Source: Desulfoglaeba alkanexedens ALDC
GTDB taxonomy: Bacteria; Desulfobacterota; Syntrophobacteria; Syntrophobacterales; DSM-9756
NCBI RefSeq assembly: GCF_005377625.1
Contig: NZ_CP040098.1
Coordinates: 1,357,501 to 1,421,500, forward strand
Direction: 5' to 3'
Length of the DNA: 64,000 bases
A program made the translations under genes and the position numbers. Below the pieces are notes generated by a model. It was not told the origin of the DNA and did no database searches. It was given only the letters and a program-made list of their open reading frames with translations. Of this stretch, positions 1-64,000 are shown one piece after another (position 1 is the stretch's first letter; each line of letters opens with the position of its first letter).

Positions 1-532
1 AGTCATAGGCCTGCAGCAGCATGTAGTTGAACTCAATGAAATTCAACCCGCTTTCCAGCCGCGCCTTGTAGCTTTCCGCCGCGAGCATGCGGTTGACGCT
101 GAAGTAGCGCCCGATCTCCCGCAAGAACTCGATGTAGCGCAGTTCGAGCAGCCAATCCGCATTGTTCAAGATCAAAGCCTTGCCGCCGGAAAAATCGATG
201 AAGCGCGAAAGCTGGCTTCCGATGGCTTCCACGTTGGAACGAATCGTTTGAAGATCAAGAAGCTGACGCATCTCGGTTTTGCCACTGGGATCGCCCACCA
301 TTCCCGTTCCGCCACCCACGAGCGCGACGGGCCGGTGGCCGTGTTTCTGCATGTGAACCAATGCCAAGATGGGCAGGAGATGCCCCACATGCAGGCTGTC
401 CGCCGTCGGGTCAAAGCCCACATAGCAGGTGGCCCCTGCGTCGAGGTAACTCCGCAGGCCGACTTCGTCCGTGAGTTGAGCGACAAACCCCCGATCCATC
501 AAGACATCGAGCACGCTTCTGACGTTAGGCAC
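1..532 (-). CDS. tyrS: Tyrosyl-tRNA synthetase, N-terminal part (3' end beyond the window)
   Basis: This class I aminoacyl-tRNA synthetase charges tRNA-Tyr with tyrosine in the cytoplasm. About 177 residues are visible. They contain the nucleotide-binding HIGH-type signature (FDPTADSLHVGHLLPIL) and the GGGTGMVGDPSGK stretch typical of TyrS. I chose the GTG at 532 because GGGAGG lies just upstream and the family N-terminus fits; an in-frame ATG further in would remove conserved residues. The gene follows rny by about 66 bases on the same strand, so co-transcription is likely. The C-terminal KMSKS and S4-type RNA-binding regions lie outside the window. Confidence 0.93.
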   Translation of the reverse strand, partial: MPNVRSVLDVLMDRGFVAQLTDEVGLRSYLDAGATCYVGFDPTADSLHVGHLLPILALVHMQKHGHRPVALVGGGTGMVGDPSGKTEMRQLLDLQTIRSNVEAIGSQLSRFIDFSGGKALILNNADWLLELRYIEFLREIGRYFSVNRMLAAESYKARLESGLNFIEFNYMLLQAYD

Positions 533-598
533 CCGTTCCCTCCCATTCGAATTTCCGGTGCAGCGCGCCGTAGCCGCTTCACCCGTCACGGTCCGGTT

Positions 599-2161
599 CT
601 ATTTCGCGTATTCGACCGCCCGCGTTTCCCGGATAACCGTCACCTTGATCTGCCCGGGATAGCTCAGTTCCGCTTCGATTTTCTTCGCAATGTCCCGGCT
701 CAGAAGGACAATATCCGCATCGCTGATCTTCTCGCTTTCCACGATGATCCGCAATTCCCTTCCCGCCTGTATGGCATAGGCTTTGCCCACACCGGGAAAT
801 GACGCGGCGATGTTTTCCAGATTCTCCAGGCGGCGGACATAGGATTCCAACAGCTCCTTGCGCGCCCCTGGACGAGCACCCGACAGGGCATCGGCCGCCT
901 GCACGAGGATGGCGAGCACGTCCTCCGCCGGAACATCCTCATGGTGGGCCGCAATGGCATGGACGACACGGGGCGGCTCGCCGTATTTTTTCGCCAGATC
1001 GGCTCCGATGAGCGAATGGGGGCCTTCCACCTCGTGGTCCACGGCTTTGCCGATGTCATGGAGCAATCCTGCCCGCTTGGCCTGTTTTTCGTTCAGTCCC
1101 AACTCGGCCGCCATGACACCGCACAGGAAGGCAACCTCTCGGGAATGTTGAAGCACGTTCTGGCCGTAACTGGTTCGGTATTTCAGTTTTCCCAAGAGCT
1201 TGATCAATTCCATGTGGATGCCGTGAACGCCGACGTCGAAAGCGGCCTGCTCGCCTGCATCCCGGATGCTGGTTTCGATCTCCTCGCTCACCTTTTCTAC
1301 AATCTCCTCGATCCGCGCCGGGTGAATCCGGCCGTCGGCAATGAGCCGCTCCAAAGATTGGCGCGCGACCTCCCGGCGAACGGGATTGAAGCCCGAAAGA
1401 ATGACCGCCTCTGGCGTGTCGTCGATGATGAGGTCAACCCCGGTACTGGCTTCAAGCGCCCGGATGTTACGGCCCTCGCGCCCGATGATCCGCCCCTTCA
1501 TCTCGTCGCTGGGGAGGTTCACCACCGATACGGTTTTTTCCGTCACGTAGTCTCCAGCATAGCGCTGGATGGCGAGCGCGATGATCTCCTTGGCCTTCTT
1601 GTCAGCCATCTCCCTCGTCTCCGTCTCGATGCGCTTGAGAAGCATGGCCGCATCGTGGCGGGCCTCGTTCTCGATGGACCGCACCAGCATATCCTTCGCC
1701 TCTTGAGCCGAAATGCCGGAAAGGGATTCCAAACGCTGCCGCTGTTCTTCAAACAGCGACTGCACCTGCCGGTCCCTTTCCTCCAGTTCGCTTTCCCGCT
1801 GCTGAATCGCCCGTTCCCGCTTACTCAGGGCGCCCTCCCTCTTATCGAGAGCTTCCGACTTCTTCTCCAGGTTCTCCTCTTTCTGCAAAAGCCTGCGCTC
1901 GAGGTTCTGGAGCTCCTTCCGGGTTTCCTTGCTCTCCTTTTCGAATTCGGCCTTCATCTGAAAGATGCTGTCCTTCGCCTGAAGGATCGCCTCTTTCTTG
2001 ATCGTCTCGGCCTCTTTGCGGGCTTCATTGAGCACGTCGACCGCCGCCGCCTGCTCCTGCCCCGCTCGCCTGCGGGTCCAGAACCGAAGGCCCACAATGC
2101 CCAGCGCAGCGCCGCCCGCCAGCGCGAGCAAGGTCAACATCACCACTGCCAGCGTATTCAT
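599..2161 (-). CDS. rny: Ribonuclease Y
   Basis: RNase Y is a membrane-anchored endoribonuclease that starts mRNA decay. The 520-residue protein has the full family layout. There is an N-terminal membrane helix (about residues 3-26), a long charged coiled coil (about 40-200), a KH RNA-binding domain with [15 protein letters not shown], and an HD metal-dependent phosphohydrolase domain with the [12 protein letters not shown] motif followed by an AAHHED pair. Length matches the usual 510-520 residues. It lies between the 6S RNA gene and tyrS on the same strand. Confidence 0.96.
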
Positions 2162-2422
2162 CCTTCCTCAATCCTTTCTTCAGCGGCTTCTCTGCATGAG
2201 GCAGGGAAACGGCGCTCGCCGGGACTGAAAACACCCTGAACGCCTTTGCCGCACCAATCCGGTACGTTCCGGGGGAGGGGGTTACACCGACCCGTTCATC
2301 CTTTGCTTAAACGGGATAAACCTCGCGAGATCAACGACTCACCGATGGCGTGCGACGGAATGTGCAGCTTTGGGGAAGGAAGAGAGCCTGTATCCACGAT
2401 GGCGCACACAGGCCTCACCGTG

Positions 2423-2445
2423 CAGGAAAGGAGGAGGCTTTCCTG
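2423..2445 (-). terminator. Perfect hairpin just after the 6S RNA
   Basis: CAGGAAAG and CTTTCCTG form an 8-bp perfect stem with a 7-base loop, about 11 bases beyond the 6S 3' end. There is no T tract, so it may be a processing or stabilising structure rather than a true intrinsic terminator. Confidence 0.35.
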
Positions 2446-2455
2446 AATGAGGGCA

Positions 2456-2628
2456 GCCCCCGCATTGTGCCGTGTCGGCAGTCGGTCTTGAACCGATTCA
2501 GCTAAGTGGGCGTCTCGTAGTTCCCTCAGGCGCTTCGGACAACCGACGCGCACACCGGAACCAGCGGAAACTCCCTTCTTTTTTGTGTTGGCTCAGGACG
2601 CTCTGTCGATCACGAACACCGCAGGGGC
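2456..2628 (-). ncRNA. ssrS: 6S RNA (ssrS), regulator of sigma-70 RNA polymerase
   Basis: Read on the minus strand, the first part contains TGTTCGTGATCGAC followed by GTCCTGAGCC, matching the conserved 5' strand of 6S RNA (E. coli has TGTTCGCAAGC and CCCCTGAGCC). The ends can pair: GCCCCTGCG at the 5' end with TGCGGGGGC at the 3' end, closing a molecule of about 173 nt with a large internal bubble. A gene next to rny in a deltaproteobacterium is a plausible position. 6S RNA mimics an open promoter and sequesters the sigma-70 holoenzyme. Exact ends are estimated from the closing stem. Confidence 0.8.
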
Positions 2629-3005
2629 AACCCTACCAGGTGTTATTTAAGTTCAACTCTCCCGGGCAGCGAGCCACCAATCCCTCACCGCCCATGGCAT
2701 TTGCGGCAATAGGCACGCTCTGTTTTCCGTCTCTGGCCGTGCTCTTGACGACTCATATTTCCACGGTTCGTGAGTCCCAGGCGGAATCGCCCCGCTTCGA
2801 ACCGCTGGCAGATTGGGAACGCGATGCTGATTGCCCGAGGGAACCTCCTGCCCTTCATGCCGGCCCCGGTACAGGTTCCTTCGCTTCTCCTCATTTGGGA
2901 TCCTAAAGCTGGGCACCCGGCGGCCCTGATCGCCTATCAGGCGTTTCATTTCGCCATCGTCGATACAACCCGCCAGAATCACACGCCTTTTCCCTTCGCA
3001 AATCC
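2629..3005. other. Intergenic stretch with no recognisable gene
   Basis: About 375 bases between the promoter downstream of glmS and the 6S gene. Short open frames exist on both strands, but none has a convincing ribosome-binding site, composition or family resemblance. zapA, which often precedes 6S RNA, was looked for and not found. A weak TTGAAC element lies about 20 bases before the 6S 5' end and could be its proximal promoter. Confidence 0.5.
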
Positions 3006-3035
3006 ATTCTATTCAAAAAGCCCAAAGCAAGTCAA
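3006..3035 (-). promoter_or_regulatory. Sigma-70 promoter directed toward the 6S RNA and rny
   Basis: On the minus strand TTGACT and TAGAAT are separated by 18 bases, just after the glmS stop. It points toward the 6S gene about 370 bases away, so it may drive a long 6S precursor and possibly rny-tyrS. Confidence 0.55.
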
Positions 3036-3059
3036 GTTGATTTATCTCCGACCGCGGGC

Positions 3060-4892
<1,833 letters not shown>

Positions 4893-4946
4893 CTTTTCCT
4901 CCCCTTGTCGATCCAAGAAACCACCGCTAAATCAGCGACCGGACCT

Positions 4947-4975
4947 AATGCACGATAAACCCTGGAGTTCGTCAA
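4947..4975 (-). promoter_or_regulatory. Putative glmS promoter
   Basis: On the minus strand TTGACG and TGCATT are separated by 17 bases, about 55 bases before the glmS start and after the atp terminator. The -35 is good and the -10 weak. No glmS ribozyme or riboswitch was recognised in the short leader. Confidence 0.45.
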
Positions 4976-5052
4976 CCCCAAAGTCCCTATGCCGTCCCCC
5001 GCAGCATCCACCCTCCCGCTCAAACGCGCCCGCGGAAATCGGCGGCTCAGCG

Positions 5053-5089
5053 CAAAAGAAAAGCCCCTCCCTGAATCCGGGAAGGGCCT
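5053..5089 (-). terminator. Intrinsic terminator of the atp operon
   Basis: On the minus strand GCCCTTCCC and GGGAGGGGC form a stem around a 7-base loop, followed by TTTTCTTTT, about 30 bases after atpC. It separates the atp operon from glmS. Confidence 0.85.
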
Positions 5090-5118
5090 TCCGCATGAAT
5101 GAGGCTGTCTGCTTCCGC

Positions 5119-5535
5119 TTACTGCTGCCGTTCGGCTACCCTGAGGCGAGCGATGGCCCGTTGCAGGGCCGCCTCGGCGCGAGCAAATTCGATCCGGTCC
5201 TTGGCTTCCCTCAACCGCCGTTCCGCACGCTCTTTGGCGGCCTTGGCCCGGATGATGTCGATATCCGTCGCCTCCTCAGCCGCCGTGGCCAGCACGGTCA
5301 CCCGGTGAGGAAGAACCTCGGCGTATCCGCCCATAATGGCCACGTACCGCTGGCTGGCGCCCACTCGAAAGCGCAGCTCCCCCACCTTCAACTTGGTCAA
5401 GAACGGGATGTGATTCTGAAGCACCCCGAATTCGCCCATCTCGCCGGGAGCCACCACGATATCGACCGACTCGCTCACCACCATCCGCTCGGGCGTCACG
5501 ATCTCCAGAAGCAATTTCTCAGTCTTTTCCGACAT
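5119..5535 (-). CDS. atpC: F-type ATP synthase epsilon subunit
   Basis: The epsilon subunit is part of the central rotor stalk and modulates ATPase activity. The 138-residue protein begins with the beta-sandwich domain (LLLEIVTPERMVVSESVDIVVAPGE and GEFGVLQNHIPFLTKLKVG). It ends with an alpha-helical hairpin rich in Ala, Arg and Glu (about residues 90-138). Length is typical. It is the last gene of the atp operon, 20 bases after atpD, and is followed by an intrinsic terminator. Confidence 0.95.
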   Translation of the reverse strand: MSEKTEKLLLEIVTPERMVVSESVDIVVAPGEMGEFGVLQNHIPFLTKLKVGELRFRVGASQRYVAIMGGYAEVLPHRVTVLATAAEEATDIDIIRAKAAKERAERRLREAKDRIEFARAEAALQRAIARLRVAERQQ

Positions 5536-5555
5536 AGTTACACCATCTCTCCTGC

Positions 5556-7004
<1,449 letters not shown>

Positions 7005-7015
7005 CTATCTCCCCA

Positions 7016-7891
7016 TCATTTCTTCAGTGCCTCGGCACCACCCACGATGTCCATCAGTTCCTTCGTGATGGCCGCCTGCCTCGCCTTGTTATACGTAAGC
7101 GTCAAGTCCTTCACCAACTCCTTGCAGTTGTTGGTGGCGTTTTCCATGGCCGTCATTCGTGCCGCATGTTCGCTCACCGCCGTCAGGTAGTAGCAATCCA
7201 GCAGCTGGTTGTACACGTAATTGGGCAAGAGGTCTGTGAGCAGTTCTTGGTGGGACGGCTCGAAGATGTATTCCCTTCCAGCCAGCTCTTCTTCCTCGGC
7301 CTGTTCCGGCACGATCGGAAGCAGCCTCAACAGGGTCGCCTCCTGTTTTACCATGCTGCGGAAATGGCTGTAGATGACATAGACTTCGTCACACTCACCT
7401 TCTTCAAAAAGCGCAATCAGCTCCCGCCCCAGTTGGAAGGCGTCGTCGTAGTTCGGCTTGTTGAGCAAACCCAGGTAGGAAGCCCGCACCGGGTAACGGC
7501 GCCTGCGCAGGTAGTCGCGCCCCTTCTTGCCCGCGGCAGTGATGGAGACTTCCACTCCTTCATCCCGCTTCTGCTGGAAGAACCGTTCCGCCGTAAAGAT
7601 CAGGTTGTTGTTGAAGCTGCCGCAAAGACCGCGATCGGCCGTCAGGAGCACCAGCTCGACCTTCCTCACCTCTTCGCGAGGGGTCATGAGAGCAAACTCC
7701 CCGTCGGCCTCGACCCCGCCGGCCAACCGCCCGATGACCTCCCGGAACTTGGACGCATAGACCTGGAAGCGCTCCATATTCTCCTGCGCGCCACGAAGTT
7801 TGGCGGCCGCCACCATGTTCATCGCCTTGGTGATCTGCGAGGTCTTCTTGACGGCGTCGATCTTCCGTTTGATATCTCTTAGGGTTGCCAT
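7016..7891 (-). CDS. atpG: F-type ATP synthase gamma subunit
   Basis: The gamma subunit is the rotating coiled-coil shaft linking the c ring to the alpha3beta3 head. The 291-residue protein starts MATLRDIKRKIDAVKKTSQI, the conserved N-terminal helix, and ends with the C-terminal helix partner (ENATNNCKELVKDLTLTYNK ARQAAITKEL). The open frame extends upstream into atpA, but the ATG at 7891 is preceded by GAGAGGGGTG and fits the family N-terminus. Confidence 0.96.
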   Translation of the reverse strand: MATLRDIKRKIDAVKKTSQITKAMNMVAAAKLRGAQENMERFQVYASKFREVIGRLAGGVEADGEFALMTPREEVRKVELVLLTADRGLCGSFNNNLIFTAERFFQQKRDEGVEVSITAAGKKGRDYLRRRRYPVRASYLGLLNKPNYDDAFQLGRELIALFEEGECDEVYVIYSHFRSMVKQEATLLRLLPIVPEQAEEEELAGREYIFEPSHQELLTDLLPNYVYNQLLDCYYLTAVSEHAARMTAMENATNNCKELVKDLTLTYNKARQAAITKELMDIVGGAEALKK

Positions 7892-7931
7892 AACACCCCT
7901 CTCCGAGTCCTTTCCCCAGCGTTTACACCGC

Positions 7932-9452
7932 CTACGCCACTTGGAAGACTTCCGCGAATTCCTTGAGCGCCTCGCCCATCTTCCTGTCAAGCTCTTCGTC
8001 GATCGCGTTCTTTTCGCGCAAGGTCTCGAAGATCTCGGGATGCTTCCGCTCCACGAAGGCGAGCATCTGCTTTTCGTATTCGTCCACCTTGTCCACAGGC
8101 ACCTTGTCCAGATACCCGCGGGTGCCCGAATAAAGCGAAATGATCTGCTTTTCAGCGGACATGGGCCGATACTGCGGCTGCTTGAGAAGTTCCACGAGCC
8201 GCATTCCCCGGTTGAGCTGCGCCTGTGTCGCCTTGTCCAGGTCGCTGCCGAATTTGGCGAAGGCTTCCAGTTCACGGTACTGAGCCAGATCCAGCCGCAG
8301 GCGTCCGGCAACCTGCTTCATGGCCTTGGTCTGCGCCGCACCGCCCACGCGGGAAACCGAAAGGCCCACGTTGATCGCCGGGCGCACGCCGGCGAAGAAG
8401 AGTCCGGGTTCCAGGTAAATCTGGCCGTCGGTGATGGAAATCACATTCGTTGGAATGTACGCCGACACGTCCCCTGCCTGGGTTTCGATGATCGGAAGGG
8501 CCGTGAGGGACCCCCCGCCCAACTCATCGTTCAGCTTGGCCGCCCGTTCGAGAAGTCGGGAATGGTTGTAGAAAATGTCGCCCGGATACGCTTCGCGCGC
8601 CGGCGGCCGGCGAAGAAGGAGCGATACCTGCCGGTAAGCGGCGGCCTGCTTGGAGAGGTCGTCGTAGATGATGAGGGCGTGCCGTCCCCGGTCACGGTAG
8701 TACTCCCCGATGGCACAACCCGCATACGGCGCGATGTACTGCAGCGGAGCGGGATCGCTCGCGCACGCGGCGACCACCACCGTGTAGTCCATGGCTCCGT
8801 GCTTTCGAAGCGTTTCCACAACCTGGGCCACGGTGGACTTTTTCTGGCCTACAGCCACGTAGATGCAGATGATCCCGCTGTCCTTCTGGTTGATGATCGC
8901 ATCCACGGCGATGGCGGTCTTGCCGATCTGACGGTCGCCGATGATGAGTTCGCGCTGCCCCCTGCCCACGGGCGTCATGGCATCAATTGCCTTCAACCCC
9001 GTGTACATCGGTTCCTTCACCGGCTGGCGCGCGATGACGCCCGGTGCAATCCGCTCGATCCGGGCATACTCGGAAGCCTCCACCGGCCCCTTGCCGTCCA
9101 ATGGGTTGCCGACCGGATCGACGATGCGGCCGATGACGGCGTCGCCCACCGGCACTTCGGCAATGCGGCCTGTGCGCTTGACTTCGGACCCTTCCTTGAT
9201 GTGGATGTCCTCTCCCATGATGGCGACACCCACGTTGTCTTCTTCAAGGTTCAGCGCCAGGCCGTAGATAGGTCCGTGATCCGTAGGGAACTCAAGCAAT
9301 TCCATGGACATGCACTTTTCCACGCCAAACACGCGGGCGATTCCGTCGCCGACGGACAGCACACGTCCCGTCTCGCTGAGCTCGACCTTTTTCTCGTAGT
9401 CCTTGATCTGCTCTCTGATGATTTGGCTTATTTCTTCGGCTCTGATTTCCAT
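7932..9452 (-). CDS. atpA: F-type ATP synthase alpha subunit
   Basis: AtpA forms the alpha3beta3 head with AtpD and carries regulatory nucleotide sites. The protein has 506 residues. The P-loop is [13 protein letters not shown]. The conserved [17 protein letters not shown] stretch is present. Its ATG overlaps the atpH stop (TAATG), indicating translational coupling. Length and position are standard. Confidence 0.98.
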
Positions 9453-10003
9453 TAACTCAGCTCACCCCTTTTCAAAGATTCTTTGATGCTCTGCAACTGC
9501 GTCCTCACACTCCCATCAATCACAAGGTCGCCGATACGCGCCACGACCCCGCCGATCAACTCGGGATCCCGGCTGAATTCCACGACGACCGTTTTTCCGG
9601 TGATTTTGGCCAGCGTATCTGCAATGCTTTTCAGGGTTTCGTCCTCGAGCTTCGCCGCCGCCGCCACCTTGGCTCTGGCCACGTTGTTATGAGCGTCCGC
9701 CAGTTTCCGGAAGTATTCCAGAACCTCGCCCATGTAGGCCGCACGATTCCTCTCCACCATCAGCCCCAGAAAGCTCTTCACCGTTTGGCTCAAGCCGGCC
9801 TTGTCCGCAACCGCATTCAGAACCTGTCTTCTTGCATCTTCCGGGTACAGCGGGTTCGTGATGGCATCCTCCAGTGCAGGCATCTCCTTGAGGAGCGTGA
9901 CGAACCCTTCCAACTCCTGCCCGTACTGCTCAACGAGGCCATCCTCCAGGCCGATGTTGAACAGCGCTTTGGCATACCGCTTGGCTATGATCAGGTTTTT
10001 CAC
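9452..10003 (-). CDS. atpH: F-type ATP synthase delta subunit (OSCP)
   Basis: Delta ties the peripheral stalk to the top of the F1 head. The 183-residue product has the family's N-terminal helical domain ([14 protein letters not shown]) and the C-terminal [20 protein letters not shown] motif. It starts with GTG, overlapping the atpF stop as GTGA, and its own stop overlaps the atpA start. Three successive genes are therefore coupled. Confidence 0.95.
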
Positions 10004-10578
10004 TTTGCCTCCACCGCCTTCGTCATGAAGTCCTCAACCAACCGCTTTTGGTCCTCACCCCGAATGTTCTTCTTCAACAGCTCTTCCGCCGCCGAGACGG
10101 TAAGCTCGGCGATCTCTTCCTTCAGACTCTCCTTGGCGGACTTGATCTCCTGCTGGATGGCGAACTGCGCCTGCTGGTGAATATATTCCGCCTGCCGCTC
10201 GGCCGCTTCAATGATCTTGCGCCGCTCCGCCTCCCCCTCCTGTATGTACTCTTCCAGGATCCGCTCGGTTTCCTTGTCCAGAACCGCCAGCTTGGACTTG
10301 TATTCCTCGGCCCGCGCCGCGGCCTCCTGCTTCTTCTCCTCCAACTCCTTCAACAGGCGCTGAATGTTTTCCCTCCGGGAGACAAAGAAATTGGTGGCGG
10401 GCTTTTTGAGGAGCTTCACAAGGATAGCCAGCATGACGGCAAAGTTGAGAAGCCTCAGAAAGAAATCCTTCCAGTCGCTTCCGCCTCCCTCGCCTCCGGC
10501 ACTGGCCATGGCGGTTCCGCACGCCAGAACCGCCAACAGCAACGTCGCTACGAAACTTCCAACCCGCTTGGAGATCAT
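10000..10578 (-). CDS. atpF: F-type ATP synthase b subunit
   Basis: This peripheral-stalk subunit anchors F1 to the membrane. The 192-residue protein has a hydrophobic, signal-like N-terminal segment (about residues 8-26), then a second hydrophobic segment (about 40-60, FLRLLNFAVMLAILVKLL), then a long charged coiled coil to the C-terminus. It is paired with the shorter b-type gene immediately upstream, so the stalk is probably a b/b' heterodimer. Overlap with atpH is GTGA. Confidence 0.92.
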   Translation of the reverse strand: MISKRVGSFVATLLLAVLACGTAMASAGGEGGGSDWKDFFLRLLNFAVMLAILVKLLKKPATNFFVSRRENIQRLLKELEEKKQEAAARAEEYKSKLAVLDKETERILEEYIQEGEAERRKIIEAAERQAEYIHQQAQFAIQQEIKSAKESLKEEIAELTVSAAEELLKKNIRGEDQKRLVEDFMTKAVEAK

Positions 10579-10614
10579 CGCCTCGCCTCACTCATTCCGG
10601 CATATTGGATGAAA

Positions 10615-11040
10615 TTACAGCGCCCTCCCCAAGATGCGCTGCGCCAATTCCCTGGAGAACACCTCGATCTGAGCCTGCAGTTCCCGCCTGACCGCACCCA
10701 GCTCCCGTTCAACCTTCTGCCGGACCTGCTGAACCTGGCCGGCGGCTTCCCGGGACGCCCTTCCGATAATATCCTTTTCCGCCTGGTAGGCGGCTTCCTT
10801 CAGCTCCTGGATCTTTTCCCGACCCCTGGATCGGGCTTCGCGAATCCGGTCCTCATACTGGCGGATCGCCTCCTGCACCGCCGCATGCGCCCGGCTGATC
10901 TCCTCGTTCTGCTCGGAAACGAACCGGTTCCGCTGCTCAACCAGTCGTCGTATAGGTCGGTAGAGGATGACGTTCATGAGGAATACAAGGAGCAGGAAAT
11001 TCACCATTTGAATGAGGAGCGTAAGGTTGACCTCGATCAT
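10615..11040 (-). CDS. atpF2: F-type ATP synthase b' subunit (second peripheral-stalk subunit)
   Basis: A 141-residue b-type subunit with one N-terminal membrane helix (MIEVNLTLLIQMVNFLLLVF) and a coiled coil. The ATG at 11040 is chosen over an upstream one because AAAGAGGAAAAGG precedes it and it gives the compact b' form. It is the first gene of the cluster. Genes for F0 subunits a and c are absent from this cluster; in many deltaproteobacteria they lie elsewhere. Confidence 0.88.
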   Translation of the reverse strand: MIEVNLTLLIQMVNFLLLVFLMNVILYRPIRRLVEQRNRFVSEQNEEISRAHAAVQEAIRQYEDRIREARSRGREKIQELKEAAYQAEKDIIGRASREAAGQVQQVRQKVERELGAVRRELQAQIEVFSRELAQRILGRAL

Positions 11041-11191
11041 CGCCTTTTCCTCTTTAACGGATCTTGGGTTCAGCCACTCTCGCCCAACCCGCGGGCCGAA
11101 CGTTCGTCGCATGCATTTACTTGCGGCCCGGGACAGTCACTCTGCGGCCTAACGGGCGGCGTCGCCCGGATTGGCAGGATAGGGCCGTTGC

Positions 11192-11221
11192 TTAGCACAT
11201 CTTCCCGAGGCATGCAAGCAA
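11192..11221 (-). promoter_or_regulatory. Putative atp operon promoter
   Basis: On the minus strand TTGCTT and TGCTAA are separated by 18 bases, preceded by an AT-rich T-tract region that also lies just after rodA. It is about 150 bases before the b' start. No other good promoter was seen in this gap. Confidence 0.4.
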
Positions 11222-11277
11222 AAAAGTAAAAAAAATCACAATGCCCGTTTTCGTTGAGGATACCCGGTTTACGTGTT

Positions 11278-12393
11278 CTATTTGCATTGGAACACGTACC
11301 GCCTCATGCTCACGTTTTCGATCAATCCTATGGCCAGACAGAGGGTGATCAGCGAGGAGCCGCCGTAACTGACGAAGGGGAGCGTGATGCCCACCACGGG
11401 GAACAGCCCGATCACCATGCCGATATTGATGACCATCTGCCACAGAATGAGGGCCGTCATGCCCACCACCAGCAGAGTGCCGAACCGGTCCTTGGACCGG
11501 CGGGCCACCTTCAAGGCACAAAAGACCAACACGCCGAAAAGAGCAAGGAGTAGGAAGCATCCCACAAACCCCCATTCCTCGGCCCACACGGAGAAGATGA
11601 AATCCGTGTGCTTTTCGGGGAGGAAACGCAGCTTGTTCTGTGTACCCTCCAGGAATCCTTTCCCCCAGAGCATCCCCGAACCGATGGCTATCTTGGATTG
11701 CCGGATGTGGTAGCCGGCACCCAGCGGATCCAGCTCCGGCCAAATCAGTATAAGGATCCGCCACTTCTGGTACGGCTTCAGCACATATTGCCAGATGGGC
11801 CACACCATGGGCACAAAGAGGATTACAGCCGAAATCAAGTAACGCAGCCGGATCCCCATAAAGAAAATGACGGTCCCGGCGATCAAAAGGATCGTGACGG
11901 CGGTTCCCAGGTCCGGTTGCGCCAGAACCAGCAGCACCGGCACGGCGGTGACGGCCGCCGCCAGAAGTAGGTGCTTCAGGCTAGGATACGGCGTAACCTC
12001 CTGGGACGAAAGGAGCGTCGCCAGCTGAATGACGATGGCGATCTTCATGAATTCCGAGGGCTGCCATCTGAAACCGCCCACGGCCAGCCAGCTCTGGGCT
12101 CCGTTGATTTCTTTTCCAACAATGAGCACGGCCACGAGCATCAACATCGTGGCCATGTAAATCCAGAGACTCACTTCTTTCAGCCTCTGATAGTCCAGGA
12201 AAAGGGACGCGACGAGCCCCACGAAGCCCAAACCAAGCCATACTACTTGCTTAAAAAACGGGTTTCCCGTGGCATCGGCTTGAATCTGCTGGTAAAGGGC
12301 GCTGTAGAGATTGATAAGGCCCAGCAAGACGATGAAAAAGAAGGCCAACAGCACGCTCCAATCGAAATTTTCGACAAGCCTGCGGTCAATCAT
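11278..12393 (-). CDS. rodA: Rod-shape SEDS peptidoglycan glycosyltransferase RodA
   Basis: RodA is the SEDS-family glycan polymerase that works with PBP2 in side-wall elongation. The 371-residue protein has about ten hydrophobic segments. Family motifs include AIVIQLATLLSS, VLAQPDLGTAVTILLIAG, and the C-terminal GITLPFVSYGGSSL. The ATG at 12393 is preceded by GAGGAGAAAG; upstream in-frame ATGs lack this and would add a non-family extension. It follows mrdA with a 41-base gap and closes the mre/mrd cluster. Confidence 0.95.
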   Translation of the reverse strand: MIDRRLVENFDWSVLLAFFFIVLLGLINLYSALYQQIQADATGNPFFKQVVWLGLGFVGLVASLFLDYQRLKEVSLWIYMATMLMLVAVLIVGKEINGAQSWLAVGGFRWQPSEFMKIAIVIQLATLLSSQEVTPYPSLKHLLLAAAVTAVPVLLVLAQPDLGTAVTILLIAGTVIFFMGIRLRYLISAVILFVPMVWPIWQYVLKPYQKWRILILIWPELDPLGAGYHIRQSKIAIGSGMLWGKGFLEGTQNKLRFLPEKHTDFIFSVWAEEWGFVGCFLLLALFGVLVFCALKVARRSKDRFGTLLVVGMTALILWQMVINIGMVIGLFPVVGITLPFVSYGGSSLITLCLAIGLIENVSMRRYVFQCK

Positions 12394-12434
12394 AATCTTT
12401 CTCCTCATCAGGGCGGCGGAACGTGTACCTGCGC

Positions 12435-14402
12435 TCATCGGGCGGAAGGGATCGCGCCCGAGACGTCCAAAGCCGGACGATTCCCGTCCCCTTCACCCGT
12501 TCCCAGGTAAGCGGCGATCACTTTCCTGGCCGGCGGCGCCGCGACCGAGGAACCATGGCCTCCGTGTTCCACCAGGACTCCCACGACAATTTCGGGGTTC
12601 CGAGCGGGCGCGTAGCCGATGAACCACGCATGATCCCGTTCGAAGTCTTTGGCCGTATTCTCGAGCATCTTGCGGCTTGCGTTTTCCGGGAGCCGAATGA
12701 CTTGGGCCGTTCCGGTTTTTCCCGCGATCTCCAGGCCTTCCGTCTCAATGGCGTGAGCCGTTCCCCGTCTGTCCTGCACGACTCCCCGAAGCGCATCCTG
12801 GATACCCGTGAAATACCGGTCATCTATTTCAATGGTCCGCCGGACACGCCCGCCGAATTCCTCGATGCCGTGCAGCCGGTTGCCTTCGATTCTCGAGATC
12901 ACGTAAGGTTGCCACAACGTGCCTCCGTTCGCAATGGCGGCGTAGGCCACCGTCATCTGCAACGGTGTGGCCAGGTTGAAGCCTTGGCCGATGGCGATGG
13001 AAAGGGTTTCGCCTTTCTGCCAGGGTATCCCTTTGACTCGCTTCTTCCAGGCGGACGTAGGTACCAGTCCGCCCGATTCAGGCTGAATGCCGAGTCCCGT
13101 CGGCTCTCCCAACCCGAACATCCTCGCGTAATGGGCGATGCGGTCGACGCCCAGCTTGAGGCCCATGGTGTAGAAGTAAACATCGCACGACTGGACAATG
13201 GCCTGATAAAGGTCCACCGCTCCGTGGCCCTGATGGCGCCAGCAACGATACCGCCGGTTTCCGAACGACAGGAACCCCGGGCAGAAGACCTTCTGATCCG
13301 CCCTAAAAAGATCTTCCTGAAGCACCGCCAGGGCGACAAAAGGCTTGTAGGTGGACCCCGGGGGATAGGCGGAACCTATCGCCCGATTGAGCAGGGGATG
13401 CAACGGGTCCCGGCTCAGCTGCACCCATTCCTCACGGCTCAGCCCGCGGATGAATTTTTCCTGGTCGAAGGTGGGACTGCTGGCCAGTGCGAGAACCTGG
13501 CCGGTTCCCGGATCCATGGCCACGATCGCGCCGACCAGACCGTCCAGACATTCTTCAGCGACTCGCTGGAGATTGAGATCGATGGTGAGCCAGATATTGC
13601 GCCCGGGCACCGGAAGCACCTCGTCCAGCAGGCGGAGCCGACGGCCCAGGGCGTCGACTTCCACCTGCCGGCCCCCCGGCAGGCCATGGAGGTACTTTTC
13701 GAAAGCCTTTTCGATGCCCATCTTGCCGACGTACTCGCCCGCAGAGTAGCCGGCATACCGTTCGGTCTTCAGTTCGTCTTCCGACACCTCGCTGAGGTAT
13801 CCGAGCAGGTGGGCGGCGGTCCCGTTCCACTTGTAGCTGCGTTTCGGTTCAACTTGGATGAACACCCCGGGCAGGCGCAGCCGTTGGGCTTCCACCCGTG
13901 CAAGACAGTCCCTGTCCAGGTCAGCCATGAGCCTCACCGGGACAAACTTGCGTTCCCTCTCCTTTTCCTTGAGGATCTTCCTGAAGTCTTCCGCATCGCT
14001 CCCGCACAGCACAGCGAGCTTTTCCAGGGTTCCGTCCATGTCCTTCACATCTTCGGGAACGATCATCAGGTGGTAAGCGGGACGGTTTTCCACCAGGGGC
14101 GTCCCGTTGCGGTCATAGATCAAGCCGCGTGGCGCTCGAATTTCTTCGAGCCGGATGCGGTTGTTTTCTGAGACGTCGCGGTAGGTTGCGCCGTTCAGGA
14201 CCTGAAGCTGCCACAGTCGGAAAAGGTAGACTGCGAGAATGGTGAAAAGAAAGATCAGCAGAATGAGGTGCTGCCGGCTGAACAGGGCGCTCTCGGTGTT
14301 TTCCCAGTCGATGAGTTTGAGGGTCTTCGGAGCTTTCGGCTTTCGGATTAAATCTCCAGATCGGTTGAATCCTGTCGGCGAATCGGGTCTCGGCCGTTTC
14401 AT
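12435..14402 (-). CDS. mrdA: Penicillin-binding protein 2 (D,D-transpeptidase)
   Basis: PBP2 cross-links peptidoglycan in the elongasome and activates RodA. In the 655-residue protein one membrane helix lies at about residues 45-65. A dimerisation domain follows (RGLIYDRNGTPLVENRPAY). The transpeptidase domain has the SxxK serine in YPPGSTYKPF, the SxN-type motif in VQSCDVYFY, and the KTG motif in IAGKTGTAQV. Length is typical. Confidence 0.96.
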   Translation of the reverse strand: MKRPRPDSPTGFNRSGDLIRKPKAPKTLKLIDWENTESALFSRQHLILLIFLFTILAVYLFRLWQLQVLNGATYRDVSENNRIRLEEIRAPRGLIYDRNGTPLVENRPAYHLMIVPEDVKDMDGTLEKLAVLCGSDAEDFRKILKEKERERKFVPVRLMADLDRDCLARVEAQRLRLPGVFIQVEPKRSYKWNGTAAHLLGYLSEVSEDELKTERYAGYSAGEYVGKMGIEKAFEKYLHGLPGGRQVEVDALGRRLRLLDEVLPVPGRNIWLTIDLNLQRVAEECLDGLVGAIVAMDPGTGQVLALASSPTFDQEKFIRGLSREEWVQLSRDPLHPLLNRAIGSAYPPGSTYKPFVALAVLQEDLFRADQKVFCPGFLSFGNRRYRCWRHQGHGAVDLYQAIVQSCDVYFYTMGLKLGVDRIAHYARMFGLGEPTGLGIQPESGGLVPTSAWKKRVKGIPWQKGETLSIAIGQGFNLATPLQMTVAYAAIANGGTLWQPYVISRIEGNRLHGIEEFGGRVRRTIEIDDRYFTGIQDALRGVVQDRRGTAHAIETEGLEIAGKTGTAQVIRLPENASRKMLENTAKDFERDHAWFIGYAPARNPEIVVGVLVEHGGHGSSVAAPPARKVIAAYLGTGEGDGNRPALDVSGAIPSAR

Positions 14403-14422
14403 ACGGGTCTCCTGAGCCCTAT

Positions 14423-14944
14423 TCAGGCGGTCCGTTCCATGTCATCCATCAAGGACCGCAACGGGAACATCACCGCGGGAGCCAGAACCATCGTACCGGC
14501 CGTTCTCAGGAGAAGTCCGGACCAGACCGTTGCCTGCCATTCGGGGAAGACGGAAGTCCACTGGAGATAAAACCCCAGCATGACGGATTGGACCAGCCCG
14601 CAGAAGCCGATACAAACGATCTGATAGACGGGATGGGTCATTTCGAGCCTGTCGGCCGCCACATGATATAGCCCAACGGCAAGGCAGTAGGTGCCCATGT
14701 GCAGGCCCCACAGCTTGCCGCTGAGCGTATCCACGACGAACCCCAGGCCGAGTGCCCAAGCCATCGCCGCCGGAAGGGGATTGAACAGGGCCACTTGAAA
14801 GGCCACGGGAAGCAACAGATCCACCTTGAAGAACGCCCACTTCAGGAGTTCCACCCACTGGGCCTGCACCAGCAGTACCAGCAACGCATACCCTGTCGGC
14901 AGGATCCCGCGACGAAACCACGACGCGCTCGAATTTTCAAGCAC
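14423..14944 (-). CDS. mreD: Rod-shape-determining protein MreD
   Basis: MreD is a small integral membrane partner of MreC in the elongasome. The 173-residue protein is almost entirely hydrophobic, with about five or six membrane segments. It carries the weak family pattern ALGLGFVVDTLSGKLWGLH. Position between mreC and mrdA supports the call more than sequence does. Confidence 0.85.
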   Translation of the reverse strand: MLENSSASWFRRGILPTGYALLVLLVQAQWVELLKWAFFKVDLLLPVAFQVALFNPLPAAMAWALGLGFVVDTLSGKLWGLHMGTYCLAVGLYHVAADRLEMTHPVYQIVCIGFCGLVQSVMLGFYLQWTSVFPEWQATVWSGLLLRTAGTMVLAPAVMFPLRSLMDDMERTA

Positions 14945-14981
14945 GGCTGTTCACCCTTTCCAAATGACCTTCCAGTTCCGC

Positions 14982-15839
14982 CTAACCCAACGGCTCCTCT
15001 TCCTCCCATTCGGGGGGCGGAGCCCGCCCCGTCTGGAAAATGAGCACTTCCTCGACCGCGTTGAGATCGGCGACCGGTTTCACAATGACTGTCTGGAAAA
15101 GACCGACCGGATCCTTGATCACCTGGCGCACCGTTCCCAGACGCAGTCCACGAGGAAAGACACCGTCCTTGCCGGATGTAACCACCAAGTCGCCCGTTCG
15201 CACTTCGAAGTTGCCTCGAACGTACCGAAGAAGGCAGCTCTTTTCGTCCTTCCCGCTGAGGATCCCTCGGACGCGGTTGCGCTGCACCAGCGCGTCGACG
15301 GCGCTTTCCCGGTCGGTGACAAGCAAGACCCTGGCGTGATGGTCGGATACATCGAGCACCCGTCCCACCACCCCTTCCTCGTTGACCACCGCCATATCGG
15401 GATTCACCCCATCTTCGGCACCCTTGTCGACGATGACGGTTCGAAACCATCCGGTGGGATCGTGGAGCACGATCCGGGCTACAATAGACGGGGTACCGAG
15501 CGTTTCTTTGAAATCCAGGAGCCGCCGCAGGCGCTGATTTTCGAGAAACGCCTCGTGATAGGAAGCCAGCCTGTTATGCAGGTCGTTCACCTGCCTCCGC
15601 AGTTCCTCGTTTTCGCTTCGGAGCCGGCGAAGCCAGACGTAGTCGCGAACCACTTCATCCAAAGTCTGGGACACGGACCGCACCGCTCCGAACAGCGGAC
15701 CGAGCATTTCCACCACGATTCGCTGAGCCGCTCCCATTCGCGCGGGAGATCTGAAGTTGAGGGAAATCACGTAAAAACCGACGGCGACAAGGACGAGCAC
15801 CACCGCGAGACTGCGCAGCCGACGGAACAACTCACTCAT
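14982..15839 (-). CDS. mreC: Rod-shape-determining protein MreC
   Basis: MreC is a periplasmic scaffold, anchored in the inner membrane, that organises PBP2-RodA. The 285-residue protein has one N-terminal membrane helix (about residues 11-27). A coiled coil follows (about 60-105, SENEELRRQVNDLHNRLA). The beta-barrel domain then includes DPTGWFRTVIVDKGAEDGV and VVTSGKDGVFPRGLRLG, both characteristic. It lies between mreB and mreD. Confidence 0.95.
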   Translation of the reverse strand: MSELFRRLRSLAVVLVLVAVGFYVISLNFRSPARMGAAQRIVVEMLGPLFGAVRSVSQTLDEVVRDYVWLRRLRSENEELRRQVNDLHNRLASYHEAFLENQRLRRLLDFKETLGTPSIVARIVLHDPTGWFRTVIVDKGAEDGVNPDMAVVNEEGVVGRVLDVSDHHARVLLVTDRESAVDALVQRNRVRGILSGKDEKSCLLRYVRGNFEVRTGDLVVTSGKDGVFPRGLRLGTVRQVIKDPVGLFQTVIVKPVADLNAVEEVLIFQTGRAPPPEWEEEEPLG

Positions 15840-15949
15840 GGACCCCGCACCTCACGGCTTCGTGCTTGCGCTCCCGGTGGAATGCGACGTTTTGGCTCCA
15901 GGATTCACGGCTTGTAAACGAAGAGATTCCGACGTGACGGGAAACCTCG

Positions 15950-17148
<1,199 letters not shown>

Positions 17149-17233
17149 TCGAAGCGCCCGTCGCTTGGGGAATCACTGGTCTCAGTTTCGGCGGATCCCG
17201 CCATTTTGAAGAGAGGAAACGAGGACAGACGCC

Positions 17234-17368
17234 ATGAAAAGAACTTTCCAGCCGAGCAACCTGAAGCGCAAGCGAACCCACGGCTTTCTGGTGAGGATGG
17301 CCACCCGATCCGGGCGCGCCGTGATCCGCCGCCGCCGCGCCAAGGGCAGGAAACGCCTGGCTGTCTGA
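17234..17368 (+). CDS. rpmH: 50S ribosomal protein L34
   Basis: The 44-residue basic protein begins [18 protein letters not shown] and ends [13 protein letters not shown], the unmistakable L34 pattern. It is a structural protein of the large ribosomal subunit. Its stop codon (TGATG) overlaps the rnpA start, the usual coupling of these two genes. Confidence 0.98.
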
Positions 17369-17775
17369 TGGCGAAAGCGGTGGAATCCGCCTTCCGCGAA
17401 CGGGGGGCTCCTGTGAGTGCCGACATGAGCCGGTTCCGCCCCCATCAGCGCCTTCACTCGCGCCGGGAATTCCTCCGCGTGAAACGGGAAGGCCGCCGGT
17501 TGCGCTCCACCCACTTCGTGGTCAGCCTGGCACCCAACGACCTGCCGTTCCATCGACTGGGGCTGGTCGTCCAAAAACGCTTCTGGAAAGCGGCGAAGAG
17601 AAGCCGCATCAAACGCTGTCTCAGGGAATGGTTCCGAATACACCACCGCTTCATACCGTTGCCGGGCAAGGACATCGTGATCATTGCGCTGCCTGGGACC
17701 GAACGGCTCAAGATGACCGCCATGGCCGATGAACTAATGAGGGCCCTCCGTGGCGGATGCGGGCCGAATCCATGA
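17368..17775 (+). CDS. rnpA: Ribonuclease P protein component
   Basis: RnpA is the protein cofactor of RNase P, which trims the 5' ends of tRNA precursors. The 135-residue product has the RNR-type motif [15 protein letters not shown] and the N-terminal [18 protein letters not shown]. The ATG at 17368 overlaps the rpmH stop; an ATG 56 bases further in ([10 protein letters not shown]) is a plausible alternative. Its stop overlaps yidD as ATGA. Confidence 0.95.
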
Positions 17776-18017
17776 TGAAACAAGTACTCCTAGCATGCAT
17801 CCACTTTTACCAGCTCTATATTTCTCCACTTCTGGGTCCCCACTGCAGGTTTTATCCCACATGTTCCCATTACGCCCGTGAAGCCATCGAGAGCTGGGGT
17901 CCTCTTCGCGGCTCCCTGATGGGAGTCGGCCGCATCCTGCGTTGCCACCCCTTTCATCCGGGTGGCTACGACCCGGTGCCGCAACCGCAATCCGGTTTTC
18001 ACCACAAGATGGAGTAA
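17772..18017 (+). CDS. yidD: Membrane protein insertion efficiency factor YidD
   Basis: YidD is a small inner-membrane-associated protein that aids YidC-dependent insertion. The 81-residue product shows the family core: [20 protein letters not shown], then [10 protein letters not shown], then [18 protein letters not shown]. The start overlaps the rnpA stop, and yidC begins 6 bases after its own stop. Confidence 0.95.
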
Positions 18018-18023
18018 CGCCTG

Positions 18024-19724
18024 ATGGAAAAAAGGGCTCTTCTGGCCTTCGCACTTTCGCTTTTGGTCCTCGTGCTGTGGCAATCCTTTTACGGCGGCTT
18101 GACGCGCAAACCGCGGAATCCGGCCCCGGAATCCGACCACACCGTCCCGACGGATTCCTCCGCCACCGTTCAGCCGGCCCCGTCGGCGAGTCCCACCCCG
18201 CGGGCGGCTCAGGCACCTATCGATCCGGTGCCCTTGGAAAGCCTCCCGAAGGAACAGCTGGACCTGTCGAAGAAGCCTTACGACGCCTGGGTCGTCGAGA
18301 CCCCGCTCTACACCGCCCGCATCGCCGGCACCGGGGGTCGCCTGGAGAGCTTTCAGCTGAAGCGGCACAGGGTGGCGGCCGACGAGGGCTCCCCGCCCAT
18401 GGAAATGATCTCAACCCGCGCGTCGGGATACCTCCCGGGCGCCGTCGATTTGCTTCATCACCCCGATTGGCAGACCTCGCTCCTCCCGTTTTCCAGCGAT
18501 GCTCCAAAGACGATACGACTGGATGGAGCCGAGAAGCACTCGATCACCTTTTCCGCTGAGATTCCCGGTGAGGTCCGGATCGAAAAGGTCTTCGTCTTCT
18601 CCGCCGAGACCTACAGCATCGATCTGGAGACCCGAGTGGTGAACCTTTCGGGTGAAAACCTGGCGGAGCAGCTGGGGATCAGCTTCTACGCCGCCCCCTT
18701 CGGAACCGCCAGTGAAGAAAACGGATACAACACCTCCCAGTTGACCCGACTGTCCCAGGGAACGCTTGAAGATTACAAACCCAAAGATCTCATGAAGAAA
18801 GCGCCCACGTTCGAACCGCCTCTCACCTGGGTGGGATACCAGAACAACTATTTCCTACAGGCGCTCGTGCCCGTGGGGGAGGGCGGTTACCGGGTCGTCC
18901 CGCGTCTTTTGAACGAGTCTTCAGGACTGGTGCAGATCGCCTATGTGACCGACCCCTTCCAGGTCGGCACCGGGGGGGTACACACGGTTCCTCTTCGCCT
19001 TTATTTCGGGCCTAAGGAACTGAGCCGCCTGGAGGCGGCCGGTCACCAACTGCAAAGAGCGGTGGACTTCGGGTGGTTCACCTTTCTTGCAAAGCCGGCC
19101 CTGCAGCTCCTCAAATGGCTTTACAACTACCTGGGCAACTACGGACTCGCCATCATCGTGCTGACTGTTTTCATCAAACTGCTCTTCTGGCCTCTCACCC
19201 ACAAGAGCTTCAAGTCCATGCAGATGATGAAGAAGATACAGCCCAAGATGGCTCAGATCCGGGAAAAATATAAAGACGACCGGGAAAAGCTCAACCAGGA
19301 ACTCATGATGCTCTACCGCACCTACAAGATCAACCCGCTGGGCGGTTGCCTTCCCCTCGTGCTCCAGATCCCGGTCTTTTTCGCCCTGTACCGGATGCTC
19401 TACGGAGCCATCGAGCTCCGCCATCAGCCGTTTTGTCTATGGATCAACGACCTCACCGCCCCGGACCGCCTGCCGGTGGGATTTCAAATCCCCTATCTGG
19501 GCGGCCTCCCCGTGCTCACCCTGCTCATGGGCGCGTCCATGTTTGTCCAGCAGAAGATGACGCCGGCTTCCGGCGACCCCAGGCAAGAAAAGATCATGCT
19601 CATGTTGCCCGTCGTCTTCACCGTATTCTTTATCAACTTTCCATCGGGGCTCGTGTTATACTGGTTGGTAAATAATATCCTGTCCATCGTGCAGCAGTAC
19701 TGGATCAACCGCCAAGCGTCATGA
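18024..19724 (+). CDS. yidC: Membrane protein insertase YidC
   Basis: YidC inserts and folds inner-membrane proteins, alone or with SecYEG. In the 566-residue protein one N-terminal membrane helix is followed by a Pro/Thr/Ser-rich linker and the large periplasmic domain found in Gram-negative YidC (about residues 90-350). The conserved C-terminal insertase domain follows with five membrane segments (NYGLAIIVLTVFIKLLFWPL, GGCLPLVLQIPVFFALYRML). The large periplasmic domain supports a Gram-negative host. Confidence 0.97.
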   Translation: MEKRALLAFALSLLVLVLWQSFYGGLTRKPRNPAPESDHTVPTDSSATVQPAPSASPTPRAAQAPIDPVPLESLPKEQLDLSKKPYDAWVVETPLYTARIAGTGGRLESFQLKRHRVAADEGSPPMEMISTRASGYLPGAVDLLHHPDWQTSLLPFSSDAPKTIRLDGAEKHSITFSAEIPGEVRIEKVFVFSAETYSIDLETRVVNLSGENLAEQLGISFYAAPFGTASEENGYNTSQLTRLSQGTLEDYKPKDLMKKAPTFEPPLTWVGYQNNYFLQALVPVGEGGYRVVPRLLNESSGLVQIAYVTDPFQVGTGGVHTVPLRLYFGPKELSRLEAAGHQLQRAVDFGWFTFLAKPALQLLKWLYNYLGNYGLAIIVLTVFIKLLFWPLTHKSFKSMQMMKKIQPKMAQIREKYKDDREKLNQELMMLYRTYKINPLGGCLPLVLQIPVFFALYRMLYGAIELRHQPFCLWINDLTAPDRLPVGFQIPYLGGLPVLTLLMGASMFVQQKMTPASGDPRQEKIMLMLPVVFTVFFINFPSGLVLYWLVNNILSIVQQYWINRQAS

Positions 19725-19783
19725 ACGCCTCTCCATCGCATGCGCGCCGATGAAGTCGTTTCGGAACATTAACGGAGGAGAGC

Positions 19784-20467
19784 ATGTCAATCCTGGAATT
19801 CGAAGGCAGATCCTTGGAGGAGGCCGTGGACGCGGCCTGTGAAAGCCTTGGACTTCCGAAAGAAAAGCTGGAAGTCGAAATCCTGTCCAAGGGATCTTCG
19901 GGTATCTTCGGCATTGTTGGAGCCAAGAAGGCCAGAATCCGCGTCACTCCCAAGGAGACCCCTCTCGATGCCGCTTCTGTGCGAGCTAAGGAAATCCTCA
20001 CCGAGATTCTCAAGTTCATGGATATTCCCACCATCGTAGAAGCGGAAGCCCGAGAGGATCACGTGTATTTGAACATCATCAGCAACGGGTCGGGTTTGCT
20101 CATCGGAAAACGTGGAAAGACCCTCGACGCTTTGCAGTACCTGGTCAACAAGATCGTCAGCCGGGAAATGGAACGAAACATCCCCGTGATCATCGATACC
20201 GAAAACTATCGGTGCAAGCGCGAGACGAGCCTCACCGAACTGGCCTATCAGTTGAGCGAAAAGGTCAAGCGTTCCCATCGCCCGCTGACCACCGGCCCCA
20301 TGAACGCGCAGGACCGGCGCATCATCCATCTCGCCTTGAAGGAAGACACCGAAGTCCGAACCAAGAGCAAGGGGGAGGGGACGTTTCGCCGCGTGGTCAT
20401 CTACCCGGCCAAAAAGGACAGGTCCGTCACCGAAGCCATACCCGAAACGGAATCGGAAAACGAGTGA
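19784..20467 (+). CDS. jag: RNA-binding protein Jag/KhpB
   Basis: The 227-residue protein has three domains. The Jag_N domain (about residues 1-55) contains EFEGRSLEEAVDAA and a KGSSGIFGIVG motif. A KH domain has LIGKRGKTLDALQYLVN. An R3H domain has RRIIHLALKEDTEVRTKSKG. Jag/KhpB binds RNA and is linked to cell elongation and division in other bacteria. AACGGAGGAGAGC precedes the ATG. The position after yidC is classical. Confidence 0.94.
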   Translation: MSILEFEGRSLEEAVDAACESLGLPKEKLEVEILSKGSSGIFGIVGAKKARIRVTPKETPLDAASVRAKEILTEILKFMDIPTIVEAEAREDHVYLNIISNGSGLLIGKRGKTLDALQYLVNKIVSREMERNIPVIIDTENYRCKRETSLTELAYQLSEKVKRSHRPLTTGPMNAQDRRIIHLALKEDTEVRTKSKGEGTFRRVVIYPAKKDRSVTEAIPETESENE

Positions 20468-20491
20468 ATGAGGGGCAAGCCTTGAGGCACG

Positions 20492-21895
20492 ATGGACGGT
20501 TTCCCCTTCTCTGAAACCATCTGCGCCGTTGCCACCCCGATAGGAGAAGCCGGCATCGGGATCGTGAAGATCAGCGGTCCCGATGCCCTGACCTCCCTTC
20601 GCCGGATCTTCCGCGCCAGAACCGTTGCCGACGCCTTCGCAAGCCACCGCCTTCACCTGGGCTGGATTGTCGATCCTTCAACGGATCAGCGTCTGGACGA
20701 GGTACTGGTGAGCTACATGAAGGCACCCCGCAGTTACACCGGCGAAGACGTGGTGGAAATCAACTGCCACAGCGGCTACGCCATCCTCGATCGGATACTC
20801 CGGCTGGTCCTCGCTCAGGGCGTGCGCTTGGCCGAGCCCGGAGAGTTCACGCGCCGGGCGTTCATGAACGGCCGGTTGGATCTTTCTCAGGCCGAAGCCG
20901 TGGTCGAGCTCATCCGTTCGCGTTCGGAGCAGGAACTGGCGATCGCCGGGCGCCAGCTGCGGGGGGAACTCAGCGAAACCGTCCATGCCTGGCGCCGTCG
21001 ACTGTTGAATATCGAAGCCAGCCTGGAAGCCTTTCTGGACTTTCCCGAAGAATTGGAAGAGGAAGAGGGATCCTCAGGGCACGACGCCGTTTCACAGGAA
21101 CTGCGCGACAGGCTTCTTCCCGCCGTCCGTGAATTGGCCTCCCGTTACGACGAGCAACGGGTGCTTCGTGAAGGACTGGCCCTGGTGTTGGCCGGAAAAC
21201 CCAACGTGGGGAAATCTTCGCTCCTCAACGCCCTGGTCGGACGAGACCGCGCCATCGTGACCCCCATCCCCGGAACCACGCGGGACATCATCGAGGACAC
21301 CTTCGTCATCCAAGGGATATGCGTTCGCGTCCTGGACACGGCGGGCGTTCGAAGCGGAGCCGACACCATCGAGTCCTGCGGCATTGAGCGCACGCTTCGT
21401 TCCGTCGAAGAAGCGGACCTGGTGATCTGGCTCATCGACACCAGCCGCCCCCTCTCTTGCGACGACGACCTGATCGCGGCCCACGTCATCCGCAGGCCTC
21501 ACCTGGTGATCCTCAACAAGGCCGATCTCCCGCAGGTTATTGGGCGAAAGGACGTTTTCGACCGGTACCCGGGGGTCGAGCACGCGGTGAGTCTTTCCGT
21601 GCTTCGACCTGACGATATCCAGCAACTGCGGGAAACCATCCGCACCCGGTTTCTTCGGGACGCTCAGCTTTCGGCCTGTCCGGCCTTCATTCCCAACCTT
21701 CGCCAGAAGCGGGCCCTGGATGAGGCCGCATCCGCCCTGGAGCGAGCCGCCCGCCTCATCGCAAACGGCGACTTCCTGGAACTGGTGGCCGCGGAAGTCC
21801 GCACCGCACGAACCGCCCTGGAAACCATTGTCGGCATCGGGGCCCCCGAGGACCTCCTGGACGAGGTGTTTTCCAAATTCTGCATCGGAAAGTAG
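20492..21895 (+). CDS. mnmE: tRNA uridine-5-carboxymethylaminomethyl modification GTPase MnmE
   Basis: MnmE (TrmE), with MnmG, modifies the wobble uridine of certain tRNAs. In the 467-residue protein the N-terminal formyl-THF-binding domain begins SETICAVATPIGEAGIGIV. The G domain has GKPNVGKSSLLNAL, a Thr-rich switch, DTAGVR, and NKADL. The C-terminus ends with the conserved CIGK that binds at the active site. mnmG is not in the window. Confidence 0.97.
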   Translation: MDGFPFSETICAVATPIGEAGIGIVKISGPDALTSLRRIFRARTVADAFASHRLHLGWIVDPSTDQRLDEVLVSYMKAPRSYTGEDVVEINCHSGYAILDRILRLVLAQGVRLAEPGEFTRRAFMNGRLDLSQAEAVVELIRSRSEQELAIAGRQLRGELSETVHAWRRRLLNIEASLEAFLDFPEELEEEEGSSGHDAVSQELRDRLLPAVRELASRYDEQRVLREGLALVLAGKPNVGKSSLLNALVGRDRAIVTPIPGTTRDIIEDTFVIQGICVRVLDTAGVRSGADTIESCGIERTLRSVEEADLVIWLIDTSRPLSCDDDLIAAHVIRRPHLVILNKADLPQVIGRKDVFDRYPGVEHAVSLSVLRPDDIQQLRETIRTRFLRDAQLSACPAFIPNLRQKRALDEAASALERAARLIANGDFLELVAAEVRTARTALETIVGIGAPEDLLDEVFSKFCIGK

Positions 21896-21915
21896 GGGAA
21901 GGAGCCCAGCCGCAC

Positions 21916-22644
21916 ATGAATCCCATTGCCCACCGGCCGCCCTTCCCGGAAGACGCTTTCGTCCGGCGCCTTCTCTCCGCCGCGGAAACCGCGGGGATCC
22001 CCCTCTCTCAGGCTCAGGCGCTCCGCTGCCATCGGCACGCGGCCCGGATGCTCCAATGGAATGCCTCCGTCAATCTCACGAGAATCGTCGACCTGGAAGG
22101 GATCGTCTCGAAGCACATCATCGACAGCCTTGTTCCGGGGACCTTGCTCCCCCACCGAGGGTGGGTCCTGGACGTGGGGACCGGCCCGGGATTCCCCGGC
22201 ATCCCTCTGAAGATCCTCCATCCGGAACTTCAGATCGTCCTCCTGGAATCCGCTCGAAAGAAGTGCAGTTTCCTGAAAGTCATCGTCGCCGAACTGGCGA
22301 TGGACGGCATTCGTATCGTGAACGAAAAGTGGGAGCGCTTCGCCGTCAGGACGTACTCATGGGAACCGGTGGAAGGTTACGATGCCATCGTCATGCGAGC
22401 CGTCCGCCTGGAACCGGACCACCTGCTGCTCCTGGCCCGCGGGAAACTGGCCCCGGGCGGCCTTTTCGCCTGGTGGACAACCGCGCACGCCGACACGGCG
22501 CCGGCGATTCTCACCCAGACCGCACGACAGGCGGGTCTGGAACCTCTGCCCCCCTTCCAATATGATCTGGGCGGTGGGCCTCGCCACGTTCTTTTTTGGC
22601 GTCGGATCCGGCAGGAGCAGCTCTCCGAGCCCGGCCTCAGCTGA
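21916..22644 (+). CDS. rsmG: 16S rRNA (guanine-N7) methyltransferase RsmG
   Basis: RsmG (GidB) methylates G527 of 16S rRNA (E. coli numbering) using S-adenosylmethionine. The 242-residue protein contains WNASVNLTRIVDLEGIVSKH, the SAM-binding VLDVGTGPGFPGIPLKI, and LLESARKKCSFLK. It follows mnmE by 20 bases. In many bacteria parA and parB come next; here they do not. Confidence 0.95.
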   Translation: MNPIAHRPPFPEDAFVRRLLSAAETAGIPLSQAQALRCHRHAARMLQWNASVNLTRIVDLEGIVSKHIIDSLVPGTLLPHRGWVLDVGTGPGFPGIPLKILHPELQIVLLESARKKCSFLKVIVAELAMDGIRIVNEKWERFAVRTYSWEPVEGYDAIVMRAVRLEPDHLLLLARGKLAPGGLFAWWTTAHADTAPAILTQTARQAGLEPLPPFQYDLGGGPRHVLFWRRIRQEQLSEPGLS

Positions 22645-22742
22645 CCCGTTCCTCTTTCTTTTCGGGCCGGAAGGTCTCCCCAGGATGCACGGTTCGCTTC
22701 CTTCTTCGCTTTACGGCCGTCGCCGTGCCGTCCGCACGGCCT

Positions 22743-23264
22743 TCAGGCCAGGGTCGCCCCGTAAATCCGTTCCATCCGCCTGAGCGAGAAGTCATGGAAT
22801 TCCGGATCGAAATCCGCAACGCCGCCTCTCGGGACGACCACCGGGTAGTCCCGGTTTCGCAGTCCTCCCACGGTATCCATGACACAAATGGAGGTGCACA
22901 CCCCGGTGACCCACACTTGCGCGGGGCCGAATCGGGCGAGCACCTCCTCCAGGCAGGTGCCGTAAAATCCGCTGTAGCGCGTCTTTTCGATGGTGACGGC
23001 GCCGGCGGGGGGTTCCAGTTCCGGGATGATCCGGCTTCCCCACGTCCCCTTGACCGCGTGCGGCGGAAACAGATCGAACTCGGAATCATCCGGGAGGTGG
23101 GCGTCCTGGAGGTAAATCACGGCATCGCCTCGCTCGCTGAAGGCGTCCACCCATTGCCGCACCGCAGGAATAATGGCCCGCGCTCTCTCACCGCAGTAAA
23201 GCGCTCCCTGAGGGTCCAGGAAGTCGTTCAACATGTCGATCACGAGTATCGCCTTCCGGTCCAT
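22743..23264 (-). CDS. Isochorismatase-family cysteine hydrolase
   Basis: The 173-residue protein belongs to the nicotinamidase/isochorismatase fold. The catalytic triad is visible: Asp10 in LVIDMLNDF, a Lys in TIEKTRYSGF, and Cys in VTGVCTSICVMDTV. Substrate is not clear; nicotinamidase or another amidase are possible. The ATG at 23264 is preceded by GGAGGAGGG, which settles the start. It runs opposite to its neighbours and occupies the place usually held by parA, so it may be a late arrival. Confidence 0.9.
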   Translation of the reverse strand: MDRKAILVIDMLNDFLDPQGALYCGERARAIIPAVRQWVDAFSERGDAVIYLQDAHLPDDSEFDLFPPHAVKGTWGSRIIPELEPPAGAVTIEKTRYSGFYGTCLEEVLARFGPAQVWVTGVCTSICVMDTVGGLRNRDYPVVVPRGGVADFDPEFHDFSLRRMERIYGATLA

Positions 23265-23393
23265 GTTGCCCTCCTCCATGAGCGATGCAGTGACCAGAGA
23301 TATCTTCTCAATAACCCCCATGACCCCGTGGGGTCACAACGAAGGATGAAAATATTGTGAATTGTGGGTTCGACCACGAATATAAAAAATCCT

Positions 23394-23575
23394 GGTAGCG
23401 TTCTAAAGTGGAGACCTTAAGCAAAAAGGATAACGAAGGTCAAAAAATCCCCCTCTCCCTTGATGGGAGAGGGTTGGGGTGAGGGTGAGAAAATTAACGT
23501 ATGTCAATCAGTTACATTCCCCTCCCCTTAATCCCCTCCCACAAGGGGAGGGGAAATAGAATTAAAACTCGTCGA
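23394..23575. repeat. Mosaic intergenic repeat, copy 1
   Basis: The first 53 bases (23394-23446) recur at 47454-47506 with one difference. The following G/C-run segments (23447-23575) recur inverted at about 60220-60346, and a shortened form follows the copy at 47.5 kb. It contains short palindromes such as CCCTCTCCC with GGGAGAGGG. The modules combine differently at each site, as in REP-like non-coding elements. Confidence 0.85.
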
Positions 23576-23589
23576 GCAGTTTCCACCTT

Positions 23590-23681
23590 GTTCCCAAGCT
23601 CCAGCTTGGGAATACAACTGTGCAGAAGCTCCAGCTTCGATTCCCATGAGGCCGTTCCCAAGCCAGAGCTTGGGAACGAGG
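23590..23681. repeat. Two palindromic repeats (TTCCCAAGCT core)
   Basis: Palindromes at 23590-23613 and 23654-23681 have the core TTCCCAAGCT with its complement AGCTTGGGAA. The second is followed by CGAGG. Related copies lie at 40052-40082, 60191-60218 and 60349-60376. The role is unknown; they could form hairpins in transcripts. Confidence 0.85.
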
Positions 23682-23726
23682 GGAAGAGACACAATCCAAC
23701 GGCATTGAAGGGCAGGGGAGGGCGCC

Positions 23727-24041
23727 ATGCAGTTTGAAAGGATTCGGGTGGCCACGCGGGACCACTACAGAGGCTCCCAGGAACCTCAGGCGTTTTGGTG
23801 GAGGGAGCGACACTACCCCTTGATCGAAATCATGGACCGGTGGTATGAAGGGCGCCTGGACGCGCAGCGGGTCCCCATGCGTTATTTTAAAGTGAAGACC
23901 GCATCGGGGGAGGTTTTCATCCTCCGCTATCATGAACTGTTCTGTGCCTGGAGCCTGCTGGTGCCAGGGAGATGCGGGGATGGGGCATGCTCGAGCCCTT
24001 TTGGGCCTGAAGAACACCACGCGCCTGCGCCCGGTACGTGA
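23727..24041 (+). CDS. DUF6504-like small protein, C-terminus overrun
   Basis: The first 80 residues look like a genuine soluble domain, with FWWRERHYPLIEIMDRWYEG and RYFKVKTASGEVFILRYHEL, resembling DUF6504 proteins of unknown function (recalled resemblance, tentative). The last 24 residues (after LLVPG) read out of frame through the parB remnant and are unlike a protein end. The native stop therefore seems to have been lost at the junction near 23970. GGGGAGGG lies 6-13 bases before the ATG. The open frame is 104 residues. Confidence 0.6.
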   Translation: MQFERIRVATRDHYRGSQEPQAFWWRERHYPLIEIMDRWYEGRLDAQRVPMRYFKVKTASGEVFILRYHELFCAWSLLVPGRCGDGACSSPFGPEEHHAPAPGT

Positions 24042-24312
24042 CGCGGTCGTCCGGCGGAGACTTTCCGTCCGCCGCACCGAAGCCCTCGTCCTACGGGAAA
24101 ACACATCGGGCGAAAACCTCGAACGTCCCTCACCCGCGTGCTCGTCGATTGAAACAGCTCTCGAGAGCACCCTGGGCGCGCGCGTTCGCTTCCGCAAAAA
24201 GGGCAGCCGGACCACCTGTACGCTCTCCTTCCCGTCAACCGAACGTTTTCGGAGCTTTCCGGAGAAACTCGGCATCCGCCCGGACGCACTCCCCGACGGA
24301 GGACACCCGTGA
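23980..24312 (+). pseudogene. parB: parB (spo0J) remnant: C-terminal third only
   Basis: The frame from 23980 reads MGHARALLGLKNTTRL, then RRRLSVRRTEALV. These are the hallmark helix-turn-helix exit and linker of ParB. A C-terminal dimerisation domain follows (LESTLGARVRFRKKG). About 110 residues remain; the N-terminal CTP/DNA-binding region (roughly 170-190 residues) is missing. Its stop overlaps the GTG start of the next gene (GTGA), so the original coupling survives. The place, shortly after rsmG, is where parA-parB usually stand. A functional ParB must be elsewhere, if present. Confidence 0.8.
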
Positions 24313-24743
24313 AGCGCATCGCTGTCATCGACGGCCAGGGCGGCGGCATCGGCAGTGCTGTGATTCGCAAAATCAAGGAGATTTACGGGGAATCCCTGGA
24401 GGTGTGGGCCCTTGGAACCAATGCCGTGGCCACGGCCCATATGATGAAGGCTCGAGCCAATCGAGGTGCAACCGGCGAACACGCCATCGTTCATTGCGCC
24501 GGCCGCGTCGACCTGGTGATCGGTCCCATAGCCATTCTGCTGCCATACGCCATGATGGGCGAAATCACGCCGCGCATGGTGGAAGCTCTCGGGGCTTCCC
24601 CCGCCTTCAAGCTCCTGATCCCGCTCACCCAAGAACCCGTTCTGGTGGTCGGAGCGGCGCGAGAACCGCTCCCACACCTGGTGGATCAACTGGTTTATGA
24701 GTACCTGCCCCGCAAACTGGGCCTGGAGACCGATGCATCATGA
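24309..24743 (+). CDS. DUF3842 family protein
   Basis: The 144-residue protein begins VKRIAVIDGQGGGIGSAVI, a Rossmann-like glycine-rich start, with VIGPIAILLPYAMMGEIT in the middle. I recognise this as the DUF3842 family, whose function is unknown. The GTG start overlaps the stop of the parB remnant and GGAGGA precedes it. Its stop overlaps the cobU start by 4 bases (ATGA). Coupling to cobU hints at a nucleotide or cobamide role, but that is only context. Confidence 0.75.
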   Translation: MKRIAVIDGQGGGIGSAVIRKIKEIYGESLEVWALGTNAVATAHMMKARANRGATGEHAIVHCAGRVDLVIGPIAILLPYAMMGEITPRMVEALGASPAFKLLIPLTQEPVLVVGAAREPLPHLVDQLVYEYLPRKLGLETDAS

Positions 24744-25342
24744 CCCGTCCCTTTCCATTCGACGGCCCACACCTGGTCCTGGGCGGCGCACGCAGCGGCA
24801 AGAGCCGCTACGCGGAAAGCCTGATCGCCGCCCTTCCTCCGCCTTACGTCTATGTGGCCACAGCCGAAATCCGCGACCGTGAAATGGCGGATCGTGTCGC
24901 AGAACACCGAAGCCGTCGTGGCGATCAATGGATCACCATCGAATGTCCCTTGGAACTTCTCCAGACCCTTCGCCGGCAGTGCCCCGCAGCCCACCCCGTG
25001 CTGGTGGACTGTCTCACGCTCTGGATCAGCAACCTTCTCCTCGACTACGGCGAAGCGGAAGCCCTTCGTCACGTCGATCGGCTCTGCGAGCTGATCCCCT
25101 CCCTTCCCTTTCCCCTCGTTCTGGTTTCCAACGAAGTGGGTACCGGCATCGTTCCAGAAAACGCGACAGCCCGCGTCTTCCGTGACCTGGCGGGGAGAAC
25201 CAATCAGAGGATCGCCGCGGCCTGCAGGAGCGTGTCGTACCTGGTTGCCGGCATCCCGCTGACCATCAAAGAATCCGGCGGGCCGTTCACCGCCCCGGAG
25301 GTTCCACGACCCGAATCCGGCGCCCCGGGCACTTCCCGATGA
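24740..25342 (+). CDS. cobU: Adenosylcobinamide kinase / cobinamide-phosphate guanylyltransferase
   Basis: CobU phosphorylates adenosylcobinamide and transfers GMP to it, giving AdoCbi-GDP for nucleotide-loop assembly. The 200-residue protein has the P-loop GGARSGKSRYAE, the second nucleotide segment HRSRRGDQW, LVDCLTLWISNLL, and VSNEVGTGIVP with ARVFRDLAGRTNQ. It overlaps DUF3842 upstream and cobS downstream (ATGA type), so this is a tight operon. Confidence 0.95.
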   Translation: MTRPFPFDGPHLVLGGARSGKSRYAESLIAALPPPYVYVATAEIRDREMADRVAEHRSRRGDQWITIECPLELLQTLRRQCPAAHPVLVDCLTLWISNLLLDYGEAEALRHVDRLCELIPSLPFPLVLVSNEVGTGIVPENATARVFRDLAGRTNQRIAAACRSVSYLVAGIPLTIKESGGPFTAPEVPRPESGAPGTSR

Positions 25343-26100
25343 CCCCTATGTGGCACCGAATCTCCCTGGCCCTGTCTTTTCTTACCGTGCTTCACCTTCC
25401 CGGCCGAAGCAAAACCCCCTTTGCCGAAGAGGATCTCGCCCGATCCTTCGCTCACTTTCCGACCGTCGGCCTTCTCCTCGGACTCGCCGCCGCGCTCACC
25501 GCCGCTCTCCTGAGCCCCTTCCTGCCATCGGCCGTGACCGCCGTCTGGCTTCTCATCGTCTCCGTCGTTCTCACCCGCGGCCTTCATCTCGACGGTCTGG
25601 CCGATCTCGCAGACGCCTTGGGCGGAGCCTTCGATCATCCCACCCGCCTGGACATCATGAAGGACAGCCGTATAGGCACCTTCGGCGCCGTCGCCCTCAT
25701 GCTTTGCCTGGCTGCAAAGGCGGCCGCTTTTAAGTCCCTCCTGGATGCATCCCAACTGGCCCCGTTCGTCGCCATACCGGCTCTTTCCCGCTACGCCATG
25801 GCCATGGTGGCCTTCCGCATCCCCTACGCCCGTGCATCCGGCGGGCTGGGAAGACCCTTCATCGAACACTTGTCGCGAAAGGAACTCACGGCCGCCGGCT
25901 TCGTCGCCGCCCCGGCGGCCTTTATTCTCTTGGGGTTCACGGCCTTTGCGCATTTCGCCGCCATCCTCCTCATCGTCCTTTTCTTCCGAAGGCTTGCGAT
26001 TCGCACCCTCGGCGGAGTCACCGGTGATGTGCTCGGCGCGTCCAACGAAGTGGCGGAAACCGCACTCTACACCCTTGCCGCCGCCCTTTCACCGATCTGA
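25339..26100 (+). CDS. cobS: Adenosylcobinamide-GDP ribazoletransferase (cobalamin synthase)
   Basis: CobS joins AdoCbi-GDP with the alpha-ribazole moiety in the inner membrane, completing the cobamide. The 253-residue protein has several membrane segments. The diagnostic DGLADLADALGG region with DIMKDSRIGTFGAVAL is present. The later GGVTGDVLGASNEVAE supports the call. It overlaps cobU by 4 bases. Confidence 0.95.
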   Translation: MTPMWHRISLALSFLTVLHLPGRSKTPFAEEDLARSFAHFPTVGLLLGLAAALTAALLSPFLPSAVTAVWLLIVSVVLTRGLHLDGLADLADALGGAFDHPTRLDIMKDSRIGTFGAVALMLCLAAKAAAFKSLLDASQLAPFVAIPALSRYAMAMVAFRIPYARASGGLGRPFIEHLSRKELTAAGFVAAPAAFILLGFTAFAHFAAILLIVLFFRRLAIRTLGGVTGDVLGASNEVAETALYTLAAALSPI

Positions 26101-26140
26101 TCGCCTTTCACAGCCCCCGGTATAAGAAAGGTGCACCAAC

Positions 26141-27139
26141 ATGACGTCCATCACCCAAACACACGCCCGAATCCTGGAACTCTTCAAGAACGCACCCGAG
26201 GCTTTCATCTCCGGACCCGAACTGGCTTCCCGCACGGGCGTCAGCCGGACGGCCGTTTGGAAGGCCGTGCACGCGCTCCGCCGCCTCGGATACGAAATCG
26301 ACTCCCATCCCCGGCACGGCTACCGCCTCGTTCGCGTGCCGGAAGCCCTCATCCCCGAAGAAATGCTGCCCCTTCTTCAGACTTCGTGGCTCGCGAGGAC
26401 TTACCACCACCAGACCACCGCCGCCTCCACCAACGACCTGGCCATCCAAATGGCCGCCCGCGGCGCTCCCCATGGCACGGTGGTCGCCGTCGAAACCCAG
26501 ACCGCCGGCCGCGGGCGCCTCCACCGGCCATGGCTTTCAGCAGCGGGAAAAGGACTCACCTTCTCCGCCGTTCTGCGCCCCGACCTTTCTCCTCAAGCGG
26601 CCCCTCAAATCACCCTGGTTGCCGCGGCGGCGATAGCGAAGACCCTACGCAGCATCTACGGCCTGAACGCCGCCATCAAGTGGCCCAACGATGTGCTCAT
26701 CCATGGGAAAAAAGCAGTGGGGATCCTCACGGAAATGCAGTGCGACCCGGACCGGGTGCGTTTCCTGGTGACGGGGATTGGTATCAATGTCAACGAAACC
26801 GCAGCGGAACTCCCGAGTCGCACCCGCTACCCGGCCACTTCCATCGCCCTGGAACTCGGTGGCCCGGTCAATAGAAAGCAGCTGTTCGCCGTGATCCTCC
26901 ATTCGCTCGAAAACGAATGGGATCGCTATTTTTCGGGACGGTTCAACGAACTACTGGAAGAACTGGAAGGTCTTTCGGCCGTACTGGGAAGGCGGATCGA
27001 AGTCGACTGTTCCGGAGAAGTCCTGCGCGGAGTAGCCCAGGGGTTCACACCTCAGGGAGCGCTCAGGATCCTCTCCGACGACGGAAATGAAACAGTGATT
27101 TGGGTGGGAGACGTCACCCAGGTGCTCACTTTCCACTAA
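26141..27139 (+). CDS. birA: Bifunctional biotin-[acetyl-CoA-carboxylase] ligase / biotin repressor
   Basis: BirA attaches biotin to carboxylases and can repress biotin genes. In the 332-residue protein an N-terminal winged helix covers about residues 10-65 (SGPELASRTGVSRTAVWKAV). The ligase domain has GRGRLHRPW, IKWPNDVLIHGKKAVGIL, and GIGINVNE. The C-terminal beta-barrel cap is present. The DNA-binding domain indicates the regulatory type. Confidence 0.94.
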   Translation: MTSITQTHARILELFKNAPEAFISGPELASRTGVSRTAVWKAVHALRRLGYEIDSHPRHGYRLVRVPEALIPEEMLPLLQTSWLARTYHHQTTAASTNDLAIQMAARGAPHGTVVAVETQTAGRGRLHRPWLSAAGKGLTFSAVLRPDLSPQAAPQITLVAAAAIAKTLRSIYGLNAAIKWPNDVLIHGKKAVGILTEMQCDPDRVRFLVTGIGINVNETAAELPSRTRYPATSIALELGGPVNRKQLFAVILHSLENEWDRYFSGRFNELLEELEGLSAVLGRRIEVDCSGEVLRGVAQGFTPQGALRILSDDGNETVIWVGDVTQVLTFH

Positions 27140-27165
27140 AATTCGCTGCATGCAGCGTGTAGGGC

Positions 27166-27528
27166 TCACGCCTCCCGAACCCGTTCCACCGCCTCCTGCC
27201 TTCTCTTGCAGTCGATACACAGCGTGGTCACCGGCCTCGCCTTCAACCGCTCGATGCTGATATCATCCCCGCACGCTTCGCAGATCCCGAAAGTGCCGTC
27301 TTCGATCCGCTGGAGCGCCTCACGGATTTTGATGATCAATTTGCGTTCGCGGTCCCGGATTCGAAGCATGAAGTTTCGGTCCGATTCCAAAGAAGCCCGG
27401 TCCGTGGGATCCGGAAAGTTGTCTTCCATGTCCGTCATGCCCGTCACCGTCTTTTCCGCCTCCGAAAGAAGCTCCGCAAGCCTCCCTTCCAGGACTTCCT
27501 TGAAATAGGCCAGCGTTTCCTGGTCCAT
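27166..27528 (-). CDS. dksA: DksA/TraR-family C4 zinc-finger regulator
   Basis: The 120-residue protein has an N-terminal coiled coil (about residues 5-80) and a C-terminal four-cysteine zinc finger, CEACGDDISIERL followed by CIDC. DksA-like proteins bind the RNA polymerase secondary channel with ppGpp. The coiled-coil tip contains DPTDRAS, a sequence close to the DxxDxA tip that is functionally important in DksA. AGGAGGGG precedes the ATG. Confidence 0.92.
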   Translation of the reverse strand: MDQETLAYFKEVLEGRLAELLSEAEKTVTGMTDMEDNFPDPTDRASLESDRNFMLRIRDRERKLIIKIREALQRIEDGTFGICEACGDDISIERLKARPVTTLCIDCKRRQEAVERVREA

Positions 27529-27606
27529 GATCCCCTCCTTCGCTCCATCGGCCTGAAGGGCATTCCGCTAGCACACACCCCTCAGGAAGTAAAGTCAAAA
27601 CGCACA

Positions 27607-28092
27607 CTAAGCGCGACTGTAGGTGCCGCTTCGGCCTCCGGATTTGAACGTCAGTTCGATATCACCGATGCACATCTCTCGATCCATGGCCTTGCACATG
27701 TCGTAGATGGTGAGGCCGGCCTGAGTGACGGCCATGAGCGCCTCCATCTCCACACCCGTCCTGTCGCAGGTCTTGACCTCGGCCTCGATAAGGATCATCC
27801 CGGCGCTTCGGTCGACATGGAAGTCTATGGCGACGGCGGTCAACCGGATCGGATGGCACAGCGGGATCAACTCCCAGGTCCGCTTCGCCCCCATGATTCC
27901 CGCAAGGCGGGCCGCTTCGAACACATTTCCCTTGGGGACTTTGCCGTCGAGGACGGCGGCCAGCGTCGGCTCGGAAAGACGCATTCGAGCCCGGGCCCGG
28001 GCTATCCGTTCGGTGCTGTCCTTTTCCGAAACGTCAACCATTCGGAGCCGGCCTTCATCGTCGATATGGGTCAGTTGCCTTTCCGTTGTCAT
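27607..28092 (-). CDS. moaC: Cyclic pyranopterin monophosphate synthase MoaC
   Basis: MoaC acts with MoaA in the first step of molybdenum-cofactor synthesis. The 161-residue protein contains FEAARLAGIMGAKRTWELIP, LCHPIRLTAV, KTCDRTGVEMEALMAVT and the C-terminal DREMCIGDIEL. The ATG at 28092 gives the family N-terminus (THIDDEGRLRMVDVSEK), but no strong ribosome-binding site is seen. It lies 13 bases after the DnaJ-like gene, so translation may depend on it. Confidence 0.94.
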   Translation of the reverse strand: MTTERQLTHIDDEGRLRMVDVSEKDSTERIARARARMRLSEPTLAAVLDGKVPKGNVFEAARLAGIMGAKRTWELIPLCHPIRLTAVAIDFHVDRSAGMILIEAEVKTCDRTGVEMEALMAVTQAGLTIYDMCKAMDREMCIGDIELTFKSGGRSGTYSRA

Positions 28093-28105
28093 TGGTATAA
28101 GGCCT

Positions 28106-28759
28106 TCAAATATCCACTTCCTGCAGGAAAAGCACAAGGTCTCCGGCAGGAACGGTAGGTGAAAGATGATCGCCGGCACCGGGAATCCGAAGCCGCATGC
28201 CATGTACTCCCGTAGATGGGATCCAAACGCTGACCGATCGCCGTTCGGTCACCAGCCCTCGCCCTCCGCAGGCAACACATTCGCCGCGCGTCTTGCGTCC
28301 GGCGCCCGCACACACCCGGCAAAACACCACCCTCTCATAACAGATGGTCTCGGGGCCTTCACGGCCGTTTCCGCTCGGCACCTGAAGATCAAACCGCAAG
28401 TCCACACTCCGGCAGGGGGCCGGCTGTCGCCGAGGAAACCCGAAATAGCTTTCGAAGAACTCATCGGGAAAGCCGGAAAAGCCTTCACTCCAGCCCGCAC
28501 CGTTACCGTTACCGCCTCCATTGCGGGCATGCCCGCGTCTCGTACCGTGGCCCCTTCTTTCATCGTACTCACGCCGTCTGGCAGGATCCGCCAGCCGCTC
28601 ATACGCCTCGCGAATGCATTGGAACCTTTCCCTGGCGTCAGGCCGCTGAGGGTTCAGGTCCGGATGCCAGCGCATGGCCAGACGTCGAAACGCCGCCTTA
28701 ATTTCTTGTTGACTCGCTTCGACGGAAACGCCGAGAATTTTGTAGAGACAGTCCGTCAT
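28106..28759 (-). CDS. DnaJ-like J-domain protein with a reduced zinc region
   Basis: The 217-residue protein starts with a J domain (about residues 1-65), including RRLAMRWHPDLNPQ with the HPD motif that stimulates DnaK. A Gly/Arg/Asn-rich linker follows. Only two zinc repeats of the CxxCxGxG type remain (CRVCAGAG and CVACGGRG) where DnaJ has four. The tail has LRIPGAGD. It is far shorter than DnaJ (about 375), so it is a specialised co-chaperone or CbpA-like variant. The pairing with moaC suggests shared transcription only. Confidence 0.8.
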   Translation of the reverse strand: MTDCLYKILGVSVEASQQEIKAAFRRLAMRWHPDLNPQRPDARERFQCIREAYERLADPARRREYDERRGHGTRRGHARNGGGNGNGAGWSEGFSGFPDEFFESYFGFPRRQPAPCRSVDLRFDLQVPSGNGREGPETICYERVVFCRVCAGAGRKTRGECVACGGRGLVTERRSVSVWIPSTGVHGMRLRIPGAGDHLSPTVPAGDLVLFLQEVDI

Positions 28760-28953
28760 GCCGCTACGCCCTGTTCCAGCCCCGCGGGCGGTTATGGTTT
28801 CATGGCTTATAGGATCAAGGGGCGCCCTTCGCCCCATGAGCGGCGGGCGAAAAATCGCTTCATTCCGCCGCGAGAATGGTCGATTCTAAAAAGAACGCCC
28901 GGCATTGGCAAGCCTTCTCAGACGCTTCCCCGTTCACGATGGAACCGCCCGAC

Positions 28954-30480
28954 ATGGTCGCCAAAACCTACACACTCGGACTCCTCGGCATAGACGCCTT
29001 CCTGGTGGAAGTCGAGGTGGACATCTCGACCGGCCTTCCGTCCTTCGCCACCGTCGGGTTGCCTGACAGCATCGTCCGGGAAAGCCGGGACCGCATCAAG
29101 GCGGCAATTCAAAACAGCGGCTACCCTTTTCCCATGGATCGGGTGACGGTGAACCTTGCCCCCGCTCACATGAAAAAGGAGGGTTCCGGTTTCGATCTTC
29201 CTATCGCTGCGGCTATTCTGGCAGCCACCGGCCTCATCGACGCCGGAGCGTTGCAGGATGCCCTGCTCGTAGGGGAACTCTCGCTGGACGGACAAGTGAG
29301 GGGGATCGTCGGGACCCTCCCCATGGCCGTCGAAGCCCAACGCCAGGGTCGGTCCGCTTTCTACGTTCCTTCGGAAAATGTTCAGGAAGCCGCCATCGTC
29401 CAAGATCTCAACGTCTACGGCATCCAGCACCTATCTCAGTTGGTCGAACTGCTGGCGGGAAGGCTGGAACTGGAACCCCAACGCTTCGCCGCCGGCCGCC
29501 TCCTCGACGCCCCCGATCCCGACGGCCCGGACTTGCTCGATGTAAAGGGCCAAGAACACGCCAAGAGAGCCTTGGAAGTGGCCGCCGCCGGCGCCCACAA
29601 CCTCCTGCTCATCGGTCCGCCCGGTTCGGGCAAGACCATGCTTTCCCAGCGGCTTCCCTCCATCCTTCCCCCGTTGAGTTTCGACGAGGCGCTGCAGACA
29701 TCCAAGATCTACAGTGTGGCTGGACTGCTGAAAGGCCGTCCGCTGGTCACGCGCCGGCCTTTCCGAAACCCTCATCACACCATCTCCGATGCCGGGCTCA
29801 TCGGCGGAGGCCATATCCCGCGGCCCGGGGAAGTCAGCCTCGCCCACAACGGCGTACTTTTTCTCGACGAATTTCCCGAGTTTCGCAGGAACATCCTGGA
29901 CCTGCTGAGGCAACCCCTGGAGGACGGAAGGGTTACCATCGCCAGAGCCAACATGACCCTCACCTATCCCGCCTCCTTCATGCTGGTCGCCGCCATGAAT
30001 CCCTGCCCTTGCGGCTATGCCGGAGACCCCAACCACGCCTGCCGGTGTTCCGAGCATCACATCCATCGGTACCGAAGTCGCATCTCCGGCCCCATCTTGG
30101 ACCGCATCGACCTCCATGTCGAGGTCCCCGCCGTCCGCTACGAAGATCTCAAAGGCTCCTCCGCCGGCGAATCTTCGGAAGCCATCCGTCGGCGGGTTGT
30201 GAACGCTCGGCAACGCCAACTGGCCCGCCTCTCGACCGAAAAGACTTTCAGCAACGCGGCCATGACCCCCAAACAAATCCACCGCCATTGCCGCCTGGAC
30301 GAGCACGGGCTCCATATTCTCGAAGACGCCATCCGCCGCCTCGGCTTCAGCGCCCGCGCCTACCACCGCATCCTCAAGGTCTCCCGAACCATTGCGGATC
30401 TCGAAGATTCCGAGGACATCCGGCCTCATCATGTGCTCGAAGCCATTCAGTACCGGTCGCTTGACCGGGATCTCTTTTGA
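28954..30480 (+). CDS. comM: YifB/ComM family Mg-chelatase-like AAA ATPase
   Basis: ComM is a hexameric helicase that promotes branch migration during natural transformation in other bacteria. The protein has 508 residues. An N-terminal Lon-protease-like domain covers about residues 15-140 ([15 protein letters not shown]). The ATPase P-loop is [17 protein letters not shown], with FLDEFPEF (Walker B) and a [17 protein letters not shown] zinc-type loop. The ATG at 28954 matches the family N-terminus; upstream ATGs at 28876 and 28939 cannot be excluded because no ribosome-binding site is clear. Confidence 0.92.
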
Positions 30481-30762
30481 TCCGGGAGCCCAAGCCCCCC
30501 CGGCTCTCAGGGGTGGACACGCCGTTTCTTCTCACAGAGGAACCCATCCTGCCGGCAAGGCCGCAGCCGATAATTTCTACTCACATGATCATTCTCCAGC
30601 ATGATGTCGTTTCCCATTTTTCTGGTTAAAACATTTCACCCATGCCTCTATGTTGTGCCATCTGTGAGGTCTTTCCCTCGCGGCGGGCACCACTTCCGCT
30701 GCGCCGTCCGGTTCTTGTTTCCGTTTTGATTGCGACATTCACGCCGCCAAGGAGGAAGCACC

Positions 30763-31695
30763 ATGAAAGACACGTCCAGTTTGCGAAGCGGCCTTTTTTG
30801 CTTCACCATTCTGGCGCTCATGAGCCTCTGCGTTGCCGCAGGGCCCAGAGTTTCGTCCGCCAAGACCATTCGGTTCCTCGACAACAGCTGGGACACCATC
30901 CAGGTTCACAACCGAATCGTCGGGTTCGTCGCCAAGCACGGCTACGGCTATGATCCCGATTACATCACCAGCGAGACAATCCCCGGCATGGCTGGGCTCA
31001 TGCGGGGAGATGCGGACATCAACATGGAAGTATGGATCGAAAACGTACAGGAAGCCTACGACAAGGGAATTTCGTCCGGGGTCCTGCTCGACCTGGGGAG
31101 CAATTTCCCCGACAGTTGGCAGGGTTGGCTTGTCCCCACGTATGTGATCCAAGGCGACGTGGAAAGGGGTATCAAACCGATGGCTCCCGACTTGAAATCC
31201 GTGTTCGATATGCCCAAGTACTGGGAGCTTTTCAAAGATCCCGAAGATCCTTCCAAGGGACGTTTCTACAGTTCCATCCCTGGCTGGAAAGTCACCGAAC
31301 TCAACGAACAGAAATTCAAGGCCTACGGTATGGAAGAACCGCGCGTGCTGCTCTACGAGTGGGAAGGTCCGAAAACCGCCCGCCACATGCTCCAGGCCAA
31401 CCACAATGACCACGCGTTCGTTCTCACCAAGAATCGGAGGCTTTGGGGGCTGGTCACCCGGGAGACACTTCGACAACTCATCGATAGCGGAAAACCTTCC
31501 ATCAGGGACGCTCTCATCACAGACATTCCCACCTGCAAACCGGAGATGCTGGTGGAAGAGTTGTTCCTACTGGCTTCCTCCAGCCCATATCCCATCGCGG
31601 TGGTCAACGAACAAGGCCGTTTTCTGGGTGAAATCGACAATCGGACCATTCTGGACAGCATGATCCAGGAACGAGGGTCTTTGAATGTGGAATGA
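30763..31695 (+). CDS. Chimera: OpuAC/ProX-type binding protein fused to ProV CBS tail
   Basis: The first 190 residues have a signal peptide (hydrophobic to about residue 30) and the front of a glycine betaine/proline-type binding protein (SETIPGMAGLMRGDADINME, SSIPGWKVTELNEQKFKAYG). From about residue 190 the sequence changes to the CBS domains that end the ATPase ProV/OpuAA (LYEWEGPKTARHML, ITDIPTCKPEMLVEELF). The rear lobe of the binding protein and the whole ATPase domain are missing. An in-frame deletion across the two genes explains this. The ATG at 30763 is preceded by AAGGAGG. The product is unlikely to work in transport. Confidence 0.85.
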   Translation: MKDTSSLRSGLFCFTILALMSLCVAAGPRVSSAKTIRFLDNSWDTIQVHNRIVGFVAKHGYGYDPDYITSETIPGMAGLMRGDADINMEVWIENVQEAYDKGISSGVLLDLGSNFPDSWQGWLVPTYVIQGDVERGIKPMAPDLKSVFDMPKYWELFKDPEDPSKGRFYSSIPGWKVTELNEQKFKAYGMEEPRVLLYEWEGPKTARHMLQANHNDHAFVLTKNRRLWGLVTRETLRQLIDSGKPSIRDALITDIPTCKPEMLVEELFLLASSSPYPIAVVNEQGRFLGEIDNRTILDSMIQERGSLNVE

Positions 31696-32545
31696 ATTTC
31701 CGCGGTTTTTTCGAATCCCTCTCTCCGACTGGATCGACGCCCTGATGGATTGGGTGCTCACCCACTGGGGGGCCTTTTTCGATGCCTTCGGCGACGTCCT
31801 TCTCAAGATCCTGCTTGTGATCGAAGCTTTTTTCCTCTGGCTTCCCTGGCCGGTGACCGTAGCGGCTGTCTGGCTTGCGGCCTGGTGGGCCCTAAGGCGG
31901 TGGTGGGCAGGGCCGGCCATGGCTCTGCTGTTTATCCTTATTGGATCCTTCGGCTATTGGAATCTCGCCATGATGACCATCGCCATCGTGGTTTCAGCGG
32001 TCGTCATTTCCCTCATGGTGGGCATACCGGCCGGGATTGTCATGGCCTGGAGCGACTGGGTGGAGTCCACGGTGCGGCCCGTTCTGGACGCCATGCAGAC
32101 CATGCCTTCCTTCGTCTATCTCATCCCGGCGCTCATGCTCTTCGGACTGGGCAAGGTTCCGGCCGTCTTCGCCACCATCGTGTACGCCATGCCGCCGGTC
32201 ATCAGGCTTACCAACGTGGGGATCCGCCAGGTGCCGAAGAGTATTATCGAGGCGGAAGCCTTCGGCGCCAATCGGTGGCAGGTGTTGTTCCACGTACAGA
32301 TTCCTCTGGCCAAACCGTCCATCATGGTGGGGATCAACCAGACCACCATGATGGCCCTTTCCATGGTGGTGATCTCGTCCATGATCGGCGCCCGCGGCCT
32401 GGGGCTTGAAGTGCTGCTCGCCATCAATCGCATCGAGGTGGGCCGCGGTTTTGAAGCCGGATTGAGCATCGTTTTCCTTGCAATCGTGATCGATCGAATC
32501 ACCAACGCGCTGGCGGCCCGGCAGCGCCACCGTGAGACCGCATAG
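31685..32545 (+). CDS. opuAB: Glycine betaine/proline ABC transporter permease
   Basis: This is a ProW/OpuAB-type inner-membrane permease for compatible-solute uptake. The 286-residue protein has about six hydrophobic segments. The EAA-type loop reads IEAEAFGANRWQVLFHVQIP. IRLTNVGIRQVPKS and MVVISSMIGARGLGLEVLL are family segments. Its start overlaps the chimeric gene by 11 bases, the normal spacing to a ProV gene. It has no complete ATPase partner in the window. Confidence 0.93.
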   Translation: MWNEFPRFFRIPLSDWIDALMDWVLTHWGAFFDAFGDVLLKILLVIEAFFLWLPWPVTVAAVWLAAWWALRRWWAGPAMALLFILIGSFGYWNLAMMTIAIVVSAVVISLMVGIPAGIVMAWSDWVESTVRPVLDAMQTMPSFVYLIPALMLFGLGKVPAVFATIVYAMPPVIRLTNVGIRQVPKSIIEAEAFGANRWQVLFHVQIPLAKPSIMVGINQTTMMALSMVVISSMIGARGLGLEVLLAINRIEVGRGFEAGLSIVFLAIVIDRITNALAARQRHRETA

Positions 32546-32607
32546 CCATCGGAAGCCTGAGCGACGTCCCTGCCGGCGGGTCCTCCTTCGCGATCCCGGT
32601 CCCACGA

Positions 32608-32650
32608 CCCCCCATTGGTACTTCACAAAAACAGAGTAAAGTGCTTATAA
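32608..32650. repeat. Left copy of a 43-bp direct repeat bounding the island
   Basis: 37 of 43 bases match 35327-35369 without gaps. The core is CATTGG, one variable base, then ACTTCACAAAAACA, ending CTTATAA. The two copies enclose the toxin-antitoxin, integrase remnant, Fic and hsdM-tail region. Confidence 0.75.
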
Positions 32651-32737
32651 GTAAATGTTGCAAAGTAAAAATGGACAAAGTTGCAAAACCCGTTGCTGGC
32701 TTGAACCGACCCGTCATAGGTCCTTGCATCTAATAAC

Positions 32738-32868
32738 GGATGCAGATCTTTTAGAACGACATCCAAGGTGACCCTCCGAAGTACCTCCAGATGGTCTTGA
32801 AGCAGCAAGCACATCAGCTCCGTTTCCTGCTGATTCCTTCACACTTTCGTTTCAAAAGATCTGCACCC
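32738..32868. mobile_element. 131-bp MITE-like element, copy 1
   Basis: The ends form terminal inverted repeats of 15 bases (GGATGCAGATCTTTT against AAAAGATCTGCACCC, one mismatch). A second copy at 33516-33646 has the same length and orientation with about nine differences. There is no transposase inside, so it would have moved in trans if mobile. No target duplication is evident. The two copies flank the toxin-antitoxin pair. Confidence 0.75.
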
Positions 32869-33020
32869 GGTGACGTTGGTAAAGGTCCTGAAATCGATTG
32901 ATTTCGGCCTGGTTTATGGTATGCTTATTTTCGATTTGAGCTGCCTGGAATTGGGCGACGTCTGTGCTTCATAGCGGCAGGTGAGCTTGGGCCTTAGCCA
33001 AAGTACGGGAGATAATAAGC

Positions 33021-33026
33021 TATACT
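33021..33026 (+). promoter_or_regulatory. Possible -10 element of the toxin-antitoxin operon
   Basis: TATACT lies 27 bases before the antitoxin start, in an AT-rich leader, followed by GGAGGT at the ribosome-binding position. No good -35 is visible, so the operon may be weakly expressed or autoregulated. Confidence 0.35.
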
Positions 33027-33052
33027 ATCACTGAATTTTTGGAGGTAAGTTC

Positions 33053-33253
33053 ATGGTTACTGCGGAATCACTTGAAAAAGCGGTGGAACAACTGTCCCCG
33101 GCTGAACTAGCCAAGTTCCGTCGTTGGTTTTTACAATTTGATGCAGATGCCTGGGATGCGCAGATTGAAGCGGATGCCGCCGCTGGAAAACTAGACACAC
33201 TCGCTGACGAAGCACTCGCTGAATATCATAGTGGTCAGGTACACGAGATTTGA
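33053..33253 (+). CDS. Antitoxin of a RelE/ParE-type toxin-antitoxin pair
   Basis: The 66-residue acidic protein (MVTAESLEKAVEQLSPAELA, then KFRRWF and an acidic C-terminus) has the size and composition of a type II antitoxin. GGAGGTAAG precedes the ATG. Its stop overlaps the toxin start by 4 bases (TTGA), the usual coupling. I do not recognise a DNA-binding fold in it; the family assignment rests mainly on the toxin partner. Confidence 0.75.
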   Translation: MVTAESLEKAVEQLSPAELAKFRRWFLQFDADAWDAQIEADAAAGKLDTLADEALAEYHSGQVHEI

Positions 33254-33510
33254 AACATTTCACTTCGCGCCGGTTCTGGCAATGTTTTGATGCGCTACCC
33301 ACACAAATTCAGGAGCTTGCACGCCGTAATTATGCTTTACTCAAGCATAATCCGGCACATCCATCGCTTCACTTTAAGTCTGTCTGTTCCGGACGTTTCA
33401 GAAGTATTCGCGTAGGGCTGCATTATCGGGCGCTTGGCGTACCCGTTCCTGATGGTGTTCAGTGGTTCTGGATCGGAAGCCACGATGAGTATGATCAGCT
33501 TATTGGCTAA
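33250..33510 (+). CDS. RelE/ParE superfamily toxin
   Basis: The 86-residue basic protein has the RelE/ParE pattern: SRRFWQCFDALPTQIQELAR (helices), LHFKSVCSGRFRSIRVGLHY (beta core with the conserved Arg-Ser-Ile-Arg-Val) and a C-terminal WFWIGSHDEYDQLI strand with His-Asp-Glu-Tyr. RelE-like toxins cleave mRNA on the ribosome, whereas ParE members poison gyrase; which applies here cannot be read. The start is TTG overlapping the antitoxin stop. The stop lies 6 bases before the second MITE-like copy. Confidence 0.8.
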   Translation: MKHFTSRRFWQCFDALPTQIQELARRNYALLKHNPAHPSLHFKSVCSGRFRSIRVGLHYRALGVPVPDGVQWFWIGSHDEYDQLIG

Positions 33511-33515
33511 CGAAT

Positions 33516-33646
33516 GGGTGCAGATCTTTTAGAACGACATCCAGAGTGACCCTTCGAAGTACATCCAGATGGCCTTGAACCAGCAAGCGCATCAGCTCCG
33601 TTTCCTGCTGATTCCTTCACACTTTCGCTTCAAAAGATCTGCACCC
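33516..33646. mobile_element. 131-bp MITE-like element, copy 2
   Basis: Terminal inverted repeats GGGTGCAGATCTTTT and AAAAGATCTGCACCC are perfect over 15 bases. It follows the toxin gene and abuts the integrase remnant, whose frame it cuts. A solitary 15-base end of the same sequence lies at 60169. Confidence 0.75.
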
Positions 33647-33775
33647 AGCCGCTTTTCAGGAGCTGCGTGGCGTAGGAATGCCGGAATGTGTGGCACGTTG
33701 CGCGTTTGGCCAGCCCCGCCTTTCTTACCGCACCGTTGACCGCCTTCCGGATGATCGATTCGTGAACGTGAGAGA
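33647..33775 (-). pseudogene. Tyrosine recombinase (integrase) C-terminal remnant
   Basis: On the minus strand a 40-codon frame reads VHESIIRKAVNGAVRKAGLA, then CHTFRHSYATQLLKSG. This is the conserved region with the catalytic HxxR (HTFRHS) of tyrosine recombinases, closest in my reading to integron-type and related integrases. Upstream the frame meets a stop, and downstream it runs into the MITE-like element before the catalytic tyrosine. It is therefore inactive and was truncated by that insertion or by deletion. Confidence 0.75.
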
Positions 33776-33821
33776 ATCACTTTGTCTCCCACACCCTGTA
33801 GTGTGGCTCGTATATGACTAC

Positions 33822-34985
33822 TCATAGCGGCTCCGCCCCTTCGCTCAAGACGGCCAGAAACTTCTGGTACGCAAAGACGCGGTTGCGGCGCTGGCCGGTG
33901 ACTTCGCGGACAATGCCCAGATCCTCCAGCATCCGCAAGGATTTGGCGGCGGCGGGAAACGAAAGCCCTGTGCGTTTACGTACCTGATTGACTGTGACCA
34001 ATGGCCGTTCACAAAGCACCCGAAAAACTCGTAAGGTCGTGGACGCTCTGCGTTGGGATTGCTGGATGCTTCGCTCGTCCTGCTGGAAAAGCCCGAGCAA
34101 ACGTTTTGCGGTCTGGACAGCGTTTGTGGCCGTCTGTTCGACCCCTTCCAGAAAGAAATCCAGCCAGGCTTCCCAATCGCCCTCCGCGCGCACCAGGTCA
34201 AGCAAGCGGTAATATTCAGCGCGATGCTGTTTGAAGTACAGGCTGAGATATAGCAGTGGCTGAGATAGCAGCCGGTCGTGGTGGAGAACGAAGGCGATGA
34301 GCAGGCGTCCGATCCGCCCGTTGCCGTCCAGGAAGGGATGAATCGTCTCGAACTGGACATGCGCCAGCGCCGCTTTGACAAGCGCAGGGTATGGATTGCC
34401 TTCACCATGGAGGAAACGCTCCAGATGAGCCATACAATCCTCCACGTGGTCAGGCGGAGGAGGGACGAAGGCTGCATTTCCAGGACGGGTGCCGCCGATC
34501 CAGTTTTGCGAACGGCGGAATTCGCCTGGAGATTTTGCGCTGCCTCTTCCGCTCTGCAGCAAAATGGCGTGCATCTCCCGGATCAAATGGTTTGAAAGCG
34601 GGAATCCTTCTCGCAGTCGCTTGAGCCCGTGGTTGAGCGCTGCCACGTAGCTGGAAACCTCAACCACATCATCAATGGGCACGCCAGGCGCTTCTTCCAG
34701 TTCAAAGAGGAGCAACTGAGCCAGAGATGACTGCGTGCCCTCGATTTGCGAAGAGAGCACAGCCTCACGGCGCACGTAGGCGTAGAGAAACAGATCACGC
34801 TCGGGCAGGAGCAGGGTCACGCTATCGAGTCGGCCCAGCGCCAGGGTTGCTCGTTCCAGTACCTGCAGGCGTTGCTCGGTTAGTTGCAGCGGAGGGGTCG
34901 GCGGCAGGGGATGTGGGACGAACGCCCGGATCGTCTCCCCTGCGATCTGGCTTGTTTCATAGCTTCCGGTCAGGCCGCGGCGCAT
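33822..34985 (-). CDS. Fic family protein (probable AMP-transferase) with winged helix
   Basis: The 387-residue protein has a Fic domain with the complete HPFLDGNGRIGR motif, whose His catalyses transfer of AMP (or related groups) to target hydroxyls. The inhibitory helix SSQIEGT lies N-terminal to it, marking a self-inhibited class. An N-terminal Fic_N-like region and a C-terminal winged helix (VTVNQVRKRTGLSFPAAAKS) are present. The winged helix suggests transcriptional or autoregulatory binding. Upstream, 34990-35060 is very AT-rich with repeated TTTAATAA-like blocks that could be an operator. Confidence 0.92.
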   Translation of the reverse strand: MRRGLTGSYETSQIAGETIRAFVPHPLPPTPPLQLTEQRLQVLERATLALGRLDSVTLLLPERDLFLYAYVRREAVLSSQIEGTQSSLAQLLLFELEEAPGVPIDDVVEVSSYVAALNHGLKRLREGFPLSNHLIREMHAILLQSGRGSAKSPGEFRRSQNWIGGTRPGNAAFVPPPPDHVEDCMAHLERFLHGEGNPYPALVKAALAHVQFETIHPFLDGNGRIGRLLIAFVLHHDRLLSQPLLYLSLYFKQHRAEYYRLLDLVRAEGDWEAWLDFFLEGVEQTATNAVQTAKRLLGLFQQDERSIQQSQRRASTTLRVFRVLCERPLVTVNQVRKRTGLSFPAAAKSLRMLEDLGIVREVTGQRRNRVFAYQKFLAVLSEGAEPL

Positions 34986-35069
34986 AGTATAGTTCCTTGT
35001 TCATGGTTCGCTAAATAAAGCCAACCATTATTAAACAAAACTATTAAATCATTTAATAACAGGCAAGCT

Positions 35070-35288
35070 TTATCCCCCATACCCCCGTTCTTCCAGGTTC
35101 CGCCAAATCGCCTCATCCAGCTTCTCCGCCTCGGCGTGCTGCTCGCGAATCTGTGCGACGATGCGCTTCATCTTCTCCTTGAACGGCTCGCCATCGTCTG
35201 CTTGCGCCTGAGCGCCGACATAATGGTGGATTGCGTTGCCTGTGTTTTGAGGTGCGCCGAGTGTCCCTCGGTCGGCATTGTCCCACAT
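35070..35288 (-). pseudogene. hsdM: hsdM (type I DNA methylase) 3' fragment
   Basis: The last 40 residues ([20 protein letters not shown], then [14 protein letters not shown]) match the C-terminal tail typical of type I restriction-modification N6-adenine methylases. The 72-codon frame has no methylase catalytic motif and no neighbouring hsdS or hsdR. It breaks off near the right 43-bp direct repeat, so it looks like a leftover from a lost restriction locus. Confidence 0.6.
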
Positions 35289-35326
35289 CTCAATCCCTTC
35301 GGAGCGTCTGTGTCAAATTTTCCCCG

Positions 35327-35369
35327 CCCCCCATTGGCACTTCACAAAAACACTGCAAAACGCTTATAA
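35327..35369. repeat. Right copy of the 43-bp direct repeat
   Basis: It matches 32608-32650 in 37 of 43 positions without gaps and closes the accessory island. It lies about 95 bases before mrcA. Confidence 0.75.
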
Positions 35370-35464
35370 AGACTTACAAAGAAAAATTCCGGACCGACCG
35401 GAGCGGTTTTCGGCCTCGGATTTTGCCGTCCGGATGATGAACTATGTGAGGATCCCTGACACCC

Positions 35465-37828
35465 ATGACCCGATCGCCCTTCGACAACGCTTCGCCTTCC
35501 CCGTCCTTTCGACGGTCGCGGCACGGCCTGTTTTTAGCCGTCGCCGCGACCCTACTGGTGGCTGCGACGGTAGCCGGCCTTCTGGCTGTGGCCGCTTACG
35601 TGGAACTGGACCGTTCCCTGCCCAGCAGCGAATCGCTCAAAGCCTACCGGCCGCCCGTCGTTTCCCGCATGTACGCTTCAGACGGCACGTTGATCGGCGA
35701 ATTCTATAGGGAACGCCGCTACGTGGTGCCGCTGGAGGAACTCCCCGGCCACCTTATCCAGGCCTTCCTGGCGGCCGAGGACGCCAGGTTTTACGAGCAT
35801 CAAGGGGTGGACGTCGGGGGCATTTTCCGCGCGGCCCTGAAGAATGTGAAGGCCGGAGAGATTGTCCAGGGGGGCAGCACCATCACTCAGCAGGTGGTGA
35901 AAACGCTTCTCCTATCCCCCGAACGCACCTTCACCCGAAAGATCAAGGAAGCCATCCTGGCTTACCGGATCGATCGCTCCCTGACCAAGGACGAGATCCT
36001 CCATCTTTATTTGAACCAGATCTATTTCGGCTCCGGCGCCTACGGCGTGGAAGCCGCGGCCCGCACCTATTTCGGAAAGAGCGCATCGGAACTCACGCTT
36101 CCCGAAGCGGCGCTTCTTGCAGGTCTTCCCAAGGCACCCAGCCGCTTTTCACCTTTCAGGAACATGGAAAGCGCACTGGAGCGGCAGCGCTACGTCCTTT
36201 CCCGCATGGCCGAAATCGGCTTTATTTCTCATGAGACCGCCCGGCAGGCCGAAAAGGTCCCCCTTCGCTTCGCTTCACCCCGGCGCTGGACGTTGCACCA
36301 GATGAATGCGTTCACGGAAGAGGTGCGAAGACAGGTGGAGGCCGCCTACGGCCGGAAGACGCTCTACGAAGAAGGCCTGGAAATTCACACGACACTGGAA
36401 CCGGCGGCTCAGCGCCTGGCGGAAGCCGCGGTCCTTCGCGGCCTGCGGGAATTGGACAAACGCCATGGATATCGGGGGCCTCACGGCAAGATCGAACGGG
36501 CGGGCTGGGCTGACTTCCTGGAAGCACAGGCCGCCGACGGACCACCGGAACCAGGTTCCATCGTCGAAGCCCTGGTCACTGCCTATGACCATGCGGCCAA
36601 GACCATCAGGATTCGATATGCAACGTCTGAATATTCGGTGCAACTGAAGGAGGCTTCCTGGGCTTCGGGTTACTGGGCGCGCCGGAATCCGCCGTTTGAA
36701 CCCGGCGGTCTGATCAAGGTCCGCTTCGAGGCCGCTGATGAAGACCATGCGTGGAAACTCTCCCTGGAACAGGACCCTCAGGCCGAAGCCGCGTTCCTGG
36801 CCGTCGATCCCTCCAGTGGGAGAGTGCTTTGCATGGTCGGGGGCAAAGATTTTGCGGAAAGTCAGTTCAATCGAGCGATGCAGGCCATTCGGCAGCCCGG
36901 CTCCGCCTTCAAGCCCATCATCTACGCCGCCGCTCTCGACCGCGGCTTCACCCCGGCTTCCGTCCTCATCGATTCACCCATCCTTCAGGAAGACCCCAGC
37001 CTTCAGGGGCTCTGGAAACCCGCCAATTACGACCGGACCTTCTGGGGACCGATCCTCCTGCGCAACGCTCTCGTCCACTCCCGCAACGTGGTCACCGTTA
37101 AGCTCCTCAGCGCTGTCGGCATCCCTTATGTGATCGATTACGCGCATCGTCTCGGCATCCATTCGCCGCTCACCCCCACGCTCTCCCTGGCGCTGGGCGC
37201 CTCCGGCGTGTCTCTCTGGGAACTGGTGACCGCCTATTCGCCCTTCGCAAATACAGGGGTGCGTTCGGAACTCTACCTGGTGGAACGCATATACGGCCGC
37301 AAGGGCAACCTGATCGAAGAAAATCACCCTCGGCAGGAAGCGGTCATTTCGCCGCAGACCGCGTACCTCATCACTAACATGCTGCAGGCCGTCATCCAGG
37401 AAGGGACGGGCAGGGCGGCCGCAGCCCTGGGGCGTCCCGCCGCAGGCAAGACCGGCACGACCAACGATCTGAAAGACGCGTGGTTCATCGGCTACACGAC
37501 GTCGGTGCTTGCGGGGGCTTGGGTCGGTAACGACGACCACCGTCTCGCCCTGGGGAACCAGGAAACCGGGGGGCGGGCCGCATGCCCCATCTGGCTGTAC
37601 TTCATGCAGGAGTGGCTCAGGGACAAGCCGGTCCAGACCTTTCCCGTCCCCCAGGGGATCGTGTTTGCAAAGGTGAATCCGCATACGGGGCAGCCGGTTC
37701 GGGACGGTTCGGAAGACACGGTGTTCATGGCGTTTTCGGAAGCGAGTCTCCCGGTGAGAACGGCGGAAGATCACCCCGGGCAGGCCGCGTCTTCCTCCGT
37801 TTCTTTTTTCAAATCGGACCTTTTTTAA
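35465..37828 (+). CDS. mrcA: Class A penicillin-binding protein 1A
   Basis: This bifunctional enzyme polymerises and cross-links peptidoglycan. In the 787-residue protein an N-terminal membrane helix covers about residues 20-45. The GT51 glycosyltransferase domain has EDARFYEHQGVDVGG, QGGSTITQQVVKTLLL and RKIKEAILAYRID. The transpeptidase domain has RQPGSAFKPI (catalytic Ser), VHSRNVVTVKLL (SxN) and AGKTGTTNDLKDAWF (KTG). The start could be a few codons off. It is immediately right of the accessory island. Confidence 0.95.
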   Translation: MTRSPFDNASPSPSFRRSRHGLFLAVAATLLVAATVAGLLAVAAYVELDRSLPSSESLKAYRPPVVSRMYASDGTLIGEFYRERRYVVPLEELPGHLIQAFLAAEDARFYEHQGVDVGGIFRAALKNVKAGEIVQGGSTITQQVVKTLLLSPERTFTRKIKEAILAYRIDRSLTKDEILHLYLNQIYFGSGAYGVEAAARTYFGKSASELTLPEAALLAGLPKAPSRFSPFRNMESALERQRYVLSRMAEIGFISHETARQAEKVPLRFASPRRWTLHQMNAFTEEVRRQVEAAYGRKTLYEEGLEIHTTLEPAAQRLAEAAVLRGLRELDKRHGYRGPHGKIERAGWADFLEAQAADGPPEPGSIVEALVTAYDHAAKTIRIRYATSEYSVQLKEASWASGYWARRNPPFEPGGLIKVRFEAADEDHAWKLSLEQDPQAEAAFLAVDPSSGRVLCMVGGKDFAESQFNRAMQAIRQPGSAFKPIIYAAALDRGFTPASVLIDSPILQEDPSLQGLWKPANYDRTFWGPILLRNALVHSRNVVTVKLLSAVGIPYVIDYAHRLGIHSPLTPTLSLALGASGVSLWELVTAYSPFANTGVRSELYLVERIYGRKGNLIEENHPRQEAVISPQTAYLITNMLQAVIQEGTGRAAAALGRPAAGKTGTTNDLKDAWFIGYTTSVLAGAWVGNDDHRLALGNQETGGRAACPIWLYFMQEWLRDKPVQTFPVPQGIVFAKVNPHTGQPVRDGSEDTVFMAFSEASLPVRTAEDHPGQAASSSVSFFKSDLF

Positions 37829-37934
37829 AACCTTGAGGCTTTGCCCGGCCCAGCAAGTGCGCAAGCCGAGCGGTGGCCACCTGCCCCCCGCGGATGGCGC
37901 TGGGCGCATGGATCGTCTGCCGTTCTGATGGATC

Positions 37935-39905
37935 ATGAAAACCATCGACGACTTCTTTTCCAGGAAGGGCCTTCTGGCCGAAAAGATCCCCGGTTTCGAG
38001 TTCCGGCCGGTGCAAAGGGAAATGGCTCTTTCGGTGGGCCGCTGCATCGCGGAGGGCGTCCCGCTCATCGTGGAAGCCGGCACGGGCACGGGGAAAACAT
38101 GGGCCTACCTGATCCCGTCGATTCTGAGCGGTGCCAAGGTATTGATTTCCACGGCCACCAAGACCCTTCAAGACCAGGTTTTCGATCGCGACATCCCTCT
38201 CCTCAAAAAGCTTTTCTTTCCGGACCTTCATGCCGTCTGCGTGAAGGGCCGCAGAAATTACCTCTGCCTCAGGCGGCTCCGAGAATTCACTTACCAGCCG
38301 TCGTTTTGGAATCCGGAAGAAGCAAAGCTTTTCCGGTCCATCCAGCAGTGGTCGCGCACGACCCGCACCGGCGACCGGACTGAAATGGAATGGCTTCCCG
38401 ATGACACGAGGATCTGGAACGACATCGCCGCAGGAAGCGATGGGTGCCTGGGACAGGCCTGCGATGACTTCAGCCGCTGCTTCCTGACACGGTTGCGCGT
38501 GGAGGCGTCCCGAGCACATCTGCTGGTCGTGAACCACCATCTTTATTTCGCCGACCTCGTACTGAAAAACCGTGGCTTCGGCGAAGTGCTCCCCGAACAC
38601 GATGCGGTCGTCTTCGACGAAGCTCACCAGCTGGAGGACATCGCTGGAACATACTTCGGTCTGGAGTATTCGAGCTTCGCCGCCGGCGACATCTGCAGGG
38701 ACCTGGAGAAGGCTTTTGTCGCCTCGGGGCTCAAGCAGCCCGTGGAAACCGTTCGCGCCGCTAGGGCCCACATCGCAGTGATCCAGAAAGAACTCCACCA
38801 GGTACTGGGAGGCGGTGGAAGGGAAGGTTCCAGGCGCCTTCCGCTGGACAAGGACCGGCTGGGACCTGCCTTTGAAGGGAAGGTCGCCGATCTGAGTCAG
38901 GCACTGGAGCACCTGCAGGCTCTTGCTTCGGTGGAGCGTCAAGCTTCGAGCGTGGTGGAGTCCTGCCACGGCCGGCTGGGAGAACTGATCCATGCCTTGC
39001 ACGGACTTGTCTCCCAAGAGGATGCGTCCCTCGTGTACTGGTATGAAACGGCCCCGGCCCGGCCCGATTTCATCCTCCATGCTACTCCGCTCGACATCGG
39101 CCCCATTTTTCGCGACAGCCTGTTTCAGCGAACGCCCTCGGTGGTCCTCACTTCGGCGACCCTCTCCACACCGGACGGCCTACGCCCCTCCTTTCGCTTC
39201 GTCCGGGAACGGCTGGGGCTTCCCCCGGAAAGCCGGGAATGCCTCCTTCCTTCACCGTTCGATTATGCTTCCAATACGATCCTTTATGTCCCCCGGTCGT
39301 TTCCGGCACCCCAGGAGCCCGGTTTCTGCCAGGCATGCGCCGACCATTCCCGCATCATCCTTGAAAAAACAGGGGGCCGGGCGCTCTTTCTTTTCACGAG
39401 TTTCAGAAACATGCACCGCGTCTATGAAATGCTTCGGGAGACGCTTCGCTATCCCGTCCTGGTCCAAGGCCAGCAGCCGAAACGGGCGTTGCTGGGTCGG
39501 TTCAAAGAATCGGTCGAGTCGGTATTGTTCGCCACCTATTCCTTCTGGGAAGGCATCGACGTGCCGGGCGAAGCCTTGAGCTGTGTCCTGATCGACAAAC
39601 TGCCTTTCGAAGTCCCCGACGACCCGATCACGGCGGCTCGAATCCGGCGCCTGGAACAGCAAGGAGCCAGCGGGTTCACTTCGTACCAGATCCCTCGAGC
39701 CGTAATCCACCTCAAGCAGGGCGTCGGACGACTGATCCGTTCCCAAACGGACCGCGGCCTGGTGGTGATTTTTGACGTTCGGTTGCATACCAAACCGTAC
39801 GGCCGGATCTTTTTCCAGAGCCTCGCCCCCATCCGGCCGATTCGGCGACTGGAAGAAATCGATTCGTTTTTCAAGGGGGATGCCACACCGCAGCGGAACT
39901 GTTAG
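37935..39905 (+). CDS. dinG: DinG/XPD-type ATP-dependent DNA helicase
   Basis: The 656-residue superfamily 2 helicase has Walker A EAGTGTGKTWAYLIP, DEAH in VVFDEAHQLEDIA, and C-terminal helicase motifs (LFLFTSFRNMHRVYE, FWEGIDVPGEAL, QGVGRLIRSQTDRG). Four cysteines between the motor halves (in CVKGRRNYLC and CLGQACDDFSRC) fit the iron-sulfur cluster of the DinG/XPD family. It probably unwinds blocked or damaged DNA. The ATG at 37935 is preceded by a poor Shine-Dalgarno. Confidence 0.93.
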   Translation: MKTIDDFFSRKGLLAEKIPGFEFRPVQREMALSVGRCIAEGVPLIVEAGTGTGKTWAYLIPSILSGAKVLISTATKTLQDQVFDRDIPLLKKLFFPDLHAVCVKGRRNYLCLRRLREFTYQPSFWNPEEAKLFRSIQQWSRTTRTGDRTEMEWLPDDTRIWNDIAAGSDGCLGQACDDFSRCFLTRLRVEASRAHLLVVNHHLYFADLVLKNRGFGEVLPEHDAVVFDEAHQLEDIAGTYFGLEYSSFAAGDICRDLEKAFVASGLKQPVETVRAARAHIAVIQKELHQVLGGGGREGSRRLPLDKDRLGPAFEGKVADLSQALEHLQALASVERQASSVVESCHGRLGELIHALHGLVSQEDASLVYWYETAPARPDFILHATPLDIGPIFRDSLFQRTPSVVLTSATLSTPDGLRPSFRFVRERLGLPPESRECLLPSPFDYASNTILYVPRSFPAPQEPGFCQACADHSRIILEKTGGRALFLFTSFRNMHRVYEMLRETLRYPVLVQGQQPKRALLGRFKESVESVLFATYSFWEGIDVPGEALSCVLIDKLPFEVPDDPITAARIRRLEQQGASGFTSYQIPRAVIHLKQGVGRLIRSQTDRGLVVIFDVRLHTKPYGRIFFQSLAPIRPIRRLEEIDSFFKGDATPQRNC

Positions 39906-40051
39906 TATCTGTGCGATTTCTCTTGCACGTTCGGGGTCTATTTCCGCTGCAGACAACTATCGCTCCGCGCGATGAGTGAACGACCTGCCGCTTTCCATAG
40001 TGCTTTCGTGGTAGGAACAGAAAGCCGTAGCCATTCTGCTCACCCTTCCTC

Positions 40052-40082
40052 TCGTTCCCAAGCTGGAGCTTGGGAACGAGGA
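40052..40082. repeat. Palindromic repeat (TTCCCAAGCT core)
   Basis: CGTTCCCAAGCT and its complement meet to form a near-perfect palindrome, in the gap between dinG and the sugar genes. It belongs to the same family as those at 23.6, 60.2 and 60.36 kb. The rest of 39906-40142 has no convincing gene. Confidence 0.85.
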
Positions 40083-40142
40083 GAACCCATTTCCACGCCG
40101 GAAGAAGACCTCAAGGCCATTCTCGGCTGAGACCATGAGCCA

Positions 40143-40190
40143 GGATGAGGGGGGGAGGCGCGCGGGCCGCGCCCCCCTCATCCCTTTTCT
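40143..40190 (+). terminator. Strong GC-rich hairpin, probable intrinsic terminator
   Basis: GGATGAGGGGGG pairs with CCCCCCTCATCC over 12 bp, enclosing a second GC-rich palindrome, followed by CTTTTCT on the plus strand. It could end the dinG transcript, 240 bases upstream. Confidence 0.6.
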
Positions 40191-40240
40191 GAAGGTGTTC
40201 CTCTGAGGCGCCTTCATCACGGCCTTTCGTGACTTTCACT

Positions 40241-40342
40241 CTATGCAGCCGCAGGAGCGTCCGAGACCGCGGCCGGCTTGCACATGACGGCCGCGGGGGC
40301 TAAGGCCAGGAGCAAGACTCCGAAGTAAAGTTTCCGTTTCAA
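40241..40342 (-). CDS. Possible 33-residue secreted or membrane peptide
   Basis: The frame reads as a TTG-started KRKLYFGVLLLALAPAAVM, then CKPAAVSDAPAAA and a stop: two or three basic residues, a hydrophobic core, a cysteine, and a short Ala/Pro tail. This resembles a signal peptide or tiny lipoprotein. AAGGAT lies 8 bases before the TTG, which overlaps the epimerase stop (TTGA). No family is recognised. Confidence 0.4.
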   Translation of the reverse strand: MKRKLYFGVLLLALAPAAVMCKPAAVSDAPAAA

Positions 40343-41361
40343 GGTGGGGCATCCTTTTTTTGCGCGGAAATTGCCGCCCTCTCGCCGTGCATCCATTCCA
40401 GAGTTATCCGAAGTCCCTGTTCAAGCGGCACGGCAGCCTCCCAGCCGGTCGCCTTCTTTATCGCCGCGGTGGACGCCACGCTGTGCCGGATGTCCCCCGG
40501 ACGTTCCGGACCGTAGACTACGTTCTCTTTCATCCCCATCAGGCGCAAGACCATCGAAGCCAGTTCCCTGATCGGGGTTCGCGTTCCGGAGCCGACGTTG
40601 AAGATGCCGCCGGGACTCCGACCCACGGTACCGGACAGGCCGGAAGCCGCCAGGTAGGCCTGTACCACATCGTCCACGTAGGCAAAATCACGGGTCTGTC
40701 CGCCGTCTCCAAAGACGGTCAGCGGCTTTCCGGCGACGGCTTTTTCCACAAAACGGGAAATGACTCCGCTGTAGGGGCTGTTCGGGTCCTGCCTCGGCCC
40801 GTAGATGTTGAAGCAACGGAGCGCCACGCCCGTCGTCACGCCGTTGCATCCAGCCACGGCCTTGGAAGCCAGATACTTCGACCGGCCGTAAGGGCTCAGT
40901 TGCCGCGTTTCGTCACCACTGTATTCCTCGCGCAGGGGCAACCGCTCATCGTCGCCGTATTCCGCCGCGGAACCGGCGAACACGACCCTTTGGAACCCGA
41001 GCGAAACCGCTTGATCCAGGAGGGAAAGAGTCCCGGCATGGTTGATCCGGAACGTCTCTTCCGGATGCTCCAGCGAATAGGGCACGCTCACGATGGCCGC
41101 CAGATGGAAGAGGACCCTGGGCGTCGTCCGGTCCGGGAGAACCCGGTGCAGGAGCCGAGGCCGTGTGATGCAGGCTTCGTGAAAGCGAAAGGCGGGGTGG
41201 TCGCAAAATCCAGCCAGGTTCTTTTCATGCCCGGAAGAAAAATCGTCGATACCTACTACGAGGCATCCCATGGAGAGAAGCCGTTCCGCGAGGTGGCTCC
41301 CCACAAAACCTGCGACGCCCGTTACTACGCACGTGCACTTGCGGATGTCCTGATTTGTCAT
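40339..41361 (-). CDS. NAD-dependent sugar-nucleotide epimerase/dehydratase
   Basis: This extended short-chain dehydrogenase probably epimerises a UDP-sugar for surface polysaccharide. The 340-residue protein has the NAD-binding GVAGFVGSHLAE, the catalytic tyrosine and lysine in SPYGRSKYLASK, VFAGSAAEYGDD with the catalytic Ser region, and a C-terminal substrate domain. It resembles UDP-glucose, UDP-GlcNAc and UDP-glucuronate 4-epimerases; specificity cannot be settled from sequence. GGAGAGC precedes the ATG. It faces away from the UDP-sugar dehydrogenase gene. Confidence 0.88.
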   Translation of the reverse strand: MTNQDIRKCTCVVTGVAGFVGSHLAERLLSMGCLVVGIDDFSSGHEKNLAGFCDHPAFRFHEACITRPRLLHRVLPDRTTPRVLFHLAAIVSVPYSLEHPEETFRINHAGTLSLLDQAVSLGFQRVVFAGSAAEYGDDERLPLREEYSGDETRQLSPYGRSKYLASKAVAGCNGVTTGVALRCFNIYGPRQDPNSPYSGVISRFVEKAVAGKPLTVFGDGGQTRDFAYVDDVVQAYLAASGLSGTVGRSPGGIFNVGSGTRTPIRELASMVLRLMGMKENVVYGPERPGDIRHSVASTAAIKKATGWEAAVPLEQGLRITLEWMHGERAAISAQKKDAPP

Positions 41362-41504
41362 TGCTCTCCATGACCCATGCTGTCAGAATAAGTGATGTGT
41401 CATACTCCGCGTACAGCGCAACCGCCGGGCCGGCCGTGTTCGTGCAAAGGGGCGGCCGGCCCGACGCCCCAACATCCAGGCAAGAAAAGGAGGCCATCGA
41501 GCCC

Positions 41505-42818
41505 ATGGGCGATCTGCTTGCTGAAATCCAGAACAAGACGGCCACGGTAGGAGTCATCGGACTCGGCTACGTGGGGCTCCCTCTGCTGCTGCGTTTCGGC
41601 GATGCGGGATTCCCTCTTATCGGCTTCGATGTGGACAGCCGCAAGATCAATGCGCTCCTCCACGGCGAAAAATACATCAAACACATCCCCATCGAACCAA
41701 TCCAGCAATTCCTTTCCCGCCAACAGCTGGAGGTAACCCTGGATTTCAGGCGGGTACGGGAAGCGGACTGCATCGTGATCTGTGTGCCCACACCCCTCAC
41801 AGACAAGATGGAACCGGATCTCCAGTACATTGTCAAGACCACGGAAACCATCGCCGAAAACCTCCGGCCCGGCCAGCTGGTGGTCCTGGAAAGCACCACC
41901 TATCCTGGAACCACCGAAGAATTGATGCTCCCGAGGCTCCAGAAAACCGGGCTCCAAGTAGGCCGGGATTTCTTCCTGGCCTTTTCGCCTGAACGCGAAG
42001 ACCCGGGGAACCGCAACTACCACACCGGCAACATCCCGAAAGTGGTGGGCGGCGTCACCCCGGCCTGCCTCGAACGGGCCCAAGCCCTTTACGAACACGC
42101 CATCACCCAAGTGATTCCGGTATCGTCCACCCGCGTCGCCGAACTCACCAAGCTGCTGGAAAATATCTACCGGAGCGTGAACATCGCCCTGGTCAATGAA
42201 CTGAAAGTGCTGGCTCTCCGGATGGGGATCGACATCTGGGAGGTCATTGAAGCGGCATCCACCAAGCCTTTCGGGTTTACTCCATTTTTCCCCGGCCCCG
42301 GCCTGGGAGGCCACTGCATCCCCATCGATCCTTTTTACCTCTCCTGGAAGGCCCGAGAATACGATTTTCCCACTCGGTTCATTCAACTGGCGGGAGAAGT
42401 TAATGTTTCCATGCCGTATTACGTGCTGGACCGGGTGATCGAAGCACTGAACGAGCGGCAAAAGTGCCTCAAAGGTTCCGAAATCCTGGTTCTTGGCGTC
42501 GCCTACAAAAAGGACATCGACGATGACCGCGAGTCCCCGTCCTATGCGATCATGCAGCTTCTCCTGGAACGGGGCGCCCGCGTCCATTACAACGACCCGC
42601 ACATCCCACGCCTCAAGCCCGGGCGAAAGCATGCGTTCGCACAGGAGTCGGTCCCGCTCACCCAAGAAATCTTGGAAAAAATGGACGCCGTAATGATTCT
42701 GACCGACCACTCGGCGTACGATTATTCATGGATCGTTCGGCACGCCCGCCTCGTCATCGACACCCGGAACGCGACGAAAGGCGTTCAAGACGGCCGCGAG
42801 AAGATCGTAAAAGCCTAG
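41505..42818 (+). CDS. UDP-N-acetylhexosamine dehydrogenase (WbpA/WecC type)
   Basis: This enzyme oxidises a UDP-sugar at C6 to the uronic acid with NAD, for surface polysaccharide. The 437-residue protein begins the Rossmann fold at VGVIGLGYVGLPLLLRFG. The central domain has ESTTYPGTTEE, AFSPEREDPGN and ELTKLLENIYRSVNIALVNE. The catalytic cysteine lies in GPGLGGHCIPIDP. SPEREDPGN is typical of UDP-ManNAc/GlcNAc dehydrogenases rather than UDP-glucose dehydrogenase. The ATG at 41505 is preceded by AAAAGGAGG. Confidence 0.9.
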   Translation: MGDLLAEIQNKTATVGVIGLGYVGLPLLLRFGDAGFPLIGFDVDSRKINALLHGEKYIKHIPIEPIQQFLSRQQLEVTLDFRRVREADCIVICVPTPLTDKMEPDLQYIVKTTETIAENLRPGQLVVLESTTYPGTTEELMLPRLQKTGLQVGRDFFLAFSPEREDPGNRNYHTGNIPKVVGGVTPACLERAQALYEHAITQVIPVSSTRVAELTKLLENIYRSVNIALVNELKVLALRMGIDIWEVIEAASTKPFGFTPFFPGPGLGGHCIPIDPFYLSWKAREYDFPTRFIQLAGEVNVSMPYYVLDRVIEALNERQKCLKGSEILVLGVAYKKDIDDDRESPSYAIMQLLLERGARVHYNDPHIPRLKPGRKHAFAQESVPLTQEILEKMDAVMILTDHSAYDYSWIVRHARLVIDTRNATKGVQDGREKIVKA

Positions 42819-42950
42819 CGGAGGACCGAGGGACCGAGGCATCGGTCATCACCCGCGGCCTCGATCCCCGGATGCGGATCTAAAACCAATCCGCGTTTTG
42901 TCGCATAGTTGTACCTGGCCGGAGGCAATGGGCCGCCGGAGCGGGCTCGC

Positions 42951-44312
42951 TCACCGCCGATCGCCCGCCTTGGCTTTTTCGATGGTTTCTTCCACCAGCC
43001 TTCGGATTTCCTGAAGCCGTTCCTCGGTCTCCGCTTCGTAGCGCAGCACCAGCACGGGTTGGGTGTTGGAAGCCCGCACCAGCCCCCAGCCGTCGGGGAA
43101 CACGATCCTTGCACCATCCACGTCGATCACCTCCAGCCCTTGCGCCCGGAAGAGCGCAGCAGCCCGCTCCACGACATGAAACTTTTCATCGTCCGGGCAT
43201 GGGACCCGGATTTCAGGCGTAGTAACGGTGTGCGGCACCCCTTCCAGCAGCTCTGGAATGCGCTTCCCGGTGGTCGCGAGAATCTCCAACAACCGGCACG
43301 AAGCGTAAATCCCGTCGTCGAAGCCGAAATACCGGTCTTTGAAAAACATGTGCCCGCTCATTTCGCCGGCCAGTTCCGCCTGCACTTCCTTCATTTTGGC
43401 CTTGATGAGCGAGTGACCCGTCCGCCACATGATGACACGGCCGCCGTTTTTCTCTATGTCGTCGTAGAGGGTCTTGGAACACTTCACTTCGGCGATGAAG
43501 GTCGCCCCGGGTTTCCTGGAGAGAATTTCACGGGCGAAGATGATCATGAGCTTGTCGCCGTAAACGATCTCACCCTGATGGTCCACCACCCCCAGCCGAT
43601 CGCAGTCGCCGTCGTAGGCGATTCCCACATCCAGCCGCCTGTCTTTCACCAGAGCGATCAAATCTTTCAGGTTTTCGACAACGGTGGGATCGGGTTCGTG
43701 GTTGGGGAAAGTGCCGTCCATGTCGCAATAGAGCGGGTGGACTTCCAGCCCCAGTCTCCGCAGAAGCGGCAGAGCCACAGGGCCTCCCACGGAATTTCCC
43801 GCATCCAGGCCCACTCGGAGCTTCCTTGGGATCTTGATATCCGACAGGATGAACTCCATGTAAGGGGGCACGATGTCAACGCTCGACCACGTTCCGGAAC
43901 CGGGCACGAAATCGCCGGCTTCCATCATTTCCCGAAGCTTCTGGATTTCCGACCCGGAGATAGTGTCATAACCGTTGCAGATCTTGAAGCCATTGTATTC
44001 CGGCGGGTTGTGGCTGGCGGTGATCATGACCCCGCCTTCTCGTTCCAGATGGCGAAGCGAAAAATAAAGGAGCGGCGTCGGACAGACGCCCAGGTCCACA
44101 ACGTCCATGCCCGTGGCCAGAAGACCTTCAAGGAGCAGATCCCGGTATCGTTTCGAACTCAGTCGGCAGTCCCGCCCCACCACGATGCGGCTTTTCCCTT
44201 GGCGCGCCATATAGGTTCCGAACGTCTTACCCAAGGCGATCACGTCGCCGTCCTGAATCTCCTTGTCCACCAGACCACGGATATCGTATTCGCGAAACGA
44301 TCTTGGATCCAT
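42951..44312 (-). CDS. Phosphomannomutase/phosphoglucomutase (AlgC type)
   Basis: It interconverts hexose-1- and hexose-6-phosphates, supplying mannose-1-phosphate for ManC (also in this window) and glucose-1-phosphate. The 453-residue protein has the phosphoserine loop ITASHNPPEYNG, the metal loop AYDGDCDRLGVVD, EVKCSKTLYDD with GEMSGHMFFKDRYFG for sugar recognition, and a C-terminal RASNTQPVLVLRYEAE for phosphate binding. AAGGAGGATG precedes the ATG at 44312; the upstream open frame is not family-like. Confidence 0.95.
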   Translation of the reverse strand: MDPRSFREYDIRGLVDKEIQDGDVIALGKTFGTYMARQGKSRIVVGRDCRLSSKRYRDLLLEGLLATGMDVVDLGVCPTPLLYFSLRHLEREGGVMITASHNPPEYNGFKICNGYDTISGSEIQKLREMMEAGDFVPGSGTWSSVDIVPPYMEFILSDIKIPRKLRVGLDAGNSVGGPVALPLLRRLGLEVHPLYCDMDGTFPNHEPDPTVVENLKDLIALVKDRRLDVGIAYDGDCDRLGVVDHQGEIVYGDKLMIIFAREILSRKPGATFIAEVKCSKTLYDDIEKNGGRVIMWRTGHSLIKAKMKEVQAELAGEMSGHMFFKDRYFGFDDGIYASCRLLEILATTGKRIPELLEGVPHTVTTPEIRVPCPDDEKFHVVERAAALFRAQGLEVIDVDGARIVFPDGWGLVRASNTQPVLVLRYEAETEERLQEIRRLVEETIEKAKAGDRR

Positions 44313-44703
44313 TACATCCTCCTTGAACCGCTGACAGGCCCTTCCCTTGGGGCGAGCGAAAATACGCTGAGATGTACTGCGAACGAATGATGTAGAAAAT
44401 TCCGATGAAAGGGATGGTACGATGGATACGACGTTTCGTCCATAGGGATGGAACAAGGAAGGTCTTTCAGGAAGGATCGGCGAAGAAACCGCCACCACAG
44501 CCCATACCGCAACACATCCTAGATCTCCCGGGCATTTCACGCGACCCAACGCCCCTCAGAACGCCGTTTTCACGGCGCACGTTCACTTCCCCCAAGGGGG
44601 TGAGGCGGCGGATCCTGAAGGCCCCGGTTTCTTCCGGAAGCGGACGCCGCGTACGCCCGGGCTCGAACCCGCGCAGGCCGTCACCCGGTCAAACCCACAC
44701 CAC
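44313..44703. other. Intergenic region without a clear gene
   Basis: About 390 bases between the phosphomutase gene and the small membrane-protein gene. It contains short palindromes (CGCCGT with ACGGCG near 44560-44578, CCCCC with GGGGG near 44590) but no good promoter, terminator or coding frame. A GGGCTCGAACCC near 44655 recalls a tRNA T arm but has no cloverleaf around it. Confidence 0.4.
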
Positions 44704-44910
44704 TCAACGGCGCTGGTTTTCCCCTTCTTTCAGTCGCTTCAAAGTCATCACCACCGCACCGGCAAGCCCCAGGCCGATCACGGTCAGCACACCATAAAGC
44801 GCTGCGAAAAAGACTGCATGACTCGGATCGTACCACGGAATATCCCAGGGTAACATGCTGGCGACACTGCGCTTGAGCGCGGCACAGACGAATTCGATTT
44901 CACCAAACAT
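44704..44910 (-). CDS. Small single-pass membrane protein
   Basis: The 68-residue protein has a polar N-terminal half (MFGEIEFVCAALKRSVASML, then PWDIPWYDPSHAVF) and one clear membrane helix (about residues 34-56). A charged C-terminal tail (KRLKEGENQRR) suggests a cytoplasmic end. GGCAGGAGGCG precedes the ATG, supporting real translation. I believe similar small proteins exist in other sulfate reducers, but the family and function are unknown to me. Confidence 0.7.
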   Translation of the reverse strand: MFGEIEFVCAALKRSVASMLPWDIPWYDPSHAVFFAALYGVLTVIGLGLAGAVVMTLKRLKEGENQRR

Positions 44911-45072
44911 GAAGCGCCTCCTGCCTTATGGCTGCCCGCCGGCATTTCGGCCGGTTTCGAGAACACGTTGAGCGTGAAATGTTTAGCAAGGATCGATCCC
45001 CAGGTCAAACGCAAAACACCCGCCGCAGACACCGGTGGTCCCGACCCAAACAGCCGCAGCTCTCTCGAAGAC

Positions 45073-45105
45073 AAAAAAAAGGCTGAAGTCCTTTCGGATT
45101 CAGCC
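45073..45105 (-). terminator. Intrinsic terminator after the 53-residue gene
   Basis: On the minus strand GGCTGAATCC and GGACTTCAGCC form a stem with a short loop, followed by eight T. It lies 45 bases after the small gene stop. Confidence 0.9.
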
Positions 45106-45150
45106 CTTCATCCACCGGCCTATGGGCCCGGTTTCGGATGAGTCCATCAC

Positions 45151-45312
45151 TCACTCCTTGTACATGATGACGCGGCCCGTAGCGTCCGTGCTGCACCTTC
45201 TGAGGAAATCCCTGATGTTGCCGGGAAGCTGCTCCCGGTGACTCAGCCAGAAGTCAAGAGCCTTCTTCCGGGCTTCCTGGCGGTTCCTGGCGCGAATGAC
45301 CACCATCTTCAA
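45151..45312 (-). CDS. Small basic protein of unknown function (51-53 residues)
   Basis: The frame reads VVIRARNRQEARKKALDFWL, then SHREQLPGNIRDFLRRC and ends GRVIMYKE. GGGGGTGAT lies 6 bases before a TTG at 45312 and 12 before the ATG at 45306, so either may start. A strong terminator follows at 45073. No family is recognised. It stands directly after the terminator at 45339, so expression may depend on readthrough of that structure. Confidence 0.65.
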   Translation of the reverse strand: MKMVVIRARNRQEARKKALDFWLSHREQLPGNIRDFLRRCSTDATGRVIMYKE

Positions 45313-45338
45313 TGGAATCACCCCCTTTCGTCGGCATT

Positions 45339-45363
45339 AAAAAACCCCGAGCCTTGCCCGGGG
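45339..45363 (-). terminator. Intrinsic terminator or attenuator before the small gene
   Basis: On the minus strand CCCCGGGC and GCTCGGGG form an 8-bp stem with an AAG loop, followed by six T. It lies 27 bases before the TTG of the small gene and about 200 bases after a strong promoter, so it either ends an sRNA or attenuates the small gene. Confidence 0.88.
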
Positions 45364-45561
45364 TTGATGCCTCAGGGGAGATTCCATCCGCTAGCGGTCA
45401 TGCGGAAAGGCAAACTTCCCGTTCGTTCCCCGTTCAACTCGGCCCGGTCTGTTTCGGCTGTTTCGACTACTGCTCGGGTCGTCCATAGCTCTGATTTTCT
45501 GACTCCAAAAGATTCGGACACTTCCAATGCAGCCGCTCAGGCTGCCAACACCGCCAACACC
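45364..45561 (-). ncRNA. Putative sRNA or leader RNA
   Basis: A transcript starting after the promoter at 45568-45596 and ending at the terminator at 45339 would be about 220 nt. It contains a GCAGCC-GGCTGC hairpin, and a short open frame of 31 codons (MDDPSSSRNSRNRPG...) preceded by GGAGTCAG that could be a leader peptide. No known sRNA or riboswitch family was recognised. Confidence 0.45.
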
Positions 45562-45567
45562 GCTGGA

Positions 45568-45596
45568 ACTCTAAACCAATGCCGCGCACCTGTCAA
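45568..45596 (-). promoter_or_regulatory. Strong sigma-70 promoter
   Basis: On the minus strand TTGACA and TAGAGT are separated by exactly 17 bases. It is one of the best promoter matches in the window and serves no annotated gene directly, only the leader/sRNA and the small gene beyond. Confidence 0.75.
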
Positions 45597-45788
45597 GTAT
45601 TCACCGCCGTTTTTCCTGAAAACCGCCTCGAAAAGGATTGGATTTTCTCGAGCCCAATCCCTCTACATAGGGCCGGGGGGCCGCTCGCTCAGTTTCCGCG
45701 AAGGATGCCGATGAGCACCCTCGGCCCGCTCCGTGGTTCCAGCCAACTTGGCATGATTTCGGACGCATCCAGGCACGGACCTGGACTC

Positions 45789-46343
45789 TCAAGGCCCGCC
45801 TTCATCCAACACGCAGCATTCCAGCCATTTTTCAAGAACGCCCGACCGGCTCCACGCCTCGATCTTTCGGCAGACGCGCGCGTCGGTGTCAAACGCCAGG
45901 GGCCCTGGCAGAGCGCTTAGAGAATAGAAGCCGGCCCGGTCGGCGTCGCTACCCGGTCGGAGTGTTCCCGCGAGCCGCTTTCCCCAGAACCAGATTCCCA
46001 CCGTATGTTGTTGTGGATCGTGGAAGTTGGAATGGACGGCGAAAACCGGCCCCACGAAAACATCCAAGCCTGTTTCTTCCAGGAGTTCCCGCCGCGCCGC
46101 CTGACGCACGTCCTCGTCCCATTCGACGTGGCCGCATGGAATGCACCAGAGCCCTTCGCGGGACCCGGTGCGGCGCACCAGAAGCAGACGATTTTCTTCG
46201 AAGACGATGACGGCGACCCCAACGGTCGGATTCCTGAAGAAGGTCTTGCGGCAGACTCGGCAGTGAGCGCGCCGTCTATCGCCCACAGGCAGCCCTTCCA
46301 CGGGCCGCCCGCAATAAGGACAGAAACGATAGTCGCCCGTCAC
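45789..46343 (-). CDS. Nudix hydrolase with N-terminal zinc ribbon
   Basis: The 184-residue protein has an N-terminal ribbon ([11 protein letters not shown] and HCRVC) and a complete Nudix box, [20 protein letters not shown] followed by TGL. Nudix enzymes hydrolyse nucleoside diphosphate derivatives; the ribbon resembles that of NudC-like pyrophosphatases. GTG at 46343 overlaps the manC stop as GTGA, so it is translationally coupled. A much longer open frame upstream is the antisense-frame part of manC and is not used. A role clearing GDP- or NDP-sugars is possible from context. Confidence 0.88.
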
Positions 46344-47413
46344 AGGAGTTCGGTCCGTCCGCCCTGCGCCAGGTACTCGGACACCTTTTTCACCTCCTGG
46401 CTGTATTCCATATCGGCCACAAGGAGTGCGTCGTCGGTGTCCACCACGAGGATCCGGCTGAGTCCCAAGACAGCCACGAAGCGTTTCCCTCCAGCCAAAA
46501 TGAGCGACCCCTCGCATGCGTCCTGGTAGACGTCTCCCTCTGCCACGTTCTCCCGAGGATCGCCTTCTTCTTCCTTTCGAACCTCGTAGAGACTGTACCA
46601 CGACCCCACATCGCTCCAACCGCAGTCGCAGGGCACGACATAGACGGGCTCCGAGGTTTTTTCCATGACGGCACAATCAAAGGAAATATTCTCGGTTTCC
46701 TGGTAAAGCCGTTCGAGCGCCGAGGCGAATTCCTGGCTGCCCGGCGAGGCAGGTAAGACTTCCAGACCCCGGTGGAAAGAGGGCATGTGCCGTGCGAATT
46801 CCCGAAGCAGGGTGCCGGCGGTTGCCACGAAGATGCCGGCGTTCCAATAATGCCGCCCGCTCTGAAAGAATTCCACCGCCACCTCCGGCTTCGGTTTTTC
46901 CACGAAACGTTTCACGCGGTACACGCCCTGGCGGGGCCCGGCATCCGCCTGTTCGATGTAGCCGTACCCTGTTTCCGGTCGCGTAGGAAGAATACCCAGT
47001 GTCGCGATGCCGCCTTCCCGAACCACTTCCATGGCGGTCCTGAGCGCGCACAGAAATTCTTCCGGCTTGGCGATGTAATGGTCAGCCGGAAGGACGATCA
47101 GCGGCTTTCCACCGCAACCCATGGATTCGGCCACCCTGGCCGCGAGGCCCACACACGGAGCGGTGTTTCTCCCGAAAGGCTCCACCAGCACGTGAACCTC
47201 GGTGTCCGAAAAAATCCTCCGGGTTTCGGCCTCGTGCCCCTTTCCCACCACCACCAGTATTTCCCGGTCGGGCGCCAGTCCCTTCACCCGTTCATAGGTC
47301 GCCCGAACCATGGGCCGGTCACCGACGATCCTCAAGAATTGCTTGGGACGGGCCGCACGGCTGAGCGGCCAGAAGCGTGTCCCGGATCCACCGGCCATGA
47401 TGATGATCGCCAT
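46340..47413 (-). CDS. manC: Mannose-1-phosphate guanylyltransferase
   Basis: ManC makes GDP-mannose from mannose-1-phosphate and GTP. The 357-residue protein begins [20 protein letters not shown] with PKQF, the nucleotidyl-transferase signature. [20 protein letters not shown], and [10 protein letters not shown] follow. It lacks the extra isomerase domain of bifunctional ManC/AlgA, so mannose-6-phosphate isomerase must be separate. Coupled to the Nudix gene; PMM/PGM lies 2.0 kb away. Confidence 0.95.
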
Positions 47414-47453
47414 CGATTCGCCTCCATTCCTTCTTTATGATCGGAAAACCACC

Positions 47454-47562
47454 GGTAGCGTTCTAAAGTGGAGACCTTAAGCAAAAAGGTTAACGAAGGT
47501 CAAAAACCCCCTCTCCCCCTCCCCTTAATCCCCTCCCACAAGGGAAGGGGAAATAGAATTTG
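47454..47562. repeat. Mosaic intergenic repeat, copy 2 (shortened)
   Basis: Bases 47454-47506 match 23394-23446 with one difference. The G/C-run segment that follows lacks the middle section found at 23.5 kb and 60.2 kb. It ends with GGGGAAATAGAATT, as in copy 1. It lies directly upstream of manC, whereas copy 1 lies upstream of the isochorismatase gene. The remaining 47563-47763 shows no gene. Confidence 0.85.
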
Positions 47563-47763
47563 GCATCAAATATTACGTCTATTATTTTCTATGCTACCAA
47601 ACCACCGCCGTTTGGTGTGCGGCCACCTTGGGGTGAACCCATGCAGACCGCATCCGAAAGTACCAGGTTCCAGGATCCTTCACTTCGAGCCAGGAGTGGA
47701 AGGCCTCCTTGCAGCCCGCTCCCTCCGCTTGGTGGACCTCAACACGCTCCTGGTGCGACCGCT

Positions 47764-48915
47764 TCAGATGTACTGGTCGCCTAATTCCGTGATGAGCGAT
47801 TCCAGGTCTTTCCCGGTTTCCACTTCCAGTTCGCGGCGGGCACGTTCCAAGCGGGCCCGAAGATAAGGCTCCTTCAGTTCGTCCACGGTCCTCACCGCCG
47901 ATCCCCAGCGGCCCAGGCGAAACAGCAACCGTTCGTCTTCGGGGAGCTTCAAGTATTCGTCGATCACGGCGAGCATCCTGGGCTTGTCTTCCGGGAAAGT
48001 CCCTTCCACGGCCTCCAGGAGATTCGCGATGTGATCGGAAGCGAGGGTGCTGCGGATGCCCTCGAGGTGTTCAATGAGGAGCCGGATTTCGGCCACCATC
48101 TCATCGTCGCTCAGAGGAACGAACGTCCCCTTTTGCACCTCGTCGTAGAGCGGGGTACGCCGCAGGACCCGAAGGCTTCGCAACCGGATGAAATGAGGAT
48201 CGACGGCGTTCAGCACTCTCGCGGTTTCGAGCGCATGTTCGCGGCTCCACGCTCGACCGCCCAAACCGGGCATCACGTATTCCGAAAGCGTCATGCCGGC
48301 CTCGATCGCCTTTCGGCCGCCCTCGATATGTTCTGCAGCCGTGACGCCTTTGTGAACGAAAGTCAACACCCGGTCCGAACCGCTTTCCAGCCCCACATGA
48401 ATGCGATCCAATCCGGCATCGTGCATGTCTCGAAGTTCTTCGATGGTTTTTCGGGCCAGGCTGCTGCTTCGAGCGTAGGTGGTTATTCTCGTGATGCCGG
48501 GGACCTGTTGTTTCAGGTAACGCAGCGCCTCGGTCAGATCTTTCGTCCGCATGATGAGATTGTTGGCGTCCTGTAAAAAGACCGCCCCGTCGCCGCAGAT
48601 GCGCCACGCTGCCACGTGCCGGTAACAGGCGTCGTAGGCCGGGTCACTGAAAACGCGCCTCAAGACCGCGGCGTTCAGCTCACCGGCAAAACCCATACTC
48701 CAGGAAAGCCTGGAAAGGTCGTCCAGGATGGCCCGCACGGCGTCGATATCTTTTTTGATTTCAGCAAGCGGACGTCGGCTGAAGGTGCTTTTCTTATAAA
48801 CGGGACAGAAACTGCAACGGTTCCACGGACAGTTGCGGGTGAACCGAAGGAGCAGGCTTCGCGATTCGCTCGGGGGACGGATGGGCCCCTGTTCAAAAGT
48901 CGTCGGTTTCGACAT
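47764..48915 (-). CDS. Radical SAM protein, CX4CX2C type
   Basis: The 383-residue protein has the cluster motif CPWNRCSFC, a four-residue first gap instead of the usual three. The TIM-barrel segment LDRIHVGLESGSDRVL is typical of radical SAM enzymes of the HemN/Elp3-like group, and a C-terminal helical part follows. Substrate unknown. GAGGGA lies before the ATG at 48915. Upstream 48916-49233 contains the divergent promoter of the next gene. Confidence 0.85.
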   Translation of the reverse strand: MSKPTTFEQGPIRPPSESRSLLLRFTRNCPWNRCSFCPVYKKSTFSRRPLAEIKKDIDAVRAILDDLSRLSWSMGFAGELNAAVLRRVFSDPAYDACYRHVAAWRICGDGAVFLQDANNLIMRTKDLTEALRYLKQQVPGITRITTYARSSSLARKTIEELRDMHDAGLDRIHVGLESGSDRVLTFVHKGVTAAEHIEGGRKAIEAGMTLSEYVMPGLGGRAWSREHALETARVLNAVDPHFIRLRSLRVLRRTPLYDEVQKGTFVPLSDDEMVAEIRLLIEHLEGIRSTLASDHIANLLEAVEGTFPEDKPRMLAVIDEYLKLPEDERLLFRLGRWGSAVRTVDELKEPYLRARLERARRELEVETGKDLESLITELGDQYI

Positions 48916-49104
48916 GAGCGTGTCCCTCACATTTGCGGAGCCGCCTCAAACCGGACGGCATCACAGCTTCATACCTGAATCTCGGCAGCCGAACAAACAT
49001 CGTCTCATTCGCTCTTTAATAACGAGCGCCCCTGAGGGGATCAAGCTCTAAAAGGAATCGCTTTTCTTCCACCGCGGATTTTGGCGTTTTCCGTTTGCGC
49101 GGCG

Positions 49105-49133
49105 TTGCCAATCTCGGGACCGTTGGCTATAGT
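49105..49133 (+). promoter_or_regulatory. Sigma-70 promoter of the 108-residue gene
   Basis: TTGCCA and TATAGT are separated by 17 bases, about 100 bases before the start codon. The leader has a GC-rich stretch but no known riboswitch. Confidence 0.6.
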
Positions 49134-49233
49134 GCGCTGGTTTCGGCCGCCCGGGGAAAAGAGCGCTGAAATTCGGCGGACAGGCCCGCGCGGATTCCAT
49201 TGACATGACGACGGAAACGCCAGGAGAACGGAC

Positions 49234-49560
49234 ATGGATGAAAAAGTGACCGCGGTTTACCTCATGGTGCGCAGGAACGAACTTCTTCCGGAAGATCGAG
49301 GATCCTACGAACGGCCGCTGGCCGAACAGAAAGCAGCGTGCATCCAGTTCATCAAGGAAAAAACCGGGGCATCGGATTCCTGGGAACCCCTTGCCTTCTA
49401 CCACAAGCGCGGCGACCTCCTGCTTGACATCGAAAGGGAGCGCGTCAAGCGTATCATCGTTCAGGACAAGAACCGGCTGGCCGCCACCCTCGAAGAACTG
49501 GAAGGCATTCTGTTCGAGCTGCGCATGGCCGGTGTTGAGCTGCTCGCCGTCACAGAATAA
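49234..49560 (+). CDS. Conserved-looking hypothetical protein, 108 residues
   Basis: The soluble, charged protein (MDEKVTAVYLMVRRNELLPE..., ending AGVELLAVTE) shows coding composition and a good GGAGAACGG before the ATG. It has its own promoter and a terminator immediately after, so it is a single-gene unit. No family or motif is recognised. Confidence 0.75.
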   Translation: MDEKVTAVYLMVRRNELLPEDRGSYERPLAEQKAACIQFIKEKTGASDSWEPLAFYHKRGDLLLDIERERVKRIIVQDKNRLAATLEELEGILFELRMAGVELLAVTE

Positions 49561-49597
49561 GAAAAGGCCGGATACGCCACACATCCGGCCTTTTCTC
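49561..49597. terminator. Bidirectional intrinsic terminator
   Basis: GAAAAGGCCGGAT and ATCCGGCCTTTTC form a near-perfect 13-bp stem with T runs on both strands, between the 108-residue gene and the Hsp20 pair transcribed toward it. Confidence 0.9.
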
Positions 49598-49634
49598 ACG
49601 ATAAAACTGGAACGCCGACAGCGCCGGCTCCCCT

Positions 49635-50033
49635 TTATTTGGTCTTGACCGTGATTTTCCGGGGTTTCGCCGCGTCGACCTTGGGAAGGGTCAGTTTCAA
49701 CACGCCGTCTTTCATGACGGCTTCAATTTTGGACTGATCGATGATCCGGCCGATCGTGAACTGACGATAATAATCACCCACTCCGTATTCGCTAAGAAGC
49801 ATGCGCTCCGCCTGACCTTCCGGCGTAACGGTTCCCCGAATCGTCAGGAGGTCGTCTGTGAGATCAATATCCACGTTCTCAGGCGCGACACCCGGCATGT
49901 CGGCCAACACCACCAGGTTCTCTTCCGTTTCATAAATGTCGACTGCCGGCACATACACCGGAACGGAACGCGTGCTTTCGGCTTGGGTCTGCAACTCCTG
50001 CTTGTCACGAACCTGCATATCCTTCTCTGCCAT
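49635..50033 (-). CDS. Hsp20/alpha-crystallin small heat-shock protein (second gene)
   Basis: Small heat-shock proteins hold unfolding proteins in a refoldable state. In the 132-residue product the alpha-crystallin domain runs from about residue 30 (VDIYETEENLVVLADMPGV) to GVLKLTLPKVDAAKPRKI. The ATG at 50033 fits GAGGGGGTGA at 6 bases. A GTG nine bases upstream is less likely. It follows the other Hsp20 gene by 40 bases. Confidence 0.9.
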   Translation of the reverse strand: MAEKDMQVRDKQELQTQAESTRSVPVYVPAVDIYETEENLVVLADMPGVAPENVDIDLTDDLLTIRGTVTPEGQAERMLLSEYGVGDYYRQFTIGRIIDQSKIEAVMKDGVLKLTLPKVDAAKPRKITVKTK

Positions 50034-50073
50034 GGTTGTCACCCCCTCGATTCCTACACTTCAGGAAGACTCG

Positions 50074-50547
50074 TTATGCGGCCACCTTGACGGCGATCTG
50101 CTTGGGCCGTGCTTCCGCCGCCTTGGGAAGCCTTATGGTAAGAACCCCGTTTTTGAAGGACGCTTCAACCTTGTCCGCCTCGATTCGCGTCGGCAGGGTG
50201 AGACTCCTGCTGAAACGCCCGGCGTCTCGCTCGCGGCGGTGATAGCTCACCTCCTTTTCAGCTTCCGGCAGCTTCCGCTCCCCCCGAAGGGCCAGCGTAT
50301 TCCCTTCCACCATGATGTCGATTTCGTTGGGGCTCACACCCGGCAACTCCGCTCGCACGAAAATATTGTCGGCATCTTCGCTGACGTTGAGCGGGGGAAA
50401 CACTCCGACGCCCCCCAGGAACGGCCTTGAACCGACAACACCCCCAAAAAGACGACTCATCTCGTTTTGCAGGCGCGTCATTTCCCTTTCCAGCTCTTCG
50501 AACGGGCGGAAGACATCGGGACGATCGGACCATCGGAACAGTGCCAT
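50074..50547 (-). CDS. Hsp20/alpha-crystallin small heat-shock protein (first gene)
   Basis: The 157-residue protein has an N-terminal helical arm (RPFEELEREMTRLQNEMSRL) and an alpha-crystallin domain (FPPLNVSEDADNIFVRAELP, NGVLTIRLPKAAEARPK). AAAGGAGGTT precedes the ATG. Neighbouring Hsp20 genes often make hetero-oligomers; here they appear to form a two-gene operon ending at the bidirectional terminator. Confidence 0.93.
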   Translation of the reverse strand: MALFRWSDRPDVFRPFEELEREMTRLQNEMSRLFGGVVGSRPFLGGVGVFPPLNVSEDADNIFVRAELPGVSPNEIDIMVEGNTLALRGERKLPEAEKEVSYHRRERDAGRFSRSLTLPTRIEADKVEASFKNGVLTIRLPKAAEARPKQIAVKVAA

Positions 50548-50603
50548 AATCGAAACCTCCTTTCTTGCTGATTTTACTCACCTTAAAGGCTTTGCCCGAA
50601 AAA

Positions 50604-50632
50604 ACACTAAGCACAGCCCATAACCCTGTCAA
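50604..50632 (-). promoter_or_regulatory. Promoter of the hsp20 operon
   Basis: On the minus strand TTGACA and TAGTGT are separated by 17 bases, about 55 bases before the first Hsp20 gene. It fits sigma-70 better than a sigma-32 type. No CIRCE inverted repeat was recognised. Confidence 0.6.
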
Positions 50633-50974
50633 GATGCCTCAACCCTCCGTCTTGCTTGGATATTATGACCAGACTTGGGCCTTTATTGACTTTCCGGCGA
50701 CTGTCCCCTTAAGATGGAGGGCGTTGGAAGCGCCTGGAATGCTTGAAAGATCAATGATTCCTCAAAGACGGTCAGAGGCAAGGACAACGCCTTATGACAG
50801 CCTTTTCCGGAACGGATCCGCTTCTTTCCGGGAGGTACTGGGCGGGAGATTCAAGGGCCTGCGTATGCGTTGGGAAGGCGATGGAGCCGGCGCCTCGTTT
50901 CGAGCAGGTTCGGGCCATGGACGAGAGGGCACGGGACAGGTTGGGGCGATGACCGAAACAAGGGAATCAAGACG

Positions 50975-53900
50975 ATGGTCGGATTGAGGGGGTCCTCCGT
51001 GCCGGATGCGCAGCTTGCGGATGCCGCGGAGCGCCGACGCGCCTGGAGCCCTGATGAAAGCTTCCATCTGGAAGCCCCGGCCGGTTCGGGGAAAACCTCG
51101 ATCCTCACCGGTCGGTACTTGAATCTTTTGGCCCGAGTGCGCCACCCGCAGAACATCCTGGCCCTCACCTTTACTAACAAGGCCGCGGCCGAGATGCAGG
51201 AACGGATCCTCGGTTTTCTGCGAATGGCCCAAAAGGGTGAACGGCCCAAGAACGATCACGAACTGGAACTGTACATCCTGGCTGAAAAGGCGTTGGCGAA
51301 ACACCGAGACCGCCGGGAGATTCTCTTTTCAGCCGGCGTGCTTCGCATCCAGACTTTTCATGCTTTCTGCTACCACCTGGTGACTCAGGCTCCCTTGGAA
51401 GCCGATCTGCCGCCGGGTTCCCGCCTTCTCGACGAAAATGAGCAACGCCGGTGGCTCACGGAAACCATCGACCGCACCCTCCTCGACCTTCTCGAACGTA
51501 ACCCTCAGGACCCCCATCGACAGGCGTTGGAAAACCGGCTGTTGTTTCTCAACAACCAATGGCCGCTGCTGGTTCGCGAGATCGAAACCCTCATGGCCCG
51601 GCGTGAATTCGTAGCCGACCTGGCGGCCCTTGGGGACACAAACGAGATCCGCCGGATGGTGCTGCGCCGTACCCGGCTTCTGGTTGAAGCGGAACTGGCC
51701 GATTTGGAACGTGAATTTCTGGCGTCTTCTCTGGGTCTTGCGTGGCATCGACTTCGGGAACTCCTGGCCGCCTCCAGGGCGCCGGTTCTCGACACTCTTC
51801 CCGAGGCGCCTCCCGGCGCGGACTGGGAAGAACTCCCCGGGTGGCATACCATCGCCGAGACCTTTCTCACCAAGCAAGGAACCCTTCGGCAACGCTTCGG
51901 GCCTGCGACGGGATTTCCTCGGGGGTTTTCCAAATCCGAAGCCGCCGCGTGGATCGGGGACCTTCCGCCGCACATCGTCGAAGCCCTTCACCGCATCCGG
52001 GAACTGCCCCTCCAGGGTGGAACCCCGGTCGATGTGGAAAGCCTGCGGGATCTTCTCTTGGTCTTCCATGCCGTCCTGAAAGACTATAACGATCAATGCC
52101 GGCGGCAACGGGTCGTCGATTTTTCGGCGCTGGAAACCGCGGCGCTTCGCCTCTTCGAAGCGGCTTCCCCTTCGGACCTGCAGCTTCTTCTGGACCATCA
52201 GATCCATCACATCCTGGTGGACGAATTTCAGGATACAAGCTTCAACCAATGGCGCCTGCTCCAGGGGCTCTGCGCCGAATGGCCCCAGGACGGCAGCCGG
52301 ACCCTTTTCATGGTGGGGGATCCGAAGCAGAGCATCTACGGCTTCCGGAAAGCCGAGGTCCGCCTGTTTCTTGAGGCCAAAAACGGGCTTCCTCTGGACC
52401 GGTTCCGCCGCCTCCCCTTGGAAAACCTGACCCTTCGGACCAATTTCCGCTCCACCCGCCGGCTCATCGAATGGTGCAACCATCTGTTCGGCCGCACCGT
52501 CATGGCGGAGCCGCGCCCCGAGGCGGACGAAGTGCCGTTTGTGGCGGCAGCGCCCGCGCCGCACCGGATGAACGAGCCGCCAGGCGGGGAACCGGTCCGG
52601 CTGGCCCTTTTCGCCCGCTTTCCCGATCCGGAGGCCGCTCGAAGGCGTGAAGCCTCTTGGATAGGTTCCCAGGTCCGGAAGATCCGTGAAACAAAAGGGC
52701 CGGATCACACGGTGGGTATCCTCCTTTTCGCTCGAACCCACCTGGCGGTATATCTCGAAGCCCTCCACCAGCGCGGGATCCAGGTCCAGGTGGCCGAAGG
52801 CTTCAGGCTCATGGAACGGCCCGAGGTGAATTACCTGTGGCAGCTGGCCCGCGCCCTGGTGCTTCCCCACGACGATCTGGCGTGGGCGGCCCTTCTTCGC
52901 AGCCCCTGGCTGAACCTGTCGCTGTCCGATTTCGTCGCCCTTTCCCGCAGAGAACCCGAAGCCTGGGTGGAAAAAATCCGAACCCAAGCGGCTGAAGGAG
53001 GCATCCTTCAAAGATTTTGGGACAGGCTGGCGGAAGCCCGACGTGCCGCCGGCCGCCGCCCGCTCGCGGAAGTGGTGGAATCGGCCTGGATCGCCCTGGG
53101 GGGCGCCCGGGCCACCGCTTCAACCTGGGGACCGCGCGGGCTGGAATCGTGCCGCCGGCTTCTCGCCGTCCTCGGAGATTCGGAAACGGGGGACCCGGTC
53201 CGCACCTTGTTTCGAGCCGAAAATACCCTTTCCGAGACCTTTGAACCTTTGGACCCGCAATCGGCGCACGCCACGGTCTTCATGATGACTGTGCACCGGG
53301 CCAAGGGCCTGGAGTTCGATACCGTCTTTCTGCCCTACCTGGACTGGGATCCCGTCTTTCGGGAACGTGGGAACAAACCGCCCTACCTGCTGGAAAGAAT
53401 CCCATCCCGAACCCGGCGCCACAACGGACCGGATGCGGAAAGCGAAGACCGGGACCGGCACATGCTGGCCATACGCCCGGACCGCCTGCACGGCGACCGG
53501 GACCCAATCTACGAGCGCCTGCACGGACTTCAGCTGGACCGGCGGCGGGCCGAAGCCAAGCGGCTTTTTTACGTCGCGGCGACCCGCGCCAGGGAGAACC
53601 TCTTTCTGAGTGCGGTCCTCGGCGGACAGAACGGCACCCGGGTGCCTCCGGAATCCCCGCTCCACTGGCTGGATGTACATTATCGACTCCGTGAGACGCT
53701 CCGGCTGGAAGAGATCGCCGTCTCGGATAAAGCCGATGCGGATCCGCCGGATGCCCTCGAAAGCGGCTGGACCGGCGGAGGCGATGACTTCCTCGTCGCC
53801 CTGGAACCGGTTCCTGAGGCGACCTCGGTACCACAAGCCGCGCCGATAAAGGCTCACGTGCTTGCGCCGCCTGCGGAGTTTGAACGCGAGCGGCCGGCAT

Positions 53901-54505
53901 TGCGGGTGATCCAACCTTCCGGCCTGGCCCAAGGCGATCAGGACGACGCGCAGGCCACCGCCCACGAAGCCGCACCGGTCCCGGGCGATCCCAACCTTTG
54001 GGGGACCGTTGTCCACCGACTCCTGGAAACGGCGGGTACCGGCGGGCGGCTCCCCGACCCGGAGGCGGTGGCGGCCTACATCAGGGGGTTCGGGGTCATC
54101 GAAGCCGATGGGGTGGAGGAAGTGGCCTCCGCAGCCCTCGAAGAAGTCCGAGCGTGCCTGGAAGATCCGTGGCTCCAAAGGCTTTACGCCTTTCCCGAAA
54201 CACAGCGGCGGATCGAATGGCCCCTTGAGGCGCTGCATCGTCCGGGGGTTCTGTACGCCGGGACCGTGGACCTGGCGGCCACAGACGGCGCCACCTGGTG
54301 GGTGGTGGATTTCAAGACGACACGGCCTGCTCCAGGAACGGATGTGGACGGTTTTCTAGAGTTTGAAAGCCGCCGTCACCGGGCGCAGATCTTCGCCTAC
54401 CGCGAAATGGTTTCGAAAAAGCAGAGCATCTCCCGCGATTCGGTCCGCGCTGGAATCTATTTCACGTATCTTCGACGATGGGTTGAACTGACCAAAGCAG
54501 ACTGA
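50975..54505 (+). CDS. addA: AddA/RecB-like helicase-nuclease
   Basis: The 1,176-residue superfamily 1A protein has Walker A EAPAGSGKTSIL, LTFTNKAAAEMQ, VDEFQDTSFNQW, and HRAKGLEFDTVFLPYLDW. The C-terminal PD-(D/E)XK nuclease has GTVDLAATDGATWWVVDFKT and a downstream QIFAY motif. Such proteins process double-strand breaks for RecA. A partner AddB gene is not seen in the window. The ATG at 50975 is preceded by AAGGGA; an in-frame ATG at 50870 adds an unlike-protein extension. The stop is 10 bases from cbiA. Confidence 0.88.
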   Translation: MVGLRGSSVPDAQLADAAERRRAWSPDESFHLEAPAGSGKTSILTGRYLNLLARVRHPQNILALTFTNKAAAEMQERILGFLRMAQKGERPKNDHELELYILAEKALAKHRDRREILFSAGVLRIQTFHAFCYHLVTQAPLEADLPPGSRLLDENEQRRWLTETIDRTLLDLLERNPQDPHRQALENRLLFLNNQWPLLVREIETLMARREFVADLAALGDTNEIRRMVLRRTRLLVEAELADLEREFLASSLGLAWHRLRELLAASRAPVLDTLPEAPPGADWEELPGWHTIAETFLTKQGTLRQRFGPATGFPRGFSKSEAAAWIGDLPPHIVEALHRIRELPLQGGTPVDVESLRDLLLVFHAVLKDYNDQCRRQRVVDFSALETAALRLFEAASPSDLQLLLDHQIHHILVDEFQDTSFNQWRLLQGLCAEWPQDGSRTLFMVGDPKQSIYGFRKAEVRLFLEAKNGLPLDRFRRLPLENLTLRTNFRSTRRLIEWCNHLFGRTVMAEPRPEADEVPFVAAAPAPHRMNEPPGGEPVRLALFARFPDPEAARRREASWIGSQVRKIRETKGPDHTVGILLFARTHLAVYLEALHQRGIQVQVAEGFRLMERPEVNYLWQLARALVLPHDDLAWAALLRSPWLNLSLSDFVALSRREPEAWVEKIRTQAAEGGILQRFWDRLAEARRAAGRRPLAEVVESAWIALGGARATASTWGPRGLESCRRLLAVLGDSETGDPVRTLFRAENTLSETFEPLDPQSAHATVFMMTVHRAKGLEFDTVFLPYLDWDPVFRERGNKPPYLLERIPSRTRRHNGPDAESEDRDRHMLAIRPDRLHGDRDPIYERLHGLQLDRRRAEAKRLFYVAATRARENLFLSAVLGGQNGTRVPPESPLHWLDVHYRLRETLRLEEIAVSDKADADPPDALESGWTGGGDDFLVALEPVPEATSVPQAAPIKAHVLAPPAEFERERPALRVIQPSGLAQGDQDDAQATAHEAAPVPGDPNLWGTVVHRLLETAGTGGRLPDPEAVAAYIRGFGVIEADGVEEVASAALEEVRACLEDPWLQRLYAFPETQRRIEWPLEALHRPGVLYAGTVDLAATDGATWWVVDFKTTRPAPGTDVDGFLEFESRRHRAQIFAYREMVSKKQSISRDSVRAGIYFTYLRRWVELTKAD

Positions 54506-54515
54506 AGGCCTTGCC

Positions 54516-56000
54516 ATGCAACCGAAGCCCCATCCCGGAAGCGGTCCGGTGCCCCGCTCATCGAAATCGGCTTTCGTCGTTTGCGGAACCCACAGCGGAT
54601 GCGGCAAGACCACAGTCACCCTCGGACTCATGGCCGCGCTCACCCGGCGGGGCCGCCGCGTACAGCCCTTCAAGGTCGGCCCCGATTTCATCGATCCGGG
54701 TCTGCACACGCTGATCACCGGCCGCCCCTCGCATAACCTCGACGGCTGGATGCTTTCCCGAACCTACAACGAAGAGCGCTTCCGGAAGTCCATGATCAAG
54801 GCGGATGCCGCGGTGGTGGAAGGCGTTATGGGGGTCTACGACGGCCACGACGGGGTGAGCGAAGCGGGAAGCACCGCGGAAATGGCCAAATGGCTCAACC
54901 TGCCGCTGGTCCTGGTGGTGGACGCTCGAAGCATGGCCCGAAGCGTTGCGGCTCTGGTCCAAGGCTTCACGCGCTTCGATCCAGCTCTCCGCTGGGCCGG
55001 CGTCATCTTCAACCGGATCGGGGGTCCCGGGCACCTGGCATACCTCGAAGAGGCCATGGCCGCCAACCTTCCGGAGCTTCCGGTCCTTGGGGGGCTCCCT
55101 CGGAAAACGGAACTGGAACTCGCCGAGCGTCACCTGGGACTGGTGACCGCGGAAGAAACCACCCTGAACGATGCGGGAAAAGAGGCGCTCGCTCGATGGA
55201 TCGAAAACGCCGTGGACGTCGACGGATTGCTTCAGACCGCGGCGCTTCCAAATGGGGAAACGGAACGGCGGGCGCCGTTTTCCGAACCGGCACCTTTCCC
55301 AAGGGCGTCCGTACCCGTAGCGGTGGCACGAGATGCGGCCTTCTGCTTCTACTACCCGGACAACCTCGACATGCTGGAAGAAGCGGGGGCCGAGATCCTT
55401 CCTTTTTCGCCCGTTGCCGGGGAAACGTTCCCGAAGCGTGCCGCGGCCCTGATCTTGGGCGGCGGCTACCCGGAACTTCATGCGGAAGCCATCAGCCGCA
55501 ACCGCGCCTTCCTGGAAGACGTCCGCAGCGCCCACCGCCGCGGCATGCCCATCTACGCCGAATGCGGCGGCCTCATGACCCTCGGTCGCTTCATCGAAAC
55601 GGGCTCCGGAAAACGCTTTCCCATGGCGGGAATCCTGCCTTTTGGAACGCGGATGCTCGAACGCCGGAAAGCATTGGGCTACGTGGAAGTGGAACTGGTT
55701 CGACCCTGCTGCCTGGGGCCGCCGGGAACAGTGCTTCGAGGCCACGAGTTCCATTATTCTGAAATAGTCCTCGAAGATGAAGCGGAGGCGCCCTCGAGCG
55801 AAGACCCGGCGGATCCCTGTGAGAAACGGATCGCCTGCGCCTATCGGCTTCGGACGAGGAGGCTTGCGCCGGAGCGCCGGGAAGGGTACCTTGCGGGCTC
55901 GTGTCTTGCGAGCTACGTGCATCTGCACTGGGGGAGCGCCCCCGAAGCGCCCCGGCACCTGATGCGGCAGGCGGAAAAGTATCGGGCCGATACTCCATGA
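54516..56000 (+). CDS. cbiA: Cobyrinate a,c-diamide synthase
   Basis: CbiA/CobB amidates the a and c side chains of the corrin ring with glutamine and ATP. In the 494-residue protein the N-terminal ATPase has VCGTHSGCGKTTVTLGLM. VGPDFIDPGLH and VEGVMGVYDGHDG follow. A C-terminal class I glutaminase has YAECGGLMTLG with its catalytic Cys. The stop overlaps cbiP (ATGA). It is first of the second corrinoid operon. Confidence 0.95.
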   Translation: MQPKPHPGSGPVPRSSKSAFVVCGTHSGCGKTTVTLGLMAALTRRGRRVQPFKVGPDFIDPGLHTLITGRPSHNLDGWMLSRTYNEERFRKSMIKADAAVVEGVMGVYDGHDGVSEAGSTAEMAKWLNLPLVLVVDARSMARSVAALVQGFTRFDPALRWAGVIFNRIGGPGHLAYLEEAMAANLPELPVLGGLPRKTELELAERHLGLVTAEETTLNDAGKEALARWIENAVDVDGLLQTAALPNGETERRAPFSEPAPFPRASVPVAVARDAAFCFYYPDNLDMLEEAGAEILPFSPVAGETFPKRAAALILGGGYPELHAEAISRNRAFLEDVRSAHRRGMPIYAECGGLMTLGRFIETGSGKRFPMAGILPFGTRMLERRKALGYVEVELVRPCCLGPPGTVLRGHEFHYSEIVLEDEAEAPSSEDPADPCEKRIACAYRLRTRRLAPERREGYLAGSCLASYVHLHWGSAPEAPRHLMRQAEKYRADTP

Positions 56001-57556
56001 AACGAAGGAACGCGAAAACCCTCATGTTTCTAGGCACCGGCTCGGACGTGGGAAAGAGCGTCCTGGCCGCGGCCTTCTGCCGCATTCTCCGCCAGGACGG
56101 GTTCCGGGTGGCGCCGTTCAAGGCTCAAAACATGGCCCTCAATTCCTTCATCACGCCGGAGGGCGGCGAAATGGGCCGAGCCCAGGTGGTGCAGGCTGAA
56201 GCGGCCGGAATCGAACCCCATGTGGACATGAACCCGATACTTCTCAAGCCCACCTCCCAGGTGGGATCCCAGGTGATCGTCCTGGGAAAGGCAGCTGGAA
56301 ACTTCACAGCCAAAGACTATTACCGGGTCAAGCGGACGCTGGTGCCCGTGGTACGGGAAGCCTTCGAAAGACTTTCCGCCCGCTACGACGTAATCGTCCT
56401 GGAAGGGGCTGGAAGCGCCGTGGAACTGAACCTCAAGGAACACGACCTGGTCAACATGGCCATGGCCGAGATGGCCGATGCGCCCTGCATCCTGGTGGGA
56501 GACATCGACCGCGGCGGCATTTTCGCGTCCCTTCTCGGAAGCCTCATGCTCCTTGAAGCATCGGAACGAGACCGGTTGATCGGGTTCATGGTGAACAAGC
56601 TTCGCGGCGATCCGGCACTTTTTGAAAGCGGCGTGGCCATCCTCGAAGCGAGAAGCGGGAAACCGGTGCTGGGCGTCGTCCCGTACTTCGACCACATCGC
56701 CATCGCCGAAGAAGACAGCGTCGCTTTGACCCGCCGCATGAAACGGAAACCTGAGGGGAGTGAAGGTGCCGCGGTTCGGATCGGCGTGTTGCGGCTGCCC
56801 TATGTCTCCAACTACACCGATTTCGACTGCTTCGAACAGGAACCGGCCGTGGACCTGGTCTACTTCGATCGCCCGGCCGAGGTCTTCACCATGGATGCGG
56901 TGATCCTTCCCGGAAGCAAGAATACGCTCGAAGACCTGGCTCATCTGCACCGAAACGGCGTGGCCGACGCGCTGGTGGCGTTTCACAAGGCCGGCGGCGT
57001 TGTCGTAGGGGTGTGCGGCGGCTTCCAGATGCTGGGAACAAGCGTCCGGGACCCTCACGGCGTCGAAAGCCGGATCGAAGAAGTCCGCGGACTGGGGCTT
57101 CTGCCCATGGTGACGGAAATGTTTCCGGAAAAGATCACCACGCAGGTCAAGGTTCGCGCCGAACCCGGAAACCCCATCGGCGCCGGCGGCCGAATGCTTC
57201 TCGGCTATGAAATTCACATGGGCCGAAGTCGGAGCCTCGGGGACGGCGCCCGTCCGCTGTTTCGATTGATCGAACGAAACCGGGAGCCGGTCCCGGAAGA
57301 CGAGGAGTTGGAGGGACTGGCCACGCCCGACGGCCGTGCCTGGGGCACGTACCTCCACGGCATTTTCGACAACGACGCGTTCCGAAGAGAATTCATAGGC
57401 CGCATCCTTTCACGGTCCGGCCGCCGCCGGTCGGACGCCGAAGGCGGGCCGCTGAGTTACGCAACTTGGAAGGAAGAACAATTCGACCGGCTGGCTGAAC
57501 ACGTACGCCGTCACTGCGATGTGGAACGGATCTACCGGCTGGCGGGCATCCGATGA
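55997..57556 (+). CDS. cbiP: Cobyric acid synthase
   Basis: CbiP/CobQ amidates the b, d, e and g side chains, completing cobyric acid. The 519-residue protein has MFLGTGSDVGKSVLAAAFCR, KAQNMALNSFITPEGGEMGR, and the glutaminase GVCGGFQMLGT. The ATG at 55997 overlaps the cbiA stop; the longer open frame before it lies inside cbiA. The next gene, cbiB, begins 41 bases after its stop. Confidence 0.96.
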   Translation: MKRRNAKTLMFLGTGSDVGKSVLAAAFCRILRQDGFRVAPFKAQNMALNSFITPEGGEMGRAQVVQAEAAGIEPHVDMNPILLKPTSQVGSQVIVLGKAAGNFTAKDYYRVKRTLVPVVREAFERLSARYDVIVLEGAGSAVELNLKEHDLVNMAMAEMADAPCILVGDIDRGGIFASLLGSLMLLEASERDRLIGFMVNKLRGDPALFESGVAILEARSGKPVLGVVPYFDHIAIAEEDSVALTRRMKRKPEGSEGAAVRIGVLRLPYVSNYTDFDCFEQEPAVDLVYFDRPAEVFTMDAVILPGSKNTLEDLAHLHRNGVADALVAFHKAGGVVVGVCGGFQMLGTSVRDPHGVESRIEEVRGLGLLPMVTEMFPEKITTQVKVRAEPGNPIGAGGRMLLGYEIHMGRSRSLGDGARPLFRLIERNREPVPEDEELEGLATPDGRAWGTYLHGIFDNDAFRREFIGRILSRSGRRRSDAEGGPLSYATWKEEQFDRLAEHVRRHCDVERIYRLAGIR

Positions 57557-57597
57557 CCCGTGCTTGCGGCGCTGAAACGTTCGTGAAAAGGTAGACC

Positions 57598-58563
57598 ATG
57601 CCGTTTCTTCCGTGGCACCTTGCCGCCGCCTACCTGCTGGACCTTATCCTGGGCGATCCGCCGCGATGGCCCCATCCCGTTCGCTGGATCGGAAGACTGA
57701 TTCTCTGGGTCGAATCGATCTTCTATGAAACGGAGGCTCCAGCCGGACGTCAGCGCACAGCCGGGGGCATCTTCTTTATGGTGGTGGTCTCGGCGGTCTT
57801 CATGGCAACGGCGTTGTTTCTCAGCATCTTTCACCAGATCCACCCGGCCCTGGGCGCCTGCGCGACCATCTGGTGCGCCTACACGACCCTCGCCACGAAA
57901 AGCCTGACCCGGGAATCCGCCCGGGTCGCCCAGGCTTTGGACCTCGGGGATTTGGAAACGGCCCGGCAAAGGCTTTCGTTCCTGGTGACTCGAAACACCC
58001 AGGACTTGGACGAAGTTGAAATCCGCCGAGCACTGGTGGAGACCGTCTCCGAAAACCTTTCCGACGGCGTGGTGGCTCCGCTCTTCTATCTGGCCCTCGG
58101 CGGTCCCATTGCCGCCATGGTCTACAAGGCCGTGAACACCATGGATTCCATGGTTGGCTACAAGAACGACCGCTACCTGCATTTCGGTTGGGTCGCCGCC
58201 CGATGCGACGACGCGGCCAACTTCATCCCGGCACGGCTCACAGCGCTTTTCATGCTGGGCGCCGCCCGGATTTTGGGCCTCAATTGGAGGCGGGGGTGGA
58301 GCGTTCTGCGCCGCGACGCCCGGAAATCGGCGAGCCCCAACGCCGGGTACCCGGAAGCGGCGGCAGCGGGGATCCTTGGAGTCCAGCTGGGAGGCCCGAG
58401 CGTCTACTTCGGCGAGCGGATCGAAAAGCCCGCCCTGGGGGATCCAGTCCGAACTCTGGAAGCCGGGATCATCGAGGAAACCAACCGGCTGGCCCTCGCG
58501 GTCTCCGTCATCGCCTTCGTCCTGGCCGCCGCTTACCGGATCGCGTGGACCGTCCTTTGGTGA
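57598..58563 (+). CDS. cbiB: Adenosylcobinamide-phosphate synthase
   Basis: CbiB/CobD joins the aminopropanol phosphate side chain to adenosylcobyric acid, in the membrane. The 321-residue protein has LDLILGDPPRWPHPVRWIG at the N-terminus. YKAVNTMDSMVGYKN and RFLGW-like YLHFGWVAARCDDAAN then NFIPARLTAL follow. Several hydrophobic segments agree with a membrane protein. The aminopropanol precursor is supplied by the next gene. Confidence 0.95.
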   Translation: MPFLPWHLAAAYLLDLILGDPPRWPHPVRWIGRLILWVESIFYETEAPAGRQRTAGGIFFMVVVSAVFMATALFLSIFHQIHPALGACATIWCAYTTLATKSLTRESARVAQALDLGDLETARQRLSFLVTRNTQDLDEVEIRRALVETVSENLSDGVVAPLFYLALGGPIAAMVYKAVNTMDSMVGYKNDRYLHFGWVAARCDDAANFIPARLTALFMLGAARILGLNWRRGWSVLRRDARKSASPNAGYPEAAAAGILGVQLGGPSVYFGERIEKPALGDPVRTLEAGIIEETNRLALAVSVIAFVLAAAYRIAWTVLW

Positions 58564-58717
58564 AAAGCGCGTCCGAGGTCCACGGCGGTCACAACTGGAG
58601 CGGGGGTAGCGGGGGGCGGAGGTCCGAGCGTGAGGCACGGAGTGACGGCGGAGCACTCCGGGGCCTTTGGGTTGAGACAATTAAGTGCGGCTTTCGAAGG
58701 CGGGAAAAGAGGCGTCC

Positions 58718-59827
58718 ATGCATCCAACGCACGGGGGAAACGTTTATGCGGTGGCCCGGGAGCTGGGCTGCCGTCCGGAAGACATCCTCGACTTCAGTGC
58801 GAGCATCAATCCTCTCGGGCCGCCGGATGGACTCGAGCGGGTTCTTCAAGAAAACTTCGCCCGCCTGCAGCACTATCCCGACATCCACAACCGGCAACTG
58901 ATCGAGGCGCTGGCCCGTTTCCATGATCTCCCGGAAGATCAGGTGGCCGTAGGAAACGGTTCCACGGAACTGATCGCCTGGCTGCCTTCGACTCTCGGCA
59001 TCCGAAGCGCCGCCGTCGTTTTGCCCACCTTCGCCGAATATGCCAAAGCCTTCGCGTCTCAAGGCGTGCCGCTTCGAAAATTACACACCCGGGCCGAAAA
59101 CGGTTTCCAGCCTTTGGTGTCCGAATTGGAAGGAGCTCTTTGCGGGCAACCGCCGGACGCCGTGCTCGTCACGCATCCAGGAAGCCCCGCCGGAACCTTG
59201 CTTTCCCGTGACGTGCGCAAATGGCTCCTGGAAAAATCGAAAAACGACGGTTTCTACCTGATTGTGGACGAGGTTTTCGTGGACTTCTGCGAGGGCGAGT
59301 CGCTCAAGCGGGCGGCGGCCGATCATCCGCGGCTGATCCTCATACGGTCCATGACCAAGTTTTACGGGATTCCGGGACTGCGGATCGGTTACGTTCTCGC
59401 AGCTCCCGAAACCACAGCCCGCCTCCGCAGCCGGGTCCCCCCCTGGTCCGTGAACACGCTGGCCCAGGCCGCCGCCTGCTACTGCCTCCAACAGGACGCT
59501 TACCGGCGGCGGACCCTGGAACTGGTAAACCGAGAAAGAACGCGCCTTAAGGCCGCGCTGGACGCCGTCCCCGGCTTGAGGGCCTTCGAAGGACAAGCCA
59601 ACTACCTTCTGGTTCGCATGGACGAACGCCTACCGGAGGCTTCAGCCCTTCAGGCCGCTCTGCTCCACCGCCACAGGCTGCTCATCCGCGACTGCGCTTC
59701 CTTCGAAGGGCTGGGGACCCGCGACTTCCGCATAGCCGTGCGACTGCCGGAAGAAAATAACCGCCTGCTCCGAGCGGCTACGGAATGGGTGACGAACATT
59801 GGACCCCAGCCTCAAGGGGACGGATGA
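58718..59827 (+). CDS. cobD: L-threonine-O-3-phosphate decarboxylase (PLP)
   Basis: It decarboxylates threonine phosphate to (R)-1-amino-2-propanol phosphate for CbiB. The 369-residue fold-type I PLP enzyme begins MHPTHGGNVYAVARELGC with a DFSASINPLGPP motif. The PLP lysine lies in IRSMTKFYGIPGLRIGY. Histidinol-phosphate aminotransferase is the close relative, but the N-terminus and the cbiB neighbour favour this role. The ATG at 58718 follows AAAAGAGGCG; 155 bases separate it from cbiB. Confidence 0.92.
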   Translation: MHPTHGGNVYAVARELGCRPEDILDFSASINPLGPPDGLERVLQENFARLQHYPDIHNRQLIEALARFHDLPEDQVAVGNGSTELIAWLPSTLGIRSAAVVLPTFAEYAKAFASQGVPLRKLHTRAENGFQPLVSELEGALCGQPPDAVLVTHPGSPAGTLLSRDVRKWLLEKSKNDGFYLIVDEVFVDFCEGESLKRAAADHPRLILIRSMTKFYGIPGLRIGYVLAAPETTARLRSRVPPWSVNTLAQAAACYCLQQDAYRRRTLELVNRERTRLKAALDAVPGLRAFEGQANYLLVRMDERLPEASALQAALLHRHRLLIRDCASFEGLGTRDFRIAVRLPEENNRLLRAATEWVTNIGPQPQGDG

Positions 59828-60075
59828 TCGTCGTCTTTCAGGAAGTGCTCGTGGTATTCGTTGTCGGAAAGGTACCGGCGCATGAGTTCCGATAGCAGTT
59901 CGAAGACCTGCTGGATTTCCTCATCGCTCATGCGCGGGACGATGGTCTTCAGGTGGCGGTCGTCCGAAAATTTCTGCAGGTAGACCATGAGGGACTTTTC
60001 GTCCACTTCCCTGGAGTAGCCGAACGCCACCAGGTCTTCATACTCTTCAACAAATCGATGTTGGTGCTTCTTCAT
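59812..60075 (-). CDS. Hypothetical protein, 87 residues
   Basis: A small acidic helical protein (MKKHQHRFVEEYEDLVAFGY, ... ELLSELMRRYLSDNEYHEHF). It looks soluble, with coding composition, and overlaps the end of cobD by 16 bases on the opposite strand. No family or motif is recognised. Confidence 0.65.
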   Translation of the reverse strand: MKKHQHRFVEEYEDLVAFGYSREVDEKSLMVYLQKFSDDRHLKTIVPRMSDEEIQQVFELLSELMRRYLSDNEYHEHFLKDDDHPSP

Positions 60076-60168
60076 GATGGTGATAACGGGTTCCCTATGG
60101 GATCTGTATCGGTTCCAGAGGACTTCCGAAAGCCGAGTAAGAGCTTGTCCAAAACAAGCTCACGAAAA

Positions 60169-60376
60169 GGGTGCAGATCTTTTGCTTCTTGTTCCCAAGC
60201 TCCAGCTTGGGAACGAGGGGAATTCTATTTCCCCTCCCCTTGTGGGAGGGGATTAAGGGGAGGGGAATGTAACTGATTGACATACGTTAATTTTCTCACC
60301 CTCACCCCAACCCTCTCCCATCAAGGGAGTGGGGGATTTTTTGACCTTGTTCCCAAGCTGGAGCTTGGGAACGAGG
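60169..60376. repeat. Mosaic repeat, copy 3, with a MITE end and two palindromes
   Basis: It starts with GGGTGCAGATCTTTT, one terminal repeat of the MITE-like elements at 32.7 and 33.5 kb, without its partner. The TTCCCAAGCT palindrome follows (60191-60218). Then come the inverted G/C-run modules of copy 1 (about 60220-60346) and a second palindrome (60349-60376). It lies between two convergent minus- and plus-strand units, upstream of nothing obvious. Confidence 0.85.
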
Positions 60377-60391
60377 GGAAGAGCGCGGGCG

Positions 60392-61738
60392 TCATGCCTC
60401 GCGGTCGTTCATGTAGTAGTCGAGCCCGAAATGGGTGATCTGTTCTTCGCCCATCAGGTAGCGCAGGGTGTTTTTGAGCTTCATGAGCTGGATGAACAGA
60501 TCGTGTTCGGGATACAAGCCCTCCTTGTGCATCGGGCTTTTGAAATAGAACGAAAGCCATTCTTGAATGCCGGTCATCCCGACGCGCTGGGCAAGATCCA
60601 TGAACAGCACCAGGTCCAGAACCAGCGGAGCGGCGAGGATGCTGTCCCGGCACTGGAAGTCCACCTTGATCTGCATCGGGTAGCCGAGCCAGCCGAAGAT
60701 ATCGATGCAGTCCCAGCCTTCCTTGTTGTCGCCACGCGGCGGATAATAGTTGATGGTGACCTTGTGGTAATAGTTCTTGTAGAGCGTGGGGTAGAGCTGC
60801 GGCTGGAGAATGTATTCGAGCACCGAGAGCTTGCTTTCTTCCTTGGTCTTGAAGGAATCTTTGTCGTCGAGGACCAGCCCGTCCCGGTTTCCGAGGATGT
60901 TGGTGGAATACCACCCTTCGAGGCCGAGCATGCGGGCCTTGAGCCCCGGGGCCAGGATGGTTTTCATGAGGGTTTGGCCCGTCTTGAAGTCTTTGCCGGC
61001 GACGGCGACCTGATTTTGCCCGGCCAGCTCCACCATAGCCCCGATGTCCACGGTGAGGTTCGGGGCGCCGTTCACGAAAGGAATACCGCTTTCGAGGGCC
61101 GCAAGCGCATACAGCATGCTCGGCGCGATGCGCGAATCGTTGGCGTCGACGGCCTTTTGCAGGGCCTCCAGAGACCGGTGAGGTTCTTCCGGCCTCTGAA
61201 AGATTTCCGTACTGCCGCACCAGATCATCACGCAACGGTCCACGGCGTTTTCCGCCTTGAAGCGCGAGATGTCTTCTTTCAGGGCCTCCACGTGATCCCT
61301 CAGGTCGGCTCCGGGTTTCACGTAGGTTCCGTCCAGGTTGCGCACGAACCGGCGGTCGAAGACGGCGGGCATGGGTTTGATGCCGCTCAAAAAGTCCTTG
61401 ATGGGATCCAAATGTTCGCGGTTGATGACCCTGGCGTAAAGTGCAGCCTCATAGAGGTTGGCATCGTAGAGATCCCAGCCGGCGAAAACCATGTCCTGCA
61501 GATCAGCCAGCGGGACGAATTCCTTGATTTTGGGAACCCGGTGTTCGAAGCGCTTGCCGAGCCGGATGGTGCCGAGCTGAGTGAGCGATCCGATGGGTTC
61601 GGCAATGCCCCGACGGACGGCTTCGACCCCGGCGATGAAGGTCGTGGAAACGGCACCGCCGATACCCGGTATAAAAACGCCGAGCTTCCCTTTGGGTTTT
61701 TCGATTTGATCCTTGCGCTTGAGTTCTCTTTCTTTCAA
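60392..61738 (-). CDS. ino1: Myo-inositol-1-phosphate (inositol-3-phosphate) synthase
   Basis: It converts glucose-6-phosphate to inositol phosphate with NAD. The 448-residue protein has the Rossmann start GVFIPGIGGAVSTTFIAG and the family segments APNLTVDIGAM, AVAGKDFKTGQTLMKTIL and GWYSTNILGNRDG, with LKARMLGLEGW between. TTG at 61738 is preceded by GGAGGG at 8 bases, so it is preferred over an ATG at 61789 that lacks such a site. Product fate could be inositol phospholipid or a compatible solute; the window does not show which. Confidence 0.9.
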   Translation of the reverse strand: MKERELKRKDQIEKPKGKLGVFIPGIGGAVSTTFIAGVEAVRRGIAEPIGSLTQLGTIRLGKRFEHRVPKIKEFVPLADLQDMVFAGWDLYDANLYEAALYARVINREHLDPIKDFLSGIKPMPAVFDRRFVRNLDGTYVKPGADLRDHVEALKEDISRFKAENAVDRCVMIWCGSTEIFQRPEEPHRSLEALQKAVDANDSRIAPSMLYALAALESGIPFVNGAPNLTVDIGAMVELAGQNQVAVAGKDFKTGQTLMKTILAPGLKARMLGLEGWYSTNILGNRDGLVLDDKDSFKTKEESKLSVLEYILQPQLYPTLYKNYYHKVTINYYPPRGDNKEGWDCIDIFGWLGYPMQIKVDFQCRDSILAAPLVLDLVLFMDLAQRVGMTGIQEWLSFYFKSPMHKEGLYPEHDLFIQLMKLKNTLRYLMGEEQITHFGLDYYMNDREA

Positions 61739-61867
61739 CGCTGGCCCTCCATCATTGTTTCGGCTCGCCAAAGGATTTCTGTGCCTCATACGCTCCGGTC
61801 TTCAGCCTGTCAAGCCCCTGCGGCGGGCCGCCGGAACAACGAAGGCGACGCGCACTCCGCGCCGGAA

Positions 61868-62418
61868 TCAACGGCGCGGTGACGGCCTCACACCGGCGCC
61901 TATTCTCTCCAGGTCCAGAAGGTATCGCTTGATGTGGCATCCCCCGCTGTAGCCTCCAAGCTTTCCGTCTGACGCCACGACCCGGTGGCAAGGAACCACC
62001 AGGGCAATGGGATTTCTGCGGCACGCCTGCCCCACGGCCCGCGCCCCCTGAGGCCGCCCGATGACCTCACCGATTTGCCGATAGGTCCGGACTTCCCCGA
62101 AAGGAATTTCGCAGAGCGTCCGCCAGACACTCTGCTGGAAAAGGGTCCCCCCACCCAAATCCAAAGGGCGGTGGGGGTGAACTCCGGAGCCCTCGAAATA
62201 CCGGAGCACGGCTTCACGGAGTTCGCTGAGCAGGGAAGATCCCGAGCGCTCGCGTTCGAACGGCCCATCGATTCGTTCCCTCTGAAGAAGGTCCGCCACC
62301 GCCTGGTCGGAAGGCTCAACCACTCCCGCGAAGTGAAACAAGCGCAGCCCCCGGGGGAGGCCGCTGTGAGAATCCACCCGAGCGGCGAGTCGAAGGCCAG
62401 ACCCTTGATGGCGTCCAT
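61868..62418 (-). CDS. ogt: Methylated-DNA-[protein]-cysteine S-methyltransferase, frameshifted
   Basis: Ogt removes alkyl groups from O6-alkylguanine by transfer to its own cysteine. The C-terminal frame has the active-site PCHRV in IALVVPCHRVVASDGKLGG. The family-like N-terminus (MDAIKGLAFDSPLGWILTAA) is in another frame, starting at 62418 with AAAGGG before it. The frames meet in CCCCCGGGGG at 62348-62357; one extra base would restore a 183-residue protein. A GC-run error or real indel are both possible. Confidence 0.85.
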
Positions 62419-62443
62419 CCGCCCTTTCCCCCGTCACACCTCA

Positions 62444-62716
62444 TCAAGAAGAAAATCGGAAAAACTCATCGTCCAGTGCGTGCATCACGAGCGCGGCGCC
62501 GGTTGCGGCTTTCAATTTGGCGTTGCCGCAGGTATGATCCCTATGACCGTGGGTGTTCACGATGTAGCGCAGCTTCACGCTGTTTTCGTTGACGAGCTTC
62601 AGGATTTCGTCTTCGTCTCCTGCGGGATCGACGAGGATGGCTTCTCCGGTGGATTCGTCCAAAACCAGGTAGCAGAAGACTTCCATTACCCCCACAGGTT
62701 TCTGAATGATATTCAT
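62444..62716 (-). CDS. Truncated metallo-beta-lactamase-fold hydrolase
   Basis: The 90-residue frame matches the first half of a glyoxalase II-like MBL hydrolase: MNIIQKPVGVMEVFCYLVLD, then ILVDPAGDEDEIL and the metal motif VNTHGHRDHTCGN. It stops at HALDDEFFRFSS, before the second metal-binding half (typical length is about 200 or more). The ogt start lies 26 bases further on. GGAGGG precedes the ATG at 62716. It is probably non-functional. Confidence 0.75.
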   Translation of the reverse strand: MNIIQKPVGVMEVFCYLVLDESTGEAILVDPAGDEDEILKLVNENSVKLRYIVNTHGHRDHTCGNAKLKAATGAALVMHALDDEFFRFSS

Positions 62717-62963
62717 TAAATAAGCCCTCCGACCCCTCAGTACGCCAACGGGTGATGGCCAGCGTTTTTTGCACAATGGACCATCCCCGCCGAAATGTCA
62801 AAAGGTCTCAGTGTTCAGCGGTTTCCTCAAATCCCGACGGCTGGACATCCTCCGCCGGATTTCGCCTCGATACGGCGCTTTCCATCGAGTGGTTCTGGAC
62901 GACTGGGTGGCGGCGGGATTTGAGAAAAACAGATCCGGGCATCTTCCCCGTAAGGTTCGCTGT

Positions 62964-62992
62964 TGACAAACTTTGGACAATCCATTACGGAA
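62964..62992 (+). promoter_or_regulatory. Possible promoter upstream of the acyl-CoA dehydrogenase gene
   Basis: TTGACA and TACGGA are separated by 17 bases; the -10 is weak. It lies about 345 bases before the start codon, leaving a long leader. Confidence 0.35.
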
Positions 62993-63324
62993 TTTCGCGT
63001 TCATCGTTAACTGATGCGGGTTATCCTTCGTATGGCTTTTCCTCCCGCTCACGCGCTGAATCAACGCTTAAAGCTCCCATCGCCCCTTGATACGGGACGT
63101 TGAGGCGCGTTCTTTCCCTAGAAGAGCTCCGTCTCCCGTTCTGGATGCGATCCTGTCATGAATGCTGCTACGGATCGTCGCGCATACCGTGCCACCATTG
63201 CATGCAAGCCACACCTTCGAGCTCGTTTATGGCCGGGTCTGGATTTTTTTTGGACCATCGCTATGCCCCGAGACGCCACACGGGCACGGCGATGGCCGGT
63301 TGGCCGTTGAGGTTCTCAAGACAA

Positions 63325-63334
63325 GGGGGGGGGG
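63325..63334 (+). promoter_or_regulatory. G10 tract at the ribosome-binding site
   Basis: Ten consecutive G followed by TGTC end immediately before the ATG at 63339, so the run overlaps the Shine-Dalgarno position. Changes in run length would alter the spacing or strength of initiation. Confidence 0.6.
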
Positions 63335-63338
63335 TGTC

Positions 63339-64000
63339 ATGGATTTCCAATTCAGTGAAGAACAGCGCATGATGAAGGAAACGGTCCACAAGTGGGCCGT
63401 AAACGAATTGGCTCCGATCCAGGAAAAGATCGACGAAGAGGATTGGTTTCCTCCCGATTTTTTCAAGAAATGCGCTGAGATCGGCATCCTGGGGATCACG
63501 ATCGACGAAAGATACGGGGGGCTGGGCGGCGACGTGCTGATGCAGGTGCTGGCGGTGGAGGAGATGAGCCGCATCTGTCCGGGTCTCGCCATGACCTACG
63601 CCGCTCACTCCAACCTGTGCATGCACAACATCCACAAGAACGCCAATGAAGCGCTCAAGGAAAAGTACCTGCCGCCCATGATCAACGGCGAAAAGATCGG
63701 GGCACTGGGACTCACGGAACCCAACGCCGGCTCCGATGCCATGAGCCTTCGGACTCGAGCGGAAAAGAAGGGCGACAAGTACATCCTGAACGGCACCAAG
63801 ATGTGGATCACCAACGGTCCGATTGCGGACGTGCTTCTGTTGTACGCCAAGACGGATCCGGAAAAAGGACCGAAAGGCATCAGTGCGTTCATCGTTGAGA
63901 AGGACTTTCCCGGGTTTTCGGTTTCGCGGAAAATCAAAAAATGCGGCATGCGCGGTTCCCCCACAGGCGAACTGTCCTTTGAGGACTGCGAGGTTCCGGC
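63339..64000 (+). CDS. Acyl-CoA dehydrogenase, N-terminal part (runs off the window)
   Basis: FAD-dependent acyl-CoA dehydrogenases introduce the alpha-beta double bond in acyl-CoA esters. The 220 visible residues start MDFQFSEEQRMMKETVHKWA, with RYGGLGGDVLMQVLAVEEMS and the conserved ALGLTEPNAGSDAMSLRTRA then YILNGTKMWITNG. The pattern is close to isovaleryl-CoA and related short-chain dehydrogenases, but specificity needs the missing half. The catalytic Glu lies outside. Confidence 0.93.
   Translation, partial: MDFQFSEEQRMMKETVHKWAVNELAPIQEKIDEEDWFPPDFFKKCAEIGILGITIDERYGGLGGDVLMQVLAVEEMSRICPGLAMTYAAHSNLCMHNIHKNANEALKEKYLPPMINGEKIGALGLTEPNAGSDAMSLRTRAEKKGDKYILNGTKMWITNGPIADVLLLYAKTDPEKGPKGISAFIVEKDFPGFSVSRKIKKCGMRGSPTGELSFEDCEVP

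Follow-up and report, generated by a model that had tools for sequence, protein, structure and literature searches.

A recent in-frame deletion has probably inactivated an osmolyte importer in Desulfoglaeba alkanexedens ALDC, leaving a chimeric pseudogene that is open by chance. The locus lies in the window analyzed here (64,000 nucleotides; positions 1,357,501 to 1,421,500 of contig NZ_CP040098.1, forward strand), where an open reading frame (ORF) of 310 amino acids (30763-31695, + strand), with an ATG start and the ribosome-binding site AGGAGG just 5' of it, joins the front of a substrate-binding protein (SBP) to the tail of an ATPase. As originally predicted, the ORF is followed, with an overlap of 11 bases, by an intact ProW-type permease gene on the same strand (31685-32545, 286 amino acids; BPD_transp_1 and ABC_choXWV_perm matches). 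No known RNA elements were found in 30450-33700. The case would be one of ordinary gene loss, set apart only by the chance survival of the open frame.

The N-terminal 190 codons of the fusion (30763..31332, + strand) encode an apparent signal peptide (approximately residues 1-33) followed by the leading ~57% of an OpuAC-type (DmpX/ProX-like) binding domain, residues 34-192 matching positions 1-146 of the 257 in the Pfam OpuAC profile (E = 2.3e-20). The export signal was assigned by eye (MKDTSSLRSGLFCFTILALMSLCVAAGPRVSSA/KT), together with a predicted helix at residues 5-25. The remainder, including the stop codon (31333..31695, + strand), encodes the C-terminal tandem CBS domains of a ProV/OpuAA-type ATPase: a Pfam CBS match (E = 1.2e-6) comes after OpuAC, NCBIfam proV covers the fusion by its last ~100 positions alone (257-358 of 363), and the match among solved structures was the OpuA ATPase (7ahc chain D, residues 290-389). 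For the N-terminal half, the nearest solved binding protein was the DMSP-binding DmpX (7yle); the original assignment to a betaine-binding protein holds for the OpuAC type, with betaine a putative ligand. With the Pfam, proV, and solved-structure matches divided between the two halves, the change of identity first noticed near residue 190 (about 31330) was correctly observed; relatives placed it at 31332/31333, between Gly190 and Met191.

In nine loci of other genomes, namely two of the same order (G015 and G027) and further genomes in genome_contigs, genes for the binding protein (333-356 amino acids), the ATPase (393-493 amino acids), and the permease (282-312 amino acids) were found intact, in that order and in one direction. 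Fusion residues up to 192 were 51-69% identical to intact binding proteins (15 loci), and those from 190 on were 42-57% identical to the ATPase tails (nine loci), while the permease shared 64-74% identity with permeases of intact operons. Because its halves are 42-69% identical to two adjacent genes of one operon elsewhere, the fusion is not a product of chance. When mapped onto these loci, the sequence before the junction breaks off midway through the first gene, and the sequence after it resumes where the ATPase domain of the second gene ends, which supports both the ancestral gene order and the deletion put forward in the original prediction. Among the seven loci for which distances were computed, the DNA between the matching points amounted to 1.3-1.8 kb, and a deletion size of 1.3-1.8 kb thus represents the spacing in relatives, not that in the organism's own ancestor. 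The subfamily is absent from most members of the same family. One contig (L044) carries a tandem pair of OpuAC-type binding-protein genes belonging to the subfamily (1318-2331 and 2582-3592).

The junction itself (GGT/ATGGAA, 31330..31338, + strand) was compared at the codon level with 12 binding-protein loci and 8 ATPase loci. Binding proteins read ..KAYG-LDK at this point (AAG GCC TAC GGN YTN GAY, i.e., KAYGLD) and ATPases read ..IMEQPNVLLYEWQGP (ATH ATG GAN NAN CCN, i.e., IMEQP), while the fusion reads ..KAYG-MEEPRVLLYEWEGP (AAG GCC TAC GGT ATG GAA GAA CCG), passing from the YG of the binding protein to the MEEP of the ATPase. At most ~4-5 bases were ambiguous between the two sides. A long direct repeat at the junction was rejected, with no more than ~5 bases common to both sides; a short one may have been present at the deletion endpoints. 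These features also bear on the only serious rival, an assembly or culture artefact, in which the cells would keep an intact operon from which the assembler, or a culture variant, has dropped 1.3-1.8 kb. We consider this unlikely, given that no junction repeat longer than ~5 bases is at hand to explain a collapse, that a clean, codon-exact in-frame junction is untypical of assembly errors, and that the genome forms one 3.37-Mb contig.

Downstream of the permease, the window contains two copies of a MITE-like repeat of ~131 bp (32738-32868 and 33516-33646) with terminal inverted repeats GGGTGCAGATCTTTT...AAAAGATCTGCACCC. The copies flank a small gene pair (33053-33510), the second gene of which is ParE-like, and a Fic/DOC-family protein with a C-terminal winged-helix region is encoded at 33822-34985 on the minus strand. 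A deletion via these repeats was rejected, as they lie downstream (32738-33646) and none is found at the junction. The MITE-like repeat recurs across the genome, with at least 40 occurrences, and in many copies (L070, L071, L072, L074, L075, L076, and L078) a second repeat (CCTCGTTCCCAAGCTCCAGCTTGGGAAC...) breaks the sequence at the same point, position 93, which suggests that a palindromic element has inserted there in a nested or site-specific manner.

DmpX binds its ligand through Trp35, Thr64, and Trp84 in domain I and Glu113, Trp152, Ala153, Tyr200, and Trp202 in domain II; its hinges are located at residues 106-111 and 244-247, and DMSP binding is abolished when Tyr200 is replaced by Ala or Phe (PMC10030565). 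When these positions were mapped onto the fusion through the G015 protein, four aromatic or Thr ligand equivalents were found to be kept (Trp43, Thr72, Trp91, and Trp175), whereas the fusion has no counterpart of Tyr200, Trp202, or the second hinge (244-247), and the C-terminal part of domain I is missing as well. On DmpX, the retained piece covers the N-terminal portion of domain I, followed by about the first half of domain II; what had been called a front lobe is therefore the front part of OpuAC and not a whole lobe. The complete two-domain OpuAC fold, with both hinges and the aromatic ligand cage, is not present, and 43 of the 86 invariant family residues fall in the lost part. From the ATPase, the whole nucleotide-binding domain (Walker A, signature, and Walker B) is gone, the GLSGSGKST, LSGGMQQR, and LIMDEP of the relatives all lying within the missing part. 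In an AlphaFold model, blocks of ten in the CBS half scored 81-95, except at the very end of the chain, and those in the SBP half had means of 31-67 after the signal helix, compared to 76-94 for the same segment (the domain I core) of an intact relative with a similarly shallow alignment. The SBP half is thus not predicted to fold, a contrast that is supportive only, because the alignments were shallow. We infer that the fusion product is inert.

A retained gene would, however, look alike, with an open frame, a ribosome site, and an intact permease downstream. If the fusion were a functional new protein, the CBS pair of an exported chimera or the truncated binding domain would be useful in itself, or the product would regulate the permease; the strength of the ribosome-binding site, the preserved translational overlap with the permease, and the good predicted fold of the CBS half are all consistent with this. 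We nevertheless regard it as very improbable, as the break passes through the ligand site, the structure prediction does not yield a folded SBP half, and the fusion occurs in one genome only among those searched. Indeed, comparing the locus across genomes, as had been proposed at the outset, showed the operon intact in relatives and the fusion in none. Separate genes only were detected in 39 genomes of the order and in a sample of 395 genomes of the phylum, all of them from outside the genus, and the fusion was found in none of the 13 genome_contigs loci (0/13) and in none of the plasmid hits listed. Long, low-identity plasmid matches (23%) were rejected as fusions, being full-length binding proteins. 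Literature searches for an OpuAC-CBS fusion retrieved nothing.

CBS domains bind cytosolic nucleotides. The signal peptide would take those of the fusion out of the cytosol and into the envelope, and the pair would therefore have no cytosolic nucleotide to sense; with no ATPase present, there would also be nothing for it to regulate. The original prediction had raised an acquired sensory or regulatory use, but this is unsupported, because no relative has the fusion and the CBS domains would be exported. We give even less credence to its specific form, a retained, exported CBS module on half a binding domain that is translationally coupled to the permease and has taken on a new regulatory or sensory role.

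The genome was searched as one contig of 3,365,583 bases. The fusion was the sole OpuAC match, with no second OpuAC protein in the genome, and the search for a stand-alone ProV ATPase, suggested from the start, found none above the NCBIfam proV cut-off. Using the full-length ATPase of a relative as the query, we recovered only generic ABC ATPases (best, 38% identity) and the CBS tail of the fusion; the best genomic ATPases showed 35-38% identity and were without a CBS tail. The ATPase at 2.70 Mb, which had the best proV score, was rejected as a replacement, as the neighboring genes encode a permease and a binding protein of its own, of another ABC type. A move of the missing parts to another locus was likewise rejected, as the genome is without a second OpuAC protein or ProV ATPase. 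Judged by these searches, the permease at 31685-32545 appears orphaned, with neither a cognate ATPase nor a complete binding protein in the genome, and its transport activity has presumably been lost. The least probable reading is that the SBP piece is inert while the permease is still used, either as a passive channel or in partnership with another ATPase of the genome and another binding protein. In favor of this reading, the permease is intact and shows no accelerated evolution, and there are ~50 ABC ATPase matches in the genome, but the missing OpuAC and proV-family partners argue against it. Elsewhere in the same genome (L007, G000:C1:2587994-2588551), an in-frame TAA was noted inside an ABC ATPase match, possibly marking another decaying transporter.

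Branch lengths for three pieces were taken from a fixed tree of ten loci. The terminal branch of D. alkanexedens measured 0.278 for the N part, 0.421 for the CBS part, and 0.232 for the permease, and those of other tips reached 0.41, 0.50, and 0.23, respectively; in all three pieces, the D. alkanexedens branch was unremarkable beyond overall divergence. Private breaks of otherwise invariant columns numbered 3, 2, and 3 in the same pieces, compared to 0-7, 0-3, and 0-3 in the others, and third-position G+C was 0.72 and 0.68 in the fusion halves versus 0.71-0.78 in neighboring genes. By private changes, branch lengths, and third-position G+C, no decay was thus seen in the remaining parts across the ten-locus tree, which leaves a young event, a retained protein, or a faulty assembly. 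Synonymous divergence from the nearest relatives was judged too great for dN/dS to be informative. The absence of decay, a junction found in no relative, and a remaining operon that looks ready to work are what an artefact would also predict. Of the three readings, we favor the recent deletion over sensory use and assembly collapse.

We infer that one recent deletion took place and is present in the cells. The ancestor would have carried a three-gene operon for an osmolyte ABC importer (OpuAC-type binding protein, CBS-tailed ATPase, and permease). A single in-frame deletion, probably through illegitimate recombination that involved little homology, if any, would have eliminated ~140 codons from the 3' end of the binding-protein gene, ~290 codons from the 5' end of the ATPase gene, and the gap between the two genes. 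The frame would have stayed open by chance (1 in 3), and with the operon dead there would be no selection for or against it. Automatic pipelines would annotate the ORF as a glycine betaine binding protein and its neighbor as a working permease, although the importer is most likely dead and the genome, by the searches made, has no other OpuAC system and no BCCT carrier. If confirmed by reads, the locus would exemplify transporter loss in a clean and apparently recent form.

The fusion halves and the permease derive from the operon type of ProU/ProXVW, OpuA, and DmpXWV, which consists of an OpuAC binding protein, a CBS-tailed ATPase, and a permease. Unlike these systems, the fusion has neither a nucleotide-binding domain nor a complete binding protein and cannot work as an ABC importer. 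OpuABC of Lactococcus lactis, a permease-binding protein fusion, likewise unites parts of a betaine-type importer in a single chain; however, fusions of that type keep whole domains and a working transporter, whereas here the donors are cut inside a domain or down to a fragment. In-frame deletions between neighboring genes are known to yield chimeric ORFs, and unitary pseudogenes occur in bacterial genomes. The locus resembles these cases in having one junction, with gene order and direction kept and the intervening DNA gone, and in having a fusion product stripped of its catalytic and binding parts.
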